Below, in pieces: positions 1-51,305 of a DNA stretch of 51,305 nucleotides (position 1 is the stretch's first letter; each line of letters opens with the position of its first letter). The position numbers were made by a program, and so were the translations under genes. This stretch comes from Campylobacterales bacterium (GTDB taxonomy: Bacteria > Campylobacterota > Campylobacteria > Campylobacterales > Sulfurimonadaceae): NCBI GenBank assembly GCA_014859655.1, contig JACUTT010000012.1, forward strand, positions 1-51,305, in the 5' to 3' direction. The notes below the pieces were generated by a model. That model was not told where the DNA came from and did no database searches. It saw nothing but the letters and a program-made list of their open reading frames with translations.

Positions 1-234
1 CTCTCTGCTTATGTTAAGCCGTCGGTGGTACCTGCGGTACAACACCTCTGGTTTCACCCCAAGGGCACTTCTTCGTTTCACTCAGGGCGCGTTCGGGTAA
101 AGGCCCAGCAGTGGGCCTTTACTATTAGAGGAGGAGACTTCGTCTCTCTGCTTATGTTAAGCCGTCGGTGGTACCTGCGGTACAACACCTCTGGTTTCGT
201 TCGGGTAAAGGCCCAGCAGTGGGCCTTTACTATT
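1..234. repeat. Tandem 55-bp + 36-bp repeat unit with hairpins
   Basis: A 55-bp block at 1-55 recurs exactly at 144-198, and a 36-bp block at 91-126 recurs exactly at 199-234. In the left copy the two blocks are separated by 35 bp (56-90); in the right copy they abut. Each 36-bp block holds a perfect 11-bp stem with a GCAG loop (97-122 and 205-230, arm GTAAAGGCCCA). The right hairpin is also enclosed by GTTCGG (199-204) and CCGAAC (235-240). The 55-bp block has its own inverted repeat around GTACC/GGTAC. The array starts directly behind the rnj stop and may run off the left edge. No protein is supported here. Confidence 0.85.
205..230 (-). terminator. Hairpin directly behind rnj, possible terminator
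   Basis: The perfect 11-bp stem with a 4-nt loop begins 11 nt after the rnj stop codon on the minus strand. It has no clear T-run, so it could end transcription or only protect the mRNA 3' end. The same hairpin is repeated at 97-122. Confidence 0.45.
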
Positions 235-240
235 CCGAAC

Positions 241-2313
241 TCACATTACAAAGACAGTTGGGACTATTAGTGGGTATTTCTTCATCTTGCGGTAGATGTG
301 CTTTCGCACGACTTGGCGCAAGTCGTTCTCCAGGGCTCTTTGGTTTTCGATCAGGCCCGGCTTCAGGTTCAGAAGGAAGTGTTCCAGGACATCTTCCATC
401 TCTTTGGAGAAGGCTTTGTCGTTCTTGTCTGCGACAAGACCGAAGGAGGTTACGCGCGGCTTGCTGATCAGAAGCGAGTCGGACTCGTTGACCTGGGCGA
501 CGATCATTACGATACCCTCGCCTGCAAGTTTTTGTCTGTCGATAACGATATCATCCGCGATCTGGTGATTGTTCTGGTTGTCGATATAGGTCTTTCCGCT
601 CTTGACCTTTTTCACCTTGCGCATATATTTAGGTGTGACTTCGATCGTCTCGCCGTCGCCCATGATAAGGATATTTCGTTCAGGAATACCACAGAGCATA
701 CCAGTTTCTCTGTGCTTCATCGTGTGGTTGAGCTCACCATGGATCGGCAGGAAGAACTTCGGCTGGGTAAGACGAAGCATCAGTTTCTGCTCTTCTTGCG
801 CGGCGTGGCCGGAAACGTGAATATCTCTATCCTGAGCAACACGGGCACCTGCACGCTGCAGGTGGTTAAGCATACCCGAGATCGAGGCTTCATTTCCCGG
901 GATAGCGCGTGAAGAGAGAACGATAAGATCGGTCGGTTTGATCTTGATGTGTCTGTGTTCACCCGTTGCCATTCTAAAGAGTGCCGAACTCGGCTCGCCT
1001 TGCGAACCGGTGGTGATGATCATCACCTTTTTGTCTTCGAGGCGGCTGACGTCATCAGCATCGATAAAGATGCTTTTGTCCAGACGGATATAGTCGTAGG
1101 CCATTGCCACTTCAAGGTTTCTCTCCATTGAGCGACCGATAACACAGATCTTTCTATCATACTTCAGCGCATACTGAATCGCCTGCTGAAGACGGTGGAT
1201 GTTCGAGCTGAAGGTCGAAAGAATAACGCGTCCCTCTGCCTTAGCCAAAATTCTGTCTAGTCCCGGTGCAACGGCAAGTTCTGATGGTGTCATTCCTGTG
1301 TTATATGAGTTTGTCGAGTCTGAAAGCAGACACAAAACACCTTTTTCGCCATAGTGGGCAAGTCGGTGAATGTCTGCCGGATAGCCATCCACAGGGGTAT
1401 GGTCGATCTTAAAGTCGCCTGTATGGATGATCGTTCCGGCTTCTGTCGTGATCGCCAATGAGGAAGCGTCGATGATAGAGTGCGTCATATGCATCCACTC
1501 AACTTCAAAATCTTTACCGATCTTGTAGGCTTTACGTTTCTCTACCGGACGGAAAAAACTCTTGTGTTGTTTGATGTGGTGTTCGTCAAACTTGTTTGCA
1601 ATCATCGCCAACGGAAAGGCTGTTCCATAAAGAGGGTACTGAAACTCTTTGTAAAAATAGGGTGTTGCACCGATGTGGTCTTCGTGCGCATGGGTAATAA
1701 CAACACCGACGATCTTGTCTTTGATCTCGCGGATATAACTAAAATCCGGAACCAAAATATCGACACCGTGCATATCTTCATCCGGGAAGCTCATACCGAT
1801 ATCGACAAGTATCGCTTCATTTTCTGTTTCGATGACTGTTATGTTTCCGCCGATCTCGTTAAGACCGCCCAGTGGCGTTATACGAATGATACCCTTGGTA
1901 TTGAGGTCAAGTTTGTGATGCGGATTAAGACGGTCTTTTTGGACCTCCTGGTTTCTTACCACACACTCTTTTAGCAGTTTGTCAGCCGGTGCTCCGCCTG
2001 GATTGAATCCGCGTCTGAACTTGTTGCGGTTCGCGGAACCTGAGGCAGAAGCAGAAGAGGCATTGCGGTTTCCGCCTTGACGGTTTTGACCGCTTCTGTC
2101 TTGCTGTGTCTCTTCGCTCTTGCTTTCCGTGCCTTTGTTCTCAGCGGTTTCGCCGCCCTGGGGACGACGGCCTCTGTTGCCCTGGGGACGACGGTTTCTG
2201 TTGCCCTGGGGGCGTGCATTACTGCTGGTTTGAGGACGACTCTCTGTCGTACTTGTCTTGTTTTCGGTTTGAGGACGACTTTCTGTCGCGCCTGTGTTGT
2301 TGTTCTCTTCCAT
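241..2313 (-). CDS. rnj: Ribonuclease J
   Basis: Metallo-beta-lactamase / beta-CASP ribonuclease of 690 aa, which matures and degrades RNA by 5'-to-3' exonuclease and endonuclease action. The zinc-binding motif HAHEDH is at about residues 208-213, and the catalytic core starts near residue 143. About 140 residues of low-complexity sequence precede it, rich in Arg, Gln, Gly, Asn and Ser, with repeated RPQGNR and ESRPQT units. A long N-terminal extension is known for Helicobacter RNase J. The start is supported by AAGGAG a few bases upstream of the ATG. The first 95 nt overlap the 3' end of rsmA in another frame, so the two genes are probably cotranscribed. Identification is secure. Confidence 0.97.
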   Translation of the reverse strand: MEENNNTGATESRPQTENKTSTTESRPQTSSNARPQGNRNRRPQGNRGRRPQGGETAENKGTESKSEETQQDRSGQNRQGGNRNASSASASGSANRNKFRRGFNPGGAPADKLLKECVVRNQEVQKDRLNPHHKLDLNTKGIIRITPLGGLNEIGGNITVIETENEAILVDIGMSFPDEDMHGVDILVPDFSYIREIKDKIVGVVITHAHEDHIGATPYFYKEFQYPLYGTAFPLAMIANKFDEHHIKQHKSFFRPVEKRKAYKIGKDFEVEWMHMTHSIIDASSLAITTEAGTIIHTGDFKIDHTPVDGYPADIHRLAHYGEKGVLCLLSDSTNSYNTGMTPSELAVAPGLDRILAKAEGRVILSTFSSNIHRLQQAIQYALKYDRKICVIGRSMERNLEVAMAYDYIRLDKSIFIDADDVSRLEDKKVMIITTGSQGEPSSALFRMATGEHRHIKIKPTDLIVLSSRAIPGNEASISGMLNHLQRAGARVAQDRDIHVSGHAAQEEQKLMLRLTQPKFFLPIHGELNHTMKHRETGMLCGIPERNILIMGDGETIEVTPKYMRKVKKVKSGKTYIDNQNNHQIADDIVIDRQKLAGEGIVMIVAQVNESDSLLISKPRVTSFGLVADKNDKAFSKEMEDVLEHFLLNLKPGLIENQRALENDLRQVVRKHIYRKMKKYPLIVPTVFVM

Positions 2314-3094
2314 CCAAACTCCTTGGTAGTATCTTATAGAGTTGGTGATAATTAGCCGTTGTTGTTTGATGCGGACGAATTGTGGCAGTCAGGCCCATAG
2401 ACTGCAGAGCATTAGTAACTTTTTCCTTGTCATAGACGGCGGAGAGATTTTTAAGCAGGGTCTTGCGCGGCTGGGCAAAAGCCACACGCAACATCTCTTC
2501 TAAACCGGTATCTGTACGGCTTTGGCGTTTCTTGATCCGCAATACTGCCGAATGGATCTTCGGCGGCGGGTTAAACGCTTCTGGGGGTACTTCGATAACA
2601 ATGGAGGCTTCTCCTACCGTCTGGGTGATGACGGCGAGCGAGCCAAAGTCTTTATCGCCAGGCTGCGCAGAAAACTTTTCTGCGACCTCGCGTTGAACCA
2701 TAACGAGCAAAGAGCTACAATAGGGATCGGCTAATGCTTTTAAAATAATATTTGTTGCAATATAATAGGGCAGATTCGCCACTAGATCATATTGTTCATT
2801 AAGCAGATTAGTCTTCCAGGCCTCAAGCACATCGCCGCAGCGGAGCTCGAGGGAGTTGGTATCTATTGCCTCTTTAAAGTTCTCGTTAAGGAGCTTGCAC
2901 AAATCGGTGTCCACTTCAAAAGCAACAACGCTTTTGACGTTCACTAAATGTTTAGTCAAATCACCTAAGCCAGGCCCGATTTCTGCGATTTTATTCGCAT
3001 TATGGGGCATCGCTTCGACAATCTTTCTTACAACACTTTCATCGATCAGAAAGTTCTGTCCGAACCTCTTCTTAGCTATTATCTCTTTTCTCAT
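2219..3094 (-). CDS. rsmA: 16S rRNA (adenine(1518)-N(6)/adenine(1519)-N(6))-dimethyltransferase
   Basis: RsmA/KsgA, the SAM-dependent enzyme that dimethylates two adjacent adenines near the 3' end of 16S rRNA late in 30S assembly. The SAM motif IGPGLGDLT is at about residues 39-47 and the catalytic NLPY at 107-110. The protein has 291 aa, slightly long for the family: the last 30 or so residues (Arg, Ser, Gln and Lys rich) are read from the stretch that also encodes the rnj N-terminus. No clear Shine-Dalgarno sequence precedes the ATG. The overlap of 95 nt with rnj implies coupled expression. Confidence 0.96.
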   Translation of the reverse strand: MRKEIIAKKRFGQNFLIDESVVRKIVEAMPHNANKIAEIGPGLGDLTKHLVNVKSVVAFEVDTDLCKLLNENFKEAIDTNSLELRCGDVLEAWKTNLLNEQYDLVANLPYYIATNIILKALADPYCSSLLVMVQREVAEKFSAQPGDKDFGSLAVITQTVGEASIVIEVPPEAFNPPPKIHSAVLRIKKRQSRTDTGLEEMLRVAFAQPRKTLLKNLSAVYDKEKVTNALQSMGLTATIRPHQTTTANYHQLYKILPRSLDGREQQHRRDRKSSSNRKQDKYDRESSSNQQ

Positions 3095-3215
3095 TAGGTG
3101 AAAGGATACCCAAAAAGTACTTAGTAAAGCTTTTAATGGCTAAAGTTTATCTTTTTTGGCTTAAATTTAACATAGGCTCTCTGTGCTTCTTGCTATAGCG
3201 GAGCCGGGCTGAAGC

Positions 3216-3665
3216 TCAGGGTGCGCTCTGATTAGCATCTTTGCGCCGATACGTTTTGCACTCCTCGTGCTTTGGTATAAAAAACCTATCTGTTCTAAAA
3301 TCATTATTTTCTTCATTATAGTAAATGATATAAAGGTATTTTGCGTAGTAAGAGCCGTCTTTTGTCTCTTCTGTGACAATTACCCTATCGAGTTCATAGA
3401 GCTCAAAGACCAGTTTTTTGCTCTCGTCTTCCAGAACCAGGGTGTCGGTATCTGGCATAGTGAGCTGGTCTCGTGTGAAAAAGTCTTTGGGATAGGAGGC
3501 ACAGTAGTACTTTAGCGCCTCGCTGTATGAGCTGATGATTGTGCGCAGGTTGAAACGCTCATAAAACTCGTAGGGGTAGATAAGAAAAGGGGGTTTTACG
3601 CCCGGTTGTTTGGGGGAACAGCCGCTGAGCAAGAGCGCCAGCAGCACTAGAACAATCTTATTCAT
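3216..3665 (-). CDS. Predicted lipoprotein, unknown function
   Basis: Protein of 149 aa with a type II signal peptide: charged N-terminus, hydrophobic Leu-rich core and lipobox LLSGC with the lipidated cysteine at residue 16. The mature part is rich in aromatic and charged residues and shows no family I recognise. It overlaps the end of the upstream gene by 4 nt, so the two form an operon on the minus strand. It probably sits at the inner face of the outer membrane or on the periplasmic side of the inner membrane; the function is open. Confidence 0.85.
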   Translation of the reverse strand: MNKIVLVLLALLLSGCSPKQPGVKPPFLIYPYEFYERFNLRTIISSYSEALKYYCASYPKDFFTRDQLTMPDTDTLVLEDESKKLVFELYELDRVIVTEETKDGSYYAKYLYIIYYNEENNDFRTDRFFIPKHEECKTYRRKDANQSAP

Positions 3666-4036
3666 TCTCCCTGCTCCTCAAGAATGAATAAGAAATATTT
3701 CTTCTCTTCAAAAGACTCCCCGAAACCGATCAGAGAACTGTCTATGCGCTTCGCTTCTTTGGAGTAGGAGAGAAGAACCTCATGCATCATCGTTTTATTG
3801 GGCAGGGTATCCACACTTTCGAGAAAGCTCTCTATCCCCAGAGCCTCCCCTTTTCCCAAAAATAAAAAGAGCCTCTTTGTCTCCTCGTCAATCTTCATAC
3901 TGCAAATCGGACTCTCCCAGGAGGGGATAAGCTCGCCGCTGTCGTGCTCTTTAAGCGCCATAGCAACGAGAGAGAAGCTTGTCTCATTCTCGATCGCTTC
4001 TCTGATATCTTCTATTAGATCTATTATCACTTTCAT
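3662..4036 (-). CDS. Conserved-looking hypothetical protein
   Basis: Soluble acidic protein of 124 aa with no signal peptide or membrane segment; I do not recognise the family. The open frame extends much further upstream, but only as the antisense of hisF. The ATG at 4036 fits the intergenic layout, and the gene is divergent from hisF. A TATAAT box ends 6 nt before this ATG, so the transcript may be leaderless or nearly so. The stop overlaps the start of the lipoprotein gene by 4 nt, which supports the pair being real and cotranscribed. Confidence 0.8.
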   Translation of the reverse strand: MKVIIDLIEDIREAIENETSFSLVAMALKEHDSGELIPSWESPICSMKIDEETKRLFLFLGKGEALGIESFLESVDTLPNKTMMHEVLLSYSKEAKRIDSSLIGFGESFEEKKYFLFILEEQGE

Positions 4037-4042
4037 AAAGGA

Positions 4043-4048
4043 ATTATA
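4043..4048 (-). promoter_or_regulatory. TATAAT -10 box just before the minus-strand ATG
   Basis: A perfect TATAAT on the minus strand lies 6 nt before the ATG at 4036. Campylobacterota sigma-70 promoters depend mostly on the -10 box. Used as such, transcription would begin at or next to the start codon. Confidence 0.45.
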
Positions 4049-4099
4049 CCCTTTCTTTTTTGCGCACGAATCCTCACCTGAGCATAAGCCAAGCTCCAC

Positions 4100-4105
4100 T
4101 ATAAT
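4100..4105 (+). promoter_or_regulatory. Likely -10 box for hisF
   Basis: TATAAT lies 36 nt upstream of the hisF ATG, in the short divergent region between hisF and the minus-strand hypothetical gene. No clear -35 is seen, as is common in this phylum. Confidence 0.5.
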
Positions 4106-4141
4106 GCGCCCATTATAAACCCTGCTAAAAGAAGAGTATAG

Positions 4142-4900
4142 ATGGACTATTTTGCAAAACGCATCATCCCCTGCCTTGACGTCAAAGACGGGCGTGTTGT
4201 AAAGGGTGTTAATTTTGTCGGGCTCAAAGACGCGGGAGATCCTGTTGAAGTCGCCAAGCGCTACAACGATGAGGGTGCTGACGAGCTGACATTTTTGGAC
4301 ATCACGGCTTCGAGCGACAACCGCGAGACGATTGTCGACATTGTTGCAAAAGTTGCGAAAGAGGTTTTTATTCCCCTGACGGTGGGCGGCGGTATCCGTA
4401 CGCTTGAGGATATCTACAAGCTTCTCAACGTCGGCTGTGACAAGGTCAGTCTCAATTCGGCCGCGATCAAGCGTCCCGAGTTTATCAACGAGGCGGCAAA
4501 ACGTTTTGGCGCGCAGTGCATCGTCGTTGCCATCGATGTTAAAAAAACAGGGGATCACTACAACGTCTATCTCAACGGCGGCCGTGTCGATACGGGCATA
4601 AATGCCCTTGATTGGGCCAAAGAGGCCGTCGAGCGAGGCGCAGGAGAGATCCTTCTGACCTCCATGGACGCGGACGGCACCAAGGCCGGTTTCGATATCT
4701 CCATCACCGAACAGATCAGCTCACTCGTGAACGTCCCCGTCATCGCCAGCGGCGGCGCAGGCACGATGGAGCATATCAAAGAAGCCTTTGAGCACGGGGC
4801 GGACGCCGCACTGGCCGCCTCTATCTTCCACTACAGAGAGATCGACATTATGGATTTGAAACACTATCTACACGACCACAACATCCCGGTAAGGCTCTAG
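4142..4900 (+). CDS. hisF: Imidazole glycerol phosphate synthase cyclase subunit
   Basis: HisF, 252 aa, forms a complex with the glutaminase HisH. It closes the imidazole ring from PRFAR and ammonia, giving imidazole glycerol phosphate for histidine and AICAR for purines. The (beta/alpha)8 barrel is complete, with the two catalytic aspartates at about D13 (CLDVKDG) and D132 (VAIDVKKTG) and the phosphate-binding glycine loops TVGGGIR and ASGGAG. No other his gene is in the window, so histidine genes are dispersed. The next gene starts 1 nt after the stop. Confidence 0.97.
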
Positions 4901-4901
4901 C

Positions 4902-5441
4902 ATGCTTATCTGCGCCGGGAATAACGAGACCTTTGACTTTGCGCTACCTATGGGCGTGGGGATGATAGAGATGGCGATGAACCTGACGCGTCTGTGCCTT
5001 TTTGACAAGCCTGAGTTTTTGCTCTTTATCGGTTCGGCCGGCTCCTACGGAAACCATCAGCTCTTTGACATCGTGGAGTCTAAAACAGCCTCTAACATCG
5101 AGTTAGCTTTTTTGGAAAAAAAGGCCTATACACCCCTTGACAATGTCGTATCAACTAACACCGAAAACAAAAAAGAGATTATCGTCAACAGCTCCAACTA
5201 TATCTCGACAGACTTTGAGCTCTCGCAAGGCTTTCTTAAACTCGGTGTCGGGATAGAGAACATGGAGTTTTTTGCCGTCTTGAAGATCGCTCAGGAGTTT
5301 AATATTCCAGCGGGCGGCGTCTTCTGCATCACCAACTTCACCAATGCAAATGCCCATGCGGACTTTTTGGCCAACCACGAGAAGGCTAAGACTCTGCTGC
5401 ATAAGCATGTGACAAAACGAATCAAAGAGCTTACCTCATGA
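4902..5441 (+). CDS. Nucleoside phosphorylase / nucleosidase-like protein
   Basis: Small protein of 179 aa related to the PNP/MTAN superfamily. Visible family-like elements are the glycine stretch [10 protein letters not shown] near residues 41-50 and IENMEFFAV near 112-120, which resembles the substrate-binding Met-Glu segment of MTA/SAH nucleosidases and purine nucleoside phosphorylases. It is shorter than typical members (about 230 aa), so the substrate is uncertain. It lies between hisF (1-nt gap) and rlmN (4-nt overlap) and is clearly part of that operon. A similar neighbour of rlmN and rsmA occurs in Campylobacter. Confidence 0.75.
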
Positions 5442-6547
5442 AAAAAACAATTCTTGACCTGACCAAAGAAGAGCTCGCACAGAGTATCAAGCCAGCCTTT
5501 CGCGCCAAACAGATCTTCGGCTGGATCTACCACTCTTACGTCAAGAGCTTTGAGCAGATGCAGAACATTCCCAAGGCGATGCGTCAGGAGCTGGACGAAA
5601 AATATAGCCTGATGCCCCTGGAGATCGTCAAAAAAGAGTACAGCGAAGACGGCACGATAAAATATCTCTTTGCTTTGCCTGACGGGAAAACGATCGAAGC
5701 GGTCTTGCTACGCATGAAAGAGGAGGAGAAGGATGAGAACGGCGAACTCACCCAGCAGGCAAAATACACGGTCTGCGTCTCTACCCAGGTCGGCTGCAAG
5801 GTAGGCTGCACCTTCTGTCTGACGGCAAAAGGGGGCTTTACCCGCGATCTTACCCCCGGCGAGATCGTTGCGCAGGTCCTTGCCATCAAGATCGACAACG
5901 ACATTCCCGCAGCCAGACGTATGAATATCGTCTATATGGGGATGGGCGAGCCTTTGGACAACCTTGAGAACCTTGCGACGGCCATCCAGATCTTCAAGGA
6001 CGAGGACGGTCTCGCCATTGGTGCCAAACGCCAGACGGTCTCTACAAGTGGGCTGAGCAGCAAGATCGACAAGCTTGGCCAGATGGATCTGGGCGTGCAT
6101 ATCGCCATCTCATTGCACGCGGTTGACGATGAGCTGAGATCTGAGCTTATCCCGATGAACAAGGCCTACAATATCGCCTCTATCATCGAAGCGGTAAAGC
6201 GTTTTCCGATAGACACGCGTAAACGCGTCATGTTCGAATATCTGGTCATCAAAGATAAAAATGATGACCTTCTCTCGGCCAAAAAGCTTGTCAAGCTTCT
6301 CAGCGGTATCAAGGCGAAGGTCAACCTTATCTTCTTCAACCCCTATCCTGGTAGCCCCTATGAGCGTCCGAGCGTCTCCTCTATGGTGAAGTTTCAGGAG
6401 TACCTGATCAATCACGGACTTCTCTGCACCATCCGCCAGTCGAAGGGGATCGATATCTCCGCCGCCTGCGGACAGCTCAAAGAAAAAGACCAGGACGAGA
6501 TGCGTTTGATCGAAGCAGACAATGCCCCCTATAAGAAAGGACTTTAA
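5438..6547 (+). CDS. rlmN: Dual-specificity 23S rRNA / tRNA adenosine-C2 methyltransferase
   Basis: Radical-SAM methyltransferase of 369 aa that makes 2-methyladenosine at A2503 of 23S rRNA and A37 of some tRNAs. The 4Fe-4S cluster motif is C120-x3-C124-x2-C127 (CKVGCTFC), in a conserved context with C113 before it. The second catalytic cysteine is in AACGQL near residue 344. The start overlaps the preceding stop by 4 nt (ATGA), indicating translational coupling. Length and motifs are typical. Confidence 0.97.
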
Positions 6548-6652
6548 TTGCTTGGAACAGATCTTTTTCAGATAATTTTTTTGAGTATTGTTGTGATTGT
6601 CGGTGTTGGCGGTTTTATTATAGCGCTCCGCTCCAAGGATGAAGAGGAGTAG
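6548..6652 (+). CDS. Small single-pass membrane protein (34 aa)
   Basis: A short frame starts with TTG immediately after the rlmN stop and ends with TAG. The product has a short N-terminus (LGTDLFQ), about 20 hydrophobic residues (IIFLSIVVIVGVGGFIIAL) and a charged tail RSKDEEE. AAGGA lies 6 nt upstream of the TTG, inside the end of rlmN, so initiation is well supported. This is the layout expected of a small inner-membrane protein with its C-terminus in the cytoplasm. I do not recognise a family; the function is unknown. Confidence 0.65.
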   Translation: MLGTDLFQIIFLSIVVIVGVGGFIIALRSKDEEE

Positions 6653-6707
6653 TCGGACTGTTGTGCTCTCAGAAGTTTCTCAGAGCGTAGCCGAACTCCT
6701 TTACGTA

Positions 6708-6912
6708 TCAGTTTATACCAGAACGTGGTGTTGTCGCGTTCGAAGCTGTCAGCTGAGGATATGCGGTCTCAGCATTCGTAATTTTGTGTTCAAACCTATC
6801 AATAAGCTTGAACAACGCTTTGCTGCTGTTCGGTATAGGCACAAGACCTGCATCTTTAGCCTCTTTTTCCAATGAGGTTCCCTAAAGTAAACGCGCTGCC
6901 TATGTCTTCCAT
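6708..6912 (-). pseudogene. Frameshifted remnant of a small ORF
   Basis: On the minus strand an ATG at 6912 reads MEDIGSAFTLGNLI, then a stop soon follows. A shift of one base at the GGAAAAAGAG run continues as EKEAKDAGLVPIPNSSKAL and on to a TGA at 6708-6710. The joined product would be about 67 aa and has protein-like composition. The total length (205 nt) equals a whole number of codons plus one base, consistent with a single insertion. I do not recognise the family, and a chance match is possible. Confidence 0.35.
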
Positions 6913-6940
6913 ACCACTCACTTCATTATTTTAAAACGGC

Positions 6941-7591
6941 TTATTTTTTGCTGTTTAGACGCGACTGATACTCTTGCGGATGGTCGCAGACAGGACAGAC
7001 CTTCAGCGCTTTCTTGCCCCGGTGGATATGGCCGCAGACCTCGCAGATCCACTCCTCTTCCTCATCACTTTCAAACTCATGTCCACTCTCAAGGCGTTTG
7101 AGAAGCTCTCTGTACATATTTTCATGTTCCACTTCGACCTTGCCTATCGCCTTGAAGATGCGCGCAGCCTCATCGTTGCCCTCTTCTTTTGCAATGGCTG
7201 CAAACTCCGGATACATCGTCAGGTTTTCGTAACTCTCGCCTGCTATAGCATCTTTGAGATTGGCTATGGTATCGCCAAGCGCCTGATTGCACTTCATCAT
7301 ATTGTGAAGTTTCAGCTCAAGTTTGGCGTGCTGTTTTTCATTGTCGGCGGCACGCTGGAAGTGCGCTGCGATATCTCTATAGCCCTCTTTTTGCGCCACT
7401 TTTGCGTAGTATTCATACTTGTTCCGCGCCATGGATTCGCCGGCGAAAGCTTTTAGCAGGTTGACCATTGTTAGACTTGAGGTGCTACATTCCATCGCCT
7501 GGCCGCAGCAGTGAAGCTCTCCTCCGCCCACATGGCTCACTTCGACTTCGTTTCCGCATATCGCGCATTTATACGTTTCATACTGTCTCAT
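6941..7591 (-). CDS. rrc: Desulforubrerythrin (rubrerythrin with two extra iron sites)
   Basis: Protein of 216 aa with three parts. Residues 1-35 form a desulforedoxin-like domain (CAIC and CC pairs). The middle is a four-helix diiron rubrerythrin domain with ExxH-type ligands (ENLTMYPEFA, EVEHENMYREL). The C-terminus is a rubredoxin domain (CEVCGH and CPVCDH). The same three-domain form is known from Campylobacter jejuni (Rrc/DRbr), where it reduces hydrogen peroxide in the cytoplasm. It is a single gene. A MITE-like hairpin lies just upstream of its start at 7621-7683. Confidence 0.95.
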   Translation of the reverse strand: MRQYETYKCAICGNEVEVSHVGGGELHCCGQAMECSTSSLTMVNLLKAFAGESMARNKYEYYAKVAQKEGYRDIAAHFQRAADNEKQHAKLELKLHNMMKCNQALGDTIANLKDAIAGESYENLTMYPEFAAIAKEEGNDEAARIFKAIGKVEVEHENMYRELLKRLESGHEFESDEEEEWICEVCGHIHRGKKALKVCPVCDHPQEYQSRLNSKK

Positions 7592-7620
7592 TGCAAACCT
7601 TTTATAAAAAATAATTTCTC

Positions 7621-7683
7621 TTTAGGGCACCTCTAAAAACCCCAGTTGCCTTCAGCAGTTGGGGTTTTTAGAGGTGCCCTTTA
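7621..7683. repeat. MITE-like hairpin with GGGCACCTCTAAAA ends
   Basis: A near-perfect palindrome with 21-bp arms (7624-7644 and 7660-7680, outer sequence AGGGCACCTCTAAAAACCCC) around a 15-nt loop, flanked on both sides by TTTA, which could be a target-site duplication. The arm sequence recurs at 23211-23232 (22 bp identical) and at 32072-32089 (18 bp). Recurrence points to a mobile short repeat rather than an ordinary terminator, though it could also act as one. Confidence 0.6.
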
Positions 7684-7978
7684 GAATGATTATAACACTT
7701 TTCTTTGGCAAAAAACATGAGTGCGCTCAGTCTGACGATACTTTAACAGATACAGTATGAAAATGTGATAATTAGCGAAGCTATAAAAAAGATTTTACTG
7801 TAGAAGAAGAAAACAGCCAACACACCAGGGAGGCTGTTTAGCCTGCAATCATACCAAAAAATTCTTACATAAACACAAAGCTTATCTCTGAACAAAAAGG
7901 CTTCATATATCTCTAAGTTAAAATCCTTAATTTATATTTCACCTCTGAAAAAAGTGCAATATTTTTCAAATATGTGTA

Positions 7979-8232
7979 GTATTCACACGTTGTGCTAAAC
8001 TGTGAACAAGTAAAAAAATTATTCACCGAAATCTCCGCTTAAAGCCTTAATTTTTTATAAAAAAACAGTTTACCTTTTCCTGAAATTTGCATATATTCAC
8101 CTATAATACATTCCATAAAATACTCTTACAAGTCTGATAAACAGGGCATTTCAAGAGTATTTATAATATTATAAAACAGCTGTTTTTCACTGTGTACCCT
8201 CTTCTTCACATTTTGCCTATTTTTTATTCACA
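7979..8232. promoter_or_regulatory. Cluster of DnaA-box-like sites away from oriC
   Basis: Relative to the Campylobacterota DnaA box TTATTCACA there is one exact copy (8224-8232). There are one-mismatch copies at 7979-7987 (GTATTCACA), 8001-8009 (TGTGAACAA, reverse), 8019-8027 (TTATTCACC) and 8202-8210 (TTCTTCACA), and a two-mismatch copy at 8093-8101. The DNA between them is AT-rich. It lies about 24 kb from dnaA. Confidence 0.4.
8102..8162 (+). promoter_or_regulatory. TATAAT box followed by a 10-bp inverted repeat
   Basis: TATAAT at 8102-8107 is followed by AAATACTCTT (8118-8127) and its exact complement AAGAGTATTT (8153-8162), 25 nt apart. This could be the start of a short structured RNA, an operator, or the distant leader of olsF. 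Confidence 0.3.
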
Positions 8233-8390
8233 TTCTCTTTTTTATTTTCGCTAAACGCTGCTTTTCCTCCCAAATATTAACTTTTGCTAAGCATTAGAAT
8301 CTACTGTAATACTTTCGTATTCAAGGGGTATCCATTGTGTAACCTCAGAGACTTAGACTTTTATTATCAGACAACCCTCAAAGGATATTT

Positions 8391-10118
8391 ATGGTTCATA
8401 TTGAAACTATGGTTCGTTCCGCTTACCCCGCTTTCTATAACAAGATTCCTTCCATCGTTCTGCGCCCCTCCATAGAGCTTTTAAAAAGGCTTTTTCATGA
8501 GAAAGAGGTCAACAGCTTTTTAGACACGCATTCACGCCTTTATGGCCTTGACTTTGTAGAGGCCGTTTTGGATCACTTGCATATCTCCTACACGGCCAAC
8601 CAGCAGCAGCTTGAAAACATCCCGAGTATCGGCAAGGTGATCGTCGTTGCCAACCATCCCCTGGGTGCCGCCGATGCCTTGACGCTGCTGAAAATGGTCA
8701 GCGACGTGCGCCAGGACAAAAAGATTAAGATCGTCGCTAACCAGATGCTCTCTCACATTCCGCAATTGTCGCAGCTTCTGATCCCTGTGGACAATCTACA
8801 TGGAAAACTAACGCGCAGATCTCTGCAGGCGATCGATGAGGCTCTGGACAACGAAGAGGCGATTATCTTTTTTCCAGCAGGCGAAGTCTCTCGCGCTTCA
8901 TTCAGCGGGGTAAAAGACAGCCATTGGAAAAACGGCTTTGTAAAAATCGCTCAGCGCACCTATACACCGGTGCTTCCTGTTCATATCAGTGCTCGCAACT
9001 CATCCCTGTTTTATGCCTTGTCCTATGTCTATAAACCCTTGAGCGCCTTTTTGCTAGGCCACGAACTGATCCGTTCACGCTCAAGCAAACCCCTGGCCTT
9101 CAAGATAGGCGAGATCATACCGCCTGCCTCTTTTCAAAACCCTTCGCTCAAGGCAAGCCAATATGCGCGTCTGTTCAGAAAACACCTCTATCGCATGGCA
9201 AAAGGCAGAAAAGGCTTCTTGCAAACAGAGCAGTGTATCTCACGTCCGGTCGAACGTCAGCTGCTGCGAAGCGAACTTAAATCTTCTGAGCGGCTCGAAA
9301 CAACGACGGATGGCAAAGAGATCTATCTTGTCGAAGCAGATAACTCCTCAACTGTGATCAAAGAGATTGGGCGTTTGCGTGAGTATACCTTCAGAAAAGT
9401 CGGTGAGGGCACAGGCTCCAAACGCGACATAGATAGATTTGACGAGTATTATATGCATCTGGTTCTATGGGACGACGAGGCTTTGGAGATCGCGGGTGCA
9501 TACCGTATAGGCGACTGCGCATGGATACTCTCCTGGTTGGGAAAAGAGGGTCTTTATATGAACGAACTGTGTACAATGGATGAGGGCCTGGATGCAAGGC
9601 TTGAACATGCCATCGAGTTGGGACGAAGTTTTGTTCAGCCAAAGTACTGGGGTTCACGTGCGCTTGACTACTTATGGCAGGGGATCGGTGCCTATTTGTC
9701 GCACAACCCGCACATCCGATATATGTACGGTCCGGTCTCAATCAGCAACGCCTATCCTAAGGCGGCAAAAGATATTTTGGTCTATTTTTATTCACGCTAT
9801 TTCAAGGATGAGTCACAATCATTTTCGGCAAAGTTTCCCTATCTTCTGTCTAAAAACACACGGAGCGAGTTTGATGAACTCTTCGGGGAGCAGACATACA
9901 ACGAAGCCTTCCGTACCCTAAAATCCTATCTGAAGGGCTTTGAAGTCACTGTTCCGACACTCTATAAACAGTACGGGGAGTTGTGCGAAGAAGGCGGGGT
10001 AAAGTTCTTTGACTTTGGAAGCGACCCTGACTTCAACAATGCCGTCGACGGCTATCTTCTGCTTGATCTTAACCGTCTCAAAGAGGAGAAGCGACGCCGA
10101 TATTTAAACCGGGCCTAG
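8391..10118 (+). CDS. olsF: Bifunctional ornithine-lipid-type acyltransferase (OlsF-like)
   Basis: Fusion of two acyltransferases in 575 aa. The N-terminal half is PlsC/OlsA-like, with NHPLGAAD (residues 88-95, HX5D catalytic motif) and FPAGEVSR (161-168). The C-terminal half, from about residue 310, is an OlsB/GNAT-like domain (REYTFRKVGEGTG). OlsF proteins N-acylate ornithine and then O-acylate the lyso-lipid, giving phosphorus-free ornithine lipids in the membrane. The substrate here is inferred from architecture only. The start is supported by AAAGGA 6 nt upstream. The 3' end overlaps the convergent rluA-type gene by 15 bp. Confidence 0.75.
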   Translation: MVHIETMVRSAYPAFYNKIPSIVLRPSIELLKRLFHEKEVNSFLDTHSRLYGLDFVEAVLDHLHISYTANQQQLENIPSIGKVIVVANHPLGAADALTLLKMVSDVRQDKKIKIVANQMLSHIPQLSQLLIPVDNLHGKLTRRSLQAIDEALDNEEAIIFFPAGEVSRASFSGVKDSHWKNGFVKIAQRTYTPVLPVHISARNSSLFYALSYVYKPLSAFLLGHELIRSRSSKPLAFKIGEIIPPASFQNPSLKASQYARLFRKHLYRMAKGRKGFLQTEQCISRPVERQLLRSELKSSERLETTTDGKEIYLVEADNSSTVIKEIGRLREYTFRKVGEGTGSKRDIDRFDEYYMHLVLWDDEALEIAGAYRIGDCAWILSWLGKEGLYMNELCTMDEGLDARLEHAIELGRSFVQPKYWGSRALDYLWQGIGAYLSHNPHIRYMYGPVSISNAYPKAAKDILVYFYSRYFKDESQSFSAKFPYLLSKNTRSEFDELFGEQTYNEAFRTLKSYLKGFEVTVPTLYKQYGELCEEGGVKFFDFGSDPDFNNAVDGYLLLDLNRLKEEKRRRYLNRA

Positions 10119-11015
10119 CTGGGAGAGCGGGTCGGTCGCGAAGATATCCTTGGAACTTATGCAAAACTCCGGGCCGTAGATGAAAGAGAGCCTGTTGGCA
10201 TGGAGCATCAGCCGGCTCGCCCCGCTCTTCTCTACTCTCTCCTCTTTGCTGATCTCTCTGTCGAGAAACCGCACTACATCCTCTTCGCTCTGGCCGTAGA
10301 TCGGATCACCGACGATGGGATGTTTCACGTGAAACAAATGGACGCGGATCTGATGCTGTCTGCCCGTATGCGGAAAGGCTTCGACAAGGCTCATATCCAG
10401 CTCGGGGTAATAACAGATGCGTTTGAAATTCGTTAGAGATGCCTTCCCCTCTTCATGCACCCGCACCACCATCCTAACGATAGTGCTCTCGTCCTCACGC
10501 CGCAACAGAGGCGCTTCTACGCGCAGCTCGACCGGAAATTTTCCATGTACTAACGCAAGATAACTCTTCTTTATCTCCCGGTTTTCAAACATCATCTTCA
10601 AACGCCGCTCGGATATTTTGTTCTTGGAGATCAGCAGCAGGCCGCTTGTCTCCTGATCGATACGGTGGGTGATATTGGCATCTTTGCCGAAGCTGTGTTT
10701 TGCTTCGTCAATGACAGAATAGGAAGTATGTCTGTTTTGAGGATGAACCAAAACTCCGGTCGGCTTGTCGTAAACGGCAAAGTCCGGGGTATGGAAGATG
10801 GGTTCAAGACCCCTGCTCTCAGGCTCGAAACAGATAAAGGAGAGGCGGCCTTCGGCGTAGCCCGAGGTATGGCTCATCACCTCGCCGTTTACACTTAGAC
10901 GCCCTTTCGCAATGAGGCGTTGCGCCTCTTTTTGGGTATATCCAAGTTCATTTATCAAAAATAGAAATGCCTTTGTTCTCTTCCTCAGCAGATACTCTTT
11001 TTGAACAAACGGCAT
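10104..11015 (-). CDS. RluA-family pseudouridine synthase
   Basis: RNA pseudouridine synthase of 303 aa. An N-terminal S4-like segment (EAQRLIAKGRLSVNGEV, about residues 26-42) precedes the catalytic domain, which carries HRIDQETSG with the catalytic aspartate and HTGRQHQIRVH further on. The family isomerises uridines in 23S rRNA or tRNA; which position is not readable from sequence. A perfect parS site lies inside the gene (10321-10336) and is read as the peptide FHVKH. The gene is divergent from purB and convergent with olsF. Confidence 0.92.
   Translation of the reverse strand: MPFVQKEYLLRKRTKAFLFLINELGYTQKEAQRLIAKGRLSVNGEVMSHTSGYAEGRLSFICFEPESRGLEPIFHTPDFAVYDKPTGVLVHPQNRHTSYSVIDEAKHSFGKDANITHRIDQETSGLLLISKNKISERRLKMMFENREIKKSYLALVHGKFPVELRVEAPLLRREDESTIVRMVVRVHEEGKASLTNFKRICYYPELDMSLVEAFPHTGRQHQIRVHLFHVKHPIVGDPIYGQSEEDVVRFLDREISKEERVEKSGASRLMLHANRLSFIYGPEFCISSKDIFATDPLSQLGPV
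10321..10336. promoter_or_regulatory. parS: parS centromere site 1
   Basis: TGTTTCACGTGAAACA is a perfect 16-bp palindrome matching the bacterial ParB-binding parS consensus at every position. It lies inside the rluA-type coding region. Confidence 0.92.
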
Positions 11016-11084
11016 GCTCTTCCTTTAAAATATAGTTGGCGAATTGTATCAAAACCGGACTGAATAAGATGTTTGGATCGTGGA

Positions 11085-11100
11085 TGTTTCACGTGAAACA
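11085..11100. promoter_or_regulatory. parS: parS centromere site 2
   Basis: A second exact TGTTTCACGTGAAACA, 764 bp from the first, in the divergent region between the rluA-type gene and purB. Two perfect copies make chance very unlikely. Neither parA nor parB is in the window. Confidence 0.93.
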
Positions 11101-11188
11101 TCCTAAATTTCTCATAAAATTTAATCCGTATATTAGTCACTCTTCGATATTATTCTTTTCATTAATTACTCCCACCGAAGGTTATGAA

Positions 11189-12520
11189 ATGGTTGAACGC
11201 TACTCCCGTAAAGAGATGTCTGACAAATGGACGATGCAGGCAAAATATCAGGCTTGGCTTGATGTCGAAAAAGCCGTTGTCAAAGCATGGGCAAAACTTG
11301 GAAAGATACCTCAAGACGATGCCGACAAGATTGTGAAAAATGCAGGATTCAGTATAGAGAGAATAGACGAGATCGAAGCCGTGACACGCCATGACCTTAT
11401 CGCCTTTACGACTTCTGTCTCTGAAACACTCGGCGATGAGAGCCGCTGGTTCCATTACGGAATGACATCTTCCGATACGGTAGATACCGCCGTTGCCCTT
11501 CAGATGAAAGACTCTCTGGCCATCATTATTGAAGATGTCAAGATGATCATGGAGTCGATCAAAAAACGCGCGCTTGAACACAAGATGACGCTGATGGTCG
11601 GACGCTCACACGGTATACACGGAGAACCCATAACCTTCGGGCTTGTCCTGGCCGTTTGGTATGATGAGATGAAACGCCACCTTGAGAACCTTGAGCAGAC
11701 GATGGACGTTATCGCCGTCGGTCAAGTCTCCGGAGCCATGGGCAATTTCGCCCATGCACCTTTGGAACTCGAAGAGATCACCTGTGCAGAGCTGGGGCTG
11801 AAACCTGCACCTGCATCCAATCAGGTCATCCAGCGTGACCGCTATGCACGTCTGGCGACCGCGCTGGCCCTGATGGCGTCGAGTATTGAGAAGTTCGCCG
11901 TTCAGGTACGCCACTGGCAGCGTACCGAAGTCTACGAGTGCGAAGAGTACTTTGCAAAAGGACAAAAGGGCTCATCGGCAATGCCGCACAAGCGCAACCC
12001 TATTCTGACAGAGAACATAACAGGCCTGGCACGCATGGTCCGCTCCTACGCTGTTCCCGCAATGGAAAACGTAGCACTTTGGCACGAACGTGACATCTCA
12101 CACAGTTCAACCGAGCGCTTCTGGCTGCCGGACTCTTTTATCACCTCTGACTTTATGCTCCACCGCATGAACAATGTTATCGCCAACCTCACGGTCTATC
12201 CGAAGAACATGATCCGAAACCTGAACCTCACAGGCGGCCTGGTCTTCTCTCAGCGTGTATTGCTTGAGCTCCCCCTCAAAGGTGTCAGCCGCGAAGATGC
12301 CTACCGCATCGTCCAGCGCAATGCCATGAAGGTCTGGGAAGAGATCCAGCAGGGCAAAAAAACGACAAACGAAGCGGGTGAAAGTCTCTACCTCGAGAAC
12401 CTTTTGGCGGATGAGGAGCTAGGTAACAGCCTCAGCGAAGAAGAGATACGAGAGTGCTTTAATTATGACTACTATACAAAAAATGTAGATAGAATATTTG
12501 AACGAGTTTTCGGAAAATAA
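11189..12520 (+). CDS. purB: Adenylosuccinate lyase
   Basis: PurB, 443 aa from the chosen start, catalyses two beta-eliminations releasing fumarate: SAICAR to AICAR in purine synthesis and adenylosuccinate to AMP. The fumarase/aspartase signature GSSAMPHKRNP is present, with the helical core typical of the family. The open frame extends 51 codons upstream to 11036, but that part covers parS and promoter DNA. The ATG at 11189 (MVERYSRKEMSD) matches the usual family start and has GAAGG 8 nt upstream. Confidence 0.95.
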   Translation: MVERYSRKEMSDKWTMQAKYQAWLDVEKAVVKAWAKLGKIPQDDADKIVKNAGFSIERIDEIEAVTRHDLIAFTTSVSETLGDESRWFHYGMTSSDTVDTAVALQMKDSLAIIIEDVKMIMESIKKRALEHKMTLMVGRSHGIHGEPITFGLVLAVWYDEMKRHLENLEQTMDVIAVGQVSGAMGNFAHAPLELEEITCAELGLKPAPASNQVIQRDRYARLATALALMASSIEKFAVQVRHWQRTEVYECEEYFAKGQKGSSAMPHKRNPILTENITGLARMVRSYAVPAMENVALWHERDISHSSTERFWLPDSFITSDFMLHRMNNVIANLTVYPKNMIRNLNLTGGLVFSQRVLLELPLKGVSREDAYRIVQRNAMKVWEEIQQGKKTTNEAGESLYLENLLADEELGNSLSEEEIRECFNYDYYTKNVDRIFERVFGK

Positions 12521-12537
12521 TAAGCAAAACTAATACA

Positions 12538-12570
12538 AGATGGTAGCATTTTGCTGCTCTGGCTCCATCT
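12538..12570 (+). terminator. Hairpin between purB and nrdA
   Basis: AGATGG (12538-12543) pairs with CCATCT (12565-12570), with a smaller AGCA/TGCT pairing inside, followed by AAAATTTAA. It is a weak terminator candidate; it may instead structure the nrdA leader. Confidence 0.35.
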
Positions 12571-12597
12571 AAAATTTAATACAACAAGGCATGATAA

Positions 12598-14964
12598 ATG
12601 ATTACAGTTATTAAAAGAAACGGTCGAAGCGAACCGCTAGACATCACAAAGATCCAAAAATACACATCTGCATCTGTCCAGGGTTTGGAGGGCGTCAGCC
12701 AGAGCGAACTTGAAGTGGATGCACAGATCATGTTTCGCGACGGTATCGCTTCCAAGGATATCCAGGAGACGCTGATCAAAACCGCTGTGGACAAGATTGA
12801 TATCGATGCTCCAAACTGGACCTTTGTCGCTTCGCGTCTGTTTCTTTACAATCTTTATCACACCGTAAACCATTTCACGGGCTACTGCAAACTTGACAAA
12901 TATTTTGAGCGCGGAGAGAAAGAGGGACGCATCCTTCGCGGCCTTCGCGAGATGTATGATCTGGATGAGCTTGACGCCTACATCAAGCCCGAACGCGATC
13001 TCCAGTTCAACTACCTCGGCATCAAAACACTCTACGACCGCTACCTGATAAAAGACAGAAACAATGTTCCTATAGAACTTCCTCAGCATATGTTTATGGG
13101 CATTGCAATGTTCCTGGCCCAGCGTGAAGAAAACCGCCAAGAGTGGGCTAAAAAATTCTACGACATGATCTCTACCTTCGAAGTGATGCTGGCGACGCCA
13201 ACGCTCTCAAATGCGCGTACACCACGTCACCAGCTAAGCTCCTGCTATATCGGCTCAACACCGGACAATATCGAAGGGATCTTCGACTCCTACCAGGAGA
13301 TGGCAATGCTCTCCAAGTTCGGCGGAGGCATCGGCTGGGACTGGACGCAGGTCCGCTCTATCGGCTCCTATATCGATGGGCACAAAAATGCCGCCGGCGG
13401 AACGGTTCCTTTTCTAAAGATCACCAACGATATCGCTATCGCTGTCGATCAGCTAGGAACACGCAAAGGCGCCATCGCCGTCTACCTTGAGCCGTGGCAT
13501 CTTGACGTCAATGACTTCCTTGACCTCAAAAAGAACTCGGGCGAAGAGCGCCGCCGTGCGCATGACCTTTTCCCTGCCCTCTGGATCAACGACCTCTTTA
13601 TGAAACGCGTTCAGCAGGATGCGATCTGGACCCTTTTTGATCCCTACCAGACAAAAGAGCTTACCATCTTGCACGGTGACGAGTTTGAAAAGCGTTATAT
13701 TGAGTTAGAGAGTGACGACGATATCATCAAAGAGCGCATTAAGGCCAAGGACCTCTGGAAGAAGATCCTGACCTCCTACTTTGAATCGGGTTCACCTTTC
13801 TTGTGTTTCAAAGACAACGCTAACCGCGCTAACCCGAATGACCATTACGGTGTTATCCGAAGCTCGAACCTCTGTACGGAGATCTTTCAAAACACCAGCC
13901 CGAACACCTACAAGATCAAACTCAAGTTTGAAGACGGCACACACATAAGCTACGAAGAAGATGAGATGGTGCGCGTGGATAGCGGCGTGGAAAAACCGGC
14001 TTCCAAGGTGACCGCTCTTGACTCGATAGGTGGCAGAGAGATCTTTATCGTCGAAAAAGAGAGAGTCAACGGAGACACGGCCGTGTGCAACCTGGCCTCT
14101 GTCAATCTCTCCCGCATCAACACAAAAGAGGACATCGAGCGCATTGTTCCGATCGCTATGCGTGCGCTTGACAATGTTATCGACCTTAACTTCTATCCGG
14201 TCGAGAAGGTCAAACGCACTAACCTCAGAAGCCGCGCTGTCGGTCTGGGCGTTATGGGCGAGGCACAGATGTTAGCGGAGCAGGCCATCGCCTGGGGATC
14301 GCAGGAGCACTTCGACAAGATCGACGAAGTGATGGAGGCGATCTCCTATAACGCCATCTCCGCTTCAAGCGACAACGCCAAGGAGAAGGGCTCTTATCCG
14401 GAATACGAAGGCTCAAAATGGAGCCGTGGCATCATGCCGATGGACCATGCCACCGCAGAAGTGAGAAACCTTGTCGACAGAGGCGGTCTTTTTGCTTCGA
14501 CCTACGACTGGGACGAGCTGCGCACAAAGGTCAAGACGCAGGGAATGCGCAACGGCTACCTGATGGCCGTAGCACCGACCTCGTCGATCTCTATCCTTAC
14601 GGGAACGACACAGACGATCGAGCCGGTCTACAAGCGCAAATGGTTTGAAGAGAACCTCTCAGGACTTATCCCGGTCGTTGTGCCTAGACTCTCCCCTAAG
14701 ACCTGGTCCTACTATACGCCGGCTTATGACCTCGACCAGACGCTTCTGGTCAAAGCTGCCGCCGTCCGCCAGAAGTGGATCGACCAGGGACAGAGCCTCA
14801 ACATTTTTATCTCCTTGGACAAGGCAAGCGGGAAGTACCTGAACGAGATCTATATGCTTGCATGGAAACTGGGTCTCAAGTCGACCTACTACCTAAGAAG
14901 CCAGTCGCCCGAAGCCAAAAACGACGTCGAAGACCGCTCTATGGAATGCGTAGGCTGTCAATAG
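12598..14964 (+). CDS. nrdA: Class Ia ribonucleoside-diphosphate reductase, alpha subunit
   Basis: Large subunit of the aerobic ribonucleotide reductase, 788 aa, reducing NDPs to dNDPs. An N-terminal ATP-cone (residues 1-90) is the dATP/ATP activity switch. Redox cysteines are visible in LSSCYIGS and CNLASVNL, the thiyl-radical cysteine in SNLCTEIF, and the C-terminal pair in MECVGCQ. Compared with E. coli NrdA there is an added stretch of about 40 residues between NLCTEIFQNTS and DTAVCNLAS. The partner nrdB lies 4.3 kb downstream. AAGG lies 9 nt before the ATG. Confidence 0.97.
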   Translation: MITVIKRNGRSEPLDITKIQKYTSASVQGLEGVSQSELEVDAQIMFRDGIASKDIQETLIKTAVDKIDIDAPNWTFVASRLFLYNLYHTVNHFTGYCKLDKYFERGEKEGRILRGLREMYDLDELDAYIKPERDLQFNYLGIKTLYDRYLIKDRNNVPIELPQHMFMGIAMFLAQREENRQEWAKKFYDMISTFEVMLATPTLSNARTPRHQLSSCYIGSTPDNIEGIFDSYQEMAMLSKFGGGIGWDWTQVRSIGSYIDGHKNAAGGTVPFLKITNDIAIAVDQLGTRKGAIAVYLEPWHLDVNDFLDLKKNSGEERRRAHDLFPALWINDLFMKRVQQDAIWTLFDPYQTKELTILHGDEFEKRYIELESDDDIIKERIKAKDLWKKILTSYFESGSPFLCFKDNANRANPNDHYGVIRSSNLCTEIFQNTSPNTYKIKLKFEDGTHISYEEDEMVRVDSGVEKPASKVTALDSIGGREIFIVEKERVNGDTAVCNLASVNLSRINTKEDIERIVPIAMRALDNVIDLNFYPVEKVKRTNLRSRAVGLGVMGEAQMLAEQAIAWGSQEHFDKIDEVMEAISYNAISASSDNAKEKGSYPEYEGSKWSRGIMPMDHATAEVRNLVDRGGLFASTYDWDELRTKVKTQGMRNGYLMAVAPTSSISILTGTTQTIEPVYKRKWFEENLSGLIPVVVPRLSPKTWSYYTPAYDLDQTLLVKAAAVRQKWIDQGQSLNIFISLDKASGKYLNEIYMLAWKLGLKSTYYLRSQSPEAKNDVEDRSMECVGCQ

Positions 14965-14984
14965 GATCCGGCCTTTTCGGATCC
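14964..14984 (+). terminator. GGATCCG/CGGATCC hairpin after nrdA
   Basis: A 7-bp perfect stem with a 7-nt loop begins on the last base of the nrdA stop codon. No T-run follows, so it may reduce rather than stop read-through into the next gene 27 nt downstream. Confidence 0.4.
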
Positions 14985-15010
14985 AAGGCTATACTCCCGA
15001 AGGAAACCCC

Positions 15011-15370
15011 ATGAAACCCCTCTCAAAAAATGACCTGAAAACTTTTATGCACCGTTTTGACAGTGCCAAAGGCGGAGAGCTGGTCTCTTTTGAGATACTT
15101 AGCCCCTCCAGCTTTGCTATAGCGTTCACAGTACAAGATACCAACCGCGCCTTTGACTGGGTCAACCTTGTCATGGAGTTCAGCGGGGTCACTGAGGCGA
15201 AGCTCCTCGACGACAAGGCGCTCAAAGCAGTCGATATGGGAGAGGGGATGAACATTTCCTTCGGCGACAAGGGCATACAGGTCGGCTTCGGCTCTGACGA
15301 GTATCTCTCTTCGCCTCTGCATCTCACAGCTGAAACAGTAAAATACGAAGAGAGTGATTTCAGGCTCTAA
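15011..15370 (+). CDS. Hypothetical protein downstream of nrdA
   Basis: Soluble protein of 119 aa that I do not recognise. It has no signal peptide or membrane segment, and the sequence alternates short strands and charged helices (FEILSPSSFAIAFTVQD, FDWVNLVMEFSGV). AAGGAAA stands 6-7 nt upstream of the ATG. The position directly behind nrdA suggests cotranscription, though a hairpin lies between the two genes. Function unknown. Confidence 0.8.
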   Translation: MKPLSKNDLKTFMHRFDSAKGGELVSFEILSPSSFAIAFTVQDTNRAFDWVNLVMEFSGVTEAKLLDDKALKAVDMGEGMNISFGDKGIQVGFGSDEYLSSPLHLTAETVKYEESDFRL

Positions 15371-15491
15371 GCACAGCACCTTTCCCCCTCCTCATTCACT
15401 CAAAACAGAAAACATCCCCTTAAAATCAGCACAATTGTTCCCAATATACACATAATAAAAATATTTTTGATAATTTAAAGCATTATTTGGG

Positions 15492-15497
15492 TAAAAT
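15492..15497 (+). promoter_or_regulatory. Likely -10 box for typA
   Basis: TAAAAT preceded by TTTGGG, in a T/A-rich stretch 79 nt upstream of the typA ATG. The same TTGGGTAAAAT word occurs before gyrB (35535-35545), which supports it as a promoter element. Confidence 0.45.
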
Positions 15498-15575
15498 TTC
15501 AAAAAAATAGTCACTTATGACATGAGCTGTCCTCAAAGTTGCTCATAGATTGAGAAAGCAAATGCTGGAGCTTAT

Positions 15576-17375
15576 ATGCAAAAAATCAGAAACATCGCCG
15601 TTATCGCGCACGTTGACCACGGTAAAACAACCCTCGTAGATGGTCTATTGGAACAATCAGGAACATACGGATCGCATGAACAACATGACGAACGCGCAAT
15701 GGACTCGAATGCCCTTGAGAAAGAGCGTGGTATCACGATTCTCTCTAAGAACACGGCTGTCCGTTACAAAGACTACAAGATCAATATCATCGATACTCCG
15801 GGCCACGCCGACTTCGGTGGAGAAGTTGAACGCGTACTGAAAATGGTAGACGGCGTTTTGGTTCTTGTGGATGCGTATGAGGGTGTTATGCCTCAGACTA
15901 AATTCGTTGTTAAGAAGATGCTTGCCCTTGGCAAAAAGCCTATCGTTGTTATCAACAAGATCGACAAGCCTTCTGCTGATCCTGAGCGTGTTGTCGATGA
16001 GATGTTTGACCTCTTTGCTGCCATGGATGCTACTGATGATCAGCTGGACTTCCCTGTCATTTATGCGGCGGCTCGTGACGGTATCGCGAAACTGAATATG
16101 AGTGATCCGGACGGCGGATTTGAGTGTATCTTCGAAACGATCCTTAGCATGATCCCTGAGCCGGAAGGTTCTGCCGAGAACCCGCTTCAGGCGCAGGTCT
16201 TTACGCTTGACTACGACAACTATGTTGGGAAAATCGGTATTTCACGTATCTTTAACGGCCGTATCAAAAAAGGCGATAACGTCAAACTTGCAAAAGCTGA
16301 CGGCGAGATGATCAACGGAAAGATCACCAAACTGATCGGTTTCCACGGACTTAACCGTATGGAGATCAACGAAGCAGAAGCGGGCGACATCGTTGCTATC
16401 GCAGGTATGGAGACAGTCAACGTCGGTGATACGGTCTGTGACCCTCTCAAGCCGGTTGCACTTGACCCGATGCACGTTGAAGAGCCTACTCTTACCGTTG
16501 TCTTCTCGGTAAACGACTCTCCTCTTGCAGGCCAGGAAGGAAAACACATTACTTCCAACAAGATCCGCGAGCGTCTCGAATCAGAGATGCAGACAAACGT
16601 TGCGATGAACTTTGCAACGGTCGGCGAAGGCAAGTTTAAAGTTTCAGGACGTGGTGAACTTCAGATCACTGTCTTGGCTGAAAATATGCGCCGCGAAGGC
16701 TTCGAGTTCGGTATCAGCCGTCCCGAAGTTATCGTTAAAGAGATCGAAGGGGTTAAATGCGAGCCGTTTGAGCACCTGGTCATCGATGTTCCTGAAACAT
16801 TGAGCGGTACAGTTATCGAGCGTCTTGGTAAGCGTAAGGCAGAGATGAAGTCAATGGTTCCAATGGGCCAGGGCTTCCAGCGTATCGAATTTGAGATCCC
16901 GGCACGCGGTCTTATCGGTTTCCGTGGTATGTTCCTTACAGATACCAAGGGAGAGGGTGTTATGAACCACTCTTTCTTGGAGTTCCGTCCATATTCGGGC
17001 AAGGTTGAGTCACGCCAGTATGGGGCACTGATCTCAATGGAGAACGGAACAGCTTTGGCGTATTCACTCTTCAACCTTCAAGAGCGCGGCGGTATCTTTA
17101 TCAAGCCTCAAGACAAGGTTTACGAGGGAATGATCATCGGCGAGCACTCTCGCTCGAATGACCTTGCCGTCAACCCGATCAAGGGCAAGGCACAGTCAAA
17201 CGTACGTTCTTCAGGCGCAGATGAGGCAATCAAACTGGTTCCACCACGCGATATGAACCTAGAAAAAGCACTCGAGTGGATCGAAGATGATGAGCTTCTT
17301 GAAGTCACTCCGATCAGTGTACGTATTCGTAAACGTCTACTCACAGAAGCTGAACGCAAGCGTTTCAGCCGCTAA
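15576..17375 (+). CDS. typA: Ribosome-associated GTPase TypA/BipA
   Basis: Translational GTPase of 599 aa related to EF-G and LepA, which binds the 70S ribosome and helps 50S assembly and growth under stress or cold. The G-domain motifs are all present near the N-terminus: AHVDHGKTT (P-loop), RGIT, DTPGH and NKID. The C-terminal TypA-specific domain is complete and ends in RKRFSR. A GGAG lies 6-8 nt before the ATG. It stands alone, with its own upstream promoter region of about 200 bp. Confidence 0.97.
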
Positions 17376-17679
17376 GAAGATATTTGGCCGTCTTCCAGAC
17401 TTTTGGAAAGCGGCACTGCTATAGCAGCTCTATCTCTCACAAAACCTCAATAAAATCAATAATCACACTTCTCTTATAGTGTACGTAATGCTGATCACCA
17501 TTAACACAAATCCTATGTCTCTTATCATCTTGCAAGCTTTCTGTAGTAAAAATAAAAGACAATTTTAGAGCTTTTAAATTAATGCATGACAACGCCAGCC
17601 CTCCTAAAGCTTTTCTCAAAAAATATAGTTAATACGAGAAAGAGAAAGCCTTATAAGCCAAAGAGGGTAAAACTTCATT
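17376..17679. other. 304-bp intergenic region between typA and selO
   Basis: It holds an imperfect hairpin (17387-17414), a GCTATAGC palindrome (17418-17425) and AT-rich DNA. A 60-codon minus-strand frame with a TTG start (17437-17619) ends in a peptide-like stretch but has no recognisable family; I do not call it a gene. Confidence 0.5.
17387..17414 (+). terminator. Possible hairpin terminator after typA
   Basis: GCCG and CGGC close an 11-position stem with one wobble and one mismatch and a short loop, 12 nt after the typA stop. No T-run follows. Confidence 0.35.
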
Positions 17680-19110
17680 ATGAAACTTCAAGAAATAAAT
17701 TTAAACACCTCCTATTTGGAACTAGACTCTGTCTTCTATGATAGAGTAAACCCCACGCCGCTGCATAAGCCCTACCTGATAAGCCACAATCCCGAGGCAA
17801 CAAAACTAATCGGTCTTGATGCCCAAGAGGCTCAGACGCAGGAGTTTATCGACTTTGTCAATGGAAAAGAGCTTTTGGAAGGCTCGCAACCATTTTCGAT
17901 GTGCTACGCCGGGCATCAGTTCGGTCATTTTGTACCGCGTCTTGGTGACGGACGGGCCATCAATCTCGGAGAGACACAGGGGTGGAACCTGCAACTCAAA
18001 GGGGCAGGGCCGACGCTCTATTCGCGTCAGGGCGACGGACGCGCAGTCACACGCTCCTCTATCCGCGAATACCTGATGAGCGAAGCGATGCATGCCCTGG
18101 GGATTCCGACAACGCGGGCACTCGCACTTATCGGTTCGGATGAACGCGTTGCACGGGAGCGTTGGGAAAAGGGGGCTATAGTTCTGCGGATGTCCCCTTC
18201 ATGGGTTCGCTTTGGTACCTTTGAATACTTTTACCACACAAAGAAGCACGACAAGCTTGAAACCCTTGCCGACTATGTCATCGTACAGAGCTTTCCCCAC
18301 CTCAAAGACAAAGAAGACGCCTACTTCTTGATGTACAACGAGGTCGTCAAAGGCACCGCTGAACTGATGGCGCACTGGCAGTCTGTCGGATTCAACCACG
18401 GGGTCATGAACACCGACAATATGTCCATCGCCTCGGTCACGATCGACTACGGCCCCTACGCCTTCTTGGATGCCTATGATTTCAACTACATCTGTAACCA
18501 TACCGATCAGGATGGGCGCTACTCTTTTGGAAACCAGCCGCCTGTAGCCTACTGGAACCTCTCTATGCTTGCGCGTTCGCTCTCTCCTATCATCAGTATG
18601 GAGAGGATGGAAAAAGCGCTAGAGAGCTTCGGAGAGCTTTTTTCGCAGAAGTACCTGGAACTGATGCGTGCCAAACTTGGTCTGCACAAGCAACAGCAGG
18701 GTGATCTCGGGCTCTTGAAACATCTTCTTGGCGTGCTGGGCTCTCAAAATATTGACTACACGGCCTTTTTCAGAGCATTGAGCCACTATGATGGGCACAG
18801 GGTTCCCCTGTTAGCACTGTGTGTGTTGCAAACGCCTTTGAACGAGTGGCTGGACGATTATGACAAACGCCTAAAACTCGAAGAAAGCGAAAACAGAAAC
18901 GAAAAGATGCTTCGCACCAACCCGAAATATATTCTGAAGAACTACATCCTCCAGGAGGCGATTGAAAAGGCTGAAGAAGGCGACCTCTCTTTGGTCAATG
19001 ATCTGCTGAAACTGGCACAAAATCCCTACGAGGAGCACAGCGCATTTGAGCGCTATGCAAAGAGCACGCCACCCCACCATCAGAACCTTAAATTGAGCTG
19101 CTCTTCTTAG
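17680..19110 (+). CDS. selO: Protein adenylyltransferase SelO (YdiU family)
   Basis: Pseudokinase-fold AMPylator of 476 aa that transfers AMP to Ser, Thr or Tyr of proteins in redox control. Family hallmarks are visible: AGHQFGHFVPRLGDGRA near residues 77-93, SRQGDGRAVTRSSIREY, HGVMNTDNMSI with active-site Asn and Asp, and DYGPYAFLD. The C-terminus ends LSCSS, where eukaryotic relatives carry selenocysteine and most bacteria, as here, cysteine. AAGAGGG precedes the ATG. The length matches E. coli YdiU. Confidence 0.95.
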   Translation: MKLQEINLNTSYLELDSVFYDRVNPTPLHKPYLISHNPEATKLIGLDAQEAQTQEFIDFVNGKELLEGSQPFSMCYAGHQFGHFVPRLGDGRAINLGETQGWNLQLKGAGPTLYSRQGDGRAVTRSSIREYLMSEAMHALGIPTTRALALIGSDERVARERWEKGAIVLRMSPSWVRFGTFEYFYHTKKHDKLETLADYVIVQSFPHLKDKEDAYFLMYNEVVKGTAELMAHWQSVGFNHGVMNTDNMSIASVTIDYGPYAFLDAYDFNYICNHTDQDGRYSFGNQPPVAYWNLSMLARSLSPIISMERMEKALESFGELFSQKYLELMRAKLGLHKQQQGDLGLLKHLLGVLGSQNIDYTAFFRALSHYDGHRVPLLALCVLQTPLNEWLDDYDKRLKLEESENRNEKMLRTNPKYILKNYILQEAIEKAEEGDLSLVNDLLKLAQNPYEEHSAFERYAKSTPPHHQNLKLSCSS

Positions 19111-19165
19111 TGAAATATCCTATAAATTCTTTGCAAATTTAAAGATTTAATAGGGCACCCGGTTG

Positions 19166-19171
19166 TATAAT
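19166..19171 (+). promoter_or_regulatory. Likely -10 box for nrdB
   Basis: TATAAT 55 nt upstream of the nrdB ATG in a 116-bp gap behind selO. It implies nrdB has its own promoter, separate from nrdA. Confidence 0.45.
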
Positions 19172-19226
19172 CTTCGGACAAAACGCAAAAAATATTGCTC
19201 ATACACGGCAAAGAAAGACATCTTTT

Positions 19227-20246
19227 ATGAACAGAAAAAAGATCTACAATCCTGACTCGCGCGAGACCGTTTCCGAGCGCAGAATCTTCGGCGGAAACCC
19301 GACAGGAATATTCGAATTGAACAATATCAAGTACCAGTGGGCCTACAATCTTTGGGAGATGATGCTCAACAACACCTGGTTCCCCAAAGAGGTCGATATG
19401 ACCCGCGATGCGCTTGACTACAAGACGCTGACCGACACGGAAAAAAAGGCCTATGACAAGGCGCTGGCACAGCTTATCTTTATGGACTCGCTTCAGACGA
19501 ACAACCTTATCGACAACATCAATCCCTATGTCACCTCTCCGGAAATAAACCTTATCCTGGTGCGCCAATCCTTTGAAGAGGCCCTGCATTCACAGTCCTA
19601 TGCGGTCATGGTGGACTCGATCTCTCAAAACTCCGCAGAGATCTACGAACTATGGCGCACAGACATGATGCTCAAGCAAAAAAACGACTCCATCGCGGCC
19701 GTCTTTACCGAGCTGAGCGAAAACCCGAGCGAGCACAACTTTGTCAAGGCCTGCTTTGCCAACCAGATCCTCGAGGGGATCTACTTCTACAGCGGCTTTG
19801 CCTATCTCTACACCCTGGCACGCTCGGGCAAGATGCTTGGTACTGCCCAGATGATCCGTTTTATTCAACGCGACGAAGTGACCCACCTGACGCTTTTTCA
19901 AAACATCATCAATACGCTCAAACGCGAGCGCCCCGAGCTCTTCACGGAGAAGCTCAAAGATGAAGTCTATGCGATGTTTGAAGATGCGGTAGAGCTTGAG
20001 GTCGCCTGGGGCAAGTACATCACTCAGGGTCAGATTCTGGGACTAACAAACGAAATTGTCGAACAGTACATCAAGTATCTCGCCGATGACAGACTTAACT
20101 CCGTCGGGTTTGAAAAACTTTATAACGTCAAAAATCCGATCAAATGGGTGGACGACTTTGCCAAGTTCAACGACCAAAAGACAAATTTCTTCGAAGGCAC
20201 CGTGGCAAACTACTCAAAAGGCTCCTTGGACTTTAACGATTTCTAA
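19227..20246 (+). CDS. nrdB: Class Ia ribonucleoside-diphosphate reductase, beta subunit
   Basis: Small subunit of 339 aa that houses the diiron centre and tyrosyl radical passed to NrdA. The ligand set is complete: Asp in FMDSLQ, E-x2-H-x3-Y in EEALHSQSY (ligands plus radical tyrosine), Glu in [10 protein letters not shown] and E-x2-H in [10 protein letters not shown]. The intact tyrosine argues for class Ia rather than Ic. It ends with the short Phe-containing tail DFNDF that docks on NrdA. The next gene follows after 13 nt with its ribosome site overlapping the nrdB stop region. Confidence 0.97.
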
Positions 20247-20259
20247 GGAGCTGCAAACC

Positions 20260-20985
20260 ATGGAAAAACGCTCACTCTGCACCCTACAGTTCGCGTCGAC
20301 CGACAGCTACGAAGAGAATCTCAGGCTACTGCTCGAACAGATAGAACAAACACCTTCTAACGCTGTTGTTTTAGCTCCGGAAGTCTGTCTTACCGGTTTT
20401 GATTATGCACATTTTGAGGCCGCGGCACTTTTTTCGCTCAAGGCTGTAGATGCCCTTTTAAAAAAAGCGAATGAGCGCATAATCGTGCTCACTCTGATCG
20501 AAAAAAAACAAAACGGAGAGTTCTTCAATGTCGCCAAGGTACTGCATAAAGGCATACTTGTGCATGAACAGGCCAAAAATAGACTTTTTCGGCTCGGTGA
20601 TGAACATAAGTATTTTACCCCGGGACAAGAGAAGAGAGTTCCGATTTTCGAGATCGACGGGATAAGATTTGGTCTGCTCATCTGTTTTGAACTGCGCTTT
20701 AAAGATTATTGGCAAGACCTCGAGGGCGCGGATATTATTTTCGTGCCTGCACGCTGGGGGAAAAACCGCGCGGACAACTTCACACAACTCGTCGAAGCGC
20801 TTGCGGTGATGAACCAATGCTATGTCATGGCCGCGGATGCCTCTAACGAGGAGAACAGTGCGATGAGCAGGATCGTATCGCCCTTTGGCAGGAGCAGTGC
20901 CAACAGGAACGCCCTTTGCTTATGTCTGGCATACGATCAACAAGAGATCCGCCGGATGAGGCGTTATCTCGACGTTGGCATCTGA
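20260..20985 (+). CDS. Nitrilase-superfamily carbon-nitrogen hydrolase
   Basis: Amidohydrolase of 241 aa with the nitrilase triad: Glu in [15 protein letters not shown] (about residue 42), Lys in [16 protein letters not shown] and Cys in [13 protein letters not shown]. Such enzymes cleave omega-amides or N-carbamoyl compounds in the cytoplasm; the substrate cannot be read here. The ATG at 20260 has AAGGAG 9 nt upstream. The open frame extends further, but only into nrdB. It probably shares a transcript with nrdB and pcm. Confidence 0.88.
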
Positions 20986-21076
20986 TCTGCACAGGCTCCA
21001 TAAAGCTTGCCTGCAGGATTTGCAATCAGCCCAAGAAGAGGCTTCTTGCGACAGTGTTTTAACTTTAAGGGACCCA

Positions 21077-21718
21077 ATGACTGAAAGAATGACAGTGATG
21101 AAAAATGCGCGTCTGGCCGAAGAAATCAATGCGAAGTTCCTCCTCAGCGATGCGGTCCGGAAAGCCATTGCTACGACAAACAGGGAAGCCTTCGTACCGG
21201 CGGGTTTTAGACATAACGCCTACAAACTCGATGCCCTGCCCATCGGCGCGAACCAGTGGATCTCCTCTCCCCTCACCGTTGCCAAAATGACCGAGTACCT
21301 CTATCCGCAAGGCGCCGACTCTGTTTTGGAAATCGGCTGCGGCAGCGGCTATCAAGCGGCCGTACTCTCCCGAATTTTCAGGCGTGTTTTTTCGATCGAG
21401 CGAATTGAGCCCCTAATGATAGAGGCGAAACTGCGTTTTAGAAACCTTGGACTGGGAAATATCCATACCCGCACAGATGACGGGCAGATGGGCTGGATAC
21501 AGTACGCCCCTTACGATCGCATCCTCTTTTCTGCCTCCGCGACGCATATCCCCCAAAAACTGATCGACCAGCTTTCTCCTGAGGGAATCATTGTCGCGCC
21601 GATGGAAAAAAATGGCAGACAGATGATAACGCGCTTTATCAAAGTCGGCGCCTCCCTCCAGGCCGAAGAGCTTGAGGAGTGCGAGTTTGTCCCTGTTTTA
21701 AACGGAGTTCAGAAATAA
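21077..21718 (+). CDS. pcm: Protein-L-isoaspartate O-methyltransferase
   Basis: Repair methyltransferase of 213 aa from the chosen ATG, which methylates isoaspartyl residues in aged proteins. Visible motifs are [20 protein letters not shown] (family signature) and the SAM-binding [15 protein letters not shown]. The frame can also start at a TTG at 20975 that overlaps the previous stop; I prefer 21077, because the length then matches the family (about 208 aa) and AAGGGA lies just upstream. The preceding 91 nt hold nothing else of note. Confidence 0.92.
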
Positions 21719-21736
21719 CAATTGTAAAGGCTGAAA

Positions 21737-22351
21737 ATGGAAGAGTCGATTGGAAAACTGTGGGACGAGAAGTTCTCCCGCGAAGAGTATTTTTACGGGT
21801 TTGAGCCGAATGCTTTTATCGCCTTGCACACCCCTCTTCTGAGGCCGCAAGGAGAGCTCCTCTGTCTGGGCGAGGGCGAAGGGCGCAATGCCGTCTATCT
21901 GGCCGCAGAGGGCTTTAAGGTGACCGCGCTTGACGCATCGGCCATCGGCATGACCAAGGCCCTTGCTATGGCAAAGGCCAAAGGGGTGAGCCTTAAGACC
22001 CTGCTGCTTGATCTTGAGCAGTGGGAACCTCAGGAAAAGTATGAGGGCATTCTCACCTCATACCTGCATCTTGAAGAGCCTCTTCGCACAAAGGTCTTTC
22101 AAAAAGCAATAAACGCGCTGAAGCCTCAGGGTTATTTTATCGGGGAGTTTTTCTCTCTCAAACAGCTGCCCCGTTCAAGCGGCGGACCCAAAAAGCCCTC
22201 GCTGCTGTACACCCTCGGCTCCCTAAAAGAGATCTTTGCTATAGCGGGATGTGAGATCGTTCTGCTCGAAGAGTGCGAAGTCTGTCTGGATGAGGGCAAG
22301 GGGCATCAGGGCGACGCCCTTGTTATCCGTGTTATCGTCAAAAAGAGCTAA
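21737..22351 (+). CDS. Class I SAM-dependent methyltransferase (TehB-like)
   Basis: Protein of 204 aa with a short N-terminal helix (WDEKFSREEYFYGFEPN), the SAM-binding loop LCLGEGEGRNAVYLA, the acidic loop LDAS and the motif SYLHLEEPLR in the post-II position. This form resembles tellurite-resistance TehB and related thiol or small-molecule methyltransferases; the substrate is unknown. It follows pcm after 18 nt and is probably the last gene of that run, since a hairpin with a T-run overlaps its stop. Confidence 0.85.
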   Translation: MEESIGKLWDEKFSREEYFYGFEPNAFIALHTPLLRPQGELLCLGEGEGRNAVYLAAEGFKVTALDASAIGMTKALAMAKAKGVSLKTLLLDLEQWEPQEKYEGILTSYLHLEEPLRTKVFQKAINALKPQGYFIGEFFSLKQLPRSSGGPKKPSLLYTLGSLKEIFAIAGCEIVLLEECEVCLDEGKGHQGDALVIRVIVKKS

Positions 22352-22370
22352 GACAGAATCAGCTTTTTTT
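22340..22370 (+). terminator. Rho-independent terminator overlapping the methyltransferase stop
   Basis: AAAAAGAGCT (22340-22349) pairs over 10 positions (one wobble) with AGCTTTTTTT (22361-22370). The last seven bases are T, and the loop is 11 nt. Confidence 0.7.
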
Positions 22371-22384
22371 GGCACCGCTTGAGC
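22369..22384 (+). promoter_or_regulatory. Weak sigma-54-like site
   Basis: TTGGCAC matches the -24 element perfectly, and GG and GC are separated by the canonical 10 nt. The -12 element reads GAGC rather than TTGC. It lies 117 nt before the gene cluster leading to fliK, flgD and flgE. Confidence 0.3.
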
Positions 22385-22436
22385 CCTGCATAAACCCACC
22401 TCACCCCTGTCTGCAAGAGGCGCGAAACTTGCTTGG

Positions 22437-22442
22437 TATAAT
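22437..22442 (+). promoter_or_regulatory. Likely -10 box before the phosphatase-fliK operon
   Basis: TATAAT preceded by TTGG, 58 nt upstream of the phosphatase ATG and behind the terminator at 22340-22370. Confidence 0.5.
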
Positions 22443-22500
22443 ACGAAAATAAACGCAGTGAACTTTTTTTATGCACTATCATATCGCTCCAGGAATAATA

Positions 22501-22941
22501 ATGAGATCCATCCTTTTCGTCTGTTTGGGCAATATCTGCCGCTCCCCGCTTGCCCAGGGGATCGCGGAAAAAATAATCAAAGAAGAGGGGCTTGATATCC
22601 GCGTAGACTCTGCGGGAACCGGGGACTGGCATATTGGCGAATCCCCTTGTGCACACTCCATAAAGGTGGCCGCCCTGAACAGCGTGGATATCTCCATGCA
22701 AAAAGGGCGCCAGATAGAAGAGGCAGACCTTGAGGCCTTTGATCTGATCGTGGCACTTGACCAGAGCAATTATGAGAATCTGAAGAAGATGGGGGCTAAA
22801 AACCTTATCAAACTCGGCCACTTCGGCCATCTCAATGCAGACGTACCCGATCCCTTCTTTTTTGAAGGTTTTGAGGGCTTCGACACCGTCTTCTCCATGA
22901 TAGAGAGCTGCGTCACAGTACTGCTGAAAAAACAGAAGTGA
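22501..22941 (+). CDS. Low-molecular-weight protein-tyrosine phosphatase
   Basis: Cytoplasmic phosphatase of 146 aa. The active-site loop CLGNICRSP (C-x5-R-S) begins about residue 8, and the general-acid Asp is in VPDPFF near residue 120. The ATG at 22501 (MRSILFVCLGN) is chosen over an in-frame ATG 10 codons upstream because AGGA lies 6 nt before it and the family starts here. In other bacteria such enzymes act on tyrosine kinases of polysaccharide export or on arsenate; neither partner is here. Its stop overlaps the next gene by 4 nt, which makes it the first gene of the fliK operon. Confidence 0.93.
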   Translation: MRSILFVCLGNICRSPLAQGIAEKIIKEEGLDIRVDSAGTGDWHIGESPCAHSIKVAALNSVDISMQKGRQIEEADLEAFDLIVALDQSNYENLKKMGAKNLIKLGHFGHLNADVPDPFFFEGFEGFDTVFSMIESCVTVLLKKQK

Positions 22942-23321
22942 TCATAAAAAGTGTTCTTCTCCTGCTGCTCTTCTCGCTTGCTCTGCAGGCCAAACACCTC
23001 CACAAAGAGAAGGTCTACCAAGAGCACTTCTGCAAAGCGTTCGGAGGGGTGGCAGAACATATCCTGCCCGACAGAACCCGGGTCGACTGCCTGCTCGATA
23101 CGTATGCTATAGAGGTCGATTTTGCACAGAAGTGGGCTGAGAGCATAGGGCAGTCGCTCTACTACGCCTCTCAGGCAACGCGGAGTGTGGGCATCTCTCT
23201 ATCGCCCGCAGGGGTTTTTAGAGGTGCCCTTAAGATCGAACAAAACCAAGACCTCACAGCATATTGGAACAATAAATGCTTTAAAAACCTTACTATTACT
23301 GTAAAGGAGAAGGCATGCTAA
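22938..23321 (+). CDS. Secreted protein with a PD-(D/E)XK nuclease-like core
   Basis: Protein of 127 aa starting at a GTG that overlaps the phosphatase stop. A signal peptide of about 18 residues (hydrophobic LLLLLFSLALQA) precedes a mature part with RVDCLLD, AIEVDFAQKWAESIGQSLYYA. This order (Asp, E-x-D, Lys, GQ) resembles a PD-(D/E)XK endonuclease core, so a periplasmic or outer-surface nuclease-like role is possible but only inferred. Bases 23211-23232 are identical to a MITE arm found at 7661-7682 and encode GVFRGAL. The last 7 nt overlap the fliK start. Confidence 0.7.
   Translation: MIIKSVLLLLLFSLALQAKHLHKEKVYQEHFCKAFGGVAEHILPDRTRVDCLLDTYAIEVDFAQKWAESIGQSLYYASQATRSVGISLSPAGVFRGALKIEQNQDLTAYWNNKCFKNLTITVKEKAC
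23211..23232. repeat. MITE arm embedded in a coding sequence
   Basis: Twenty-two bases are identical to one arm of the hairpin repeat at 7621-7683. Only one arm is present, with no paired second arm nearby, and the reading frame stays open through it. Confidence 0.6.
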
Positions 23322-24520
23322 AGATATCAACAGACAAAACCGATAGTCCGAAGGGCCTGTTAGCCAATCTTTTAAGCCTTAAAGGCGAAGGAAAAAATGA
23401 CAAATTCTCCCTTCTGCTTAACTCCTTCTCTTTGGGGAAGACAGAGGCTAAAGCCCTCCCAAAAGAGATTGAGACACTCATTCTTCTGCCGCAGACAGAT
23501 GAGAAAGCTTCTGTAAAAAAAGGAGCCGGCACAACGGCCCTTCTAAAGCTTTTTGCCCTTGGAAAAGAAAATGTGAAAGACGAAGAGTTTATCCATGCAG
23601 ACATCTTGAAAGCCTTTCCCGATAAAAACATCCAGCAGCTCATCAGCCAGGCAAAAAGCTTTCTCAAAGAGCAGATTTTGCAAAAGGTCGATCTCAAAGA
23701 GCTTCCTAATACACTAGGCGGTCTGATCAAACTAGCAGAGAAGTCGGGCATCGATGTGCGCGCGATCAGCTTCGAGTCACTCAGCCAGACTCCTTTCAAC
23801 AATGCGCTCACACAGACCAAAAGTCCGCTTCCGCATTCGACAAGCGAACTGGTCAAACCTGCTCTTGTGGCCAAAAAAGAGTCTTCAAATGCGCAAAACC
23901 CCTTGAACAGCCTCTTGAATAGCGAAGAAATCGGAAAAAGCCTAAATCTCGACACTGAGCCCAAGGCAGCAAAAAGTACACTGTTTACTACCTCGCTGAA
24001 CGCCCTGCTGCACGGCAAAAAAACCGAGGAGACACTTGGAAACGAGACAAAAATCGGGCTTGAAAGCGACAAAGCGCAGGCAGTGCCGCAGAACAAAACA
24101 GAGCCTCTGGCCCAAAAGATAGTGGAGTCAAAACAGCTGATCCAGCACATGGCACAGAACATCAAGGAGAGCATGGAAAACTACCGGCCTCCTTTTACCA
24201 AAATAAAGATGCAGCTGAACCCTCAAAAATTCGGCGAGATGGAAGTGACCCTGGTTCAGCGCGGCAACAACGTGCACATCAACATCAACGCCAGCAGCAG
24301 TGCCCTGACGGTGATGATGCAAAATGCCCATGAACTAAAAGCCCAGCTAAGCGCCCAGGGTCTCGGCGATGCGTCGATGAACTTCTCGTCGCACCAACAG
24401 CAGCAAAACCAGCACAGACGCGAAAATGCGCATTCGGCGTATGAGAAATTCCAAGAGTTCGAAGATGAGTTTACCGAGGTAGCGACGGCAATTGAGATCG
24501 TCGTACCCCGATATATATAA
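23315..24520 (+). CDS. fliK: Flagellar hook-length control protein
   Basis: FliK of 401 aa. Residues 1-280 are low-conservation, rich in Lys, Ser, Leu and Glu, as expected for the secreted ruler part. The conserved C-terminal domain is seen from about residue 285: MQLNPQKFGEMEVTLVQRGN and HININASSSAL, followed by ELKAQLSAQGLG and a Gln-rich tail. It measures hook length and switches the export gate from hook to filament substrates. GGAG lies 6-8 nt before the ATG. Position ahead of flgD and flgE matches Campylobacter. Confidence 0.92.
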   Translation: MLKISTDKTDSPKGLLANLLSLKGEGKNDKFSLLLNSFSLGKTEAKALPKEIETLILLPQTDEKASVKKGAGTTALLKLFALGKENVKDEEFIHADILKAFPDKNIQQLISQAKSFLKEQILQKVDLKELPNTLGGLIKLAEKSGIDVRAISFESLSQTPFNNALTQTKSPLPHSTSELVKPALVAKKESSNAQNPLNSLLNSEEIGKSLNLDTEPKAAKSTLFTTSLNALLHGKKTEETLGNETKIGLESDKAQAVPQNKTEPLAQKIVESKQLIQHMAQNIKESMENYRPPFTKIKMQLNPQKFGEMEVTLVQRGNNVHININASSSALTVMMQNAHELKAQLSAQGLGDASMNFSSHQQQQNQHRRENAHSAYEKFQEFEDEFTEVATAIEIVVPRYI

Positions 24521-24669
24521 ATGCAATAGACTTCTTGCCGCTTTGCAAGAAGTCCACTGCCTCGAAAGAGGCTAGCTTCAGTGCCCGAGCGGCCAGCGCA
24601 GCAAAGATGGGCTTTGCTCATTTTGCGTATTAATTGAGTTCTGCAAGAACTCTAATAAAGGAAAATAAG
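24521..24669 (+). other. Structured 149-bp spacer between fliK and flgD
   Basis: Four perfect hairpins occupy most of it: a 10-bp stem at 24529-24554, GCCTC-GAAA-GAGGC at 24559-24572, a 7-bp stem at 24600-24618 and a 7-bp stem GAGTTCT-GCA-AGAACTC at 24636-24652. There is no T-run. The array could set the relative levels of fliK and flgD mRNA or be an RNA regulatory site. Confidence 0.6.
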
Positions 24670-25329
24670 ATGTCCGTTACCAGCATAGCCACCTCCACTA
24701 ACCTGATCGACGCGCCCTCCGGCACAAATCCTAACGGTATCCTCGGCAAAGATGATTTTCTAAAACTTCTTCTGGTCGAGTTGAAATATCAAGATCCGAC
24801 CTCGCCGATGGACACGGAAAAGATCCTTTCGCAGACCTCACAGCTGGCCACGCTAGAGTCCTCGTCAAACACCAACAAGGCGCTTGAATCGCTCTCGGCT
24901 TCGCTGCTTTCGAGCTCTCAGTTCAGCACCGTAGCGGCTATAGGAAAGATCGCGGACACGGGAAGCAACGGCATGGTGTACGAAAAAGGCAAGAACACCG
25001 CATTCGAGATCTACTTTCCCGATGCCATCGCCTCTGGAAATGTGGAAATCAAGGACACTAACGGAAATGTGGTCAAGACTATTCCTATCTCGCCTAATGA
25101 AAAAGGGGTCTACTCTTTTGACTGGAACGGCATTAGCGATGCGGGAAGCGCGGCCGACTCGGGCGTCTACTACATCGAAGCCTCTTATGCAAACTCTGCG
25201 GGCGAGACTCTGAAGACACGCGCAGGGGCCTACCCTATCGAATCGGTGCGTTTTGAAGACGGCAAAAGTTTGCTTAAGCTTGGCTCCTCCTATGTTCCCT
25301 TTGATTCTATTTTAGAAATCTACCAGTAA
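24670..25329 (+). CDS. flgD: Flagellar hook-capping / hook assembly protein
   Basis: FlgD of 219 aa, the scaffold that caps the growing hook and adds FlgE subunits. The N-terminal signature LGKDDFLKLLLVELKYQDP (about residues 26-44) and DTEKILSQTSQLATLES are typical. The C-terminal half has Ig/tudor-like strands (YSFDWNGISDAG). The ATG at 24670 follows AAAGGAAAATAAG; an in-frame TTG at 24634 lies inside a hairpin and is less likely. The next gene begins 9 nt later. Confidence 0.94.
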   Translation: MSVTSIATSTNLIDAPSGTNPNGILGKDDFLKLLLVELKYQDPTSPMDTEKILSQTSQLATLESSSNTNKALESLSASLLSSSQFSTVAAIGKIADTGSNGMVYEKGKNTAFEIYFPDAIASGNVEIKDTNGNVVKTIPISPNEKGVYSFDWNGISDAGSAADSGVYYIEASYANSAGETLKTRAGAYPIESVRFEDGKSLLKLGSSYVPFDSILEIYQ

Positions 25330-25338
25330 GGAGCGGCC

Positions 25339-26604
25339 ATGTTACAATCCATCTATTCCGGCATCAGCGGTCTGCAATCTTTTCAGACCGGTATCGACGT
25401 TCTGTCAAACAATATCGCCAATGTCAATACCGTCGGTTTCAAAGGCTCGAGCACAGAGTTCTCCAACCTCTTTGAAAAAACAGTTTCCGCCGCCGGCAAT
25501 CCGGTGACCTCGGCACAGACAGGACTTGGCGTTCAGGTTAATGCCATCACTCTGGACATGAAGACCGGTTCTTACTACCAGACCGACAGCAAAACTGACC
25601 TCGCTATTGTCGGAAACGACGGATGGTTTGGACTCAGCGGCCCTAACGATCAGGAGTATTTCACGCGCGCTGGGAACTTCCGTTTTGACCCCTATAGCCC
25701 GGACGGCATCACAACCGACACCCGCCTGGTCAATCCCGAGGGCTTTTTTGTCACCGGTACCCTGGCAAACAACACAAATGGAGGTATCCTTAGCCCCGTC
25801 GTTGGATCTATGGAGCTGGACCCTGCCAATGCCTCTGCCCAGCAGCCGCTCATCTTCCCAAACGCACTGATCTTTCCCGTTCAGCCGACAACGCAGGCAA
25901 ATTTTACCGGCAACATCGGCATCGAGGATCTGCCTCAGGTCATCTCTGCCGTAGCCATCAGTCCCCAAAGCGAGCGCAACAGTCTGCGCCTCGTCTTCAC
26001 CCAGTCCGCCGAACAGCCCCCTAGCGGCATCCGATGGGATGTAACTGCGACGGCCCAGACGGCGGACGGCTCTGTTGTCTATGATACGCAGAGCGGGGTC
26101 GTCGATTTTGACGCCTCCGGCGCCATAGTAAGCTCCACACTTGGCCCCATCGACAACAACGGAGCACCGGTGACCGCCAACTTCGGTACAGGTTTCGGCG
26201 GGCTCATCTCAAACAGTGGCTCCTCGGTCACTTCATCCGCAACTGTTGACGGCACGCTGGCGGGAGAGCTGCTCGGCTACTCTGTCAACAGAAACGGCGA
26301 TATTACTTCAAGCTTTAGCAACGGAAAACAGAGTGTGGTCGGCAAGGTCGCTATCTACCATTTCCAAAACGATCAGGGACTTGAGGCCGTCGGCGGAAAC
26401 AAGTTCCGTGTATCAGACAACAGCGGCAATCCCCTCTTCTACGCACAAAACAACGGGGAGATACTCTCAAGTACGCTTGAGACCTCCAATGTCAAGCTCG
26501 ATACCGCCCTGACCGAGCTCATCATTCTTCAGCGCTCCTATGATGCCGTTTCCAAGACAATCACCACCGGTGACGAGATGCTTAAAAACGCACTTCAGAT
26601 GTAA
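25339..26604 (+). CDS. flgE: FlgE-family flagellar hook protein (shorter copy)
   Basis: Hook-family protein of 421 aa, about the length of enterobacterial FlgE. The N-terminal rod/hook signature SGISGLQSFQTGIDVLSNNI with ANVNTVGFKG is present, and the C-terminal DUF1078-type segment ETSNVKLDTALTELIILQRS forms the coiled core. It follows flgD directly, the usual place for flgE. A second, longer hook protein lies 185 bp downstream. One of the two may form the main hook and the other a junction or alternative hook-basal-body component. Confidence 0.85.
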   Translation: MLQSIYSGISGLQSFQTGIDVLSNNIANVNTVGFKGSSTEFSNLFEKTVSAAGNPVTSAQTGLGVQVNAITLDMKTGSYYQTDSKTDLAIVGNDGWFGLSGPNDQEYFTRAGNFRFDPYSPDGITTDTRLVNPEGFFVTGTLANNTNGGILSPVVGSMELDPANASAQQPLIFPNALIFPVQPTTQANFTGNIGIEDLPQVISAVAISPQSERNSLRLVFTQSAEQPPSGIRWDVTATAQTADGSVVYDTQSGVVDFDASGAIVSSTLGPIDNNGAPVTANFGTGFGGLISNSGSSVTSSATVDGTLAGELLGYSVNRNGDITSSFSNGKQSVVGKVAIYHFQNDQGLEAVGGNKFRVSDNSGNPLFYAQNNGEILSSTLETSNVKLDTALTELIILQRSYDAVSKTITTGDEMLKNALQM

Positions 26605-26610
26605 AATCAT

Positions 26611-26645
26611 ATCTCATAAACGGCACATTTTGTCATTTATGAGAT
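26611..26645 (+). terminator. Hairpin after the first hook gene
   Basis: Perfect 10-bp arms ATCTCATAAA and TTTATGAGAT around a 15-nt loop, 6 nt after the stop codon. No T-run follows directly. Confidence 0.45.
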
Positions 26646-26739
26646 ACTCTCCTTTCACTGTTTTCCATTCTCTTACAGGCCAAGACTCAAAAAACTTATA
26701 TTTTTTTATATCAACTTTCTTAATACTCATAACCTAAAG

Positions 26740-26757
26740 TTGGAACACTCTTTGCTT
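26740..26757 (+). promoter_or_regulatory. Sigma-54 promoter for the second hook gene
   Basis: TTGGAAC and TTTGCTT give GG-N10-GC spacing, the hallmark of RpoN promoters, ending about 33 nt before the ATG. Hook genes of this phylum are known to be RpoN-dependent. Confidence 0.7.
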
Positions 26758-26789
26758 TTTATCATCACCAGTCCAAAAAAGGATATATT

Positions 26790-28616
26790 ATGCTTAAGTC
26801 ACTTTTTTCCGGTGTCGCCGGTCTTCAGTCGCACCAGGTAGCCATGGATGTTGAGTCAAACAACATCGCCAACGTTAACACCATAGGCTTCAAATACTCT
26901 CGTGCCAACTTCTCCGATCTGCTTGCACAGACCAACCAGATCGCTACGGCACCTCAAGGTGCCTTAGGCGGTAAAAATGCCGTGCAGGTCGGCTTGGGTA
27001 CTACGGTTGCATCCGTTACCCGTATCCACACACAAGGCTCCATTCAAAACTCCGACAAAAATACCGACGTCGCTATTCAAGGGGATGGGTTTTTTATTGT
27101 CAGCGGGGACGGAGGGGATACCTACAAATACACCCGTTCGGGCGACTTCAAGTTTGACGCCAACGGAAACTTTGTCGACAACAACGGTTTTATTGCCCAG
27201 GGATGGCTTCGTGACCCTGTTACAAACAAGGTGGATTCAACAGCACCGATTGTAAATGTGGTCATTGATCCCGGTTTGACAACGCCGGCAGAGCCGACTT
27301 CCGTTATTAATCTAAAAGCGAATCTCAATTCGGGTCCGCGCGTCAGCCAGGTTTCAGCGGCGTATGCGATCGATGCGACAGGCGCCTCTACGGCAAATCC
27401 TCCGATCATGGCATTTGATGACTTTGGGGTTATGTTCAATGGAGCGGGTGAGGCATTCAGCCTTACTTCTGCCACTACCGCTGTTGCTAACAGTGGACAG
27501 GGTATTCGACTGATTATCGACAACGGTACTCCAGAAGTTTTTGATTTCCGCTATACTGATTTGGCTGTCGGTAGCCCTAACGTGGGAGCAGATGGCAATA
27601 ATAGATATTTCAATACCACACAGGACTTTTGGAATGAACTTAATGCGGTACTTCCTGTAGGTGCTACCGTAGAACTGGACGATCAGGGAAGATATAAAAT
27701 CACCAATCCTGTAGGCAACCCGTCCTTTGTCATTGATGTTGCAGACCTTGGCTCTGCAACGGGAACACCGGATACGACACTAGAAAATCCCCGTTTTTTT
27801 CAAACCTTTACCACTCTCTCCGCTAACTACTCGCCAACGGCCACACTGCCCGCCACGCGTTTGTCTCAAGAGATCAATGCAGCGGTGCACGCTTCGAGTA
27901 TTGATGTTTTCGACTCGCTGGGAAGCAAGCATACCATCAAGATAGACTTCAGAAAAACAGGTCAATCCCAAGCAAGCGGCTCTAGCTGGGCCTTCAGCGT
28001 TACCGCACCAAGTTATGCCAATCTTATTGGCGCTATAGCTCCTGCGGTAAATATTCTAGGTGGAGGCGTTATTGAGTTTGCCAGTGATGGATCGCTTTTA
28101 AGCCGAAATCCGGGGCAGATAGAGTTTACCGCCAACAACGGTTCAGCCTCTCCGCAACAGATCGACCTCGGCTTTGGCCGTCCCGGCGCATTTGACGGAT
28201 TGACCTCTTTTGACAGTCCCTCGACTACCTCCGGTATCTCTCAGGATGGTTTTACCGGCGGAGACCTCCTTGGTATCCGCATTGATCAAAGCGGCACACT
28301 GGTCGGCTCATTCTCAAACGGCCGCTCCTTTGGACTGGCACAGATAGGAATGGCAAAATTTGTCAATAATGAGGGTCTTGCTGCGGATGGGGGAAATGTA
28401 TATCTTCAGTCTGCCAACTCCGGTGATCCCATCATTGGAACGGCGGCATCGGGCGGACGCGGGTTTATACAGTCGGCGGCGCTTGAGGCCTCAAACGTCG
28501 ATCTCTCCCGCTCGCTGACGCAGCTGATCATCATCCAGCGTGGCTATCAGGCCAACGGAAAGACGATTACCACCTCAGACACCCTTCTTGAGACCCTTAT
28601 CGGCTTGAAACGTTAA
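26790..28616 (+). CDS. flgE: Flagellar hook protein FlgE (longer copy)
   Basis: Hook protein of 608 aa. The N-terminus SGVAGLQSHQVAMDVESNNI, ANVNTIGFK and the C-terminus ALEASNVDLSRSLTQLIIIQ with YQANGKTITTSDTLLETLIG are standard for FlgE. The central region of several hundred residues holds extra Thr-, Ser-, Ala- and Asn-rich surface domains, as in the large hook proteins of Campylobacter and Helicobacter. It has its own RpoN-type promoter and an AAAGGA ribosome site, and ends at a strong terminator. By promoter type and size this is the better candidate for the main hook subunit. Confidence 0.92.
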   Translation: MLKSLFSGVAGLQSHQVAMDVESNNIANVNTIGFKYSRANFSDLLAQTNQIATAPQGALGGKNAVQVGLGTTVASVTRIHTQGSIQNSDKNTDVAIQGDGFFIVSGDGGDTYKYTRSGDFKFDANGNFVDNNGFIAQGWLRDPVTNKVDSTAPIVNVVIDPGLTTPAEPTSVINLKANLNSGPRVSQVSAAYAIDATGASTANPPIMAFDDFGVMFNGAGEAFSLTSATTAVANSGQGIRLIIDNGTPEVFDFRYTDLAVGSPNVGADGNNRYFNTTQDFWNELNAVLPVGATVELDDQGRYKITNPVGNPSFVIDVADLGSATGTPDTTLENPRFFQTFTTLSANYSPTATLPATRLSQEINAAVHASSIDVFDSLGSKHTIKIDFRKTGQSQASGSSWAFSVTAPSYANLIGAIAPAVNILGGGVIEFASDGSLLSRNPGQIEFTANNGSASPQQIDLGFGRPGAFDGLTSFDSPSTTSGISQDGFTGGDLLGIRIDQSGTLVGSFSNGRSFGLAQIGMAKFVNNEGLAADGGNVYLQSANSGDPIIGTAASGGRGFIQSAALEASNVDLSRSLTQLIIIQRGYQANGKTITTSDTLLETLIGLKR

Positions 28617-28623
28617 GCCTGAG

Positions 28624-28655
28624 GCGTAAACGCTGAGCCGTTTGCGCTTTTTTTT
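28624..28655 (+). terminator. Rho-independent terminator behind flgE
   Basis: Arms GCGTAAACG (28624-28632) and CGTTTGCGC (28639-28647) give a 9-bp stem with one wobble and a 6-nt loop, followed by eight T. The convergent dgt gene ends right after it. Confidence 0.85.
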
Positions 28656-29753
28656 CTAAATCTTCCCGAAAATCTCATTATAAAGCCCCATCGCGGCACG
28701 GTCTGAAAGGCTGGCGATATAGTCCGCGATTACACGGTGCTTTGAGCGCAGTTCCAGCTGCAGAGCGTAATACTTCGGAAGCATCTTCGGCTCCTCCATT
28801 AGCGCCTCAAATAATCCCTCTACCGCCTTCTTGCCCGCATACATCTTGCGCACGATCTCTTTGTGCTGGTAGAGCTCTTTAAAAAGGATCTTCTTTAGCT
28901 TTTTGATCTTAGTCTCGAGTATCTCATCGAAACCGATCGGAATGGGAGAAGAACTCGGGAGCGTCGCGCTGAGAATACTGGAGCTGTCGACCCGCTCTCG
29001 TGAGTAGTCCAGAAGCGAGTAGACCAGATGGTTGATGAAGTGCGAGGAGAAGCGGTAGCGAAACATCTCGTCCTCATCCTCCAAGATCCCCTCCGCGTAG
29101 ACCTTTTCCAAAACTTCCTGCACCAGCTCGCTCTGCCTCAGGGTATCGAAACTGATTAGCCCCGAGTTGATACCGTCATCAATGTCATGGCTCATATAGG
29201 CAATCTCGTCGGCTCTATCCACGACCATCGCTTCTATGGAGGGGTGGGTGTCAAGCACAAAAATCTTGTCGATCTCTTTGGGCAGAAAAGATTTTTTGTA
29301 AGGATAGGAGTGTTTTAAGATCCCTTCCAGGGTGGCAAAAGTGAGGTTGAGTCCGTTAAACCCCTTGTAGCGTTTTTCCAGAGCGGTCAAGACCCGATAG
29401 GATTGAAAGTTGTGCTCAAAGCCGTTGCTAAAGCCTTTTTTTTTGAGCTGATGGTCCAGACCGTCGCCGCCCACGTGGCCAAAAGGAGTATGCCCAAGAT
29501 CGTGCGCAAGGGCGATCGCTTCTGCCAGGGACTCGTCCAGGCCGAGGTGAGAGGAGATGGAACGGGCTATCTGGGAGACCTCGATAGAGTGGGTGAGGCG
29601 TGTTCTAAAGAAGTCCCCCTCCTGATTTAAAAAGACCTGCGTCTTGTACTCCAGCTTTCTAAAACTTCCCGAATGGATAATGCGGTCACGGTCCCTCGCA
29701 TAGGGCGATCTAAAGTCATCCGATATTTCAAAAAAACGTTCATATGCCTGCAT
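28656..29753 (-). CDS. dgt: Deoxyguanosinetriphosphate triphosphohydrolase-like protein
   Basis: HD-domain dNTPase of 365 aa that splits dGTP (and possibly other dNTPs) to nucleoside and triphosphate. The metal site is visible as RLTHSIEVSQ (first His), ALAHDLGHTPFGHVGGDGL (HD pair) and DRADEIAYMSHDIDD (distal Asp). Family members of this length often form hexamers with allosteric dNTP sites. It can limit the dNTP pool and can affect phage replication. The gene is convergent with flgE and separated from the lipoprotein genes by 48 bp. Confidence 0.94.
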   Translation of the reverse strand: MQAYERFFEISDDFRSPYARDRDRIIHSGSFRKLEYKTQVFLNQEGDFFRTRLTHSIEVSQIARSISSHLGLDESLAEAIALAHDLGHTPFGHVGGDGLDHQLKKKGFSNGFEHNFQSYRVLTALEKRYKGFNGLNLTFATLEGILKHSYPYKKSFLPKEIDKIFVLDTHPSIEAMVVDRADEIAYMSHDIDDGINSGLISFDTLRQSELVQEVLEKVYAEGILEDEDEMFRYRFSSHFINHLVYSLLDYSRERVDSSSILSATLPSSSPIPIGFDEILETKIKKLKKILFKELYQHKEIVRKMYAGKKAVEGLFEALMEEPKMLPKYYALQLELRSKHRVIADYIASLSDRAAMGLYNEIFGKI

Positions 29754-29801
29754 TGGGGTTCCTTGTGATTAGTAGGGGGTTTGAGAGAGCTTCAGGCCCT
29801 T

Positions 29802-30023
29802 TTATCGGCGCAGCTCAAGCTTTTCTTCTTCGCTGCACCCGGAGCACTCTGTCTCCTCTTCTTTTGACGGTATGCTCGCCTTTTGTGCCTCCTCGTCAGA
29901 ATAAGGCCGGCATTCAGAAGGAACACTTTGTCCTGGCTGGAGCGAGTCGCACATCGTGCCGGTGATCTTAAAACCTGAGCATCCCATCAACAAAAGAAGA
30001 GGAATCGAAAATAAATACTTCAT
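29802..30023 (-). CDS. Small Cys-rich lipoprotein A
   Basis: Protein of 73 aa with a lipoprotein signal (LLLLMGC, Cys at residue 15). The mature peptide is acidic and carries Cys in TGTMC, ECRPY and ECSGC. It aligns along its length with the preceding gene product (30020-30256): ITGTMC versus INGLIC, CRPY versus CRYY, KAS versus EAS, ECSGC versus ECKAC. The two genes overlap by 4 nt. This looks like a tandem duplication. I recognise no family; the CxxC could bind metal or form a disulfide. Confidence 0.7.
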   Translation of the reverse strand: MKYLFSIPLLLLMGCSGFKITGTMCDSLQPGQSVPSECRPYSDEEAQKASIPSKEEETECSGCSEEEKLELRR

Positions 30024-30256
30024 TCTTCTAGCTTGTAACCTCTGTCTTCAAGGCAGGCTTTGCATTCAGGCTCTATCGGGGATAGTGAGGCCTCGCCTGC
30101 CTTCTTTTGGTCATAATAGCGGCACTGCGTCAGATCTTTTTGGACCTGATGCGTTGAGTAGCCCTCGGGACAGATAAGCCCGTTTATCATTACACTCTTT
30201 GTACTGCAGGCACTAAAAAACAGAAGTGTAAAAATTAAAAATAAAACTCTTTTCAT
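30020..30256 (-). CDS. Small Cys-rich lipoprotein B
   Basis: Protein of 78 aa with a lipoprotein signal (LLFFSAC, Cys at residue 17). The mature part shows INGLICPEGY, QCRYYDQ and PECKAC. It is a paralogue of the next gene downstream (29802-30023), sharing the spacing of the three later cysteine positions. Its start overlaps the thyX stop by 4 nt and its stop overlaps lipoprotein A by 4 nt. All three are therefore very probably cotranslated from one mRNA. Function unknown. Confidence 0.72.
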   Translation of the reverse strand: MKRVLFLIFTLLFFSACSTKSVMINGLICPEGYSTHQVQKDLTQCRYYDQKKAGEASLSPIEPECKACLEDRGYKLEE

Positions 30257-31605
30257 ATCTTCCTCTCGTACTCTTTTATATCAAGCTTCCAGACTTTTAC
30301 GCCGCAGAAATGATCCCCTTCGGGACAGATGGGATGGATGTTCATCTGGGCACGTACGGTGCACGGCGGCAGGAACTTCTCAGCGCCCTTGACCTTCATC
30401 TCTCGTAGCTGGCGCGCCTGTTCATACACCATATCATAAATCTCCTGTTGCGCGTTATAGCACAGACGCATCTGCGCCTTGTGATGGAAGGAGGTGAAGT
30501 CGTTTCGCTCGACAAACTCGATCTCATGGGCATTGCTCAAGGCATAGGCCGCCTCTGCGAAACCGATCTTCTCGCGCTGGGCTTCAAAAAAATCATACGA
30601 TGCCTCGATAGAGGCCCTGTATATCTTCAGGGCCTCTTCGTTGGCCGCAATGATAGGCGGCGTGTAGTAGGAGCGGCTATAGTAGGACTCAAGTGCGGGG
30701 CGTACACCGGGGGATTTTCTGTGGCGCTGGTTCTGGGCATCGGCGGAGAGGGAAAACTTGACATAGGTGGAAAAACCGCCCATCACTCCTTCGTCCGGAA
30801 GCATTTGCGAAAAACGCAGGACATCGGCGTAGTTGTTGTTCACCTCGAAATCGGCATCACCGATCACATCATAGATCTTTACCTGCTCGTCTGTAATCTT
30901 CAGTCTACTCTTAAGTGCCTGCAGATCAAACTCAGGGAAGCTCGGCTGAGAATTTTGCGCATGTTCGACCAGGGGGCGCAGATCTTCGTCGAGTTCGATC
31001 AGCTTTTTGGAAATGATCTTTGCAAAGTCCATCGCCTCATCACGTGACTCAGGCATCACCTTCGCCACGGCAATATAGCGAAGCAGGGTGATGATGTTTA
31101 CCGTGTGGTAGAGGTAGGCGCTTATGCCGCCGGGAAGGACGTAGCGCGCCATCTCCTGCGCTTTTTTACCCGTGTCCTTGCGTCTGAACTTCGGGACAAC
31201 TGCGTCGACATCCTCAATGAGAAGCTCGCTGAGTCTCTCATAGTCTTTGAAGCGCTCCTGGTAGTAGCTCTTCCATTCGCTCATTTGTGCCTGCTGCGGG
31301 AAGACAAAGCTGTCACTTTTCATCCTGGCATAGCGCTGTGAGACCTGTTCGGAGTTGTAGAAGGGGTGGCCGTGGAGCATGCGCCAGATCAGATGGCGGC
31401 TGATACCCGAGATCATCATCGTGATATGGGTATGCTGGAGGGTGGTGTGGTGGCCGCCTTTGAATATCCCCTGCAAGAGATCTTTTTTGCGTGCCCAAGC
31501 GGTAGATTTTTCGGGCGGCACTATCCCGTTTGGAAAATAACAGGTACGTGCAGCTGATACCGCCACGTCTGATGGCGTTTCAACCGAAAGAAATTCTACT
31601 TGCAT
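30253..31605 (-). CDS. thyX: Flavin-dependent thymidylate synthase, double-length form
   Basis: ThyX makes dTMP from dUMP with methylene-tetrahydrofolate and FAD. This protein has 450 aa, about twice the classic ThyX. The first half carries NSEQVSQRYARM, matching the ExxSxRY part of the ThyX motif, but has no clean RHR. The second half carries QNQRHRKSPGVRP, which supplies an RHR. The two halves look like diverged ThyX domains in one chain. No thyA was seen. Two small lipoprotein genes overlap its 3' end. Confidence 0.88.
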   Translation of the reverse strand: MQVEFLSVETPSDVAVSAARTCYFPNGIVPPEKSTAWARKKDLLQGIFKGGHHTTLQHTHITMMISGISRHLIWRMLHGHPFYNSEQVSQRYARMKSDSFVFPQQAQMSEWKSYYQERFKDYERLSELLIEDVDAVVPKFRRKDTGKKAQEMARYVLPGGISAYLYHTVNIITLLRYIAVAKVMPESRDEAMDFAKIISKKLIELDEDLRPLVEHAQNSQPSFPEFDLQALKSRLKITDEQVKIYDVIGDADFEVNNNYADVLRFSQMLPDEGVMGGFSTYVKFSLSADAQNQRHRKSPGVRPALESYYSRSYYTPPIIAANEEALKIYRASIEASYDFFEAQREKIGFAEAAYALSNAHEIEFVERNDFTSFHHKAQMRLCYNAQQEIYDMVYEQARQLREMKVKGAEKFLPPCTVRAQMNIHPICPEGDHFCGVKVWKLDIKEYERKI

Positions 31606-31667
31606 AAATATCCCCGCTAAATAAGTAGAGGCATTGTATCCAATCTAAAGTTCTAAAATTATTTTTT

Positions 31668-32018
31668 CTATGCAAATAAATTTTCCACGGCGCTTCTGCT
31701 GTCAAGCCCTTGTGCGATTTTTGAAATGTATTGAATATACATCTTTGCACACTCTCTTGCAATCAGTTCGATGTCATCGAGCACGCGCAGATGGGGCTCT
31801 ATCAGGGTACAAAAAAGAGCCGACTCCTCGTCAAGAAATCAGATAAGCTCTGTCGTTTGTGCGACGGCAAATTCATAATGGACAAAAGATTCAAATAAAG
31901 CATTTAAGGCGATGATATGGTCTGCCGGCTTCGCGCTGCCCGCTGAAGGATCTGAATTTTTAAAATAAAGATAATTATCTTCCGCCGATCGCAGGGCCAA
32001 GCTGATCTTCTCTTCCAT
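31668..32018 (-). pseudogene. Small gene interrupted by an in-frame TGA
   Basis: From the ATG at 32018 (AAGGAG 7 nt upstream) 59 codons run to a TGA at 31839-31841. The same frame then continues for 56 codons (FLDEESALFCTLIEPHLRVL and on to SAVENLFA) before a TAG at 31668-31670. The joined product would be 116 aa, helical and acidic, of unknown family. The strong ribosome site and coding-like sequence on both sides of the TGA argue for one gene with a nonsense change (for example Trp TGG to TGA). Selenocysteine or a base error are less likely options. The N-terminal 59 aa may still be made. Confidence 0.6.
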
Positions 32019-32071
32019 AATCCACTCCTTAAAAAATACTATCTTAAATAAGTAAATCAATAGCATCTTAA

Positions 32072-32089
32072 TAAAGGGCACCTCTAAAA
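32072..32089. repeat. Solitary end of the GGGCACCTCTAAAA repeat
   Basis: TAAAGGGCACCTCTAAAA is identical over 18 bp to an end of the hairpin at 7621-7683. It lies between ruvC and the interrupted gene. No second arm is seen within the intergenic space. Confidence 0.5.
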
Positions 32090-32117
32090 TGTTGATTTTA
32101 TAAAATCAGACTGTTCT

Positions 32118-32615
32118 TTAAAGCGCCTGTTTTACTTTCCCTCTCTCCAGTCTGACTCTTTGCGCGTGCGTTATGGCAACGGCTATAGCATCAGTAATAT
32201 CGAGAGGTTTTATCTCTTTTTTGATCCCTAAAAGCCGCTGAACCATAAAGGCCACCTGCTCTTTTTGCGCCTTTCCTTTTCCTGTGACGGCTTTTTTCAC
32301 CTGCAGGGCGGTGTATTCGCTGAACTGACCGAACTCCTGAAGTATCTTGAGCATCATCGCACCGCGAAACTGCGCGAGTTTTATCGTCGTTTTGGGGTTA
32401 TGGGCATAAAAGATCTCTTCCATTGCCACCTCGTCGATCTGGTGAGCCTTGAAGATCTGGTCAAAACCCTCAACCATCTGCGGGATCTGGAACTGCAGCT
32501 CCTCGGGTTTCATCTTTATCAGACCCGCTTCGATGAGTTTCATACTCTGTCCCTCCAGAGAAATAATTGCATATCCGAGGTTACGCGTTCCCGGATCAAT
32601 ACCTAAAATATTCAC
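32118..32615 (-). CDS. ruvC: Crossover junction endodeoxyribonuclease RuvC
   Basis: Holliday-junction resolvase of 165 aa acting with RuvAB in recombination repair. The RNase H-like acidic residues are visible: Asp in [14 protein letters not shown] near residue 7, Glu in [13 protein letters not shown] near 66, and the C-terminal Asp in [15 protein letters not shown]. Divergence from dnaA across the origin region is a conserved trait of Campylobacterota. Confidence 0.96.
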
Positions 32616-32644
32616 ACTCTTCCTTTTAGCCTGCCGACGGGAGT

Positions 32645-32765
32645 TTATTCACATTTTTTGCCATTTTATTCACATCTGTGAAAAACTCTCTATTCACATC
32701 CAGGGATTCGCTATTTTAGCAAATTATACAGATTTTTTAGATATTATTCACAAAAGTTATTCACA
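32645..32765. other. oriC: oriC1: DnaA-box array between ruvC and dnaA
   Basis: Four exact TTATTCACA boxes are at 32645-32653, 32666-32674, 32744-32752 and 32757-32765. There is a one-mismatch CTATTCACA at 32690-32698 and a reverse one-mismatch TGTGAAAAA at 32677-32685. The forward boxes share one orientation and several are about two helical turns apart. This is the upstream half of a bipartite origin. Confidence 0.9.
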
Positions 32766-32786
32766 TGCGGAAAAAAGGTCTTTTTT

Positions 32787-34118
32787 ATGACAATCGGGCA
32801 ATCTATTTTAAATCTTCTCAAACAGGAGATCAGCGAGATTGAGTATAAACGCTATATCAAACAGCTCACTTTTTGTACAGAAGAGTCCCGAACTGATTAT
32901 GCTCTTTTTTTGGCTCCAAATCCGCTTGTCGCCTCGTGGGTACGGACGAAATACAGTGAAAAAATCGCCCATCTTTTTGAAGTCAAGACCAGCATAAAGC
33001 CGCATATCTCTATTGAGGTTAAAAATAAACGTACTTCCGCAGCGCAAAGTAGTGAACCCTCTGCCTCCGCTTCTCCTCAGCACAATGCCCATCAGAGTCT
33101 TCTTAACCCCGCTTATACTTTTGAAAATTATGTCGTCGGAAGCTCTAACCAGTTTGCCTTCTCTGCCGCACAGTCCATCTGTGAAAAGCCCGGAAGCGCT
33201 TACAATCCTTTTTTTATCTACGGAGGCGTCGGCCTGGGTAAGACCCACCTAATGCAAGCCGTCGGCAACCGACTTCAGGCCCAGGGGAAAAGTGTTATTT
33301 ATTCCTCCGTCGAGCAGTTTGTTAATGATTTTACCCGCCATCTGCGTAACCAGACCATGGACAGGTTTAAAGACAAATACCGCAAATGCGATGTTTTGTT
33401 GATTGATGATATTCAATTTTTATCCGGGAAGAATCAGACCCAGGAGGAGTTTTTTCATACCTTTGAAGCTCTTCGAAATGATAAAAAACAGATCATCCTG
33501 ACGTCAGACAAACAGCCCAAGCAGATCGCCGGGCTGGAAGAGCGCCTGAAAAGCCGCTTCGAGTGGGGTTTGATCGCGGATATTCAGCCGCCTGAACTCG
33601 AGACGAAAATCGCCATCATTAACAAAAAGTGCGAGATCAACCGCGTCAGCATCTCTAAAGAGATCATCGACTACATCGCCACCATCATCGACAACAATGC
33701 GCGCGAGATAGAGGGGATCCTCTCCAAACTTCATGCCTATGCCAAGCTGATGAACCAGGATATCACCCTCGAGTTTACAAAAAATGTTCTTAAAGAGCAG
33801 CTCAAAGAGAGACGCGAAAACATTACTATAGAGTACATTGTCAAATTTGTCTCCAAAGAGCTCAACGTCAAACCCAGTGAAGTCCGCTCTAAAAGCAGAA
33901 GCAAAAACATAGTTTATGCCCGCCGTGTTTCTATCTATCTTGCAAGAGGGCTCACACCAAATTCCATGCCTCAGCTTGCCCAGTACTTCGGGATGAAAGA
34001 CCATACCGCCGTATCGCATACAATGAAAAAGATCAACGAGCTACTTAAAAGCGATGAAAATTTTAAAGTCAAGATCGACGAACTTAATAATAAAATCTCA
34101 GCCGGAGCAGCTCTTTAG
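32787..34118 (+). CDS. dnaA: Chromosomal replication initiator protein DnaA
   Basis: Initiator ATPase of 443 aa. Domain I spans about residues 1-80. A short Ser/Ala-rich linker (domain II) reaches to about 110. The AAA+ domain has Walker A GGVGLGKTH and Walker B LLIDDIQFLSG. The C-terminal helix-turn-helix carries the box-binding signature MKDHTAVSHTMKKI. AAAGG lies 8 nt before the ATG. It is flanked on both sides by DnaA boxes, so it is probably self-regulated. Confidence 0.98.
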   Translation: MTIGQSILNLLKQEISEIEYKRYIKQLTFCTEESRTDYALFLAPNPLVASWVRTKYSEKIAHLFEVKTSIKPHISIEVKNKRTSAAQSSEPSASASPQHNAHQSLLNPAYTFENYVVGSSNQFAFSAAQSICEKPGSAYNPFFIYGGVGLGKTHLMQAVGNRLQAQGKSVIYSSVEQFVNDFTRHLRNQTMDRFKDKYRKCDVLLIDDIQFLSGKNQTQEEFFHTFEALRNDKKQIILTSDKQPKQIAGLEERLKSRFEWGLIADIQPPELETKIAIINKKCEINRVSISKEIIDYIATIIDNNAREIEGILSKLHAYAKLMNQDITLEFTKNVLKEQLKERRENITIEYIVKFVSKELNVKPSEVRSKSRSKNIVYARRVSIYLARGLTPNSMPQLAQYFGMKDHTAVSHTMKKINELLKSDENFKVKIDELNNKISAGAAL

Positions 34119-34179
34119 GGCCATTTTACAAGGGATATCATCTTTTTTTAATTCGCTGTATAAATAGTTGAAAAAAAGA

Positions 34180-34185
34180 TATAAT
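34180..34185 (+). promoter_or_regulatory. Possible -10 box for dnaN inside the origin
   Basis: TATAAT 146 nt upstream of dnaN, just before the oriC2 DnaA boxes. A second TATAAT at 34300-34305 lies in the unwinding region, so transcription and initiation may interfere. Confidence 0.4.
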
Positions 34186-34191
34186 TTCTAA

Positions 34192-34320
34192 GGTGAACAA
34201 GTGTGAATAACTTTTAAAAATGATTCACACCTCTGAAAGTACGCTGTGTAGGAAGAAAGATCTGTTATTCACATATTCATCTCCCCTACTACTAACTACT
34301 ATAATTTATATAAATTAAAT
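34192..34320. other. oriC: oriC2: DnaA boxes, DnaA-trio and AT-rich unwinding element
   Basis: Exact boxes are at 34202-34210 (reverse) and 34265-34273 (forward), with a one-mismatch TGATTCACA at 34221-34229 and a weaker one at 34192-34200. After the forward box come a C-rich patch (34281-34286), a run of CTA/ACT triplets (34286-34302, CTACTACTAACTACTATA) and a pure A/T stretch to 34320. This order (box, GC patch, DnaA-trio, AT-rich DNA) is the known bacterial origin unwinding module. Confidence 0.88.
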
Positions 34321-34330
34321 AGGAAACTCG

Positions 34331-35398
34331 ATGAAGATATCAATTGCCAAAACCGTTATAGAAAATATCCTTATTCATTCCCAAGCCTTTTTAGAAAAAA
34401 AAGATACCTCGCAGATCACATCGCACATATACCTCGAGTCTCATACAGGGAAACTTCTTGTAAAAGCAACGGATTATGAAATAGGTCTGAGAGTAGAGAC
34501 TGACCAGGTAGAAACACTCTCCCCGGGATCGATCACGGCCAATGGCAAAAAACTGCTTGATATTATACGTATTTTAAAAGATGATCTTGTTGTCCTGGAA
34601 AGCATTGGTGATATGCTTCATATTCAGCAAAAACAATCCAATTTTAAACTTCCGACATTCAATGCTAATGAATTTCCGGAATTTCCAAATGAAGAAACTA
34701 AACCGAAAATACACCTTGATTCTCAAAAACTGATCAGTTCTTTGAAAAAGATAACACCGGCTATTGACAACAATAACCCTAAGTTTGAACTTAACGGCGC
34801 ATTGATCGACATCTCTACGGAAATGATCTCACTGGTCTCTACGGATACTAGACGCTTGGCTCTTGTTCGAATAGAAAACAGCTCAAGCGAAGCACTCTCC
34901 TTGATCATTCCAAAAAAAGCGATTATTGAGATTCAAAAACTCTTTTTTAATGAGATTGAGATCTACTATGACAACACCCATCTTCTAATCAAATCTGACC
35001 ACTACACCTTCTTTACAAAACTGATCAACGGCAAGTTTCCAGACTACACACGGATTATCCCCAAAGAGACAAACTACAATATGTCTTTGCCAAAAGCCCT
35101 GATGATAGATGCAATCAAACAGATCACTACCATTTCAAATGATCTAAAAATAACATTTAGTAACAGTGCAATTACCTTCGAGAGTTTGAGTGAAGACAAT
35201 ATCGAAGCGAAGACTCAGATCACATTTGATACGCCGTTTGTTGATCCTTTTGTTTTGGCCATTAACAGTAAATATCTCTTGGACTTCTTATCCCAGATCA
35301 CTACAAATGAGTTTAGCATTGGCCTAAATGAAGCAAACCTTCCTTTTGTCGTCTCATCTGAGAATTTCAAAACGATTATCATGCCAATCGTTATCTAA
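34331..35398 (+). CDS. dnaN: DNA polymerase III beta sliding clamp
   Basis: DnaN of 355 aa, the ring-shaped clamp that holds the replicative polymerase on DNA and serves as a docking site for many repair proteins. The three-fold repeated clamp domains are visible in length and pattern. ELNGALIDI, TDTRRLALVRIE and the C-terminal LPFVVSSENFKTIIMPIVI match the family. It follows oriC2 and ends at a small hairpin. Confidence 0.96.
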   Translation: MKISIAKTVIENILIHSQAFLEKKDTSQITSHIYLESHTGKLLVKATDYEIGLRVETDQVETLSPGSITANGKKLLDIIRILKDDLVVLESIGDMLHIQQKQSNFKLPTFNANEFPEFPNEETKPKIHLDSQKLISSLKKITPAIDNNNPKFELNGALIDISTEMISLVSTDTRRLALVRIENSSSEALSLIIPKKAIIEIQKLFFNEIEIYYDNTHLLIKSDHYTFFTKLINGKFPDYTRIIPKETNYNMSLPKALMIDAIKQITTISNDLKITFSNSAITFESLSEDNIEAKTQITFDTPFVDPFVLAINSKYLLDFLSQITTNEFSIGLNEANLPFVVSSENFKTIIMPIVI

Positions 35399-35410
35399 AG
35401 CACGCTGACT

Positions 35411-35433
35411 TATGAGGGCACTTTCCCCTCATA
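35411..35433 (+). terminator. Hairpin behind dnaN
   Basis: Perfect 8-bp arms TATGAGGG and CCCTCATA around a 7-nt loop, 13 nt after the dnaN stop. It is followed by CAAAAATTT, not a clean T-run. Confidence 0.5.
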
Positions 35434-35539
35434 CAAAAATTTACATAAAAAATTCTTATTAATTCGCCCTATAAAGTATCACTCTTAAATTTTCATCCTC
35501 TTATCCGCCACTTAAACAAAACTTTTATATCAAATTGGG

Positions 35540-35545
35540 TAAAAT
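35540..35545 (+). promoter_or_regulatory. Likely -10 box for gyrB
   Basis: TAAAAT in the word TTGGGTAAAAT, 51 nt before the gyrB ATG. The same word precedes typA. Confidence 0.5.
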
Positions 35546-35571
35546 AAGAGCAACTATGCCATCAAAAATGA

Positions 35572-37905
<2,334 letters not shown>

Positions 37906-37983
37906 TCAAAGGGAAGGGAATTGGAGCTAAGATCAAATAATATAAATATTAATTTCAAGCCCTCCCTCTCAAAAGAGCTCTAA

Positions 37984-39408
37984 ATGCTCTACCCCCAGGA
38001 AAAAGAGCGCTCACACCGTTTTTTGCTTGCCCTCCGTACGGGACTCCCCCTTTTTTCATTAACTATAATTTTGATCTTCACCAGCCTTAGCGACTACTTT
38101 CAACAGATCCCCAGTGATTTTTTTATCTTTGCTATTTTAATCCTTGCAGTTTTTATCTATTTCATTTTTTATATGATCTACCGTGGATTTGATGAGCAGA
38201 TCACCGATCCTATAACCCACACGTTTACGCGTCTACAGGTGATCTCTCTTTTGAAAAAAGAGATTTCAAGGTACAAGGAGTACAGTATCCTGCTTATAAG
38301 TGTAGAAAATCTGTCAGATATAAATGCCCGCTACGGGATCAGAGCAGGAGACAAGGTACTAAGAAAGGTCGCTAACAAAGCAGGTGTTTTTTTCTTGAAT
38401 AAAGGGTTCAAAAAATTTCCTATCGGTCACTTCAAGGGAGGGGATTTCATTATAGGCCTGGTGGGCAGCCAAAACAAGATCAAGCCTTTTTTGGAGATGA
38501 TGTGCATCAAATATGACGACCTGACAATGAATGAGATTGAGATCAAAATAAAAGGGAGCATTGTTGATACGACACTAAGTCGGGATGTTCAAGCCTTGAT
38601 AGAGCGTTTGTTTGAAGCGCAGTCGCTTGATAGTGAGGATGGAAGCCATCTCAAGATGCTTCAAGAGAGCGAAGATTTTTCGCTTTTAGAGTTTGAACAG
38701 AGTGTACGCACGGCGATAAAAGAGCGCTCTTTTTCATTAATGTTCCAGCCTATAAAAGCCGATGAGAAGATGGTCCATATCAGCATAAAACTGCAGGGGA
38801 AAAATGAGGAGATCATTCATCAAAAAACCTTTATGCCCCTTGTTAAACGTCTTGGATATGAACGCGAATATGATGAGATCGTCTTGGAAAAAGTATTGCA
38901 GGTCTGCACTAAAATAGAGAAAGTCACCTTCGCCTTCAACCTTTCGCCTTCTGTCCTGAGAAACAGACATTTTGTGTACTACATAAAACAAAAACTAGCG
39001 CAAAGCAGTGAACACAGACGCCTTGTTATCATACTTTCAGAGAAAGAGGTATATGGCAATATGCGGCGCTATAATGACCTTCTTCAGCAATACAGAGAGC
39101 TTGGCCTGCGCTTTGTGTTGGACAATGTCGGTTCTCTAAATGCATCGGCAGAGTACATAAAACGGCTTGATGTGGATATAATTCGCTTTGACAAACCCTT
39201 TAGCCGGCATCTGGACTCTCCTGCCTATCGTTCGCTTCTGCACGGTTATATGCAGATGTGCAAAGAGTTGGGGATGAAGAGCTGGATCAAGATGGTTGAT
39301 ACCCAAGAGAGCAAAGCATATAGTGAAGAGATGAGCATAGACTACATCCAGGGCCATGCCGTCTCAAAAATAGTAAATTTAGATAAATTAGAAGAGGAGT
39401 TAGGATGA
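37984..39408 (+). CDS. Membrane protein with degenerate GGDEF and EAL domains
   Basis: Protein of 474 aa. Two membrane segments (about residues 18-35 and 44-64) are followed by a GGDEF-like domain with HFKGGDFII in place of GGDEF, and an EAL-like domain with FQPI, FNLSPSV, LDNVGS and IQGHAVSKI. The EAL triplet itself is absent (the sequence reads HISIKLQG there) and DDFG is LDNV. Both cyclic-di-GMP activities are therefore probably lost, leaving a binding or regulatory role. It lies 78 bp behind gyrB and overlaps queF by 4 nt. Confidence 0.82.
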   Translation: MLYPQEKERSHRFLLALRTGLPLFSLTIILIFTSLSDYFQQIPSDFFIFAILILAVFIYFIFYMIYRGFDEQITDPITHTFTRLQVISLLKKEISRYKEYSILLISVENLSDINARYGIRAGDKVLRKVANKAGVFFLNKGFKKFPIGHFKGGDFIIGLVGSQNKIKPFLEMMCIKYDDLTMNEIEIKIKGSIVDTTLSRDVQALIERLFEAQSLDSEDGSHLKMLQESEDFSLLEFEQSVRTAIKERSFSLMFQPIKADEKMVHISIKLQGKNEEIIHQKTFMPLVKRLGYEREYDEIVLEKVLQVCTKIEKVTFAFNLSPSVLRNRHFVYYIKQKLAQSSEHRRLVIILSEKEVYGNMRRYNDLLQQYRELGLRFVLDNVGSLNASAEYIKRLDVDIIRFDKPFSRHLDSPAYRSLLHGYMQMCKELGMKSWIKMVDTQESKAYSEEMSIDYIQGHAVSKIVNLDKLEEELG

Positions 39409-39782
39409 AATACGGAGAAAAAATTGTTGCAGAGTTTGATGTTGAAAAGGATTTGGAGATTTGGCCGAACCAGCACCAAAAAAACTATCTTATCAAAATG
39501 ACACTGCCTGAGTTTTCCTGCCTCTGCCCACGAAGCGGATACCCTGATTTTGCGACGATCTACCTGGAGTATACCCCGGACCAGTTTGTGGTGGAATTAA
39601 AAGCGATAAAACTCTACATCAATGCTTTCAGAGAGCGCCATATTTCGCATGAAAACACGGCAAACGAGATCTACGATGTGCTCGAAGCCAAACTAAAACC
39701 AAAATATATGAAGATCACAGCCGATTTCAATCCGCGCGGAAATGTGCATACGGTCATTGAGATAGACAGTTCAAAAGCATAA
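39405..39782 (+). CDS. queF: NADPH-dependent 7-cyano-7-deazaguanine reductase
   Basis: QueF of 125 aa, the short (unimodular) type, which reduces preQ0 to preQ1 on the way to queuosine in tRNA. The catalytic Cys is in FSCLCPRSGYPDFA (about residues 37-50) and the substrate-binding segment is VELKAIKLYINAFRERHISHE. It begins inside the last codons of the GGDEF-EAL gene (4-nt overlap), so the pair is coupled although functionally unrelated. No other queuosine gene is in the window. Confidence 0.95.
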   Translation: MKYGEKIVAEFDVEKDLEIWPNQHQKNYLIKMTLPEFSCLCPRSGYPDFATIYLEYTPDQFVVELKAIKLYINAFRERHISHENTANEIYDVLEAKLKPKYMKITADFNPRGNVHTVIEIDSSKA

Positions 39783-39881
39783 AATGAGGAACTTCCCTCT
39801 CCTTTTACAGGTTATTTGTAACGCCATTGATTACTTTGTGCAATTTGGAGAACAAAAGTGTGTCAAGTTACTATAAAAGGA

Positions 39882-39887
39882 TATAAT
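39882..39887 (+). promoter_or_regulatory. Likely -10 box for the DUF2062 gene
   Basis: TATAAT 20 nt upstream of the ATG at 39908, in the 125-bp gap behind queF. Confidence 0.5.
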
Positions 39888-39907
39888 TCTATAAAAAATA
39901 GTTGAAA

Positions 39908-40414
39908 ATGATACGAAAAATTTTTAAAAAAAATAACTCAAACCCTAAACTCGACGCGATACTGGAAAAATATAAAATTCCAAAAGAGTTTCTCTCTATT
40001 AACCGAAAAATGGTTTCACGCGCGGTGATGGTAGGCTTATTTATCGCGATGATCCCCATGCCTATGCAGATGCTTGCAGTTATTCTCATTTCCCCATTTT
40101 TTCGTTTCAACGTCCCCATTGCCATCTCTCTTGTCTGGATCACCAACCCCTTTACCATGCCTTTTATCTACTATACAGAGTATTTGACAGGAAATTTTTT
40201 CTTGATGCAGGAGGGAGTCAACGATATAGAGATGAGCATGGAATGGTTTCAAAAAAATATCGGTGATATTTTTATCCCCCTGTACTTAGGGACAGCTTTC
40301 TACTCCCTTCTCTTTTCCATTGGAGGCTATTATCTAGTGAACTGGCTCTGGATCATTTCGGTCAACAGCGAAAAAAAGAAGAAAAAAGATAGCTACGACA
40401 AGGAAGTGAGATAG
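39908..40414 (+). CDS. DUF2062 family membrane protein
   Basis: Inner-membrane protein of 168 aa. After about 35 basic residues come hydrophobic segments near MVGLFIAMIPMPMQMLAV, ISLVWITNPFTMPFIYY and YSLLFSIGGYYLVNWLW, with the Pro-rich and NPFT motifs typical of DUF2062. The function of the family is not established. The ATG at 39908 is preferred; a TTG two codons upstream (39902) is possible. Its 3' end overlaps the convergent cca gene by 22 bp. Confidence 0.82.
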   Translation: MIRKIFKKNNSNPKLDAILEKYKIPKEFLSINRKMVSRAVMVGLFIAMIPMPMQMLAVILISPFFRFNVPIAISLVWITNPFTMPFIYYTEYLTGNFFLMQEGVNDIEMSMEWFQKNIGDIFIPLYLGTAFYSLLFSIGGYYLVNWLWIISVNSEKKKKKDSYDKEVR

Positions 40415-41766
40415 GCGTCAAGCCACGCTTCGGCCTGAGCCGATGTAAAAAACTCCCCCTCAAGCTGCGCTTCATAGGCGGCGTCCAATATCTTCTTAAA
40501 CCCCTCTCCCGGCTTCATCCTCTTTGATATCAGGTGGCGTCCCTGCAGGAGAGGCTTAGGCTTTTCCCTTTCGACGCTCAGTTCCCTGGCACGGCTCAGC
40601 AGCCACTCTCCGGCGGGATAGACTCTTTTTTTTGCATCTTTTGTTGCCCGTCCAAAATTATCCGCCTTGGCCAGAAGAACGAGATCACCGATATTCACCC
40701 GTGTTGAGAGTCTTCTGACAGCCGAGTCTTTTGCCTTCTGTATGAAGAGCTGTGAGGGGGCCAAATGCTCTTTGACAAGGGGTATAATTTTTGTGATGAG
40801 ATCTTTCTCATCGCTAAGCTTTTGCAAAAGCGAGAGTGTCGGCGAAAGGAAGTTTTCATGCCCTATAGAACGTATTTTTCCCTCAGCGATTTGCGTCGTC
40901 TCTGCTTTTCCAAGGTCATGGCACAGTACGGCAAGAAGCAGAAGAAGATCTTTTTTTTCATCCCCGGTTTTCAGGCTGCTCATTGCGTCAAGGCTCATCA
41001 TGGTGTGTGTCCATACATCCCCTTCAGGATGGTAGAGCCTGTCTTGGGGAATGCCTTGAAGCGCTTTAAGCTCGGAAAACAGTGCGCCCATTTTATCCAG
41101 AAGTTCAAAGCCAAGCGAGGGTTTCTCTGCTTTCAGCAGGAGTTTTTTTATCTCTTCAAATACCCGCTCTTTTGGGAGCTCCGAAAGCATCTCTTGTTTG
41201 ACCATGTTTTGGCACAGTTTTAATGTGTTAGGATGAAGTGTGTAGTTAAAACGCGCGGCAAACTGCACCGCACGAAACACTCGAAGCGGGTCTTCGACAA
41301 AGCTCTTATCATTAATATGACGGATAAGTCTGTTTGAAATATCTTTTTGGCCCCCGAACGGGTCCAGGAAACACTTCTCTTTGATGTCATAGCCGATAGC
41401 GTTCATGCTGAAGTCACGACGAACAGCGGCAGCTTTAAAACTCAAGCCCCCATTCGTACGAACATCAAAACCTTTGTGCCCTTTGGCGATCTTTGTCTCT
41501 GTGCGCGGCAAAGAGATATCAAAGTCATACCCCCCATAGCGCATCTTTAAGACTCCAAAGCTTTTTCCGACTTCATAAACAGGCGCGAGCTCTTTTAGCG
41601 TGCTGCGAAGATCATCCAGGGAAGCGATATCATAGACCTCTATATCGATGTCTTTGCTCTGATGATGCATGAAAAAATCGCGCACATAGCCGCCGACTAC
41701 AATCGGCCGCGCACCAAGTTCTATGAGTATGTTTGAAAGTTCGATGACATGCTTGGGGAGTTTCAT
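40393..41766 (-). CDS. cca: CCA tRNA nucleotidyltransferase / poly(A) polymerase family, HD domain
   Basis: Class II nucleotidyltransferase of 457 aa that adds or repairs the 3' CCA of tRNA. The head domain shows VVGGYVRDF and the metal-binding DIDIE, followed by FSMNAIGYD and RVFRAVQFAARF. A middle HD domain shows VLCHDLGKAETT, which often adds phosphatase/phosphodiesterase activity. Whether it adds CCA, only A, or part of it cannot be told by eye; it is the only such gene in the window. Its start overlaps the upstream hypothetical gene by 4 nt. Confidence 0.93.
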   Translation of the reverse strand: MKLPKHVIELSNILIELGARPIVVGGYVRDFFMHHQSKDIDIEVYDIASLDDLRSTLKELAPVYEVGKSFGVLKMRYGGYDFDISLPRTETKIAKGHKGFDVRTNGGLSFKAAAVRRDFSMNAIGYDIKEKCFLDPFGGQKDISNRLIRHINDKSFVEDPLRVFRAVQFAARFNYTLHPNTLKLCQNMVKQEMLSELPKERVFEEIKKLLLKAEKPSLGFELLDKMGALFSELKALQGIPQDRLYHPEGDVWTHTMMSLDAMSSLKTGDEKKDLLLLLAVLCHDLGKAETTQIAEGKIRSIGHENFLSPTLSLLQKLSDEKDLITKIIPLVKEHLAPSQLFIQKAKDSAVRRLSTRVNIGDLVLLAKADNFGRATKDAKKRVYPAGEWLLSRARELSVEREKPKPLLQGRHLISKRMKPGEGFKKILDAAYEAQLEGEFFTSAQAEAWLDAYLTSLS

Positions 41767-42170
41767 AGCAGACGCTTTAGCGCCTTTTCAAAAAGCTCTT
41801 CGGACGGATCAAATTTTTTGTCAGCATGAAAGATATCGATCAGATACCCGTAAAGATTCTCGTTTTTGGTGATCAGGTCAAAGGCCTCCTGTCTGTCTTT
41901 CATCCATTCTTTGTTGTCGTTTTGATAGGCGCCGAGTTTTATCTTGATATAGTCGATAACATTGTTGACATCATCCTCATCTTCGAGAAGAATCATAAGC
42001 TGCTCATGGGCACTCGCCAGCTCCTCCTCGTATATCTTTCTGTTCATATAGATAGCAACGGACAGCAGCAACGCCACATGTTCGATCTTGCGGCCATAAT
42101 CGCGTGTTTTCCAATAGACAAGGCATTTTTTTAAAAAAGAGACGGGATCAACCCTTATTTCTGTCGGCAA
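41763..42170 (-). CDS. Hypothetical helical protein upstream of cca
   Basis: Soluble all-helical protein of 135 aa that starts at a TTG with AAGG 8 nt upstream. An acidic middle part (LEDEDDVNNVIDYIK) and EKALKRLL at the end are visible. The helix pattern recalls TerB-like domains, but no motif proves it. The 4-nt overlap with cca shows cotranscription. Function unknown. Confidence 0.75.
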   Translation of the reverse strand: MPTEIRVDPVSFLKKCLVYWKTRDYGRKIEHVALLLSVAIYMNRKIYEEELASAHEQLMILLEDEDDVNNVIDYIKIKLGAYQNDNKEWMKDRQEAFDLITKNENLYGYLIDIFHADKKFDPSEELFEKALKRLL

Positions 42171-42397
42171 ATTTGTACCTTATATTTTTTTAAAATAGTG
42201 TAGCATAAATCTTTTATTTTTAACGATTTGTTAATACAGGATGGATATATAGCGCTCCAGAAATGATCCTTCTTGGAAAAAACAGGGCCATCCCCGTAGT
42301 AATGAGAATGACAAGTACGGATGGCCTCGTCCAAACTCCCTGAAATCAACACAAACTCTCTTTTACCTGTCTCTAAAAACAATTTAAAGAAATTCAT
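42155..42397 (-). CDS. Doubtful short ORF
   Basis: A frame of 80 codons whose first 55 (MNFFKLFLETGKREF, then SLDEAIRTCHSHYYGDGP) look protein-like. Its last third runs through the promoter region and start of the next gene, and no good ribosome site is present. It may be a gene remnant next to the DUF2202 pseudogene, or chance. I do not recognise it. Confidence 0.25.
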   Translation of the reverse strand: MNFFKLFLETGKREFVLISGSLDEAIRTCHSHYYGDGPVFSKKDHFWSAIYPSCINKSLKIKDLCYTILKKYKVQICRQK

Positions 42398-42460
42398 TAG
42401 ATCTTGCCGCTAACATACAGCTAATGCAGCGACGGTACACTTACCAACCAAAATAAATAA

Positions 42461-42766
42461 AATGAGCATCTAAAGCTTTGTGAAAAGTATGGTGTCGATA
42501 TCTCAGGCATAGACGAAACGCTTGTGGGGAGCTTTGTGCTGCCTGTGCTTCAGGAGCTTTATGATACTCTCGTCATTTAGGGATTTCAGTCGGAACTGAG
42601 CGCACTGATGGTCGGTGAGTATATCGAGATGAGAGATATTGATGATCTTCAAGAGGCCCAGAAAGGCATGCCTGCGGATGTGGTCAAGGTGTTTGAGCAT
42701 CTCAAAGAGGGCTCCTATAATCACCTTGAAGCATTTAGGTCGGCGATTGACGTGCACAAAGGATAA
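42461..42766 (+). pseudogene. Remnant of a DUF2202-domain gene
   Basis: One frame reads NEHLKLCEKYGVDI, then VGSFVLPVLQELYDTLVI, a TAG at 42578-42580, and on to LMVGEYIEMRDIDDLQEAQ and SYNHLEAFRSAID before TAA at 42764-42766. The E/H-rich helices (VGEYIEMRDIDDL, GSYNHLEAF) match the C-terminal half of the ferritin-like DUF2202 family. The N-terminal half and start are missing and an internal stop is present, so this is a decayed fragment. Confidence 0.65.
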
Positions 42767-42828
42767 CTTCCGTGCGCTCTTGGCGCGTCTGAATCTGTTT
42801 TTATACCAACTGCACAGGATACACCGGG

Positions 42829-43746
42829 ATGAAATACTGGCTTTTAGTGCTTAGCGGCATCTGCCTTTTTGCACAGACGCCTGAGGAGCTGGCTGCTCAA
42901 AAAGCCTACCGTGCAAACATCAATGCTCTGCTGATATTTACCTCCGAATCCGGCCTTAGCACCGGCCTCTACCGCTTTAGTAAGCCCGGGGTCAGAATGC
43001 AGATCAACAGCCTTCCTTTTATCTACCATAGTGAACCTTACGAGAAAAATCTCAACCTTTTTATCAGCGGCGGTCTCGCCTACTCCGTCACGCGGCTCGA
43101 CAGTGAGGTCGAAAGCTCGCAGCTCTCGCAGGAGCTGACACTTGATAACAAACTGCAAACCTACACGGCAGGCCTGGGAATGGGACTCCGGTACAAAAGC
43201 GCATGGGGAGTTGATTTCCTGGGCGGAGCGGAGCTGCTCTATTCGCGCGTTAACACAAGCGTCAGTTCCGATGACAGGATAGACAAGGATATCAAAGAGC
43301 TCTTCGGCAGCGAGTTTAATGACAATATTACCTACAAGCTTCTGTTCTCGGCCGAATATGAAAAAGAGATGGCCGGGTACAGGCCTTATGCAAAACTGGG
43401 TCTGAGGGTCTATGAGACGAAGGTGGGCTTTGATCTGGGTTCGCTTTCGAGCTTTGTGACCCAGTCGGATGTGACGAGTCTGAGCCTGGGCTCAGAGACA
43501 CCTCCGCTTCTTCGATACAATCATAACTTTTTGAGCCTGGAAGGCTATATAAAAGCCAACTATCTGCACGGGGATATCACGGAGGTCGTGGGTTTTCACC
43601 GTTTTATCAACCTCGGCGCCCTTGCCTATTGGAACACACCGAAATCTCCCTCCTGGGCGAAACGTTTTTATCTCGAGGTGAGCACGATCAGAGCCGAGGG
43701 ACTGGAGGGGTATAACCTCGGGACGGGATTTTCTCTGAAGTACTAG
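42829..43746 (+). CDS. Outer-membrane beta-barrel protein
   Basis: Protein of 305 aa with a signal peptide (cut near residue 15, ICLFAQ) and about ten to twelve alternating amphipathic strands, such as LFISGGLAYSVTRLD, YTAGLGMGLRYKS and PYAKLGLRVYETK. It ends with an aromatic residue (GFSLKY), the usual signal for barrel insertion. The layout resembles a solitary autotransporter-type barrel without a passenger. Substrate or function is unknown. It converges with pstB with only 8 bp between stops. Confidence 0.75.
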   Translation: MKYWLLVLSGICLFAQTPEELAAQKAYRANINALLIFTSESGLSTGLYRFSKPGVRMQINSLPFIYHSEPYEKNLNLFISGGLAYSVTRLDSEVESSQLSQELTLDNKLQTYTAGLGMGLRYKSAWGVDFLGGAELLYSRVNTSVSSDDRIDKDIKELFGSEFNDNITYKLLFSAEYEKEMAGYRPYAKLGLRVYETKVGFDLGSLSSFVTQSDVTSLSLGSETPPLLRYNHNFLSLEGYIKANYLHGDITEVVGFHRFINLGALAYWNTPKSPSWAKRFYLEVSTIRAEGLEGYNLGTGFSLKY

Positions 43747-43754
43747 ACCCTATA

Positions 43755-44540
43755 TCAGCCGAACTTGCCCGTGATGTACTCCTCGGTGAGTTTTTCACAA
43801 GGGGTGACGAAGAGATCTTCGGTGCGTCCAAGCTCGATCAGATCGCCAAGATACATAAAGCCCGTGTAGTCGCTTACCCGCGCGGCCTGCTGCATATTGT
43901 GCGTCACGATCAGGATGGAGACCTTCTCTTTGAGCTCGATGATAAGCCTCTCTATCCCCTGCGTGGAGATCGGGTCAAGCGCGGAAGTCGGCTCGTCAAA
44001 AAGAAGCACCTCGGGCTCGACAGCAATGGCCCTGGCGATACACAGACGCTGCTGCTGGCCGCCGGAAAGCCCGTTGGCGTCATGTTTCAATCGCGCACTG
44101 GTCTCTTTCCAGATCGCGGCATCTTTGAGGGCTTTTTCCACGCGGTCGGCAAGCTCGCTCTTGTTCTTGATCCCTTTGAGACGAAGGCCGTAGGCGACGT
44201 TGTCAAAAATGCTCATCGGAAAAGCCGTCGGTTTTTGAAAGATCATCCCGATCTGCGTGCGAAGCTTGATCATGTCCTCTTTTTCTTGGAGGATATTGCG
44301 CCCTTCAAAAAGTATCTCGCCCGCGTAGCTGTTTCCCGGATAGAGATCGTGCATGCGGTTGAAAGAGCGAAGCAGGGTCGTCTTGCCGCAGCCTGATGGC
44401 CCGATCAGCGCGGTGACTCTGTTCTTGGCGATCGGCATCGAGATATTTTTGAGATTGGGTTCATCTGAACCGGCGTAGGTGAACTCGAAATTTTTGACCT
44501 CGATGGCTTTGTCTTCGGTAATATCAATAATAGTAGGCAT
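43755..44540 (-). CDS. pstB: Phosphate ABC transporter ATP-binding protein
   Basis: PstB of 261 aa, the ATPase of the high-affinity phosphate importer. Walker [10 protein letters not shown], signature LSGGQQQRL, Walker [14 protein letters not shown] and the switch THNMQQAAR are present; the last segment is PstB-specific. The frame can be read 35 codons further upstream, but that is pstA sequence. The ATG at 44540 ([10 protein letters not shown]) leaves a 2-bp gap to pstA. Confidence 0.96.
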
Positions 44541-44542
44541 GA

Positions 44543-45388
44543 TTATTTTCTCTTTCGTTTGATTAGTATCAGACGGCCCAAAATATTCAGGCCGAGGATA
44601 AACATGGAGAGGATAAAGGCGGCGGCCCATCCAAGTTTCTGCCAATCCTCGTAAGGACTGGTCGCATAGTTAAACATCGTGACGGTCAGCGAGGCGATGG
44701 GCTGGCTCAGGTCCGTGTTTAAAAAGTTGTCGTTAAAGGAGGTGAAAAGAAGGGGTGCCGTCTCGCCTGAGACGCGCGCTACTCCCAACAGGACACCGGT
44801 CAGAATGCCTGTCTTTGCGCCGCGGATAACGACCTGCAGGATCACCTTGTATTTCGGCGCACCCAGGGCGAAGGCGGCCTCTCTGAGCGTCGAGGGAACA
44901 AGCTGCAGCATGTCGTCTGTTGTGCGCAGGATCACGGGAACCATGATGATTGTGAGTGCAATGATCCCTGCCCAGCCGCTGAAGTTGCCCATGGGTGCAA
45001 CGAAAATGGCGTAGACGAAAGAACCGATGACGATAGAGGGTGCAGACATCATAATATCTGAAACATCGCGTATCACATTGGCCAGTCTTGACTTCAGACC
45101 GCCGTACTCGCTCAGATAGGTCCCGCCAAAAATACCCAAAGGAACGCCGATAAGCGTAGCGATACCGACAAGCAGCAGCTGGCCGATAAGCGCATGTTTC
45201 AGTCCGCTCTGCTCATATCCCGGAGGTGCACCCTCGTAGATGAAGATGTTCCAGTTGATCGCTTCGATGCCGTTGATGACCAGTACAGAGAGTATCCAGA
45301 GCAAAAAAGCGATTCCGATTGCAGCCGAGAGGGTAGAGAGGACCATAACAATTTTGTTTGTCAGGATGCGTTTTTCAGTGTGGGTCAT
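44543..45388 (-). CDS. pstA: Phosphate ABC transporter permease PstA
   Basis: Inner-membrane permease of 281 aa with six predicted membrane segments and the cytoplasmic loop [18 protein letters not shown] that contacts PstB. The frame extends upstream only over pstC. The ATG at 45388 (MTHTEKRIL) overlaps the pstC stop by 4 nt, so the two permeases are translationally coupled. It pairs with PstC to form the channel. Confidence 0.95.
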
Positions 45389-46248
45389 GAGACAGCTCGC
45401 TTTCCGCGGTTCAAAAAGGCGTATTTGGCAAAGGCAATGATCACAAAGCTGATCACAAAAAGGACCAGTGCCAGATAGAAGAGGCTTGAGAAGTAGAGCG
45501 CGCCGTCTGCCTCGGTAAACTCGTTGGCCAGGGCAACGGGGATAGAGGTTGCCGGATCGGTGATAAGCGAGGGGATCTTGTGGACATTTCCCATGACGAA
45601 GGTAACCGCCATCGTCTCTCCTATAGCACGGCCAAGAGCCAGGATCGCAGCCCCGATGATTCCCGCTTTTGCATAGGGGATGACGACATCTTTGACCACA
45701 TCCCATTTTGTTCCGCCCAGGGCGTAGGCAGACTCTTTTAAGATGTCAGGCGTGGTGTTCATCGCGTCACGAGTCACAGCCGCCATAAAGGGAAGGATCA
45801 TGATCGCCAGCACGATTCCCGCCGTCAGCAGACCGATACCCAGTCCCCCAAAGAGATCGCGAATAATGGGCACAAAATAGAAAAGTCCCCACATGCCGTA
45901 GACAACGGAGGGAATGGCCGCCAGGAGCTCGATGGATACACCGACAGGTGTTTTGAATATTTGCGGGGAGATCTCGCTCAGAAAGATAGAAACGCCGATC
46001 GCCAGAGGAACAGCGATGAACATGGCCAGCGCCGTTGACAAAATCGAACCCACTATAGCCGGCAGGGCTCCGAATTTCTCGAGGTTTGGCGCCCATTTGG
46101 TGTCGATGAGGAAACTAAGACCAAGCGCATCCATAGCGGGCTTGGCCTCGTCCAGCAAGACACCGAAGATGGCGCCGGTTACAAGAAGGGTGAGAAGGGC
46201 AATGCTGAGTGTTGATAGGTGGAAAAACCTGTCAAGGAATCTGTTCAT
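45385..46248 (-). CDS. pstC: Phosphate ABC transporter permease PstC
   Basis: Permease of 287 aa with about six membrane segments. The EAA-like loop reads ALGGTKWDVVKDVVIPYA and the region ELLAAIPSVVYGMWGLF is typical of PstC. The gene is first in the pstCAB operon. No pstS (periplasmic phosphate-binding protein) or phoU lies next to it; upstream is an MscS channel gene 65 bp away. GTAACC is repeated with an 11-bp period at 46312-46328 upstream, a possible regulatory site. Confidence 0.95.
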   Translation of the reverse strand: MNRFLDRFFHLSTLSIALLTLLVTGAIFGVLLDEAKPAMDALGLSFLIDTKWAPNLEKFGALPAIVGSILSTALAMFIAVPLAIGVSIFLSEISPQIFKTPVGVSIELLAAIPSVVYGMWGLFYFVPIIRDLFGGLGIGLLTAGIVLAIMILPFMAAVTRDAMNTTPDILKESAYALGGTKWDVVKDVVIPYAKAGIIGAAILALGRAIGETMAVTFVMGNVHKIPSLITDPATSIPVALANEFTEADGALYFSSLFYLALVLFVISFVIIAFAKYAFLNRGKRAVS

Positions 46249-46311
46249 ATTTTTTCCGTTTTTATCCCTTGGTTCAAGGATAATATTTGTTTCGGAATTT
46301 TATTGCAGTTT

Positions 46312-46328
46312 GGTTACAAAGAGGTTAC
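46312..46328 (-). promoter_or_regulatory. Direct GTAACC repeats upstream of pstC
   Basis: On the minus strand GTAACC occurs twice, 11 bp apart (one helical turn), about 65-80 nt before pstC and overlapping the end of the mscS-type gene. Pho boxes are also direct repeats of 11-bp period, but the sequence differs and the distance to a TATTAT (46280-46285) is larger than usual. Confidence 0.25.
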
Positions 46329-48164
46329 CAACTCTTTTCTTTGCATCTCACTGCCGGAGAGATAGAGGGTTTGTGCAGGCAGGGCAAACTCAATGGCATG
46401 TTTTTTCAAAATCTCCAAAATGCTGTAGAGAAGCTCCTCTTTGATCCGGTACCACTCTTCTCTGTCTGTCGAACGGCTGAAGACCTGAACCAAAACGCTC
46501 ATATGTGAAGGGTCAAGTTTGTCGAGATAGATAAAACGGTCTTTTTTCAGTCCGAGCAGATGGCGCGTAGAGACAAATAGCGCCTTGCTGGACTCGTTTT
46601 CATAGCGTTCGATATCATCGCTTTGGACAAGGTTGGGGTCGGAGGCGATCATGTAGCGGATCTCCTCTATCGCCTCTTTGAGCAGCGCAAGATCGGTGTT
46701 GTAGGATACGGCGATACTTGTCTTTATCTCGCGGCCCAGTCGCCGTCTACTCCAGTTTACTATGGGTTTGAGCGCGGCTTCGGCATTGGGCATGATGATA
46801 AGCGAGTTGTCAAAAGCGCGGATCTGTGTAGAACGCAGACCGACCTTGACTACCTCGCCCTCAAGCGTTCCGATGCTGATAAAGTCTCCCTGAGAGAAGG
46901 TGTCGTCAAGCAGAAGGTTAAGCGAACCAAAAAGATTGGCAATGCTCTCTTTTGCGGCAAGGGCAATGCCGATACCGAAGATCCCCAACGAGGCAAGCAC
47001 CGTCTGAAGTCCCACGCCCATCTTGTTGAGGTAGAAGACAAAGGCAGAGATAATGATGAGACTTTTGAGCATATCAAGGGAGAGCGAGAGCAGGGCTTTT
47101 TGGTTTTCGCTGCTGTTCTTCGTCTCAAAATAGCCGATGACAAGATAGGCCAGAAGTTCCATGGCCAGATAGGCACCCGCAAAGACATAGGTGAAAATGA
47201 TAAAGGACTGCAGCAGCGAACTGGGCAGCAGAGGATACATCAGTGTCAAGATCAGATAGTACAGGCCTGTTACGCCCAGCAGAAGTTTGATGGGGCGTAG
47301 AAGCTTGTTATTTTCGTAGTGCTTGAAACTCAAAAAACTAAACCGCAAGACCCATTGAGAAAGATGCAGACTCCCCCAGAATAGAATAGCGACAACCGCA
47401 ACCGCAACCAGTTTTCCGCTGTTGAGGTAAAGAAAACTGATCTTTTTGTTCAGCCAGCGCGCCGAAGGAGCAGAATTTACGCTGTTGATGATGTCGCTAT
47501 AGTGGATCAGGGTAAAGATGGTATTTTGAGTAAGAAGTTTGGCATTGTCTGCGGTAAAGTCAAGCAGCTGAGCATAGGTCTCGGTGGCACTGATATAGGA
47601 TTTGAAATTTTTTCGCGTAGCTTCGGCCAGAGGGTTGGTGTCGTCGGCTACACTTCTGTAGATCTGCATAAACCTCTCTTTTTCTCCCAGGGGGAGGTCC
47701 AGTCGCATCTTTTTACTGAACTCGAGGATCTCTTTTTCGCTGGCATAGGCTTTGACCATACTTGACAATCCGATAATATAGGCATTGATAGCGTCGAGCT
47801 GCTCCAGGTAGGCGAGTGCGATCTGATCGCGTTTGACGGCGGTGCTGTTTCCCAGCTTGATATTTAATGCAATGCGGCTTTTGAGAAACTGAGTCTCTTT
47901 TTGAAATTCATCCTGGAGAATGAAGCCTTCCGAGTAGGGGTCCTCTTTGATGCTTAACAGTATGTCCTGCAGATAGCTACGGGTCTGCTTGAACATCTTC
48001 TGCATTTCCTCATCGCTCACGGGAGCCGTGTCTTCAAAGGCTTTTACCTGGAGGGTCTGAATCTGTTTTATGGGGTAGAGAACAGGGGTTTCGAGCAAAA
48101 TATTTTTTGCGTCATAAGCAGACAAGAGAGAGAAGAAAAAAAGAAGAGAAAAAAGAATACGCAT
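46314..48164 (-). CDS. MscS-family mechanosensitive channel, large form
   Basis: Membrane protein of 616 aa. A signal peptide (residues 1-16) leads a helical periplasmic domain of about 200 residues (KQTRSYLQDIL, coiled-coil-like). Several membrane segments follow, then the MscS pore helix and beta domain (LGIFGIGIALAAKESIANLFG, DDTFSQGDFISIGTLEGEV, GLRSTQIRAFDN). The C-terminal cytoplasmic part is complete. Such channels release solutes under hypo-osmotic stress. It shares its strand with pstCAB but has its own upstream region. Confidence 0.92.
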   Translation of the reverse strand: MRILFSLLFFFSLLSAYDAKNILLETPVLYPIKQIQTLQVKAFEDTAPVSDEEMQKMFKQTRSYLQDILLSIKEDPYSEGFILQDEFQKETQFLKSRIALNIKLGNSTAVKRDQIALAYLEQLDAINAYIIGLSSMVKAYASEKEILEFSKKMRLDLPLGEKERFMQIYRSVADDTNPLAEATRKNFKSYISATETYAQLLDFTADNAKLLTQNTIFTLIHYSDIINSVNSAPSARWLNKKISFLYLNSGKLVAVAVVAILFWGSLHLSQWVLRFSFLSFKHYENNKLLRPIKLLLGVTGLYYLILTLMYPLLPSSLLQSFIIFTYVFAGAYLAMELLAYLVIGYFETKNSSENQKALLSLSLDMLKSLIIISAFVFYLNKMGVGLQTVLASLGIFGIGIALAAKESIANLFGSLNLLLDDTFSQGDFISIGTLEGEVVKVGLRSTQIRAFDNSLIIMPNAEAALKPIVNWSRRRLGREIKTSIAVSYNTDLALLKEAIEEIRYMIASDPNLVQSDDIERYENESSKALFVSTRHLLGLKKDRFIYLDKLDPSHMSVLVQVFSRSTDREEWYRIKEELLYSILEILKKHAIEFALPAQTLYLSGSEMQRKELVTSL

Positions 48165-48297
48165 AAAAACCTCTAAACTAGTGGGCTGCCTGTCAAGAAC
48201 ACCCTGTAAAAAGGGCTTCTCCTGACAAAAGTGCTAATATTATAACGCAGATCCATACTAAAAAAACCGACAACAAGAAAACGCTCGCAGAGCAAAA

Positions 48298-49458
48298 TCA
48301 TCTTCCAACAATCATATGCAATTCACTGTCATAGCGATATTCAAGGATATCCCCGGTAAGTATCATTTCTATTGTTTTTTCAATAATTTCAAAAGGAGCA
48401 ATAAACCACTCTCTGGGCATATGACGTTGTCCTTCATTGTCAAATATATCGATACTCAGGCATGATGAACCAAAGAAGCGATGGAGGAGCTGTTCAAGCT
48501 TATGCGGGTTCATGTTATAACACTCATACACACTAACGATAGAAACGGGTGCCATAAGATAGGTTGGCTCATTTTCAGAATTTTTGATTCGTTCTTTGAC
48601 ATCGATTTTTGAGAAACCAATTTTGTACAGATGCTCAATTGATTGGATATCAGGATGGGTACTTTTGGACTTTAAAATATAAATATACCCGGTGGATTCG
48701 TCTTCATTGGTAATGCCGGCTAATTTATCAAGTACCTTTTCGTCATGCTCGGTTATACGTCGACCGTTTCGATACAGTTCTCTTGATAATGATCGAAGTA
48801 GTAAGTCAGATTCTGTTCCATTCTCAAAAATACATCGTAATCTGGCATTGGTTTTTCCGTTGACTTGTTCTGTTCTTCCCTTTTTAGCTATGTAAACCAT
48901 CACGCCTTTTAAAATGAAAAAGGAGCCTTGGTGAATATCTTGTTCATTGGCGAATGGGAGCATTCTTCTTTTCTCATTGGCTAAATCAGCATGGCAGGCT
49001 TTAAATAAGTGCTCAAATTTTTCAAAATCTTTACACGGCTTTTGATTTGCTCGGTATTCAGGCATCTGTATTTCTTTCGGCACATGTTTGAGAGTGAAAA
49101 TATCCTCATCATCGTCCAAAATTCCAAATGCATCACCGCTCAAAATATCCTCTATGGAGTTGATTTCAAGCTCTTGTGCAATTTCTAAAAGATTATGACG
49201 GTCATGCGCTTGAAGTGAATCCATCTTGTCGGGATTTTCACGCAATCCTTTGAGTCTTGAAAAAAGTGTCGCTTCCTGCATATCTTTCATATTTTTTTGG
49301 GGTTCTCGCTGATGTTTATCGATAAATCCATTAATCTCTTCAAAAGAGGCAGTGAGACGTTCGTCTTCGTTTCGTGCCGGAGAGGATTTTGCTTTTACTT
49401 CCAACAATCCCAAGGGGTCATTTGTAAAAATTTCGAGGAGTTTGGCAGTATTGTCCAT
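48298..49458 (-). CDS. GIY-YIG nuclease-family protein (T5orf172-like)
   Basis: Protein of 386 aa. The N-terminal 120 residues are acidic and of no known family. A middle segment (GSFFILKGVMVYIAKKG, then NARLRCIFENGTESDLLLRS, about 177-226) is a small beta-rich domain also found fused to GIY-YIG proteins. The C-terminal third is GIY-YIG-like: GYIYILKSKS, LYKIGFSKIDVKERI, LEQLLHRFFG and MPREWF, which contain the two Tyr, the Arg, His and Glu expected at the active site. It starts within the helicase stop (TGATG), so it is made in step with the helicase. Its role is probably nucleic-acid cleavage. Confidence 0.85.
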   Translation of the reverse strand: MDNTAKLLEIFTNDPLGLLEVKAKSSPARNEDERLTASFEEINGFIDKHQREPQKNMKDMQEATLFSRLKGLRENPDKMDSLQAHDRHNLLEIAQELEINSIEDILSGDAFGILDDDEDIFTLKHVPKEIQMPEYRANQKPCKDFEKFEHLFKACHADLANEKRRMLPFANEQDIHQGSFFILKGVMVYIAKKGRTEQVNGKTNARLRCIFENGTESDLLLRSLSRELYRNGRRITEHDEKVLDKLAGITNEDESTGYIYILKSKSTHPDIQSIEHLYKIGFSKIDVKERIKNSENEPTYLMAPVSIVSVYECYNMNPHKLEQLLHRFFGSSCLSIDIFDNEGQRHMPREWFIAPFEIIEKTIEMILTGDILEYRYDSELHMIVGR

Positions 49459-51305
49459 CAGGCTTGCATCTTCCGTTTGAGGTCTTTTAGAAATACAATC
49501 GCTTCACCCATACGTTTTTCGAGAGGATCAAACGCGTTGATATCCGGCTGCACCCCTTTGTCTTTGATAAACTGATTGATTTTAGGCCATAGCAAAATAG
49601 CCTCTTCTTCACTCATTTGTATTCGGGTTGCTTCGATGGATTCTTGAATCAGTTTCAATACCTTCGTCGTCACCGATTTGGAGAGAATTTCAAAGGCTCT
49701 TTGAAACGGATTAACACTATCAATCAGGTCTATGTGTAGATCATCGATATTAACGAATTTCCCTGCCATAGAGATAAACTGCTTACCGCCACTTTCTTTG
49801 ATCTCTCCGCTTTTAATAACCGAATCAACAACAACATGCTGACGTAATTGTTCAACTTCGTCATCGCTTAGATCGGGATATTTGATTTTGATAATCTTTG
49901 GAATCAGGACTTTATTAATCACTTCGGGATCAACATTCCCCGGCATCGCTTTGAGCATCGTATCATCTTGCAGAATCGTTGCTTTGAGATCATTGAGATC
50001 GGATTCGATGATGTCTTCGACTCTTTTACTGGTTGGCTTTTTAAACCCTCTGATTTTCATCTCTCCGGGTTTATTTCCCTCATTGTCATTTTCCATACGG
50101 GGCTTGAAGTTGAAATTCGGTGCCAATACCTGCTCCATCAACAATGAGGCGGTAATTGCTTTGAGCATATTGTTTACCGAAAGTTTCACTGCCATATCGG
50201 TGGCATCGGGTTGTGCGATAAGGTTCGTGAACTGTGCATGGGTCTTGTTATCACTGTCGCGGGTGGCACGGCCGATAATTTGAATAATCTCAGTAAGAGA
50301 GCTTCGATAGCCTACGGTCAGAGCATGTTCACAATACGGCCAGTCAAACCCCTCTTTTGCCATACCAAGAGCGATAATAAGATCCATATCCTCCATGCAG
50401 TCGATGTTTCGCAGATAGGTGACGATTTTTTCTCTATCTTTGGGATCATCATTGACCAAATCAGCTACTTTGATAATCTTGCCGTCCCCATGACGTTTCA
50501 CATGGACAACCCCATTCTCATCTACTTGTTCAACAATACCGATCATGTCCAAAATCGTATCGACTTCCTTGTGCTTATCTTTGGTTGATTCACCTGAATT
50601 GACATTGGGGATATGCAGAATCGTTTTTTTGTCCGTGTCCAGTACCTCTTCGATGGCGGAGGTATATTTCCCTTGATAAAAGTGATACCCGATCCCCAAC
50701 GATTTGAGATACTCATACCCATTTAATTGCTCGTAATAGTTATAGGTCACTTTGGTAAATTTCGATTCATCTTCGGGTAATAAAATCGGGACACTGTCCC
50801 CTCTAAAATACGAACCCGTCATGGCGACGATGTGAACATTTGACTTGGCCATAACAGAGCGAAGAAGCTCTCCCAAACGACTCTCACCATCCACCGATAC
50901 GTGGTGAAATTCGTCAATAGCTAAAAGAGTGCCGTTAAACTTGCTCTCTTCAAGTTGTTCAAATGCAAACCGTAACGTTGAATGGGTACAGATCAAAATC
51001 TTCTCATCGCTCGCCAAAAACTTTTTAAACGCTTCGACTTTACTTCCTTCTCCTCCGGGAGTACAGAGATTATAAATAGGGTTTGGTTCCCAATCCGCAT
51101 AAAATCCGTGCATCATCAGATTTGTCGTTCCGAATGATCCACCGATGGAGCGTTCCGGTACGGCTACAATCGCTTTTTTAATCCCTTGATGGATGAGCTT
51201 ATCCAGAGCGATAAACATCAATGCTCTTGATTTACCCGATGCCGGAGGAGCTTTTAGAAGGAGGTATTGAGCATTTCGTGCCGCAAAGGCGCGTTCTTGC
51301 ATCTG
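49458..51305 (-). CDS. Superfamily 2 DEAD/DEAH-type helicase, partial
   Basis: At least 615 residues; the frame is open at the right edge of the window, so the N-terminus is missing. Motif I is KAPPASGKS, motif II is DEFHH, motif III TGSYFR and motif VI IIGRATRDSDN, giving a type III restriction / UvrB-like helicase. About 230 residues of helical sequence follow, with no known domain. It overlaps the GIY-YIG gene by 1 nt. Such pairs occur in defence islands; the function of this pair is not known to me. It may act as a DNA translocase feeding the nuclease. Confidence 0.88.
   Translation of the reverse strand, partial: QMQERAFAARNAQYLLLKAPPASGKSRALMFIALDKLIHQGIKKAIVAVPERSIGGSFGTTNLMMHGFYADWEPNPIYNLCTPGGEGSKVEAFKKFLASDEKILICTHSTLRFAFEQLEESKFNGTLLAIDEFHHVSVDGESRLGELLRSVMAKSNVHIVAMTGSYFRGDSVPILLPEDESKFTKVTYNYYEQLNGYEYLKSLGIGYHFYQGKYTSAIEEVLDTDKKTILHIPNVNSGESTKDKHKEVDTILDMIGIVEQVDENGVVHVKRHGDGKIIKVADLVNDDPKDREKIVTYLRNIDCMEDMDLIIALGMAKEGFDWPYCEHALTVGYRSSLTEIIQIIGRATRDSDNKTHAQFTNLIAQPDATDMAVKLSVNNMLKAITASLLMEQVLAPNFNFKPRMENDNEGNKPGEMKIRGFKKPTSKRVEDIIESDLNDLKATILQDDTMLKAMPGNVDPEVINKVLIPKIIKIKYPDLSDDEVEQLRQHVVVDSVIKSGEIKESGGKQFISMAGKFVNIDDLHIDLIDSVNPFQRAFEILSKSVTTKVLKLIQESIEATRIQMSEEEAILLWPKINQFIKDKGVQPDINAFDPLEKRMGEAIVFLKDLKRKMQA

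Follow-up and report, generated by a model that had tools for sequence, protein, structure and literature searches.

Putative chromosomal parS sites of Campylobacterales occupy conserved codons of an RluA-family pseudouridine synthase gene

The contig of a Campylobacterales bacterium that constitutes the window of our analysis (JACUTT010000012.1, 51,305 nucleotides) contains two palindromes that very probably serve a ParABS system as its parS centromere on the chromosome of an organism lacking SMC. The first of these sites, located within the gene of an RluA-family pseudouridine synthase, appears to be old and selected at the level of the DNA, and the second, residing in the adjacent intergenic region, appears to be younger. 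This assignment is founded on the comparison of sequences, which speaks for the identity, position, conservation and codon constraint of the sites and for their co-variation and co-absence with ParB. The kind of element is ordinary, its evolutionary fixity is unusual.

Both sites are exact copies of TGTTTCACGTGAAACA, found at positions 10321–10336 (site 1) and 11085–11100 (site 2) and thus 764 bp apart. Site 1 covers codons 227–232 of the RluA-family gene (10104–11015, minus strand), where it is read as NTG.TTT.CAC.GTG.AAA.CAN encoding the peptide L-F-H-V-K-H. The gene was assigned by its match to PF00849 (E 2.9e-29, 102.7 bits at a cut-off of 26.8), which places a PseudoU_synth_2 domain in the protein, and it is also recognized by TIGR00005 with an E-value of 1.7e-51 at a score slightly below the cut-off of that model. 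Pattern searches bore out the two exact occurrences listed in the first-pass annotation and yielded no further match in the window at up to three mismatches (0.12 expected from shuffled sequences). In the whole assembly (2.17 Mb in 85 contigs, 99.6% complete), both copies are the sole matches at up to two mismatches, and the reversed pattern, employed as control at the same tolerance, gives four near-matches. The expectation of less than one copy per genome by chance holds by a large margin, as about 5e-4 exact copies are predicted in 2.17 Mb under uniform composition, and two such copies at a distance of 764 bp are far beyond chance. The pair is found 21.7–22.5 kb from dnaA (32787–34118, plus strand), which marks the origin region, in agreement with the initially noted distance of about 22 kb and with an origin-proximal location. 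In the 25 genomes of relatives that were checked, parS sites are located 4–70 kb from dnaA.

The proposal that these are parS sites near the origin is well supported by a parA-parB operon of the same genome, in residues of its ParB that are typical for the recognition of parS and in the conservation of the sites near dnaA throughout the order. A search of the assembly identified two ParB genes scoring above the family cut-off, and so the absence of parB, which had been named as an observation that would speak against the proposal, is not encountered. One of them is preceded by parA on contig C23 outside of the window (261 and 286 amino acids for ParA and ParB, respectively) and followed by genes of ATP-synthase b-chains (atpF). 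Its product exceeds the cut-off of TIGR00180, and the pair is taken as the chromosomal operon. The other belongs to a second ParA-ParB pair (contig C47, 37906–41427) that adjoins an integrase-like gene and is probably part of a plasmid or an integrated element. The closest protein with a solved parS complex is the ParB of Helicobacter pylori (PDB 4umk, E 6e-70), and the chromosomal protein contains the CTPase motifs GERRLRA and ENIQREEL as defined previously (PMC11229316). It carries arginine and glycine (in the sequences KSR and SAGHA) at the equivalents of R173 and G201, two positions that specify parS binding in ParB and that are occupied by glutamine and arginine in Noc proteins, which bind NBS sequences (PMC7383237). 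Latter distinction bears on the idea that both palindromes would be Noc-type sites involved in nucleoid occlusion, which would be consistent with the match of the protein to TIGR04285 (E 8e-65). We regard this idea as exceedingly improbable, since the score of 218.7 stays below the curated cut-off of 315, the specificity positions are R and G instead of Q and R and the sites are exact parS and not NBS sequences.

On the reading as parS, and by extension from the properties of the ParB family, the ParB encoded on C23 would load at the sites, close as a CTP-dependent clamp, slide onto nearby DNA and engage ParA, which would then move the newly replicated origin. Binding, sliding and a role in segregation are thus what we infer for the sites. 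The system shares the 16-bp parS core, the origin-proximal location and the ParB motifs with the SMC-ParABS systems of Bacillus and Caulobacter but differs from them with respect to SMC, for which no TIGR02168 match at E ≤ 1e-20 was found in any of 42 genomes comprising the assembly of the window and 41 relatives of the order, while the same model matched in 11 of 14 control genomes. ParB-dependent loading of SMC could therefore not belong to the system described here, and the likely task of the sites would be ParA-driven origin movement, making this organism an example of ParABS without SMC. Among characterized systems, the ParABS of H. pylori (HpParA/HpParB) is one of the closest. Its experimentally used parS, TGTTCCACGTGAAACA (PMC11229316), is identical to the variant found at the codons of site 1 in three relatives (G055, G133 and G357), whereas the site in the window has the symmetric core TTTCACGTGAAA and is located in rluA.

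The position of site 1 is shared by much of the order. RluA orthologs of 140 related genomes were selected on protein similarity alone, and the aligned codons were read from the DNA. At the same codons, hereafter called address A, 95 out of 117 genomes contain a parS sequence with up to two mismatches (an exact copy in 63, one mismatch in 28 and two mismatches in 4), a count from which 20 loci picked by DNA pattern (L193–L212) were excluded and which, due to the kinship of the genomes, does not represent independent events. The address is kept down to an RluA identity of about 42%. In a scan of the phylum with a pattern including the codon context, it was detected in 187 of 397 genomes and in 32 of 69 genera, and the reversed control gave zero matches in the same 397 genomes. 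Twenty of the matches, mostly from other families, were inspected and all reside inside rluA. Address A is missing from several families and is thus not indispensable, and the order of its gains and losses is not confidently fixed as the RluA tree contains many open deep forks and has an arbitrary root. With respect to the host gene, we note that its reading frame starts with ATG in the window (11013–11015), yet most orthologs appear to use TTG (57 of 91 carriers). In several genomes of the genus g14 (L057, L060, L061, L076, L077, L078 and L085), rluA is found as tandem duplicate with parS in both copies, so that the centromere was doubled along with the gene.

A conserved peptide in a conserved enzyme could by itself preserve the underlying DNA, and the parS-like sequence might then be a by-product of a requirement of the RluA-family protein for FHVKH. 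Such requirement would be in line with the near invariance of the peptide in carriers and with its location next to the motif HQIRVH...GDP of the catalytic domain. Conservation of the protein would, however, leave synonymous positions free. When conditioned on the peptide LFHVKH, the pooled codon usage of the same rluA genes predicts an exact parS in 0.84% and a sequence with up to one mismatch in 10% of cases, compared to 61 of 76 and 76 of 76 genomes observed. Valine is encoded by GTG in 85 of 85 and lysine by AAA in 88 of 88 carriers, and five of the six codons with strongest synonymous conservation in rluA are within or touching the site (the remaining one is the start codon), although these counts are partly circular as carriers were defined by the site. 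Orthologs devoid of parS at this place mostly follow the pattern xxIGH (HSIGH, YSIGH, NHIGH, NHINH and similar), with glycine in most of them at the position of the lysine in carriers, and the same columns read QYAGH in RluC and REANH in 11wx, with FHVKH being absent from these solved relatives. Moreover, 10 of the 11 two-mismatch forms are full palindromes, represented by the double variants TGTTCCACGTGGAACA, which replaces lysine by glutamate, and TGTTTCATATGAAACA. The exchange of lysine for glutamate is only encountered together with the half-site TGGAACA, which, in reverse reading, corresponds to one half of the parS of H. pylori. As far as codons are concerned, the explanation as by-product is largely refuted by these comparisons, and we consider it very unlikely. 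Our data instead lend strong support to the claim of the first-pass annotation that parS dictates the sequence FHVKH, for which it had suggested the examination of codons in related genes. Site 1 would accordingly represent an old centromere address that was fixed at the same codons of RluA-family genes, where selection for ParB binding apparently operates at the DNA level, prevails over the freedom of synonymous codons and forces the sequence F-H-V/M-K/E-H onto an enzyme that otherwise mostly contains xxIGH. It would provide a clear natural example in which a DNA-binding site overrules the choice of codons and the sequence preference of the protein itself.

A second address is found in an unrelated gene. 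Since one frame of parS contains a stop codon (TGT.TTC.ACG.TGA), coding DNA can hold the site only as [L/M]FHVKH or as xVSRET. In many families (f2, f4, f6, f7, f10, f11, f13, f14, f16, f18, f19, f20, f22 and, as judged by coordinates, f17), the other stop-free frame, encoding VSRET, is used to accommodate parS in a nucleosidase-like gene (PNP_UDP_1, related to MTAN and futalosine hydrolase) between hisF and rlmN, termed address B. In the family of the window, it is present as two-mismatch form in a single genus (G021). The equivalent gene in the window (4902–5441, plus strand), which is flanked by hisF (4142–4900) and rlmN (5438–6547) on the same strand, contains no parS at this address, and the site has probably been lost here. 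In 16 of the 19 genomes containing both addresses, the core variants of A and B are identical, compared to a mean of 6.5 in shuffles, with the genomes being related and thus not independent. Examples include the core CATATG in both addresses of G046 and the asymmetric core TTCCACGTGAAA in both addresses of G055 and G133. Such matched variants are what a single shared reader would cause. We consider it probable that two addresses were fixed early in Campylobacterales in unrelated genes and in the two stop-free frames, that selection on the DNA has maintained them and has shaped the encoded enzymes during much of the history of the order, and that ParB and its sites have changed together. A third place within genes is located around codon 159 of RluA, where the site encodes VSRET (VSHET in one case) in five genera. 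We also observed exact parS sequences in genomes without either address (L005 and L006), located in a sugar-phosphate isomerase-like gene (family f9) and in a panB-like gene (family f3), with the labels of both genes assigned by eye from their translations.

The overlap of a centromere site with coding sequence has a precedent, as the parS of Bacillus lies within spo0J. The present case differs from this example in that many families retain the site at identical codons, with a measurable override of codon choice and protein sequence. We found no report of a fixed parS address within a gene in the literature searched, whose coverage was partial, with the parS survey of Livny et al., 2007 lying outside of it. 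A review lists the evolutionary reasons for the placement and clustering of parS sites among the open questions (PMC7333895). As two fixed addresses can be followed through many families with regard to where they occur, where they are missing and how they change in step, the placement of parS becomes accessible to comparative tests.

Co-absence of the sites and ParB was also observed. Five genomes from three families (G040, G056, G059, G121 and G134) are without a full chromosomal ParB, and in these we found no parS at up to one mismatch and none in RluA where it was scored. The sites, which elsewhere are under selection, are thus missing where ParB is missing (Fisher p 1.5e-4, uncorrected for kinship and calculated from lists drawn up by hand). 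There are exceptions in both directions. In G050 (f15), ParB is present without a site at up to two mismatches, and G127 (f11) and G129 (f15) contain ParB but only non-palindromic candidates with two mismatches. At address B, family f15 has VAHET or VAHQT in place of VSHET. An altered specificity of ParB is possible in these three genomes. In G016, sites are present and ParB was not found in a genome that is 65% complete.

Finally, site 2 differs from address A in its restricted distribution. It is located in the divergent intergenic region between rluA, which starts at 11015, and purB (11189–12520, plus strand), which encodes adenylosuccinate lyase as identified by PF00206 and PF10397 and is followed by nrdA (12598–14964, plus strand), coding for the large chain of ribonucleotide reductase. 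The alignment of starts defines ATG at 11189 as the true start of purB and rejects the TTG at 11036 from the list of open reading frames as spurious. In the rluA-purB gap, the site is found only in the genus of the window (G000 and G002–G005); in G001, the contig breaks at this gap and a site with one mismatch is found at the end of another contig. Within the genus, its distance to purB amounts to 88, 90, 113, 167 and 194 bp, and in other genera the companion lies in the nucleosidase gene, in rluA or immediately behind the latter.

These features are relevant for a view of both sites as operators that would allow ParB or a different factor to regulate rluA, purB and nrdA, with segregation being secondary. 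Its intergenic location and the overlap with a weak promoter-like match would favor such role of site 2. However, two promoter-like matches were found where 1.1 are expected by chance, the spacing to purB is variable, the second site of other genera is found within or behind rluA or in a different gene and the addresses within genes are far from gene starts. We thus regard a primarily regulatory function as very unlikely. Control of purB by site 2, rejected on account of its variable spacing, is unsupported. By analogy, ParB would be expected to spread over purB and nrdA; the suggested influence on the expression of both genes finds no support, in light of the genus-specific occurrence of the site and its variable distance. 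The variable and genus-specific placement instead points to a turnover of helper sites and argues against a fixed role in a promoter. Within the interpretation as parS, site 2 would be the younger, genus-specific intergenic companion of site 1.

Site 2 is embedded in a palindrome of 22 bp (11082–11103). Intergenic parS sequences (L028, L025, L043 and L044) are often part of such extended palindromes, which measure 32 bp in G004 and 24 bp in G002 and have arms that vary from species to species. Most of the long intergenic palindromes show no clear T-run and are therefore not obvious terminators. The flanks of intergenic sites pair at 5.5–6.4 of 12 positions, compared to 1.7–2.0 for sites within genes.

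Follow-up and report, generated by a model that had tools for sequence, protein, structure and literature searches.

The helicase and nuclease genes at positions 48298–51305 of the window, the 51,305-nucleotide stretch of DNA analyzed here, are very probably the restriction half of a restriction-modification (R-M) operon of the DnmA-YeeB-YeeC type, the methyltransferase (MTase) gene of which lies on the next contig. The supposed pair corresponds to two of the three genes in a known cluster that a contig end has split. The mobile three-gene system has already been described in other bacteria, and the operon presented here joins that cluster; a cargo slot between the MTase and helicase genes is its less familiar part. 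An orphan-looking helicase-nuclease pair is thus accounted for as one component of an R-M type that is both widespread and little understood. Its function is disputed, being described as inactive in Bacillus subtilis and, in a study cited second-hand, as protective in a Vibrio. The copy analyzed here looks full length and could therefore help to settle the dispute.

The window is an entire contig (C41), and the operon is cut at its end. Sequence to the right of the window was obtained from contig C17 of the same genome (G000), which joins by 55 bases: the last 55 bases of the window are identical to G000:C17:1-55, an exact overlap that has no second copy in the window or in the first 14 kb of C17. 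When the two contigs are joined, the helicase frame is longer by 24 residues, 639 in all, and its extended N-terminus is similar to the N-termini of six relatives. As the contig stops where the window does, the ATG at 51302 is an internal codon and not the true helicase start, which is base 127 of C17, 24 residues upstream. Beyond this start three features follow on the same strand of C17: a RhuM-family gene, an ORF6N remnant, and a complete gene for an MmeI-like MTase.

Table 1. Features of the operon and its surroundings; positions refer to the window unless contig C17 is named.
Feature	Position	Strand	Remarks
Gene taken to be MscS-like, flanking	46314..48164	-	protein 89% identical in same-genus genome G004
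GIY-YIG (T5orf172/MUG113) nuclease gene, YeeC-like	48298..49458	-	386 aa, complete
GIY-YIG domain, residues 257-366	48361..48690	-	invariant residues in 78/78 aligned nucleases
TGATG stop/start overlap, helicase/nuclease	49456..49460	-
SF2 helicase gene, YeeB-like	49458..51305	-	615/639 residues in window; 5' end open, first 24 residues on C17
Helicase motif II, DEFH	50904..50915	-	residues 131-134 of window part
Helicase motif I, PPASGKS	51228..51248	-	residues 20-26 of window part
55-base overlap with G000:C17:1-55	51251..51305	.	operon runs on into C17
RhuM-family gene	C17:130-1119	-	PF13310, E 4.5e-100
ORF6N remnant	about C17:1214-1369	-	51 residues, truncated; begins on MTase stop
MmeI-like MTase gene	C17:1366-4023	-	885 aa, complete; Pfam MmeI_N/hel/Mtase/TRD/C

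The earlier note, made from the window alone, described a translationally coupled helicase and GIY-YIG nuclease, and its reading of the two proteins holds. The stop codon of the helicase gene and the start codon of the nuclease gene overlap on the minus strand as TGATG. Pfam identifies T5orf172 (48.5 bits) and MUG113 (53.2 bits) in the nuclease, and both DEAD and Helicase_C exceed their cut-offs in the helicase. All of the checked GIY-YIG and SF2 residues, which we take to be the catalytic residues of the two families, are present, and most are invariant among 78 aligned nucleases and 65 aligned helicases: G257, Y260, K279, G281, R290, N315, E322, E350, and W351 in 78/78 nucleases, with H326 in 77/78, and the residues of motif I (GKS), motif II (DEFH), TGS, and motif VI in all 65 helicases. 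The N-terminus of the nuclease is acidic, as had been noticed, with 30 D+E against 16 K+R in residues 1–135, and the small beta-rich domain is predicted at approximately residues 166–237 in a model having pLDDT 84.7 and pTM 0.42. This model has no Foldseek match at E ≤ 0.001, although its GIY-YIG part was barely covered and the lack of a match for that part is uninformative; in a second fold comparison EF-P domain I is a weak match to residues 166–236 (Z 5.5). The beta domain might be an SH3-like barrel of the KOW/Tudor type, a reading of the model to be taken as a weak lead only. The predicted structure of the helicase is of moderate quality (pLDDT 77.5, pTM 0.54), and its fold matches are generic for SF2 and comprise many enzymes, HsdR of EcoR124I being among the top 50. 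A Pfam search of the helicase returned no PD-(D/E)XK family, and a sequence search of solved structures returned none matching the helicase or the nuclease.

A Paenibacillus relative's protein, used as the query against the genome, led to the MTase, which is 58% identical to it, and PDB entry 5hr4 matches residues 83–880 of the MTase (E 1.8e-196). It shares with MmeI and the Type IIL (IIG) enzymes the methyltransferase, spacer, target-recognition, and C-terminal domains. MmeI carries a nuclease motif, D-x9-ExK, fused to its MTase; Nye et al. give the motif as PD-ExK. At the aligned columns D-x9-ExK is missing from all 54 DnmA-type MTases compared (this one and 53 others), whereas a pattern search finds D-x9/10-ExK in 4/4 control MmeI-like MTases of the same class, three from helicase-less genomes (G131, G274, and G296) and one from G205, where MTase and helicase are on separate contigs. 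One control (L119) is unaligned at the motif column, so the column test stands on three controls, and a loose D-x7-13-[EQ]xK pattern occurs off the aligned column, within residues 36–105, in 11 of the 54. Judged by its sequence, this MTase is without the built-in nuclease and is not a single-chain MmeI or Type IIL enzyme; its N-terminal domain lacks D-x9-ExK, and the helicase and GIY-YIG activities would come from separate genes. A known type III restriction (Mod/Res) locus, which the earlier note had allowed for, does not apply, as ResIII, at 19 bits, stays below its cut-off of 22.5 and the MTase is MmeI-like rather than Mod; the locus is nonetheless of an R-M type.

In searches of defence-system models, which had been suggested earlier, PADLOC yields only weak partial matches for the helicase and nuclease (PbeA 26.1, Cas3 15.4, and PDC-S57 21.5 bits), and PDC-S57 was rejected because only the GIY-YIG domain matches, at positions 4–95 of 212 and not over the full length. 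NCBIfam and PHROGs return nothing specific for either protein. The 2023 PADLOC model PDLC03598 (Type IIG restriction enzyme) scores DnmA-type MTases at 961, 1030, and 1043 bits, compared with 1107 for an MmeI-type control. Because nuclease-less DnmA-type and MmeI-type MTases score alike, annotation by this model will probably leave the helicase and the nuclease unnoticed.

Gene order was compared in the best 80 of 139 nuclease relatives from one scan of the genome collection, which span many bacterial phyla and methanogenic archaea. The helicase adjoins the nuclease in all 80: the genes overlap in 51, lie 0–20 bp apart in 25, and are separated by 139 bp in one and by more than 150 bp in three, so that in 76/80 the two genes overlap or are no more than 20 bp apart. 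An MmeI-like MTase is encoded upstream in 61/80, and in the remaining 19 no more than 1,631 bp of contig precedes the helicase. This linkage bears directly on the earlier proposal of a defence module. A stand-alone helicase-nuclease anti-phage module working independently of methylation would account for tight translational coupling that is limited to these two genes and for the gene interposed between them and the MTase in the present operon, but the MTase is present in 61/61 relatives in which its place is visible and on the adjoining contig, and a two-gene module is thus largely refuted and very improbable. What stands of the proposal is that the pair is of a defence type and is patchy among relatives. 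Genome G200 has a DnmA-type MTase, on a contig that ends about 5.6 kb downstream of it, and no helicase match. Among the 14 named genomes of a control set, two have T5orf172 and two have MmeI_TRD, B. subtilis being one of the two in each case. Against the usual MTase-first arrangement, contig C50 of genome G294 (L137) has the order helicase-nuclease-MTase.

The operon is patchy and mobile. Its presence or absence in close relatives, a check that the earlier note had proposed, is informative: the nuclease was not found in 5/5 other genomes of the same genus that were searched, and of 298 genomes drawn from the class eight have the helicase and 14 the MTase (E ≤ 1e-30, MmeI-type enzymes counted too), this genome included in both counts. 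The GC content of the operon is 38.2–42.9%, compared with 47.6–50.5% in the flanking genes. In the same-genus genome G004 the same site is unoccupied, the flanking genes being approximately 420 bp apart, and nucleotide similarity to G004 stops at window position 48177 and at C17:4164. At the unoccupied site a 75-residue open reading frame (L105:2851-3078) lies between the genes for the kinase and the MscS-like protein; it was not found where the operon is present. The flanking genes are presumably of phosphate-uptake and histidine-kinase/response-regulator type, which puts the operon inside a pho/pst region split by the contig break, and not, as had been thought, at the edge of a housekeeping region. 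L005, the closest relative found (72% identity), has its nuclease gene among unrelated genes.

Plasmids are among the carriers, the helicase being found in 263 plasmid records, of which 118 are predicted to be conjugative. MTase, helicase, and GIY-YIG genes occur in that order at four of six plasmid places examined; on plasmid CP047288 the MTase is truncated beside IS26, and record NZ_MH061178 has no MTase in the 928 bp upstream before its end. Such carriage would suit a helicase and nuclease serving the maintenance or recombination of plasmids or other elements instead of defence. That role is nevertheless highly unlikely, given that the helicase is also found on other kinds of contig at unrelated sites, that linkage to a DNA methyltransferase is constant, and that the slot contains cargo genes of defence and toxin types.

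The earlier note could not match the pair to a named system, whereas the published dnmA-yeeB-yeeC cluster fits; a literature search for a named or characterized version of the cluster recognized no further paper beyond PMC9973331 and PMC7261158. As these two papers describe, DnmA of B. subtilis is an MmeI-like m6A MTase without the nuclease motif, followed by the helicase YeeB and the T5orf172 protein YeeC, and the gene order is kept in other bacteria; an R-M system resembling Type I is proposed there for the cluster. The operon analyzed here has the same order of a nuclease-motif-less MmeI-like MTase, an SF2 helicase, and a T5orf172/GIY-YIG protein, and is likewise a horizontally acquired island of lower GC; this match relies on the published domain architecture and on Bacillales relatives (L016 Paenibacillus and L067 Ureibacillus). 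It differs in having RhuM and the ORF6N remnant between MTase and helicase.

According to the same papers, deletion of single genes of the B. subtilis cluster leaves plaquing of three phages unchanged and deletion of dnmA leaves transformation unchanged, and the authors call the cluster a relic. A corresponding state here, with an orphan MTase surviving as an epigenetic regulator beside a non-functional helicase and nuclease, would be consistent with those absent phenotypes and with the truncation of the neighboring ORF6N gene. The same authors report, however, that YeeB and YeeC of B. subtilis are without C-terminal stretches, whereas the present proteins reach the full family length, with 386, 639, and 885 residues for nuclease, helicase, and MTase compared with medians of 394, 642, and 893, and have intact motifs; from its sequence the operon is apparently intact in all three genes. 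Helicases from other phyla retain 64–79% identity to this copy, and in Vibrio crassostreae deletion of the dnmA or yeeB homologues is reported to increase phage sensitivity (study cited in PMC9973331/PMC7261158). A defunct relic is therefore improbable for the operon presented here.

Most likely the operon is a three-protein R-M system resembling Type I in overall logic, in which the MTase probably marks the DNA of the cell and leaves unmarked foreign DNA open to destruction. The target-recognition domain of the MmeI-like MTase would recognize a short non-palindromic site and an adenine would be methylated in the cell's own DNA. At unmethylated sites the MTase might recruit the SF2 helicase into a complex, the helicase would translocate along or remodel DNA using ATP, and the translationally coupled GIY-YIG protein would nick or cut it, thereby restricting phage; with the MmeI nuclease lost from the MTase, cutting would occur in trans. 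Type I enzymes have a separate HsdS subunit and a PD-(D/E)XK nuclease domain within the HsdR motor. An m6A methyltransferase with target recognition and an ATP-driven SF2 motor are common to Type I systems such as EcoR124I and this operon, whereas here the recognition domain is fused to the MTase with no separate HsdS, and the nuclease, of the GIY-YIG type, is encoded by its own gene.

The RhuM gene between MTase and helicase may encode an accessory effector, and its position is one where genes are frequently interposed. The MTase-helicase gap exceeds 150 bp (507–5,103 bp) in 28/61 loci, compared with 3/80 for the helicase-nuclease gap, and where both junctions could be measured (61 loci) a long gap is found on the MTase side only in 26, on both sides in two, and on the nuclease side only in none. 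One of the 28 long gaps (L041) holds the C-terminal part of the MTase itself, assigned by position and sequence (MmeI_TRD and MmeI_C each match 1/56 slot proteins); another (L062) has no open reading frame of at least 85 residues, and two (L043 and L070) include a piece of a broken helicase. With L041 excluded, 27/61 long MTase-helicase gaps stand against 3/80 (Fisher p 5.5e-9, a guide only because the loci are non-independent and were found through the nuclease). The 56 slot proteins are the RhuM protein of this operon, one L045 protein added by hand, and 54 of 61 listed open reading frames, seven being left out (five on the minus strand and two pieces of broken helicases). Pfam identifies SLFN_AlbA_2 in 11 of the 56, Fic in four, RhuM in three, YhcG_C, HerA DUF87, SIR2_2, Zeta toxin, and Mrr_cat in two each, and a large AAA_13 ATPase in one.

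PrrC fires upon inhibition of restriction in some Type I systems. Tentatively, and with doubt prevailing, the junction could be a dedicated slot between modification and restriction genes that holds exchangeable effectors (RhuM, as in this operon, or Schlafen/AlbA_2, Fic, SIR2-HerA, PrrC-like ATPases, or YhcG nucleases) forming a second line that would fire once the restriction complex is inhibited. RhuM, Fic/Doc, and PrrC genes embedded in R-M operons are already known, according to PMC3710099, so the principle of cargo is not new. Toxin-like accessory genes inside an R-M operon are common to the operons described there and this one, which differs in having its cargo at the MTase/helicase junction of a DnmA-YeeB-YeeC cluster; within a limited literature search, this position may be new.

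In other genomes of the class several genes are present between MTase and helicase, at L134:3566-8543 and L136:3544-8252, including SIR2-like and HerA-like pairs, and at L135:3488-9497, including a large PrrC-like ATPase; these assignments combine reading of the sequences with the pooled Pfam tally. ORF6N genes are found upstream of the helicase in two genomes of the same family (L137 and L139), the latter also having a RhuM-type gene there, and a second RhuM-family match is present in this genome at G000:C52:15394-15822.
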